Virus record (IMG/VR): IMGVR_UViG_3300044737_000084
Span: 1 to 22,288 of that record
DNA length: 22,288 nucleotides
Strand: one strand, 5' to 3'
Source of the DNA: a virus
Shown: positions 1 to 22,288 of the stretch, piece by piece
How positions within the stretch are numbered: position 1 is the stretch's first letter
How the letters are laid out: each line of letters opens with the position of its first letter
Program-made: the position numbers and the translations under genes
The notes under the pieces: model-generated
Database searches by the model: none
Told to the model about the DNA's origin: nothing
Seen by the model: the letters and a program-made list of their open reading frames with translations, nothing else

Positions 1-44
1 ACCGATCCGGCTACCGCCTGCTGCGCATCGCGCGCCAGATGTAG
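1..44 (+). CDS. C-terminus of an upstream virion gene (5' end outside window)
   Basis: An open frame enters from the left edge and ends at TAG 42-44. The visible residues are RSGYRLLRIARQM. The stop is followed at once by GGAG (44-47), the ribosome site of the next gene, so this is the preceding gene of the same operon. In siphophage maps the gene before an HK97 gp10-like protein is usually a head-tail adaptor or head closure protein, and that is the likeliest identity. It rests on position only, because 13 residues cannot identify a family. Confidence 0.5.
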   Translation, partial: RSGYRLLRIARQM

Positions 45-53
45 GAGTTGCGC

Positions 54-644
54 ATGGCAGGCGTTCCGATGGTGGTGCCGAGCTCCGGCGCCCTGCAGAT
101 GATCGGCCGCCAGGAGCTGCTCGGATTTTCGCTGCTGGGCTTGAGCGTGCTGCAGAACCGGCTGTTCAAGATCGGCCGTTTCGTCGAAAAGCGCGTGCGA
201 AAGCGGGACCAGGACGCCGCGCAGGAAATGGTCGACCGCATGCGCGCGGACGCGCCTTACGACAGCGGCGATCTCTACGGTGGCATCCGATGGTGGGAAG
301 AGGACGGCGCGTTCATCGTCCAGGCCTCCGCCGTGCATCCAGACCGCCGCGGCGGTGAAGACTATGCCGGTTTCGTCGAGCATGGCACCCGGGCCGGCGA
401 GCGCGACCGCAGCATCTCATACGTCGCCGACAGCAATTATCACGATCTGAGCGTCGGTCTCGGCGACGGCAGCATCCGCGAAACCGGCAGAACCTACGGC
501 CGCCGCCGGCTGCAATACCGCGGCCATCCCGGCACCCCGGCGCAGCCGTTCTTCTACCAGAACGCCCGCGACGTGCTGAACGAGCGCGGCGCCGACGCCG
601 AGCAGATCGCCGGCCTGGCGCTCGACGAGGACAGCGATGGCTGA
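54..644 (+). CDS. HK97 gp10-like tail completion protein
   Basis: This 196-residue protein has the hallmarks of the HK97 gp10 family, which acts at the head-tail joint of siphophages. Visible features are an amphipathic helical N-terminus with many K/R (about residues 35-65), DAPYDSGDLYGGI near 70-82 (the family 'P.dtG.L..si' signature), YAGFVEHGTR near 107-116, and a C-terminal GTPAQPFFYQNARDVL, matching the usual 'PfmrpA' ending. ATG 54 is chosen because GGAG at 44-47 is six bases upstream. A TTG at 48 is open but touches the ribosome site. The gene overlaps the next one by eight bases. An insertion around residues 117-155 makes it longer than typical members. Confidence 0.85.
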   Translation: MAGVPMVVPSSGALQMIGRQELLGFSLLGLSVLQNRLFKIGRFVEKRVRKRDQDAAQEMVDRMRADAPYDSGDLYGGIRWWEEDGAFIVQASAVHPDRRGGEDYAGFVEHGTRAGERDRSISYVADSNYHDLSVGLGDGSIRETGRTYGRRRLQYRGHPGTPAQPFFYQNARDVLNERGADAEQIAGLALDEDSDG

Positions 645-1077
645 CAGCGCCCCGCAAAGCATGGTCGGCGCGCTGCAGGCCGCCGTGATCGAAAAGCTGA
701 AGAAAGACGCCGGCGTCAAGGCGTTGGTCAATGCGCGGATCTATGACGAGGTGCCGAGCGACAAGGATCGCCCGACCACGCCGTATCTCTATCTCGGCCC
801 GGTCGCGCTGCGCCGGCCCGCGGAGACGGGTCCCTGCAGCAAGGTGCGCGAAGCAAAATTCCGGATGTTTGCGGTGTCCACCGAATTCGGCCGTCTCGAG
901 GCCTGGGCGGTGATCGATGCGGCAAGCGATGCGCTGGACAATTCCGAACTGCAACTGACCGCGCCGTATTCGACCCTCGGCGACGACGTGAAGCTGATCA
1001 ACGCCGGCGACGTGGTCGCGCCGGTTACGCCCAAATCCACCTTCGCCGATTTCACCGTCGATTTGACGCATCTCTAG
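637..1077 (+). CDS. DUF3168 tail terminator protein
   Basis: The 146-residue product fits the DUF3168 family. In gene transfer agents and lambda-like phages this family caps the tail tube and joins it to the head (tail terminator). Supporting features are the N-terminal helix ALQAAVIEKLKKDAGVKALV, then ARIYDEVPSDKDRPTTPYLYLG (DUF3168 'i.d.vP....pPyi.iG'), a central beta section with FRMFAVSTEFGRLEAWAVID, and a short C-terminal strand FTVDLTHL. It follows the gp10-like gene with an eight-base overlap and immediately precedes the tube gene, which is the standard order. Length is normal for the family. Confidence 0.82.
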   Translation: MADSAPQSMVGALQAAVIEKLKKDAGVKALVNARIYDEVPSDKDRPTTPYLYLGPVALRRPAETGPCSKVREAKFRMFAVSTEFGRLEAWAVIDAASDALDNSELQLTAPYSTLGDDVKLINAGDVVAPVTPKSTFADFTVDLTHL

Positions 1078-1086
1078 GAGAATGAC

Positions 1087-1524
1087 ATGGCCGGCACCGA
1101 TCAACCGCTTTCGGGCAATCGCTTCAATCTCTACCGTATCGTCAACAACGCGCCGGTGTTCGTCTGCACGGCGGTCAACGTCACCTTCACCCAAACCAAG
1201 ACGTTTGATGACGCGACGATCCCGGATTGCAGCAACCCGATCGCGATCCCGACCCGCAAATCGGTGGTCAAGGAAAAGACCTGGGCAATGAATTTCGGCG
1301 GCAAGGCGGTGATGGCGCACTATACCGAGCTGCAGTCCGATTTCGACAGCGAGGGCGCGGTGCCGTATCGCATCGTCGCCACGCCGATCGACAACAATGG
1401 CGGCGGCCGCTGGGATGGCAATCTCCATCTCGAATCCCTCGAGCTGGGCAAGAACGACAACGGCATCGTCACCTTCACCTGCCAGGCGCGCGGCGACGGC
1501 GACATTCCGTTCACGGCGACCTGA
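1087..1524 (+). CDS. Major tail tube protein
   Basis: The 145-residue protein is the likely tail tube subunit (TP901-1/GTA-type major tail protein). It starts MAGTDQPLSGNRFNLYRI, continues with beta-rich sequence (TAVNVTFTQTKTFDDATIPD, WAMNFGGKAVMAHYTEL), and ends in the strand pattern LESLELGKNDNGIVTFTCQARGDGDI. Such C-terminal 'f.i..q..G.G...' strands are common in tube proteins. TAGGAG just upstream of ATG 1087 is a good ribosome site. It lies between the tail terminator and the tail assembly chaperone, where a tube gene is expected. No extra Ig-like domain is present, so the tube surface should be plain. Confidence 0.8.
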   Translation: MAGTDQPLSGNRFNLYRIVNNAPVFVCTAVNVTFTQTKTFDDATIPDCSNPIAIPTRKSVVKEKTWAMNFGGKAVMAHYTELQSDFDSEGAVPYRIVATPIDNNGGGRWDGNLHLESLELGKNDNGIVTFTCQARGDGDIPFTAT

Positions 1525-1922
1525 TGCAGACTTTCCTCCGACGTCCGTTCGCCGGCCGCGAGCGCACCTTCCAGCTGCGGTTTGGCGAGGCGGCCGAACT
1601 GGAGCGGCTCTGCAATGCCGGCATCGGCGCCATCATGGTGCGGCTGGCGACGCATCAGTTCTACACCTCCGACATACGCGAGCCGATCCGGCTCGGCCTG
1701 CAGGGCGGCGGCATGTCGGAGCCGGAAGCCACCGCGCTGATCATGGGCAATGTCGACGGCAAGCCGCTGGCAGGTCCGCATCTCGAACTCGCCTGCGACA
1801 TCATCGGCGCCTATGTGAACGGCATCCCCGACGAAATTAAAAAAAAAGCCGCTCCATCGCGGCCAAGGACACCGCGCCGCCGGGCGACCTCAGCCAGTGG
1901 TACCGCATCGGCGGCGCAATGA
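1524..1922 (+). CDS. Tail assembly chaperone, short (0-frame) product, GTA-gp10/TAC_11-like
   Basis: ATG 1524 overlaps the tube stop (TGATG). The 132-residue 0-frame product has the pattern of the GTA gp10 tail chaperone family: a beta start RPFAGRERTFQLRFGEAAELERL, then GIGAIMVRL, then a helical body ending CDIIGAYVNGIPDEIKKK at about residue 108. After a run of nine A (1839-1847) the 0 frame turns into Arg/Ala/Ser-rich sequence that looks non-coding in character, while the -1 frame carries good protein. This is the classic lambda G situation: the short form coats the tape measure during tail assembly, and a minority form is extended by frameshifting. It should be absent from the mature virion. 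Confidence 0.78.
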   Translation: MQTFLRRPFAGRERTFQLRFGEAAELERLCNAGIGAIMVRLATHQFYTSDIREPIRLGLQGGGMSEPEATALIMGNVDGKPLAGPHLELACDIIGAYVNGIPDEIKKKAAPSRPRTPRRRATSASGTASAAQ

Positions 1923-2080
1923 ACCGCCTGCCGGCGGAAGTCGACCGCGAAACCCCGGCGAGCCTTTGGGCGGCCTGGCAGGGTTTCAAACACTTCCACG
2001 GCATCAAGGACGCCGGCGGCGTCAGCGACGACGAATTCCTAGCGATCCTCGCCGAGGAACAGCGCGCCGGTCGGGCTTGA
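1524..2080 (+). CDS. Tail assembly chaperone, -1 frameshift fusion (lambda G-T type)
   Basis: If ribosomes slip one base back in the A9 run, the protein becomes about 185 residues: 108 from the 0 frame plus about 77 from the -1 frame. The -1 frame is open from the run to TGA 2078-2080 and reads SRSIAAKDTAPPGDLSQWY, then (from an internal ATG at 1919) a segment containing LWAAWQGFKHFHGIKDAGG and DDEFLAILAEE. That C-terminal piece resembles the small second chaperone encoded after gp10 in gene transfer agents. It could also be made independently from ATG 1919 as 53 residues, but no convincing ribosome site precedes it. The extended form is expected to bind the tape measure and recruit tube subunits. 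A sequencing error in the A run is the main alternative. Confidence 0.65.
1841..1847 (+). promoter_or_regulatory. Slippery heptamer for -1 ribosomal frameshifting
   Basis: The A9 run 1839-1847 gives the heptamer A-AAA-AAA in the 0 frame of the chaperone gene, followed by GCC. It is the only long homopolymer in the late operon, which otherwise is very GC-rich. The heptamer sits at the point where convincing protein sequence moves from the 0 frame to the -1 frame. The GC-rich bases just downstream (1848-1885) could fold and stimulate slippage, but I have not folded them. Confidence 0.65.
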
Positions 2081-2098
2081 TCCGGACAAGGACGATCG

Positions 2099-4183
2099 AT
2101 GGCTAACGCGCCGCTGACGCTTCGGTTCGGTTCCGACGTAGAGGGAGCCAAGAGAGGCGTGGCGTCGCTCGCCACCTCGATCGCCAGCAACATGGCGACG
2201 GTTGCGGGGTCGGCACTGACGGCTGGAAAGACGGTCGCCGCCGCTGGACAAGGCATACTTTCGACATTCCAGGGGATCCAGCGCGCAGCCGGACTGATCA
2301 GCCCTGCTGTGTTCGCATTGGTGACGGGCTTTCTTTCGCTGAAGCTCGCCGAATCCGCGATCGCCGCCGTGAAGGATCAGCTGGCGACGCTTTTGGACGT
2401 CGCCAATAAATCGCGCGATCGCGGGGTATCGGCAGAGTTTTTTCAGGCGTTCATTGCCGGCGCGAAAGGCGCAGAGGATCGGGTCAAGGCCCTGGAAGAC
2501 GCCCTCGCCTCGGCGTTTCAGGCTACCAAAGCGATGCTCAATCCGGAATGGACGAACTGGAACGCCGGCATCGAAAACACGCTGGTCAAGGTTTCCGCGG
2601 TTGAGAAGGCGATGCGCGAGGCGCGCGAGCTCTTCACGACCGACCAGAACTTTTCCGGTTTCGACCTGTTCCGGAACGCGAAGGATCAGGACAGCAAAAT
2701 CAAGGCCGTCCTGCTCTACATGCAGCAGCTCAAGGCGATCGGCGCGGACGTCGCGGCACTCGATATCGGCGAGAAAATGTTTGGCGAAAAGTTCGCCGAC
2801 AAAATCAGGACCGGCGAAGAGTCGATCGACCGCATCGTCGAGACCCTCGACAAGGGCGGCAAGAACAACTTCATCTCGAACGAAGCCGCGAAAAACGCCA
2901 AGGAGCTCGACGACAGGCTGAACGATGCCTGGCACACGATCTCAGAGCGGATGAAGCCGGACTGGGACGATCTGGCCAATATTGCGCTGCGCATCAAGGG
3001 CGTCTGGACCCAGATCATCGAAGCGGTGGCGAACTACAAGGCGGCTGAACTGAAGGCGCGGCCGTTTGCGGGCGTCAACTCGACCAAGGATGAGGACGCG
3101 CGCAACAGCGACGACCCGAACACGCCTGCGTTCGGCAATCCGGTTCTTCTAAATCAGGGGCGCCGGCGCCGCGGCCAGGCTCCGGTGTTTGGTCCGACCG
3201 AGGAGATCGACGAATCGCGCGGGCTGAATATGACCCGCCGCCCAATGCCGGAGGAAGAAAAGGCCGAGCCTATTCCGATGCCGCGCCGGCGTCCCCAGGA
3301 CGCGCCGAAGCCCAAAAAGGAAGAGGACGAAAAGCTCGACCAGATCGAGACCCTGATCAACCTGATGACCCGGGCCAATGACACCTTGAAGGTGCAACTG
3401 GACACCGAAGGCAAGAGCAACGTCGAGCGCGAAAAAGGCATTGCGCTCGCCAAAGCGGAGGCCGCGGCGCGCCAGGCGCAGCGCGATTTGACTGAGGAGG
3501 AGAAAAGCAAGGTCCTGGCGCTGGCGGAGGCGCATGCCACCCTCGCCGCCAAGCTCAAGGACGTGCAGCAGGCCTTGGCGGCGAACGCGGAAAATGCGCG
3601 CTTGTTCGGCAATGCCGCTTCCGGCGCGCTCGGTTCAATCTGGATTGACGGCCAGAAGGCCAACGACGTGCTCGGCAATCTTCTGAAGCAACAGGCGAAG
3701 TTCGCGCTGCAGGCCGGGTTCACCGGCCAGGGACCGCTCGCCAGCCTGCTCGGGCTGTCGACCGCGGCCAGCGCCGGCCCCAACGCGGTCGGCGGCATCA
3801 CCGGCCTGATCGGCAAGCTTCTCGGGTTCAATTTCGGCGGCGCCACCGGATCTGCGGCATCGAATGCGGCCTCGGGCTTTACCAGCAACGACTTCGCGAT
3901 CTTTCGCGCCGGCGGCGGCGACGTCAAAGCCGGCCGCACCTATACGGTCGGCGAAACCGGCATGGAGAAATTCGTCCCCGGCGCCGACGGCAAGATTTTT
4001 CCGGTCGGCAACGCCGGCGCCGGCGGCGGCACGACCACCAATCATATCCTGGTCGACGTCACCGGCGCCACCGGCAACGCCGAGATCGCGCGCATGGTCA
4101 ATGTCGGCATGCAGGCGGCCTACGCCCGCGCAATCGCGGCCGCGCCCGGCGCCGTCATCGAGCACCAGCGGCGGCGCGCATGA
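2099..4183 (+). CDS. Tail tape measure protein
   Basis: At 694 residues this is the tape measure, the rod inside the tail that sets its length. It has an Ala-rich helical N-terminus, a hydrophobic stretch around residues 64-92 (ISPAVFALVTGFLSLKLAES), and long helical sections. A charged, Pro/Arg-rich linker spans about 320-405 and a coiled coil about 411-500. A Gly/Ala-rich part follows, and the C-terminal signature YTVGETGMEKFVPGADG lies near 613-629 (the 'GE.GpE.fvP' motif of lambda H-type proteins). Using the usual 0.15 nm per residue, the tail would be roughly 100 nm. It follows the two-frame chaperone, the standard order, and overlaps the next gene by four bases. Confidence 0.92.
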   Translation: MANAPLTLRFGSDVEGAKRGVASLATSIASNMATVAGSALTAGKTVAAAGQGILSTFQGIQRAAGLISPAVFALVTGFLSLKLAESAIAAVKDQLATLLDVANKSRDRGVSAEFFQAFIAGAKGAEDRVKALEDALASAFQATKAMLNPEWTNWNAGIENTLVKVSAVEKAMREARELFTTDQNFSGFDLFRNAKDQDSKIKAVLLYMQQLKAIGADVAALDIGEKMFGEKFADKIRTGEESIDRIVETLDKGGKNNFISNEAAKNAKELDDRLNDAWHTISERMKPDWDDLANIALRIKGVWTQIIEAVANYKAAELKARPFAGVNSTKDEDARNSDDPNTPAFGNPVLLNQGRRRRGQAPVFGPTEEIDESRGLNMTRRPMPEEEKAEPIPMPRRRPQDAPKPKKEEDEKLDQIETLINLMTRANDTLKVQLDTEGKSNVEREKGIALAKAEAAARQAQRDLTEEEKSKVLALAEAHATLAAKLKDVQQALAANAENARLFGNAASGALGSIWIDGQKANDVLGNLLKQQAKFALQAGFTGQGPLASLLGLSTAASAGPNAVGGITGLIGKLLGFNFGGATGSAASNAASGFTSNDFAIFRAGGGDVKAGRTYTVGETGMEKFVPGADGKIFPVGNAGAGGGTTTNHILVDVTGATGNAEIARMVNVGMQAAYARAIAAAPGAVIEHQRRRA

Positions 4184-4866
4184 GCGCGCTTGTTTGGCCG
4201 CAGGATCTGGTGCCCTGTGCTCCGGAGGTCTATTACGACGCCCGCACGATCTCGGGCGGGACGTCGCTGAGCGGCAAGGAACAAGTCGCATCCCGGGATT
4301 TCGGTATCTGGCGCGCCGTGATGTCGACGATCAAGATCACGACGGACCAACAGGTCCTCGCGCTGGATGCGATGCTTGCCCAGCTCGACGGCCGCGCCGG
4401 CACGGTGATGGTGCCGTTGTTCGCAACCAGGCGCGCGCCCTGGGCCATCGATGCCCTGGGGCGAACGCTCGAGCCCGGCTTCGCGCGCAAGGACAAATAT
4501 GCCGCGCCGCCGTTCGCGCCGCCGGCGGGTTTTATCGATACGCTGATCTCGGCGCAGCTGCAGACCGCGGCCGCGGACCGCGCCGCAGTAGTCGTCGTCA
4601 ACATGCTGAAGGGTTCAATCCCGATACCGGGAATGCACTTCCAGGTCGGCAGATGCAGCCATCGCATCCGGCAAATCTTTTCGGTCGCGGGATCCGTCGT
4701 GACGTGCAACATCCGGCCGGGATTGCGCGGTGCCGCGGCCGCCGGCGCGACCGTCAATTTCACCTCGCCGGCGATCGAGATGCGACTGGTCTCGGACGAT
4801 CAGGGTCGCGGTCCGCTCGATATGTGGCGCACCAAGACCGTCTCGCTCGAATTCATCGAGGTGTGA
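4180..4866 (+). CDS. Distal tail-like minor tail protein
   Basis: The 228-residue protein starts at ATG 4180, overlapping the tape measure stop (ATGA). It contains ISGGTSLSGKEQVASRDFGIWRA, a region resembling other tail proteins encoded right after tape measures, then a compact helix with LALDAMLAQLDGRAGTVMVPL, and a beta-rich C-terminus ending MWRTKTVSLEFIEV. The final 'vsl.f.e' strand is also common in distal tail and DUF2460 proteins. Its position matches GTA gp12 and the phage Dit protein, the first ring of the tail tip. I infer a distal tail role from position and beta content, and I do not claim a named family. Confidence 0.6.
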   Translation: MSALVWPQDLVPCAPEVYYDARTISGGTSLSGKEQVASRDFGIWRAVMSTIKITTDQQVLALDAMLAQLDGRAGTVMVPLFATRRAPWAIDALGRTLEPGFARKDKYAAPPFAPPAGFIDTLISAQLQTAAADRAAVVVVNMLKGSIPIPGMHFQVGRCSHRIRQIFSVAGSVVTCNIRPGLRGAAAAGATVNFTSPAIEMRLVSDDQGRGPLDMWRTKTVSLEFIEV

Positions 4867-4867
4867 G

Positions 4868-5440
4868 ATGGGCATCGCGCTGCCCAATGCGCTGCGCCTG
4901 CAGATGGCGAACAAGGTCATTCGGGCCGCGGCGCTGCTGGAGTTCGATTTTGTCTCGGGGTTGAAACGGTACTGGGTCGGCAAGGGCGACATGATCGCCG
5001 GCGGCTTCACCTGGACCGGCATCGATACCGTGGTCACGCTGGACCTCGGCCAATATTCGGTCAACGGCGCGGCCGAACAGTTTTCGCTGACGCTATCCGG
5101 CGTCAGCATGGAATTCCTGCAAAAGGTGCAGCAAGGCGCGACCGACGTGCTCGGCCGGCGCCTGCGTATCCATATCCAGGCGCTCGATGAGGATTTTCAG
5201 CCGACCGACCCTCCGTTCCTGGTCCGGACCGGCCGGATGCGGGGTTTGCCGTACGACGCCACCGCGGTGACGTCGCGGTCGATCGCGCTCCAGTGCGAAT
5301 CCATCTTCGCCGCGCGCGGCAAGCCTCCCGCAACCTATCTCGACACCTCGTCGCAGCAGGCTCGGGTCGGCCCGAACGGCAAGGGCACCGAATATATGCC
5401 GCTGATCGCGGCCGGCCGGACCGTGACGTGGCCGAAATAG
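4868..5440 (+). CDS. Tail hub-like protein (position of gpL / DUF2163)
   Basis: The 190-residue product starts at ATG 4868, two bases after the previous stop. It opens with an N-terminal helix (LPNALRLQMANKVIRAAALLEF) and then a beta section FTWTGIDTVVTLDLGQYSVNG, followed by VLGRRLRIHIQALDEDFQP, LVRTGRMRGLPYDAT and the ending YLDTSSQQARVGPNGKGTEYMPL. The 'Y.D...Q....G....eym' ending recalls tail proteins such as DUF2163 that form the hub between distal tail and tip. The order distal protein, hub, cysteine protease-like, tip supports this. Exact family is uncertain. Confidence 0.6.
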   Translation: MGIALPNALRLQMANKVIRAAALLEFDFVSGLKRYWVGKGDMIAGGFTWTGIDTVVTLDLGQYSVNGAAEQFSLTLSGVSMEFLQKVQQGATDVLGRRLRIHIQALDEDFQPTDPPFLVRTGRMRGLPYDATAVTSRSIALQCESIFAARGKPPATYLDTSSQQARVGPNGKGTEYMPLIAAGRTVTWPK

Positions 5441-5859
5441 AGCGGGCGCTCGCCGCCTATCTGCAGGCTGCCCTGTTCAATGAGTTCGACTGGCGCCGCC
5501 GCAATTGCCACAGCTTCGCCGGCGACTGGATACTGCAAATCCGCGGCGTCGATCCCGGCGCCGCGTTTCGCAACCGCTGCAGCTCGCCGCGCGGCGCGCT
5601 TCGCTTGATCCGCCGCGCGGGATTCCGCGACCTTTCCGAATGCACCATCGCCCTAATGGCCGCGGCGGCGATCGCCGAAACCGATCCGGCGGCGGTCGAG
5701 CTCGGCGACATCGGAATCATCATGACCGTCGGGCTTTCGGATCGGCCGCAACAGACGCTGGCGATCGCGGCGACGTGCGGATGGGCCGCGCCGGCGCCGC
5801 GGGGCCTGCTGATCGCAAAAGCGCCCGCGCTTTGCGCCTGGAGCATCCGCAATGCCTGA
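5428..5859 (+). CDS. DUF6950 / NlpC-P60-like tail-associated protein
   Basis: The 143-residue protein most likely starts at GTG 5428, inside the end of the previous gene (13-base overlap). No ATG lies nearby in frame, and frame content before 5428 belongs to the upstream gene. The core FNEFDWRRRNCHSFAGDWI (Cys and His adjacent near residues 27-28), followed by GVDPGAAFRN, matches the layout of DUF6950 and is reminiscent of the Cys start of NlpC/P60 peptidases. GTA gp14 and lambda gpK occupy the same slot. In that family the protein may cleave peptidoglycan during entry. The rest of an NlpC catalytic set is not obvious, so enzymatic activity is doubtful. Confidence 0.68.
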   Translation: MAEIERALAAYLQAALFNEFDWRRRNCHSFAGDWILQIRGVDPGAAFRNRCSSPRGALRLIRRAGFRDLSECTIALMAAAAIAETDPAAVELGDIGIIMTVGLSDRPQQTLAIAATCGWAAPAPRGLLIAKAPALCAWSIRNA

Positions 5860-7660
5860 GGCACTGCTGGTCGCGCCGGTGGCGGCGGAGGCCGCCGTCG
5901 GCGCCGGTTCGCTCGACGCCATCATCACCGGCTCGTTCGTCGGCGCATCCGGCGCGGGTCAGTCGATTTTCGCCTCTGCCGCGGCGAGCTTTCTCGGCAA
6001 GGCGGCGTTTTCCATCGGCGCCAGCCTGGCGCTGAATTACGCCGCCAACGCGCTGCTGCAAAAGTCGCTACCCCTGCAGGGAACCGACTTCACCATCAAG
6101 TCCGCAGTCCCGGCGCGCTTCATCGACGTCGGCCGGGTCAAGACCGGCGGCGCGCTGTTCTGGTACGAAAGCCCGAACCAGCACCTGTTCATCGGCAAGA
6201 TCATCAGCTGCGCGCGCATCCAGGCGATCGAGCAGACCTTCCACAACGACACGCTATCGACTTTCGCCGGCCCGATCGTCAATGCCGTCGCCAATGTGAC
6301 CAACGGACCATGGCAGCCCGGCATTTCGGTCGAGGCAAGGCTCGGCAGCGTAGGCCAAAGCCTCTCGACACTGCTGGCCAGTAATTTCGATGAGCCGGCG
6401 TGGCCGTCGGATTACCGCCTGGCCGGCCTTCCCTGGTCCGTCACGCAATATACCCAGCCGCCCGACAAGGACACTTTTCTCGCCGCGTTTCCGAACGGCG
6501 CGCCGGAAACCACCCACGTCATCAAGGCGGCGATGGTGCCGGACCCGCGCGATCCCGCCCAGGACCTGGCCGATGAGAACACCTGGGCTTGGAGCGACAA
6601 CGCGGCCAACGTGATCCTGCGCTTTCTGCTGGATCAGGATGGCTGGGGATTAGAACCGGACGACATCGACATCGAATTCCAAGCCGCCGCGGCAAATGAT
6701 TGCGACGTCGAGGTTCCGACCACCACCGGCACCGAGAAACGTTACCGGATCTGGGGCCGCTATACCACGGCGACCGATCGCGAACAGACGCTGAAGGATA
6801 TGCTGGCGGCTTGCGATGGCCGCTTGCTTGAGGGGCCCGACGGCAAAGCCAGACTATTTGTAGGGGTCGACCGCGCACCGACCGTTACCCTCACGGCGGC
6901 CGACTTCAAATCGTTGCACATCGAACCCTATGGCGATCCGCTCGATCGCGTCGGCATCGCCCAGCCGCGCCTGGTGCTGGAGGCCTTCGGTTGGCGCGAG
7001 AAGGCGGCCCCGCAAGTATTGTTGCCCGGGGTCGACCCGGCGGCGCAGGGCATTATCGACGACATGCCGCTCGCCTATTGTCCGTCCGTGTATCAAGGCC
7101 AGCGGCTCGGCAAGATCAGGCTGCATCAGCGATCACCGCAATGGACGGTCAGCGGCGTCGGTTTCCTCAGCGCAATGGCCTCGTTCGGCGAGCGCTACAT
7201 CCGTTTCGTGTTCGACGAGCTCGGTATTGATCAAACGTTCGAGGTGCAGGGTTTTGGTCTCAACCTGAACGACTTCACCTACCCGATGAAGATGCAGAGC
7301 GTCGAACCCGGCATGAACGGCATGACGGCGGGCGAGCTGAAGGATCTGCCGCCGCCGCCGAACCCGCCGAGCACCGCGGGGCTCGCAGCACCCACCGCGA
7401 TCGTCGCGGTGTTCACCCATCACGACCTTGCGGACATTCACGTCACCTGGACGCCGAACCAAACCTTCGCCGTCGAGCTGCAGTACCGGATCACCGCGCT
7501 CGATGATGTCATCACCGGATGGATTGCCGCCAGCGAAGCAATTGTCGGCAACGCCGCCACTCTCACCGGTCTGGACGAAAATCCCTATCAGGTCCGCATG
7601 CGCACCCGCGGCACGCGAAGCGCCGGCCCGTGGACCGATCCAGTCGACGTGACCGGATAA
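5852..7660 (+). CDS. Central tail-tip protein (host-specificity J-like) with FnIII-like C-terminus
   Basis: This 602-residue protein occupies the slot of lambda J and GTA gp15, the tip complex that contacts the host. The N-terminus (about 30-70) is Ala-rich and hydrophobic, as seen in many J-like proteins that pass through the tail. The middle carries beta-rich hub features (GKIISCARIQAIEQTF, TEKRYRIWGRYTTATDREQ, LKDMLAACDGRLLEGPDGK). After a proline linker near 499 (PPPPNPP) a single FnIII-like domain follows (about 507-601: AAPTAIVAVF..., IHVTWTPN, VELQYRI, YQVRMRTRG). It is much shorter than lambda J, so receptor binding has probably moved to the fibre and spike downstream. ATG 5852 overlaps the previous gene by eight bases. 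Confidence 0.8.
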   Translation: MPEALLVAPVAAEAAVGAGSLDAIITGSFVGASGAGQSIFASAAASFLGKAAFSIGASLALNYAANALLQKSLPLQGTDFTIKSAVPARFIDVGRVKTGGALFWYESPNQHLFIGKIISCARIQAIEQTFHNDTLSTFAGPIVNAVANVTNGPWQPGISVEARLGSVGQSLSTLLASNFDEPAWPSDYRLAGLPWSVTQYTQPPDKDTFLAAFPNGAPETTHVIKAAMVPDPRDPAQDLADENTWAWSDNAANVILRFLLDQDGWGLEPDDIDIEFQAAAANDCDVEVPTTTGTEKRYRIWGRYTTATDREQTLKDMLAACDGRLLEGPDGKARLFVGVDRAPTVTLTAADFKSLHIEPYGDPLDRVGIAQPRLVLEAFGWREKAAPQVLLPGVDPAAQGIIDDMPLAYCPSVYQGQRLGKIRLHQRSPQWTVSGVGFLSAMASFGERYIRFVFDELGIDQTFEVQGFGLNLNDFTYPMKMQSVEPGMNGMTAGELKDLPPPPNPPSTAGLAAPTAIVAVFTHHDLADIHVTWTPNQTFAVELQYRITALDDVITGWIAASEAIVGNAATLTGLDENPYQVRMRTRGTRSAGPWTDPVDVTG

Positions 7661-7676
7661 AAAGGAAACCTGACAG

Positions 7677-8033
7677 TTGACCTGTTGGCGCGACATCACC
7701 ATCTCGGCCGACGCCGGCTGGACGGAATCGCTGTGGCTGCTCGACGGCAACCAGCCGGTCGAACTCACCGGCAGGCGCGTCGAGCTGTATGTGCTGCCGG
7801 CATTCGATTGGGCGGGGACGCCGATCCGGGTGCTGAATTCGCTCAGTGGCGGCGAGATCGCGATCGACAACGCGGCCACCGGCGCGATCTCGATCGCCGT
7901 GACCCAGGCCGATGTCGCGGCGCACCTGCCGGTCGGAACCTGGAAGTATTTTCTGCGCGTGCTCAACGGCCCGTCGGATGTGGTCGAATATTTGCGCGGC
8001 AACCTGATCGTGCTGGCCGGGAGAACCTCATGA
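7677..8033 (+). CDS. Small beta-rich tail protein 1 (baseplate/fibre-support)
   Basis: The 118-residue product starts at TTG 7677, preceded by AAAGGAAA at 7660-7667. No ATG fits. The sequence alternates strands: ITISADAGWTESLWLLDGN, then LTGRRVELYVLP, a spacer with GEIAIDNAATGAISIAV, and VGTWKYFLRVLNG. The 'l.gk.v.l...G...id..tG.i.i.v......G.y.y.v' layout resembles the N-terminal module of upper baseplate proteins (BppU type), but I cannot confirm homology. It lies between the tip protein and the tail fibre and overlaps the next small gene by four bases, so an adaptor for the fibre is a reasonable inference. Confidence 0.62.
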   Translation: MTCWRDITISADAGWTESLWLLDGNQPVELTGRRVELYVLPAFDWAGTPIRVLNSLSGGEIAIDNAATGAISIAVTQADVAAHLPVGTWKYFLRVLNGPSDVVEYLRGNLIVLAGRTS

Positions 8034-8377
8034 AGCCGGCGCGGTTCGATTGGGTCGCCTTCAATAATGAGGACTGGCCGTTCGCGATCGGGATCAAGTT
8101 TGCCGACGGCAGCGCGTTCGACTGGTCGCAATACTCCAGCATCGCGATGCAGCTGAAGGTCGATCCGCTGCAGCCGGAACCGGAACTGACGCTGGCACTG
8201 GGTTCGGGCCTGACCGTGCGCTCGGCCGATCATTCGGTGCTCGACGGCCTGGTCGAGCGGGCCGACGTCGAGACGTTTGTCGGCATCTACACTTACGACA
8301 TCGTCGGGATCAATGCCGGCGATCCCATCGTGGTGGTGACCGGCACGATCGCGGTCGGCCAGGGAGTGACGCGCTGA
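8030..8377 (+). CDS. Small beta-rich tail protein 2
   Basis: ATG 8030 overlaps the preceding stop (ATGA), and the stop overlaps the fibre start (TGATG). The 115-residue protein has the same overall plan as its neighbour: a Trp-containing N-terminal strand (FDWVAFNNEDWPFAIGIKF), a strand with SSIAMQLKVDPL, then LGSGLTVRSADHSVL, and a final hairpin IYTYDIVGINAGDPIVVVTG. The two may be diverged copies that form a hetero-oligomeric collar. No catalytic motif is seen. I do not recognise a named family. Confidence 0.62.
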   Translation: MKPARFDWVAFNNEDWPFAIGIKFADGSAFDWSQYSSIAMQLKVDPLQPEPELTLALGSGLTVRSADHSVLDGLVERADVETFVGIYTYDIVGINAGDPIVVVTGTIAVGQGVTR

Positions 8378-11028
8378 TGTATCCCGCCAGCTCTGACAGC
8401 ATTGTCGCCTTTGCGCGGGGACCGATCGGGCCGACCGGCGAAGTCTCGAACGCTACGCTCGCGGCCGCGATCGCGGCGCTGAAGGGCGGCGTCGATCCCG
8501 CCGGCGACACCCTGGCCGAGCTCTATGCGCTGATCCTGGCGCGCGCCACGCTCGACGACATCGCCGCGTTTTCCGTCTCGCCGACGGTGCCGACGCTGGC
8601 GCCCGGCAACAATTCGACCAAGGCTGCGAACTCCGCCTTCGTGCACCAGGAGCTGATCAATTACGCGCTCGCCCTGACCGGCGGCACGCTGACCGGTCCG
8701 CTGATCCTGAACGGCGATCCCAGCACAGCGCTCGGCGCCGCCACCAGACAATATGTCGACGCCGTCATCCAGAGCATTTCAAACAAATACTCTGCACTTT
8801 GCGCCACGACGCCGGGATCGCCGCTTCCGGCCAACACCTATGCCAACGGCTCCGCCGGCGTCGGCGCGACACTGACCGGCAACGCCAACGGCGCGCTCGT
8901 CGTCGACGGGCAATCGCCGGCGGCGGGGCAATATGTCCTTGCCAAGGATGAGGCGGCTGGTGCTCACAACGGCCTCTATTTTGTCACGCAACCCGGCGAT
9001 GCCTCGCATCCCTATATCCTGACCCGCGCGGTTGACGACGATATCGCCGCCGAAATGACCGGCGCGTTTTGCTTTGTCGAGCAGGGCACGGTCAACAACA
9101 AGACCGGATGGCTGTGCGGTCAGGCCGCAATCACCGTCGGCACCACGGCGATCGTGTTCACGCAATTTTCCGGCGCCGGCACCTACACCGCCGGCGCCAT
9201 GCTGTCGCTGACAGGATCGCAATTCGCCGTCAGCGATCCGGAGCTGCTGGCATTGGGCGGGCTGACCGGCGCCGCCGATCGGCTGCCCTATTTCACCGGA
9301 CCAGGCGCAGCCTTGCTTGCAACATTCACGGCGTTTGCGCGAACGCTGATCGCCTGCGCCGACGCAACGGCGGTCAAGACTGCTCTGGCAATCGCGCTCG
9401 CCGATATCAGCGATGCAAGCGCCAATGGACGGTCGCTGATCGCCGCGGCAAATTACGCGGCAATGCGCGCGCTGCTCAGCCTAGGCACCGCGGCGACCAA
9501 AAACACCGGCAGCAGCGTTGCAGATCCCGGCACCGGCGCCCTGGAAATGCTGCTGCCGATTCAGACCGTCACCGGCGCTGCGAAGACGTTCGCAACTTCC
9601 GATCTTTCCTGGGAGACCCGGCGCTCCAACGCCGGCTCTGCGATGACGGATACCTTTCCCGCATCGTCGACCACCGGCCTCGCCAACGGCACCAAGATCG
9701 TCGTCACCAATGTCGACGCCAGCGGCAGTGTTACGATCACGCCGGGAGCCGGCACCACCATCAGCGGCAGTGGCGTGGTCGGGCCCGGCCGGGCGATTCA
9801 GTACATCTACGACCTTCCGAACACGATCTGGCGGCCGACGCTCAACACCGGGACGGCGTTGCTCGGCCCCAACAATCTTTCGGATCTATCGAACGCCGCC
9901 ACGGCGCGCAGCAATCTCGGGCTCGGCAACGTCGCAACGCAGGCGGCCGGCACCGGGCTTACCAATAGCGGCGGCAATCTCAACCTGCAGCCGGCGGCGG
10001 CTGGCGCCATCGGCGGCGTCAATTCGATCGCTGCGGTTTCGCACAACTGGATCAACGCGATCTCCACCGCGGGCTTGCCGTCGCTATCGCAGCCGTCGAT
10101 GTCGGACATCGCGACCGGCACCGCGCCGGCGTTCACGCTCGGCGGCAATATTTCCGGGGGCGGCTTCGGCGTCGACAATGCCGTGATCGGCGGCGCCACG
10201 CCGCTGGCCGGCACCTTCACGACACTGACCGCAAATACTTCGGTATCCGCGCCGATCATTAAGGCGAGCGGGGCGCTGAAGTTCCAGAGCAACGGTTCGA
10301 CCTTTGCCGGCTCGATCAATACCGGCCAGCAATGGATCATCGGCTCCGACAACACCGCGCCGGCCGGCCCGCTGCTGTTCGTGAACAAGGCGACTTCCGC
10401 CGGCAACCAGGCGACAACCAACGGTTCGGTTACGGCGAACGTCTCCGCCCACTTCGTTGGTTCTGACGGCAACTCGAACAATATCGTTATGGATGCCTAC
10501 GGCAACGGGGGCGCCCCCGGGGTTATCACCCGCCGCGCGCAGGGGACGCAGGCCGCGCCGACCGCGGTCCTGTCCGGCGATTCTTTGTTCGCGTTTGTCA
10601 CCCTGGGCTATTTCGGCAGCGGCGCCTATTCGGCGGCGAACTGGAGCAGTTTCGGCGGGCTGTTCGCGTCGGCCGCCACGGAAAACTGGGACGCCAGCCA
10701 TCAGGGGCAATGCTGGCAATTCTACACCACCGCCAACGGTACAACCAGCCTCAACGAACGCGTCCGGATCGGCTCCGGCCTGATGGTCGGCACCACTACG
10801 GAGCCGGGCATCGGCAATGCCAGCATTGCAAACGCGCTGCAGGTCGGCTCGTTCACCGTAGCCACGCTGCCGGCCGGCGTCACCGGGCGGATGGTGTGGT
10901 GCTCGAACTGCCGCGTCTTCAACGGCGCCGGCGTCCAGGAAGGCGCCGCCGCCGGCACCGGCGGCCTCGTTACCTATAACGGCTCGGCGTGGAAAATCGC
11001 CGGCACCAATGTCACCGCAGTCGCATAA
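8377..11028 (+). CDS. Tail fibre
   Basis: This 883-residue Gly/Ala/Ser/Thr-rich protein is the main tail fibre. A short collagen-like stub RGPIGPTGE (residues 14-22) is followed by fibre motifs. LTGGTLTGPLILNG and AATRQYVDAVI (about 100-130) are the repeat type seen in many phage fibres. An ANGALVVDG...AGQYVLAKDEAAGAHNGLY domain spans about 150-265. LTGAADRLPYFTGPG and NNLSDLSNAATARSNLGLGN (about 296-519) are shaft motifs. GGATPLAGTFTTLTAN (606-620) leads into a distal part ending LPAGVTGRMVWCSNCRVF and a short tip, NGSAWKIAGTNVTAVA. A trimer is expected. The tip residues 820-883 are the best candidates for receptor contact. Confidence 0.88.
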   Translation: MYPASSDSIVAFARGPIGPTGEVSNATLAAAIAALKGGVDPAGDTLAELYALILARATLDDIAAFSVSPTVPTLAPGNNSTKAANSAFVHQELINYALALTGGTLTGPLILNGDPSTALGAATRQYVDAVIQSISNKYSALCATTPGSPLPANTYANGSAGVGATLTGNANGALVVDGQSPAAGQYVLAKDEAAGAHNGLYFVTQPGDASHPYILTRAVDDDIAAEMTGAFCFVEQGTVNNKTGWLCGQAAITVGTTAIVFTQFSGAGTYTAGAMLSLTGSQFAVSDPELLALGGLTGAADRLPYFTGPGAALLATFTAFARTLIACADATAVKTALAIALADISDASANGRSLIAAANYAAMRALLSLGTAATKNTGSSVADPGTGALEMLLPIQTVTGAAKTFATSDLSWETRRSNAGSAMTDTFPASSTTGLANGTKIVVTNVDASGSVTITPGAGTTISGSGVVGPGRAIQYIYDLPNTIWRPTLNTGTALLGPNNLSDLSNAATARSNLGLGNVATQAAGTGLTNSGGNLNLQPAAAGAIGGVNSIAAVSHNWINAISTAGLPSLSQPSMSDIATGTAPAFTLGGNISGGGFGVDNAVIGGATPLAGTFTTLTANTSVSAPIIKASGALKFQSNGSTFAGSINTGQQWIIGSDNTAPAGPLLFVNKATSAGNQATTNGSVTANVSAHFVGSDGNSNNIVMDAYGNGGAPGVITRRAQGTQAAPTAVLSGDSLFAFVTLGYFGSGAYSAANWSSFGGLFASAATENWDASHQGQCWQFYTTANGTTSLNERVRIGSGLMVGTTTEPGIGNASIANALQVGSFTVATLPAGVTGRMVWCSNCRVFNGAGVQEGAAAGTGGLVTYNGSAWKIAGTNVTAVA

Positions 11029-11039
11029 GGAAAACTCGC

Positions 11040-11519
11040 ATGCCCATCGAAAAGAAACCCGGCCTGTTTTACGAAATCCTTGTCCGCGGGATATGTGATG
11101 ATCCGGCGCGGCTCGGCGAATTTTCCGGCGCACACCTGATCGAGGCCGAGGCCTATGTCGACACCGAGGGCGGTCCGGACGGCGCGGGCGAGGTCCTGCA
11201 ATACAAGCCCGGGGCGGCGCAAGATTTGCCGCGTGACAAAGTGGTTGCCTATCTCGGCGACCGGTTCGTCACGTTTGAAGCGCAGATCCGCGACCTGAAA
11301 CAAAAGCTCGCCGCCGCCGATACCGCGGCCCAAAGTGCGGCGACCGCAACCGCCGGGCAGATCGCCGCCTTCGACGCCAAGCTCGCCGAACGAGACGCCG
11401 CGATCGCGGAGCGTGACGTCGCAATCGCACAACTGACGGCGGCCCGTGACCAAGCCGAGGCGCGGATCAGCGCCGTGCAGTCGGCGCTCGCGGCCGCGCC
11501 GAGCACACCTGCCGCTTAA
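11040..11519 (+). CDS. Coiled-coil protein between fibre and spike
   Basis: The 159-residue product starts at ATG 11040, where AAGGAAA (11028-11034) is the ribosome site. The N-terminal half is globular (GLFYEILVRGICDDPARLGEF, then IEAEAYVDTEGGPDG). The second half (about 80-150) is a continuous Ala-rich coiled coil with FEAQIRDLKQKLAAADTAAQ and heptad-like 'AERDAAIAERDVAIAQL'. Similar small proteins lie beside fibre genes and may act as fibre assembly chaperones or as a structural stalk. Function is inferred from position only. Confidence 0.65.
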   Translation: MPIEKKPGLFYEILVRGICDDPARLGEFSGAHLIEAEAYVDTEGGPDGAGEVLQYKPGAAQDLPRDKVVAYLGDRFVTFEAQIRDLKQKLAAADTAAQSAATATAGQIAAFDAKLAERDAAIAERDVAIAQLTAARDQAEARISAVQSALAAAPSTPAA

Positions 11520-11585
11520 AGGTCTCGCGCGAGACAGCCCGCCGCCGCCCCGAACACACACCCACATCTCCATCAGGTGCATCGC

Positions 11586-13226
11586 ATGGCCACTTCCAAG
11601 CGCGAACTGACGCGGGCGATCGCGCGCGGCAAGCCCGGGCCGCGCGGATTCACGCCGCAGCCGGTATGGAACGGCCCGCTGTTGAGTTTTGAGGACGGCA
11701 ACGGCGATCCCTACGGACCGCCGCCGGCCAATCTGCTGGGGCCGGAAGGCCCGGCGGCCAACACCGGAAGCTTTCAGACCCAGGCCCAGCTTGCGGCGAG
11801 CGTCACCCATGTCGGCGTCGCCGGCATCAGGTTGCTCGGCGCGCTGGCCCCCGGCGACGATGGCGACGCGATCCTGACCCAGATCGCGGCGCCGTCGATC
11901 ATCAAGCCGTGGCACAAGCCGTCGAACAACGGCTGGTTCGAGCTGATGAGCAGCGTCGGCACGCTGAAATTCTTCGGCGGCAAATCGAGCGGCTCGATCG
12001 CGAACAAAACCGCCAACAACCAGGCGCTGAAAGATATCGCGCAGTGGGTCACCGAGCGGAAGATCGCGGGCTGCGCCACCGAGATGACCTTTCATCCCGG
12101 CGTTTACGACTACGACGACAACAGCTTCCAGCTCGCGCAGCAAAGCGCCGTGCTGCGCAGCATCGGCCGGCCGATCCTTCGTTACCATGGCGGCGACGAC
12201 GCGCTGGTCCTGGACGGCCTGGCCGCCCCGCCGGCTTTCGGCGTGAAACAATTCAGGATGATCGGCAATCTCACGGTGCAGAGCAACAGCTCCGCGAAGA
12301 ACGCCATCGTCGTCCGCTCGCTGCTTGATTCCGATCTGGATTTGACCTGCGGCGGCGGCTCCAGCGCCTATGCCGGCCTTCGTCTGGAATTCGGCGTCTG
12401 CGCGCGCATAAGATATTCCTGCTCGTCGAATTATAAGGACGAAGATGGCGACCCGTGGTGGGCCGATGGCGTTGCGCCATCGTATGGCGTCTATGCAACC
12501 GAACTCGCGGTCCCACCTGCGCCGGATTTCCAGACACCGAACGCTTTTTGCACGCTGTTGCCAATTATCGAAGGTGTCAACTATGGCGTATGGGCGGACA
12601 AGGTCAACGGACTGCGAATCAGGGACGGCACCATTGAGGGCTGCACGACCACGGGCCTGACGATCGACCGCAACTCCAGCAGCATCCTGGTGGAGGGCAC
12701 CGATTTTGAATCCAACGCCATGCAGGATATTTATGTCTCGGGCAGCGATTGCACGTTTCTCGGCATCAATTGCGGGAATGTCGTCACGTTCGGAACCAAT
12801 GCTCCCGCCACCGCCAGCCGCAACCGTTTGATCGGCGGCGTCTGCAACACTGTCGTGTTCGCCGCCGATACCGCCTATAATCAGGTGGACACCGTCTTTA
12901 ACATCACCGGAACCGGCGGGATCTCCGATTCCGGCAACTATAACCGCACCAAAGGCTCGTTCGACGCGGCTAACGCCGCCTATTACACCCGTGCGCGCTT
13001 CAGCCCCACCATCAGCGGTTCGCCATATCTTTTCCAGAACACCACGGGCGACGATCTGATGGTCTCGGTCAGCGGCGGCACCGTCAGCGCCATCAATCTG
13101 AAACCCCGCGCTACCGGCAGTTTCATCAGCGCCGGCGTGACGGCTGGCCTGTTCTTGCTGGCGCCGAAAGATCAAATCCAGATCATTGGTCCGGCGGTCC
13201 CGGCGGTCAGTGTGTGGGGCGTCTGA
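11586..13226 (+). CDS. Beta-helix tailspike
   Basis: The 546-residue product has the layout of a phage tailspike. A short N-terminal head carries collagen-like ARGKPGPRGF (13-22) and GPEGPA. A linker follows, then a parallel beta-helix from about residue 145 to 440: NKTANNQALKDIAQWV and FHPGVYDYDD are typical helix entry motifs, and INGLRIRDG-like rungs appear as NGLRIRDGTIEGCTTTGLTI, SSSILVEGTDFESNAMQDIYV and DCTFLGINCGN. A C-terminal beta domain spans 460-546. Such spikes bind, and often cleave, surface polysaccharide. Acidic residues in the helix (D371, E374) could be catalytic, but none can be assigned. ATG 11586 follows AGGTG at 11575-11579; a GTG at 11577 lies within that site. Confidence 0.78.
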   Translation: MATSKRELTRAIARGKPGPRGFTPQPVWNGPLLSFEDGNGDPYGPPPANLLGPEGPAANTGSFQTQAQLAASVTHVGVAGIRLLGALAPGDDGDAILTQIAAPSIIKPWHKPSNNGWFELMSSVGTLKFFGGKSSGSIANKTANNQALKDIAQWVTERKIAGCATEMTFHPGVYDYDDNSFQLAQQSAVLRSIGRPILRYHGGDDALVLDGLAAPPAFGVKQFRMIGNLTVQSNSSAKNAIVVRSLLDSDLDLTCGGGSSAYAGLRLEFGVCARIRYSCSSNYKDEDGDPWWADGVAPSYGVYATELAVPPAPDFQTPNAFCTLLPIIEGVNYGVWADKVNGLRIRDGTIEGCTTTGLTIDRNSSSILVEGTDFESNAMQDIYVSGSDCTFLGINCGNVVTFGTNAPATASRNRLIGGVCNTVVFAADTAYNQVDTVFNITGTGGISDSGNYNRTKGSFDAANAAYYTRARFSPTISGSPYLFQNTTGDDLMVSVSGGTVSAINLKPRATGSFISAGVTAGLFLLAPKDQIQIIGPAVPAVSVWGV

Positions 13227-13271
13227 CGCCCGCGCCGGCATTGACCATCGAACCCGCTATCAGCGAGCCGC

Positions 13272-13415
13272 ATGCCAGCCTCCGCAATCCTCGCGGCGGC
13301 GGCGCGGGCAACGCCTTCGGCAATGGTGATCGGCTGCAAGACGCACCACCTCAGCCTCTCCGGGCAAGGCCCGACGCCCGATCAATCCCCCATCATCGTC
13401 AAGGATAAGTCATGA
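13272..13415 (+). CDS. Possible 47-residue protein before the endolysin
   Basis: In the 185-base gap between spike and endolysin, ATG 13272 opens a 47-residue frame whose stop (TGA 13413-13415) overlaps the endolysin ATG in the ATGA arrangement used throughout this operon. The peptide has an Ala-rich hydrophobic start (ILAAAARATPSAMVIGC) with a lipobox-like VIGC near residues 18-21, then KTHHLSLSGQ. It could be a small lipoprotein, but the N-terminus lacks the usual early positive charges and the ribosome site is weak. The longer frame 13214-13408 looks like a shadow. Treat as tentative. Confidence 0.35.
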   Translation: MPASAILAAAARATPSAMVIGCKTHHLSLSGQGPTPDQSPIIVKDKS

Positions 13416-14689
13416 CCGACGACGCATCGTTCGGCGCCGCGCTTGCGCGCCTGTGGCCGCGAGCTCCCCAGCCATTGCTCGACGGCATCATCGCCACCGC
13501 GCCGGCGGTGTTCGAAAAGTACGGCTTTACGCCGCTGCTACAAGTGCACTGCATGGCGCAGATCAGCCACGAATGCGGGCAGGGCCGCGAGCTCGTCGAA
13601 AACGGCAATTATTCGCCGGAGGGCATCGTCAAGACCTGGCCGTCGCGCTTCCATTCGCTGGCCGAGGCGATTCCGTTCGCCCACAATGCGCGGGCGCTGT
13701 TCAACAAGGTCTACACCGGCCGCATGGGCAACCTGCCCGGCTCCGACATGGGCTGGACCTTTCGCGGCCGCGGCGCGACCAACACCACCGGCCATGACGG
13801 TTATTACGCGCTGGCGCAAAGGACCGAGCTGGATCTGGTGAACGATCCGGACCTCGTCAACAAGCCGGAATTGTTCCTGGAATGCGGGGTGGTGGATTTC
13901 ATCCTGTGCGGCTGCGTCCCGTTCGCCAAGGCCGACGACGTCCGCAATGTCACCCGCCACCTCAATGGCGGGCTTATAGGGCTCGCCCAGCGCGAGGTCT
14001 GGCTGAAGGCGTGGAAGTCCGCGCTGCTGCCGCTGCACGGCCAGGAGGCGCTTTTCCCGCAGCCTGCGGCCCGTGCCGAGGGCGAGCTTCGTTTCGGCGA
14101 CCGCGGTTTTGAGGTGAAGGGCCTGCAGGCCGGCCTGAAGGCCGCGAACTATGCCTGCGGAACCGACGACGGCGACTATTTCGAGGGTACCCGCGGCGCG
14201 GTCGCCAAATTCCAGCTCGACCACGGGCTGCCGTCCACCGGAATCGCCGATGCGGCCACCAAGCAAGCCCTGGCCAAGTCCCCGGGCGCGCCGATCGCCG
14301 AGGCGCGCGCCACCGCCACCGTTGGGGATCTGCGGCAAGCCGGCTCGCGCACCGTTGCCGGCGCCGACCGGGTCGGGTTCATCGGGTGGGTCAAGACCTT
14401 GTTTGGAATCGGCACCGGTACCGCCGCCGTTACCGCGGGCGGCTCCGAGCGAGGCGCGCCGGATTTCGACACCATCCAGGCCGGCATCGACAAGGCGCAG
14501 CAGGCCGCCGGCATGTTCGACCAGGTCAAGCTGCTGGCAAAGCCGCTGGTGGCGCTGCTGGCGCACCCGGCGGTGCTGCCGATCGCGGCCGCGATAGCGC
14601 TCGCCGGCATCCTGCTGCTGATGGAATCGCATCGCATCAAGCGTGCGAGGCTCGAGGATCACCGCTCCGCGGCGAATATGGGGCGCTGA
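13412..14689 (+). CDS. GH19-type endolysin with peptidoglycan-binding domain and C-terminal membrane segment
   Basis: This 425-residue enzyme degrades host peptidoglycan at lysis. Residues 1-205 form a GH19 chitinase/lysozyme-type domain. MAQISHECGQGRE (48-60) supplies the likely catalytic Glu54, and MGWTFRGRGATNTTGHDGYY (113-132) is the GH19 'yRGRG.iqlTGr.nY' motif, with further family sequence to WLKAWK (197-202). Residues 225-290 are a peptidoglycan_binding_1 domain (LRFGDRGFEVKGLQAGLKAA, then GAVAKFQLDHGLPSTGIAD). A linker leads to a hydrophobic segment at 384-404 and a basic tail RIKRAR. ATG 13412 has AAGGA six bases upstream. There is no N-terminal signal peptide, so export needs a holin or the unusual C-terminal anchor. 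Confidence 0.9.
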   Translation: MTDDASFGAALARLWPRAPQPLLDGIIATAPAVFEKYGFTPLLQVHCMAQISHECGQGRELVENGNYSPEGIVKTWPSRFHSLAEAIPFAHNARALFNKVYTGRMGNLPGSDMGWTFRGRGATNTTGHDGYYALAQRTELDLVNDPDLVNKPELFLECGVVDFILCGCVPFAKADDVRNVTRHLNGGLIGLAQREVWLKAWKSALLPLHGQEALFPQPAARAEGELRFGDRGFEVKGLQAGLKAANYACGTDDGDYFEGTRGAVAKFQLDHGLPSTGIADAATKQALAKSPGAPIAEARATATVGDLRQAGSRTVAGADRVGFIGWVKTLFGIGTGTAAVTAGGSERGAPDFDTIQAGIDKAQQAAGMFDQVKLLAKPLVALLAHPAVLPIAAAIALAGILLLMESHRIKRARLEDHRSAANMGR

Positions 14690-14690
14690 C

Positions 14691-15116
14691 ATGCTGACGA
14701 TCATTGCGGGCGCGATCGCGCTCATCCCGGGAGGCGGCGCGGTGTTCGGCGCCGCGGCTTCCGCGGCCGGCTATCTGCTCCGCTGCACCACCTGCCTGAA
14801 GGCGTTGGGCGTCGCGGCGCTTGTGGGCTGGACCGCCCTTCACGTCCACCATGCCGACGCGGCACGTTGCGCGGCACGCATCGAGGTCGATCACAAGAAG
14901 GCCGCCGCGGCGGCCGAGCAGCGCGACGTCGACGTCCGGACAGGCCTCGAAACCAAATACCGGCCGGAAATTTCGAGGCTCGAACAGCACGCCAATAAAT
15001 TGCAACAAGAGGTCGCCAGATATGAAACGCGCAAGCCTGATCCGAAACTCGGTGCAGCTGTCCGCAGCTGCCCTCTCGGCAACGGTCCTCTGCAGCTGCG
15101 CAAGCCTGCGGGCTGA
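14691..15116 (+). CDS. Rz-like inner-membrane spanin candidate
   Basis: The 141-residue product follows the endolysin after one base. The N-terminus has two hydrophobic stretches (about 1-29 and 36-51, LKALGVAALVGWTALHVHH). A charged coiled coil follows (about 60-106: ARIEVDHKKAAAAAEQRD, then ISRLEQHANKLQQEVARYE). A membrane anchor plus periplasmic coiled coil directly after an endolysin, with a second gene nested in another frame, is the arrangement of lambda Rz. The spanin pair fuses inner and outer membranes at the last lysis step. The second hydrophobic segment is atypical for Rz. Homology is by architecture only. Confidence 0.7.
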   Translation: MLTIIAGAIALIPGGGAVFGAAASAAGYLLRCTTCLKALGVAALVGWTALHVHHADAARCAARIEVDHKKAAAAAEQRDVDVRTGLETKYRPEISRLEQHANKLQQEVARYETRKPDPKLGAAVRSCPLGNGPLQLRKPAG

Positions 15117-15327
15117 CCTGCCGGCGCCGCTGCGGGTCAACCTGCCGGAGATCTGCGAGATCATCCTGACGCCGGTGCCTATGCCCGACGTCGGACCGAA
15201 GGATGACGCGCGCGTGGCCTTCGTGAAGGACGAGGCCGCGCTGATCACCGCCAATGAACGCATTGTTGCCGGCCGCGACTGCATCGCGGACGAGCGCCGG
15301 GAATATGCCGGCAAGGGGAACAATTGA
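15022..15327 (+). CDS. Rz1-like outer-membrane lipoprotein (o-spanin candidate)
   Basis: ATG 15022 starts inside the Rz-like gene in the +1 frame and continues 211 bases beyond its end, giving 101 residues. The N-terminus is a lipoprotein signal: MKRASLIRNS, an Ala/Leu core, then L23-C24-S25-C26, so Cys26 (or Cys24) would be lipidated. The mature part has proline-containing sequence (LPAPLRVNLPEICEI, TPVPMPDVGP), as seen in o-spanins. An out-of-frame overlapped pair is the diagnostic arrangement of Rz/Rz1. Its stop overlaps the next start (TGATG). Confidence 0.75.
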   Translation: MKRASLIRNSVQLSAAALSATVLCSCASLRADLPAPLRVNLPEICEIILTPVPMPDVGPKDDARVAFVKDEAALITANERIVAGRDCIADERREYAGKGNN

Positions 15328-15572
15328 TGCGACAGCCCGCTGCGCGCCTGGTTTCATCCGACCGCGACCGCATCGCCGCGCTGGAAAAGCGCGCTGACGC
15401 GCATGATGCGATGGCGAGCCAGGTGGCGGAGATGCACCAGGCCTATACCCGGTTCACGAATATCAACTGGTTTCTGGTCAAGGTTGGCCTTGGCATCACC
15501 GGCCTGGTTGGATTTTCCGCAGCGGTGCTGGCAGTCATCACCGGGGTCCAGAGGCTCATGACCGGCCACTAG
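15327..15572 (+). CDS. Single-TM holin / XhlA-like membrane protein
   Basis: ATG 15327 overlaps the Rz1 stop and has AAGGGG at 15313-15318. The 81-residue protein has a charged helical N-terminus (SSDRDRIAALEKRADAHDAM) and one membrane helix at about 49-73 (FLVKVGLGITGLVGFSAAVLAVI), ending in VQRLMTGH. A soluble coiled coil followed by a C-terminal TM is the plan of XhlA-type proteins, which act with holins. It is the last gene of the lysis cassette and the best holin candidate in the window. Other roles, such as superinfection exclusion, remain possible. Confidence 0.62.
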   Translation: MRQPAARLVSSDRDRIAALEKRADAHDAMASQVAEMHQAYTRFTNINWFLVKVGLGITGLVGFSAAVLAVITGVQRLMTGH

Positions 15573-15598
15573 CTCACCATCGTCCACGAAGTCGCAAG

Positions 15599-15826
15599 TC
15601 AACGCCGTCGGCATCCTGCCGGCGGCGTTTTTGTTTGCGCGCATGGCAGCGCGAGCTCGAGCTGGCGATCGGCGCGATCGAGATTGGCGAGATCCAGCAC
15701 CGCGACATCGGCGCCGGCGAACACCGCGGCGTGGGTGGCGAAAGGATTTTGCGTTTGCAGGTCGCCGGCGATCCAGCCGCGGCGGCCGCGCCAGGGACCG
15801 CGGCGGACGATGACGGCGGTTTTCAG
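15599..15826 (-). CDS. Small hypothetical protein at the end of the ligase cluster
   Basis: The minus frame ending at TGA 15601-15599 reads as plausible protein: KTAVIVRRGPWRGRRGWIAG, then THAAVFAGADVAVLDLANLD and RADRQLELALP. There is no nearby ATG. A CTG at 15826-15824 overlaps the previous stop in a CTGA arrangement, giving 75 residues. A GTG at 15868 would give 89 residues with a 46-base overlap, and an ATG at 15937 would give 112. The start is therefore uncertain. The last codons overlap the late terminator hairpin. Function unknown. Confidence 0.5.
   Translation of the reverse strand: MKTAVIVRRGPWRGRRGWIAGDLQTQNPFATHAAVFAGADVAVLDLANLDRADRQLELALPCAQTKTPPAGCRRR
15603..15632 (+). terminator. 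Intrinsic terminator of the late operon
   Basis: CGCCGTCGGCA (15603-15613), a three-base loop TCC, and TGCCGGCGGCG (15617-15627) form an 11-bp stem with one G-U pair. T5 follows at 15628-15632, and the flanking AA/TT can extend the stem. It lies 30 bases after the stop of the last plus-strand gene. On the minus strand the same hairpin is not followed by a T-run, so it should stop late transcription only. Confidence 0.85.
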
Positions 15827-16200
15827 AAGGTCTTCACGGTGACCTGGCCGTAATAGGCCTTCGACCACCGAGATTCGATCTCGACAAAACCGTCCGCGAG
15901 CATCTTCTCGCGCTTTTTCGGTCTGAGCGCCTGCCATGCGGCGACGTTGACCATCGGAAAATCGCCTTTGAACGATTTCGGGCTCTCGGGCGATACCGAG
16001 ACATAGCCGATGCCCACGCGGGTTTCACGGAAACCGCCACAGACGCCCGCAAGCGCCTTCAGCTCGGTTTTGATCGCGTCGATGCGTCCAAAAATCTCGT
16101 TGTTGCCGGTATGAATGCCCAGCAGTTCGTCGCACAGCTTTGCGCGCTGCTTCAGCGCATCGGCGAGAGGATCGGCTGTTTTAGCGGCTGCCGGCATCAT
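15823..16200 (-). CDS. Conserved-looking phage hypothetical protein (125 aa)
   Basis: The N-terminal half is helical (ADALKQRAKLCDELLGIHTG, IFGRIDAIKTELKALAG). The second half is beta-rich with VGIGYVSVSPESPKSFKG, then MVNVAAWQALRPKKREKML and the ending YYGQVTVKTF. A helical first part with a small C-terminal beta domain is seen in several phage early proteins, but I cannot name a family. ATG 16200 (or the adjacent 16197) has GGA nearby. A TTG at 16245 preceded by GGAAG would add 15 residues. It belongs to the minus-strand cluster that begins at 17957. Confidence 0.68.
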   Translation of the reverse strand: MMPAAAKTADPLADALKQRAKLCDELLGIHTGNNEIFGRIDAIKTELKALAGVCGGFRETRVGIGYVSVSPESPKSFKGDFPMVNVAAWQALRPKKREKMLADGFVEIESRWSKAYYGQVTVKTF

Positions 16201-16262
16201 CGGGATCCAGGCGACCGGACGCGGTACCAGCCGGTCGCGGGGCAAAATCTTCCACTTCCGGG

Positions 16263-16454
16263 TTAATGGATGGTTTCAGGCCGCTGAAATCGTTGTAATT
16301 TCTCCGCATCTCCGCAGTCGTCGTGGTGGAATGCCTCGCCGAGGTGGCGCATGTCGAAGCGTTTGCCGCAGCCAGGGCATTCCATGATGTGATCCGCCTC
16401 GTCGGAAGGCGTCCAGCCGTCGGGCCGGCCGGGGCGGCGCGGCGCGTTCTTCAT
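16263..16454 (-). CDS. Small zinc-finger-like protein
   Basis: The 63-residue protein contains ECPGCGKRFDMRHLGEAFHH followed by DDC, so Cys26, Cys29, His43 or His44, and Cys47 could bind one zinc ion. 'CP.CG..FDMR.LGe.f.H' looks like a recurrent motif of small phage zinc proteins; that is my recollection, not a search. ATG 16454 overlaps the upstream stop (ATGA), so it is translationally coupled. It may be a regulator or DNA-binding accessory protein; no partner is shown. Confidence 0.7.
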   Translation of the reverse strand: MKNAPRRPGRPDGWTPSDEADHIMECPGCGKRFDMRHLGEAFHHDDCGDAEKLQRFQRPETIH

Positions 16455-16672
16455 GGCTCGAACTCCGCCTTTTCGATCCTGATCGCTTCTCCTTCCGCCG
16501 ATTCTGCAAAATAATAGCAGGACCGTCCGTTGGCGTCGGTCGCCTCGATAATCCGCGGAAAATTCATTTCATCGTGCTCAAGCGTCTTGAAACTCCAGCC
16601 CTTGGCCTCCTGGCCGACATCCTCCAAACGCCGGTCAGGCGGCAGCGGCATGTACTCGATCACAACCTTCAT
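16451..16672 (-). CDS. Small hypothetical protein downstream of the ligase
   Basis: The 73-residue product starts at ATG 16672, overlapping the ligase stop (TGATG), with GGGAGG seven bases upstream on the minus strand. It reads as a compact soluble alpha/beta protein: KVVIEYMPLPPDRRL, WSFKTLEHDEMNFPRII, then CYYFAESAEGEAIRIEKAEF. The coupling to the ligase suggests joint expression. I recognise no family. Confidence 0.7.
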   Translation of the reverse strand: MKVVIEYMPLPPDRRLEDVGQEAKGWSFKTLEHDEMNFPRIIEATDANGRSCYYFAESAEGEAIRIEKAEFEP

Positions 16673-17595
16673 CAAAGATCCTCCCGCAATCCCCTGAAGA
16701 ACGGATGCCGCAGCTTGCCCTCGGCCGATTTCGCGCGGTACTCGATCTCGGCCAAGAGCGACGGCTCGACCCAGATGCCGCGATGGGCGATCTTTTTGGC
16801 GTAGGGCTGGGTCTTGCGCACCAGCGGCGCCAGCCGGGCGCGCAGCGCCTTTGCCGAGGCGGGCGTGAAGCCGTGATCGACCTTGCCGGCATAGACGAGC
16901 TCGCCGCCCTCGCGGCGGCGGCCGACATAGATGCCATCCCAGTTGCTGCCGTCCAGCGCGAAACCGGCGATCGGCAGCGTCTCGCGCTGCGCGCAGGTGA
17001 TTTTCACCCAGTCGTTGGTTCGCTCCGACGGATAGCGGCTGTCGCGCACCTTGGAGACCACGCCCTCGAGGCCGACCTTGCAGGCGTGCCGAAACATCTC
17101 GGGCCCGTCGAGCTCGAAACTTTCGCTGAACTGGATCGCTGTTTTGGCCACCAGCTTCTTCAGCAGCGCCTTGCGCTCGAGCAAACGCAGCTTTCGCAAA
17201 TCGTAGCCGTCGAGATACAACAGGTCGAAGGCGACCATCACGATCTTCTTGGAATTGCCCTTGAGCTCGTTCTGCAGCACCGAGAAATCGGTAGTGCCGT
17301 CGGCGGCCGGCGCCACGACCTCGCCATCGATGATGGCGCTCCTCGCGTTGATCAGATAGGCGTCGACCGCGATCTTGCGAAAGCGCCTGGTCCAGTCGAG
17401 GCCGCGGCGGGTGAATACCTTCTCGGCCTCGTTGGCTTTATGCAGCTGCACCCGGTAGCCGTCGAACTTGATTTCGTGGACCCAGCGGGCGCCGGATGGC
17501 GGCTTCTCGATCGCGCTCGCCAGCGCCGGCGCGATAAAGCCCGGGTACGGCGCCTTGATCCCGATCGGGGCGGACCTGGTGCGGGCGAAGGCCAT
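16672..17595 (-). CDS. ATP-dependent DNA ligase (LigD ligase-domain type)
   Basis: This 307-residue enzyme seals nicks using ATP. Motif I is EIKFDGYR, with adenylated Lys43. Motif III is FTRRG (61-65). DGEVVA (90-95), AFDLLYLDG (122-130), EGVVSK (177-182) and DWVKI (195-199, Lys198) supply motifs IIIa-V. An OB-fold follows (about 208-307, with GFALDGSNWDGIYVG and VYAGKVDHGF). The sequence GFIAPALASAIEKPPSGARW before motif I resembles rhizobial LigD ligase domains. The primase and nuclease domains of full LigD are absent, and no Ku gene is nearby. It overlaps both neighbours by one base (TGATG), so the cluster is cotranscribed. A phage-carried ligase may repair or circularise phage DNA. Confidence 0.92.
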   Translation of the reverse strand: MAFARTRSAPIGIKAPYPGFIAPALASAIEKPPSGARWVHEIKFDGYRVQLHKANEAEKVFTRRGLDWTRRFRKIAVDAYLINARSAIIDGEVVAPAADGTTDFSVLQNELKGNSKKIVMVAFDLLYLDGYDLRKLRLLERKALLKKLVAKTAIQFSESFELDGPEMFRHACKVGLEGVVSKVRDSRYPSERTNDWVKITCAQRETLPIAGFALDGSNWDGIYVGRRREGGELVYAGKVDHGFTPASAKALRARLAPLVRKTQPYAKKIAHRGIWVEPSLLAEIEYRAKSAEGKLRHPFFRGLREDL

Positions 17596-17957
17596 CAGAC
17601 CAGCCGCATCGGCAGCGGCAGCTGAATATCGCGGTACCGCCCTTCATGGCGATCGACAAAATCCTGCAGGAAGAACGGCACATCGCGGATCTGCAGGTCG
17701 CAGCGCCGGCGCAGCTCATGGGCGATGTCCGCCGAAACGTCCTCCGACCATCTTTCGGCGGTGTTGAAACCCACCACGCGAACCGGATTTTTATATTGGC
17801 CTTCAAGGAGGTCGCCGAGCACGGTCTCAAGGTCGGCCATCTCGGCATCGGCTTCGCGCCAGACCCGGCCGCCGCGGCCGAAATCGTCCAGCACCAGATA
17901 GACGGTTTGATCGTCATCTTTCGGGACGATCGACGGGGTCCAACCGGTCACACGCAT
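17595..17957 (-). CDS. Conserved rhizobial-type hypothetical protein, first gene of ligase cluster
   Basis: The 120-residue product is acidic and soluble: VYLVLDDFGRGGRVWREADA, LETVLGDLLEGQYKNPVRVV, GFNTAERWSEDVSADIAHEL and a tail ending RDIQLPLPMRLV. I recall similar short hypothetical proteins ('YLVLDDFG..GR.WRE.D', 'NPVRVV.FNTAE.WS.DVS') in rhizobial genomes, without known function. ATG 17957 has GGAG about nine bases upstream; a TTG at 17975 would extend it by six residues. Its stop overlaps the ligase start, and the conserved context may mean a shared role. Confidence 0.75.
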   Translation of the reverse strand: MRVTGWTPSIVPKDDDQTVYLVLDDFGRGGRVWREADAEMADLETVLGDLLEGQYKNPVRVVGFNTAERWSEDVSADIAHELRRRCDLQIRDVPFFLQDFVDRHEGRYRDIQLPLPMRLV

Positions 17958-18091
17958 CACCACAACTCCACGCAACAGAACCGCGATTCAAAGCCGGCCG
18001 GGCGGATTCGTTCCGGCGAGGAACCTTTGCCGCGGTTGCTCCGTTCGAAATCCTAGGCCGCGGCGGCGCGGCCAGGCAACGGGAGATCGTG
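17958..18091. promoter_or_regulatory. Divergent intergenic region with expected promoters
   Basis: These 134 bases separate the leftward ligase cluster from the rightward small basic gene, so a promoter for each is expected. I see no clear -35/-10 pair in this GC-rich stretch. GGGAG at 18081-18085 is the ribosome site of the rightward gene. Partly symmetric GC-rich bits such as CCGCGG-type words occur but define no operator. Confidence 0.35.
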
Positions 18092-18274
18092 ATGGCGGTA
18101 AACAAGCCGGTCGGCGACAACGCACGCAAGGGTGCGGTGAAGAAGCGGACACAACGCAAGACCGCGGTGATGGGCAAACCGGCCTGGACCAAGCGCGACA
18201 AGAGCTCCGGCGAGTTCATGGCGGTAAAAAAGGGCAAGAAGAAATTCAAGGGCGTGCGCCGCGAGAAGACCTGA
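18092..18274 (+). CDS. Small, highly basic conserved protein
   Basis: The 60-residue protein is very rich in Lys/Arg: KPVGDNARKGAVKKRTQ, WTKRDKSSGEFMAVKKGK and the ending KFKGVRREKT. The pattern 'KP.GDN.RKGAVK.R.Q...W.KRD..(S/T)G.FM..K......FKGVR.EK' is a widespread small bacterial family of unknown function that is common in rhizobia. Strong charge suggests nucleic acid binding. ATG 18092 follows GGGAG by six bases. It is the only plus-strand gene in the right half, convergent with the gene ending at 18275. Confidence 0.75.
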   Translation: MAVNKPVGDNARKGAVKKRTQRKTAVMGKPAWTKRDKSSGEFMAVKKGKKKFKGVRREKT

Positions 18275-18472
18275 TCAGCGATCGGGCTCTGTCACCCGGC
18301 GTTTTTTCGGCGCCTGCGCTTGATCGACCACGCGTTGCACCGCCTGCACGGCAGCCAGCCGGCTTTTTGCGCTGCCGCTCTTGACGGTGCCCGGGTCGAG
18401 ATCGACCGACCATTTCCAGCTGTTCGGCTCGATGCCCTGCACCACGATGTAGTGTTTGCCGCGGTAGGTCAT
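18275..18472 (-). CDS. Small hypothetical protein (65 aa)
   Basis: The product reads MTYRGKHYIVVQGIEPNSWK, then WSVDLDPGTVKSGSAKSR and a helical tail LAAVQAVQRVVDQAQ. ATG 18472 has a near-perfect ribosome site, AGGAGG, at 18482-18477, inside the end of the upstream gene. A short beta hairpin plus helix is likely. Similar 'W.WsvdLd..tvKSG' proteins occur in rhizobial genomes as unknowns, to my memory. Its stop abuts the stop of the convergent plus-strand gene. Confidence 0.7.
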   Translation of the reverse strand: MTYRGKHYIVVQGIEPNSWKWSVDLDPGTVKSGSAKSRLAAVQAVQRVVDQAQAPKKRRVTEPDR

Positions 18473-18481
18473 GGCACCTCC

Positions 18482-19234
18482 TCACGCGAACAGATCGGCG
18501 CCGGCCTGGGTGAAGGTCAGATAAGCGCCGGAGGGATGCGGCGTCAGCCAGCCGCGCGCGACCGCGGCCGCAACCGCGCCGCGATATTCGGCGGCACCGG
18601 CGCCGGCGGCGATGAACTGCGCATTGAGCGTGGCGACGGCAACCCGCCCCATATGATCCGCCTCGATCGCATTGGCGAGCTCAAGCAGTTTGCGCGCGGC
18701 GGCGTCGGGATCGGACAACGGTCGGGGTTCGACGAATTTCATCATGGCGGATTCTATCCAGTTTTTCTGCGCTGCGCCGCCCGCCGCCGGCGGCTCGGGC
18801 TCGATTGGATGGCGGGTGCGCAGCGCGACCAGTTCCGGCCGGGTCTTAGGCTGGCCCGTTGCCTTGCACGGCCGGCAACCCAGCGCCCGCTCCAGGGTGT
18901 GGATCGGGTTGTCGCGCGGCCAGATCAGCAGCGCCAGATCGACCAGATCGCTATGGCCGCAGCGCCGGCAGCGCACCTCGAGCATTTCGACGCCGCCGTG
19001 GATGGCATCCGCGATGGTCGGCGACGGCTCGATCGGCCCGCCCAGGAACTGGCGCGCGTTCCATTCCTCGCAGCAGCGAAAATGTGCCACGCGCAGCTGG
19101 GCGTCGGCTGCAGCGAAGGCATCGGCTACCTGGCGGACCAGCTGCGCATGCAACTGCTCGACGCGCGCAAGCTCGCGGACATAGTGCCGGCGGTCGCGGC
19201 CGGACATCGGAAGCTGGATCACGCGCGGGGACAT
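18482..19234 (-). CDS. Zinc-ribbon phage protein of unknown function (250 aa)
   Basis: The protein has a helical N-terminus (RDRRHYVRELARVEQLHAQL). A zinc-ribbon-like pair follows, Cys89/Cys92 (VRCRRCGHSDL) and Cys120/Cys123 (LGCRPCKATGQPKTRPEL), with the hydrophobic spacer LVDLALLIWP between. A Pro-rich linker spans about 140-160. The helical C-terminal domain ends VARGWLTPHPSGAYLTFTQAGADLF, which resembles a winged-helix tail. A zinc ribbon plus winged helix suggests a transcription or DNA-binding factor, but no family is recognised. ATG 19234 has no strong ribosome site; a second ATG lies at 19207. Confidence 0.68.
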   Translation of the reverse strand: MSPRVIQLPMSGRDRRHYVRELARVEQLHAQLVRQVADAFAAADAQLRVAHFRCCEEWNARQFLGGPIEPSPTIADAIHGGVEMLEVRCRRCGHSDLVDLALLIWPRDNPIHTLERALGCRPCKATGQPKTRPELVALRTRHPIEPEPPAAGGAAQKNWIESAMMKFVEPRPLSDPDAAARKLLELANAIEADHMGRVAVATLNAQFIAAGAGAAEYRGAVAAAVARGWLTPHPSGAYLTFTQAGADLFA

Positions 19235-19306
19235 CGGCGCATCAAAGCGCCGCGGCGCGGACTTGTCGAATCCGGCTAGATGTTGGGCCCGGAACTGATC
19301 GCAGCC

Positions 19307-19633
19307 TCAGCCTGCAGCGGTTTCGTTCTGAGTGCTTTCGGACCTATCTGAATCGACTTCCTCCGGCCCCGGCAAGCGGTAACGAGCTGGCGCATCCCAC
19401 GGCTTGTTCGACCGCATCACCGAATCCTCATCCGTGAGCGTGTACGAAAAGATCGAGCTGCCGCCATACCAGTGCGTCTCCCAGCCGTTTGCGGAGGGAT
19501 CGCCCTTGATCGGCACGTCGATGCGCAGCATCTTGGCGCCGAACCGCTCCTCTTCACGGGTACGGCCGGCGTGACTGCGGTGGCCGAATATCTCCACGAT
19601 CGCCCATTCCCAGCCGTCGTCTTCTTGCGTCAT
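19307..19633 (-). CDS. Conserved phage hypothetical ('EIFGHRxHAGR' type)
   Basis: ATG 19633 is chosen because GGAGGAGGGG lies six bases upstream. The 108-residue product contains WEWAIVEIFGHRSHAGRTRE, ERFGAKMLRIDVPIKGD, GWETHWYGGSSIFSYTLTDE and a charged tail. This motif set recurs as a small phage/prophage protein, often unannotated or called acetyltransferase-like, and I cannot confirm an activity. An alternative start at ATG 19717 overlaps the upstream stop (TGATG) and would add 28 residues of unusual composition. Confidence 0.75.
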   Translation of the reverse strand: MTQEDDGWEWAIVEIFGHRSHAGRTREEERFGAKMLRIDVPIKGDPSANGWETHWYGGSSIFSYTLTDEDSVMRSNKPWDAPARYRLPGPEEVDSDRSESTQNETAAG

Positions 19634-19639
19634 CGAATT

Positions 19640-19649
19640 CCCCTCCTCC
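19640..19649 (-). promoter_or_regulatory. Strong ribosome binding site fixing the start at 19633
   Basis: On the minus strand GGAGGAGGGG is followed by a six-base spacer and ATG. It is far stronger than the upstream alternative at 19717, which depends on coupling alone. Confidence 0.65.
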
Positions 19650-19716
19650 GGTTTAAAACGGAATGTCGCCGGCGGCGTCGGCCGGCATTCCCGCCAGCTG
19701 AGCTGCGGCGCGTTCA

Positions 19717-20022
19717 TCACAGCACTCCCGACAGCCTGCTGATCTCCGCCGGGTTCAATGCGCGCTTGCGCCCTGCGTAGACTTCTCGCGCGTCGTCTAC
19801 CCGCTGCAACGGCCCGTGCAGCGAGGCGCGCACGGTCGCGAAGAACGATAAAAGGCCGCGCTCGTGAGGCTGCAGGTAGTGACGGCCCATCTTTTCATAA
19901 AAAGTTTTGAGGAAGGCCTCGTCCGAGTAACCCACCAGCGCCTCCAAGGCTCGGGCCTCGACCTCGTTGATCGTGAAGGTTATCTGCAGATCGACGTCTG
20001 CCGTTGTTTTGACCTTCGCCAT
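19717..20022 (-). CDS. Small hypothetical protein (101 aa)
   Basis: The product begins MAKVKTTADVDLQITFTINE with a beta hairpin, followed by helices: ARALEALVGYSDEAFLKTFY, HERGLLSFFATVRASLHG and LNPAEISRLSGVL. It starts two bases after the GapR-like stop, within the early operon. It could be a small adaptor or regulator. I recognise no family. Confidence 0.7.
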   Translation of the reverse strand: MAKVKTTADVDLQITFTINEVEARALEALVGYSDEAFLKTFYEKMGRHYLQPHERGLLSFFATVRASLHGPLQRVDDAREVYAGRKRALNPAEISRLSGVL

Positions 20023-20023
20023 T

Positions 20024-20290
20024 TCACAACATCCCCAGTGCCTGTAGATACGTTTCCAGAATGGTCTCGTGTTCCTGCCGCGCGTTGGCGTCCATCTTGC
20101 GCAGCCGCACCACGCTCTTCAGCGCCTTGACGTCGAAACCGTTGCCCTTGGCTTCGGCGTAGACGTCGCGGATGTCGTCGGCGATGGTTTTCTTTTCCTC
20201 CTCGAGCCGCTCGATGCGCTCAATGATCGCCTTGAGATGGTCCTTGGCGAACTTCGTCGCCGGATCTTCCTTTACGGCCGCGGCGGGCAT
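20024..20290 (-). CDS. gapR: GapR-family (DUF2312) DNA topology protein
   Basis: This 88-residue protein matches Caulobacter GapR closely in plan and sequence: [20 protein letters not shown], then [37 protein letters not shown] and a final helix [11 protein letters not shown]. The [11 protein letters not shown] core is the signature of DUF2312. GapR forms a coiled-coil clamp on overtwisted DNA ahead of replication forks and stimulates gyrase and topoisomerase IV; that is family knowledge. Here it sits four genes after the replication initiator on the same strand, with TGATG coupling to its predecessor, so a role at the phage fork is likely. Whether it can replace host GapR is unknown. Confidence 0.88.
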
Positions 20291-20502
20291 CAAAACGTCC
20301 CTTCGATGCAGCGGCGCAACGTCAGCGTCTCCATGTGCTCGATTTCCCATTTGCGGAGCGCCTGGCTGGCGGTTCGCGCGGCGATCGCAGCCCGGATTTC
20401 GCCGATGCCGATCTTCGCAATGTTGCCCGCCTTGCAGTCGGCCAATAGTTCGCGCGCGATGGTTTTGGCAAGATCGTCGAGTCGGGCGATGTTCCCCGGC
20501 AT
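20290..20502 (-). CDS. Small helical hypothetical protein (70 aa)
   Basis: The product is largely helical: [20 protein letters not shown], then [20 protein letters not shown] and [14 protein letters not shown]. Its stop overlaps the GapR ATG (TGATG) and its ATG overlaps the previous stop, so it is coupled on both sides. A small DNA-replication accessory is plausible by position. I recognise no family. Confidence 0.68.
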
Positions 20503-20801
20503 CACGAGGGCTCGCTTGGTCCGGGTGCGAGAATGCCGGCGAGCTCATCGACGCTGGTCGCCAGCTCGTAAGCCAGGCGCTGCAAGTCGACCTCGACATC
20601 AAGCCCGACAAAATACGACGCCGGCCGCGCAGGTCTGCTGGCGGCCGGTTCATCGGGAATGGAGCGGATGAAGCGAATCCCCGCTTTCATCTCGACGACT
20701 TGGCGCATCACCCGCAACAGCTTGTTTCGGGTTGCGACCAGCACGTCAGCCGGCGCCGGGGCGACGTCGGCGGTGAGTTCAGCAATCGAGGTGTCGGTCA
20801 T
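20502..20801 (-). CDS. Small hypothetical protein (99 aa)
   Basis: ATG 20801 overlaps the initiator stop (ATGA) and has AAAGGAAA just upstream. The product includes a helical section ([20 protein letters not shown]) and [16 protein letters not shown], then [20 protein letters not shown] and VDELAGIL. Tight coupling to the initiator suggests a role in replication or control. The longer upstream frame extends into the initiator gene and looks non-coding. Confidence 0.7.
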
Positions 20802-22009
20802 GACGCTTTCCTTTCGAGTTTCACAGCTACGGGGTTGAGCGGCAGTTTCGTCTGATCCTTGAACCGAAGCTCCCTGGTGCCGGCCTGCAGGACGTCGCGG
20901 AACTGAGCGCCGGCGAGCTGGCGCGCCGCGGCATCGGCGATGATGCGGCGCAGGCCGCTGGGATCGTCGCCGCAGCGCTTCAGCCAGCCCCAGATCGCCG
21001 CCGCCGCCTTGTCGGGCGCATAGCCCATCGCCTCGCCGACCAGCGGCACGCCCTCGTCGACCAGCCAACGCGCGTCGGGGTGTTCGGGGCGCGCCGGCGA
21101 AGCCGGCTTCGCGGCGATCGCAACGAGCCGCAAAATCTCGGGATGGTCGGCACGGACGCATTCGAGAACCGCGGTCTCGAAATGGGTTTTGACGTGGTTG
21201 GCGTGAAACTGGTTGGGCAAGATCAGCGTCACGGCGTCGGGTGCCAAGCTGGCCCCTGTCAGTTTTTCCCCGAACCAGGATGCGAACACTTCCTCGCCAA
21301 GCCGCTGCTTCAGCCGCGCGCGAAGCCTTTCGAGGTCTTGCTTTGGCGGCGGACCGCCAGCGCCTTCAGGCGCGCTGGCGGCTTCGCCGCCCTGCAAAGG
21401 AAGAGATAAAGTTTTCTCTAAAGTAATAGGGGGGCCATTTTGGCCCCTGTTTTCGGCACTTTTTGGCACCTGTTCCGGACCATTTTGGCCCCTATCAGCC
21501 TCCGATAGGGGCCATTTTGGCACCTGTGGCGTTTCAGACAGGGGCCATTTTGGCACCTGTTTTTCCGGATCGAGCACCGGCCGGTAGCGGTTCGACCGAC
21601 CCGCCTTCCGGACTTCAAAATACCCGGTGTCAAGCAGCGCCGCGATCGCCCGCTTGACCGTGCGAAGGCCAAGGCCAAGTTTGTCTTTCAGGTAGGTTTC
21701 ATCCGTCGGCAGCACCTCGCCGGTGCGCGCGTCGAGCCTCGACAGCAATTCACCACCTACCGCGCGCGTCGCGCCGGTCAGCCGGGGATCGCGGCGAACG
21801 CGATCCATTGCTGCAAGCTTTTTGGCGTTGAACGCCCTGAGGGCTTCGTCGCGGGTCACGGCGGCGCCCCGCAGAGAACCATCCGGTCCCTTGACAACCG
21901 GGCGGCAGATTTCCCTTCGAACTTTGGTCGAGTGCCTTTCTTGGTCTGGAGTACCGGGCGTCCGGCCGGCGCGGAATTGCTGGTGCTGCTCGATGCGGCC
22001 ATCGCTCAC
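20798..22009 (-). CDS. Phage replication initiator: winged helix plus DnaA domain-I-like region
   Basis: The 403-residue protein has three parts. Residues 58-147 form a winged-helix domain: GATRAVGGELLSRLDARTGE, YLKDKLGLGLRTVKRAIAAL, DTGYFEVRKAGRSNRYRPV, like helix-turn-helix_36 in phage and plasmid initiators. Residues 148-205 are a repetitive linker encoded by the iterons, with two copies of QVPKWPLSE and two of RGQNGP. Residues 226-300 resemble the DnaA N-terminal domain (RLRARLKQRLGEEVFASWF, VTLILPNQFHANHV), a helicase-interaction module. A helical C-terminus follows. The expected role is binding the iterons and recruiting the host DnaB helicase. Start is GTG 22009, overlapping the previous stop (GTGA). 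Confidence 0.82.
   Translation of the reverse strand: MSDGRIEQHQQFRAGRTPGTPDQERHSTKVRREICRPVVKGPDGSLRGAAVTRDEALRAFNAKKLAAMDRVRRDPRLTGATRAVGGELLSRLDARTGEVLPTDETYLKDKLGLGLRTVKRAIAALLDTGYFEVRKAGRSNRYRPVLDPEKQVPKWPLSETPQVPKWPLSEADRGQNGPEQVPKSAENRGQNGPPITLEKTLSLPLQGGEAASAPEGAGGPPPKQDLERLRARLKQRLGEEVFASWFGEKLTGASLAPDAVTLILPNQFHANHVKTHFETAVLECVRADHPEILRLVAIAAKPASPARPEHPDARWLVDEGVPLVGEAMGYAPDKAAAAIWGWLKRCGDDPSGLRRIIADAAARQLAGAQFRDVLQAGTRELRFKDQTKLPLNPVAVKLERKAS
21401..21428. other. AT-rich tract beside the iterons (putative unwinding element)
   Basis: 22 of 28 bases are A or T, in a region that is otherwise very GC-rich. Read in the direction of the initiator gene it follows the iterons directly, the same order as in lambda O. 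This is where an origin would be expected to melt first. Confidence 0.65.
21428..21560. repeat. Five iteron-like palindromic repeats inside the initiator gene (putative origin)
   Basis: A unit of the type GGGGCCA-TTT-TGGCACC-TGT occurs at 21431-21450, 21454-21473 (degenerate), 21476-21495, 21508-21527 and 21541-21560. Starts are 23, 22, 32 and 33 bases apart, close to two or three helical turns. The copy at 21541 extends to a 23-bp near-palindrome (21538-21560), and the first copy is a perfect GGGGCCA/TGGCCCC inverted repeat. Because 33 is a multiple of three, two copies encode QVPKWPL; other copies are read in another frame as GQNGP. Confidence 0.8.
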
Positions 22010-22125
22010 ACCGGCGTTGCCGTAAGCGTCGCGGCATAAGCGGCGAGCAGCGTACAGATCGCGGAGAGGATCAGCAGCGCGATCAACTGCCGCGCGACCC
22101 GGATTTTTTCGGGGGTCGGCGTCAT
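22006..22125 (-). CDS. Small membrane protein (39 aa) upstream of the initiator
   Basis: ATG 22125 overlaps the previous stop (ATGA), and the stop overlaps the initiator GTG. The peptide has a charged start (MTPTPEKIRVAR) and one membrane helix (QLIALLILSAICTLLAAYAA). Coupling on both sides supports a real gene. Function unknown; it may be a membrane tether or exclusion protein. Confidence 0.62.
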   Translation of the reverse strand: MTPTPEKIRVARQLIALLILSAICTLLAAYAATLTATPV

Positions 22126-22288
22126 CGGCTCACCGCCGCAAAATCGAGCGTGAACGGCGGCGCCGTAAAGCGCTGCGGCTGCGGCGCTGCGGGCGCCAGC
22201 CAAGCGATGACCGCCATGGCGCCGAGGAAGATCGCGGAGACCAGCAGCGCAAAACCGATGACCGCGATCACCGCCGGCCAATCCGGCG
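22122..22288 (-). CDS. Small membrane protein, 5' end beyond the window
   Basis: The open frame enters from the right edge and ends at TGA 22124-22122. About 54 residues are visible: WPAVIAVIGFALLVSAIFL, then GAMAVIAWLAPAAPQP and RFTAPPFTLDFAAVSR. One long or two short membrane segments are followed by a proline-rich soluble tail. It is coupled to the next small membrane gene. A start inside the window (a GTG at about 22274) cannot be excluded. Not recognised. Confidence 0.6.
   Translation of the reverse strand, partial: PDWPAVIAVIGFALLVSAIFLGAMAVIAWLAPAAPQPQRFTAPPFTLDFAAVSR

Follow-up and report, generated by a model that had tools for sequence, protein, structure and literature searches.

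Predicted programmed −1 frameshifting in the tail assembly chaperone gene of a virus contig, with counterparts in related phages and, possibly, in gene transfer agents

For phage lambda a two-product tail assembly chaperone made by −1 frameshifting is established and, as PMC5009743 presents it, such chaperones are widely conserved; the same source covers how the two lambda products share the work and cites Xu, Hendrix and Duda (2004) for the conserved frameshift of long-tailed phages. For Rhodobacter capsulatus phages a frameshift in the chaperone genes has been described as usual (PMC8601537), and in the gene transfer agents (GTAs) tail chaperones 1 and 2 are named as separate genes (PMC11409702). 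The locus considered here lies in the IMG/VR virus record IMGVR_UViG_3300044737_000084, a single contig of 64.7% GC whose positions 1–22,288 were all analysed and are referred to below as the window. Like lambda G/GT, its chaperone gene lies between those for the major tail protein and the tape measure protein, and combines a short 0-frame product with a predicted longer −1 fusion. It differs from lambda in protein family, with PF11836 and phrog_18467 where lambda has G and T, and also in motif, the slip motif of lambda being G_GGA_AAG and that of the window A_AAA_AAA within a run of nine A's (A9). Comparative sequence evidence makes it highly probable, in our judgement, that the locus, in the manner of lambda G/GT, specifies two tail assembly chaperone products by means of programmed −1 ribosomal frameshifting. 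The features on which the argument draws are the following.

1087–1524, + strand: likely major tail (tube) protein, 145 aa, from a weak Phage_tail_2 match and its position
1524–1922, + strand: 0-frame, G-like tail assembly chaperone, 132 aa, from PF11836, phrog_8985 and an AlphaFold model
1524–2080, + strand: predicted trans-frame, G-T-like product, 185 aa, by joined translation
1838–1840, + strand: TAA in the −1 frame, read from the sequence, which overlaps the A run and closes the −1 frame directly 5′ of the heptamer
1841–1847, + strand: slippery heptamer A_AAA_AAA, tandem Lys codons, in phase
1847–2080, + strand: T-like domain in the −1 frame plus stop codon, 77 residues added after the slip
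1848–1863, + strand: 5-bp hairpin abutting the slip site, for which a stimulatory role is not supported
1874–1917, + strand: stronger stem, 26 nt 3′ of the slip site, a candidate
1919–1921, + strand: ATG overlapping the 0-frame stop (ATGA), the only −1-frame start codon, inside the conserved domain
2099–4183, + strand: tape measure protein, 694 aa, from phrog_10574 (tail length tape measure protein, E 2.4e-15)

The order major tail protein, chaperones, tape measure is that of lambda. Upstream of the chaperone are a gene for a tail completion or terminator protein and that for the likely major tail protein, whose match to Phage_tail_2 (E 6e-4) is below the curated cut-off; the latter gene immediately precedes the chaperone gene, as it does in the annotated relatives L002–L005, and its stop codon (1522–1524) shares one base with the chaperone start. 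The tape measure gene is directly downstream. Further away in the window are an endolysin gene (13412–14689, + strand) and, on the opposite strand, a replication-initiation-like gene (20798–22009, − strand).

Translated from ATG 1524 to TGA 1920–1922, the 0-frame product belongs to PF11836 (Phage_TAC_11, GTA-gp10; E 6e-21, 74.8 bits against a gathering cut-off of 27.8) and matches phrog_8985 at E 2.9e-24. The AlphaFold model of this first domain is confident (pLDDT 94.8). Searched against BFVD, it has tail assembly chaperones among its named matches, and a fold search of the PDB gave no significant match. Pfam and PHROG label the family ‘tail tube protein’; position and fold matches indicate an assembly chaperone.

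The A9 run, at 1839–1847 on the + strand, is the sole homopolymer of at least 7 nt in the window, the next longest being of 6. A preliminary description, made from this DNA alone, had noted that the run gives A_AAA_AAA, and the heptamer is indeed present and in phase, its 0-frame codons being AAA 1842–1844 and AAA 1845–1847. Also correct was its reading that the protein sequence crosses from the 0 to the −1 frame at the run, since the PF11836 frame meets the −1 frame at the heptamer, and that the second gene is open in the −1 frame back to the slip site: from the TAA at 1838–1840 that frame is open over 1841–2077, to a TGA at 2078–2080. The products of 132 and about 185 residues that it anticipated agree with the lengths of 132 and 185 aa predicted from the frames. 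Given that TAA, entry from the 0 frame is possible only at A_AAA_AAA or later, and no other X_XXY_YYZ heptamer occurs within the open −1 frame. The tail genes of the window contain 4 such in-phase heptamers in about 3,200 codons, so that about 0.025 would be expected by chance in the stretch of roughly 20 codons to which the shift is confined. In the −1 frame of the window the second domain has no start codon ahead of it.

Is the arrangement peculiar to this phage? Neither blastn against phages nor scans of viral contigs with either single domain as query gave a match. A profile search of IMG/VR with five homologs yielded 334 relatives, the best 80 of which were kept, and further relatives were taken from genomes, either of isolates or assembled from metagenomes (mostly Methylobacterium, one Methylocella), and from phage records. 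With the second domain located by profile in any frame and clusters cut at 85% nucleotide identity, it lies in the −1 frame in 53 of the 55 clusters of this sample, which includes the best 80 of the 334 IMG/VR relatives. In the other two it is in the 0 frame as an in-frame fusion. These single-frame fusions, at 2986–3558 of L002 (Rhizobium phage RHph_X2_26) and at about 2501–3040 of L085 (an IMG/VR prophage), look as if the frameshift was lost, and being plain fusions they imply that some lineages can do without two products. Relatives with the two as independent genes, the pattern that the preliminary description had set against its own reading, were sought and not found among the phages.

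Addition of 12 prophages met in an order-wide survey gave 65 loci with a −1 second domain, among which some redundancy is possible. A heptamer or a G5 site is present near the junction in 64 of them (X_XXY_YYZ in 38, G5 in 26), and in 25 of the 65 the last −1 stop is no more than 10 nt 5′ of the motif, the same tight layout as in the window. The register is constant over motifs that are not: GGGAAAN in 29 loci, GGGGGAR in 24, AAAAAAN in 5, CCCAAAN in 2 and a few others. In the phages with GGGGGAR, which is not among the classical tandem-slip heptamers, the exact point of the shift is less certain. Of the two features that had been put forward for comparison among relatives, the −1 register is the one that is kept; in most relatives GGGAAAN or GGGGGAR stands where the window has the long A run. 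A run of nine A's is, though, found at the same junction in two further distant relatives, L080 (2810–2818) and L155 (1806–1814 in the oriented sequence).

From the slip site as far as the 0-frame stop, the −1 frame of the window aligns with that of five relatives so well that only 0–6 of 1000 shuffles score as highly, as against 254–569 of 1000 when the same five are compared in the 0 frame; conservation in the −1 and not in the 0 frame indicates that the stretch is kept for the −1 product. What is directly observed at the locus, then, is its anatomy, the homology of its parts, a conserved register and conserved −1 protein sequence. Register, motifs and −1-only conservation together bear out the central claim of the preliminary description, that of a programmed −1 frameshift in the tail chaperone, which the comparison of relatives makes very likely. 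Its implication that the frameshift sets this locus apart is not supported: to judge from the sequences compared, frameshifting is the norm for phages with a PF11836-type chaperone, the phenomenon is a known one, and the window phage is no oddity. The merit of the locus is that it shows a conserved recoding event in clean form.

Could the A9 run be a sequence or assembly error, with a true run of A10 and one ordinary fused gene, or could the gene be decayed? The sequence is that of one virus contig and in-frame fusions of both domains do exist (L002 and L085), but A9 yields exactly the register of the 53 clusters, among isolate genomes and phage records that register recurs at sites with no long homopolymer, and both domains are intact and conserved. 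An error is scarcely probable at all. Only a little less improbable is that there are two independent or coupled genes, with initiation at ATG 1919 giving a free protein of 53 aa. The window shares its ATGA overlap with a few near relatives, and a start codon overlaps the g10 stop in many GTA copies. However, a start at 1919 would remove the first conserved helix of the domain (Y..GGAM), and the −1-frame residues 5′ of that ATG are conserved. Moreover, in 52 of the 65 −1 loci the second domain is not preceded by an ATG, GTG or TTG, and the 0-frame stop of the relatives is scattered between 74 nt ahead of the second-domain start and 49 nt beyond it, which argues against a conserved stop-start overlap.

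Two described phages, Rhizobium phage 16-3 (p015/p016) and Labrenzia phage vB_LagS-V1, have the same two domains as the window with the second in the −1 frame, and differ from it in having G5 or GGGAAAG in place of A7; in LagS-V1 G_GGA_AAG is directly before the 0-frame stop. Both (L005 2977–3539 and L003 2980–3521, respectively) are annotated as two separate genes despite the −1-frame position of the second domain, and their records seem to miss a fusion product. The closest relatives are prophages of Methylobacterium and Methylocella (L091–L095, L256–L266), with 47–57% first-domain identity and the same junction and register. Two of them, Methylocella L094 and L265, have A_AAA_AAA as the window does; mostly, though, the motif in this group is GGGAAAN, accompanied by a covarying stem about 5 nt downstream that the window is without.

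That stem was seen in eleven near relatives, including L265, starting about 5 nt 3′ of the heptamer. Changes on both sides are found at 4 of its 11 pairs and 94% of cells are paired, versus 48–76% in slid versions, figures biased in favour of the stem as the two arms of the alignment were joined by hand and the structure was derived from the same sequences. Nevertheless, its A-U to G-C and C-G to G-C exchanges would be hard to obtain otherwise. Over 53 clusters, which are not independent, the 60 nt after the slip have a mean z of −1.17 compared with −0.26 for a control stretch in the first domain (p = 0.001). No stem of the near-relative kind was found about 5 nt 3′ of the slip in the window or in L094, and folding of the window gave no convincing stable structure about 5–9 nt 3′ of the slip. 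The stretch 1848–1885, to which the preliminary description had looked for a structure, is unremarkable, with only the 5-bp hairpin (z = 0.09 for 1848–1880). The region of the stem at 1874–1917 has z = −2.88 when folded as 1848–1925 but −1.15 as 1853–1925. The long A run of the window may make up for the missing stem.

An A run can also act at the level of transcription. Nine A's are enough for polymerase slippage to be plausible, and were RNA polymerase to add an A there, part of the mRNA would have A10 and encode the same long protein, about 185 residues, as an in-frame fusion, with or without ribosomal slippage in addition. The A9 of L080 and L155, at the same place, is in keeping with this. 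Against it, most relatives have GGGAAAN or GGGGGAR there, with far shorter A runs, so that slippage of the polymerase on A's cannot be the mechanism that was inherited; the phasing of the heptamer is exact, and the covarying stem of the near relatives is a feature of ribosomal frameshifting. A contribution from the polymerase in the window phage is accordingly unlikely, though it deserves more credence than either an error or two genes.

With ribosomal frameshifting as the preferred reading, most ribosomes would stay in the 0 frame and synthesize the 132-aa G-like protein, and a minority would slip back one base on A_AAA_AAA to yield the 185-aa G-T-like protein with its helical −1 domain. By analogy with lambda, many copies of the short chaperone would coat the tape measure protein, the product of the adjacent gene, the rare long form would recruit the major tail protein, and both chaperones would then leave. 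The slippage itself, its efficiency and the roles of both products are what we infer here.

The −1 domain is modelled by AlphaFold as helical (pLDDT 90.5), and a fold search of BFVD with it gave nothing significant. The window's own version matches phrog_18467 weakly (E 0.009), and all 34 members of the −1 domain alignment A4 (window 1871–2077) match it, the best at E 7.8e-30. By this means phrog_18467, whose function was so far unassigned, gains a likely role as a tail chaperone domain encoded in the −1 frame. To PF09550 (Phage_TAC_6) the window domain has no match and 6 of the 34 relatives match weakly (best E 0.0048); profile-profile comparison of the −1 domain with a GTA set, every member of which matches PF09550, gave E 6e-6 and a probability of 85%. 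The domain is on this basis a remote relative of PF09550, GTA chaperone 2.

What then of the GTAs themselves? Their g10 and g10.1/g10.5 (PF11836 and PF09550) resemble the locus of the window in that the first domain is homologous, the second remotely so and usually in the −1 register; they differ in being described as two separate genes and in having a second domain that matches PF09550, of which that of the window falls short. Among the GTA copies of PF11836 (L100, L102, L108–L138, L168–L250) chaperone 2 is for the most part in the −1 register to g10. In 93 GTA copies with a second chaperone, taken from Hyphomicrobiales genomes, the register of the second domain is −1 in 82, +1 in 8 and 0 in 3. 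No ATG, GTG or TTG precedes the second domain in 42 of the 82 −1 copies (8 of these 42 have CTG), and an in-phase heptamer is present in 36 of the 42 start-less copies versus 11 of the 40 with a start (p = 1.2e-7). This tendency of heptamer and start to be mutually exclusive has p = 0.0012 with one copy per 70% identity cluster and p = 0.06 with one per 60% cluster. Some of the motifs counted (AAACCCT, and CCCTTTC in conserved FPW codons) may be by-products of protein sequence; when only GGGAAA, AAAAAA or CCCAAA is counted the comparison is 12 versus 1 (p = 0.0016). In seven copies GGGAAAG (six of them) or GGGGGGA ends directly at the g10 stop. L113, L178, L207, L216, L219 and L224 are examples of copies with G_GGA_AAG immediately ahead of that stop and no start codon in the second frame. 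A smaller class-wide sample gave a similar picture, and RNA structure after the GTA heptamers is weak (mean z −0.69 versus −0.22, p = 0.20).

These patterns suggest frameshifting at g10/g10.1 in Hyphomicrobiales GTAs, for which our literature search found no paper reporting it. The preliminary description had the GTA-gp10-type chaperone as usually accompanied by a separate second gene, which is true of GTA annotation and doubtful for about half of the GTA copies examined. We would put at about even the chance that the −1 link of chaperones 1 and 2 is common to these phages and alphaproteobacterial GTAs, with many GTAs making chaperone 2 only as a frameshifted g10 fusion and others having swapped the shift for an overlapping start codon. 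This GTA side, a comparative inference, is the newer part of the findings, and through it one can test whether the GTAs, which are studied as cellular gene-exchange machines, need ribosomal frameshifting to assemble their tails.

PF11836 genes are also met outside tail modules. The plasmid matches L006–L010 were excluded as comparators, their PF11836 gene being in a head module and without a second chaperone. In L006, L007 and L009 it is near 2480–2900, between portal and protease/capsid genes and with no second chaperone domain; in L139, L141, L143, L146, L157 and L158 PF11836 is likewise between portal and protease/capsid genes, an odd site for a tail chaperone.
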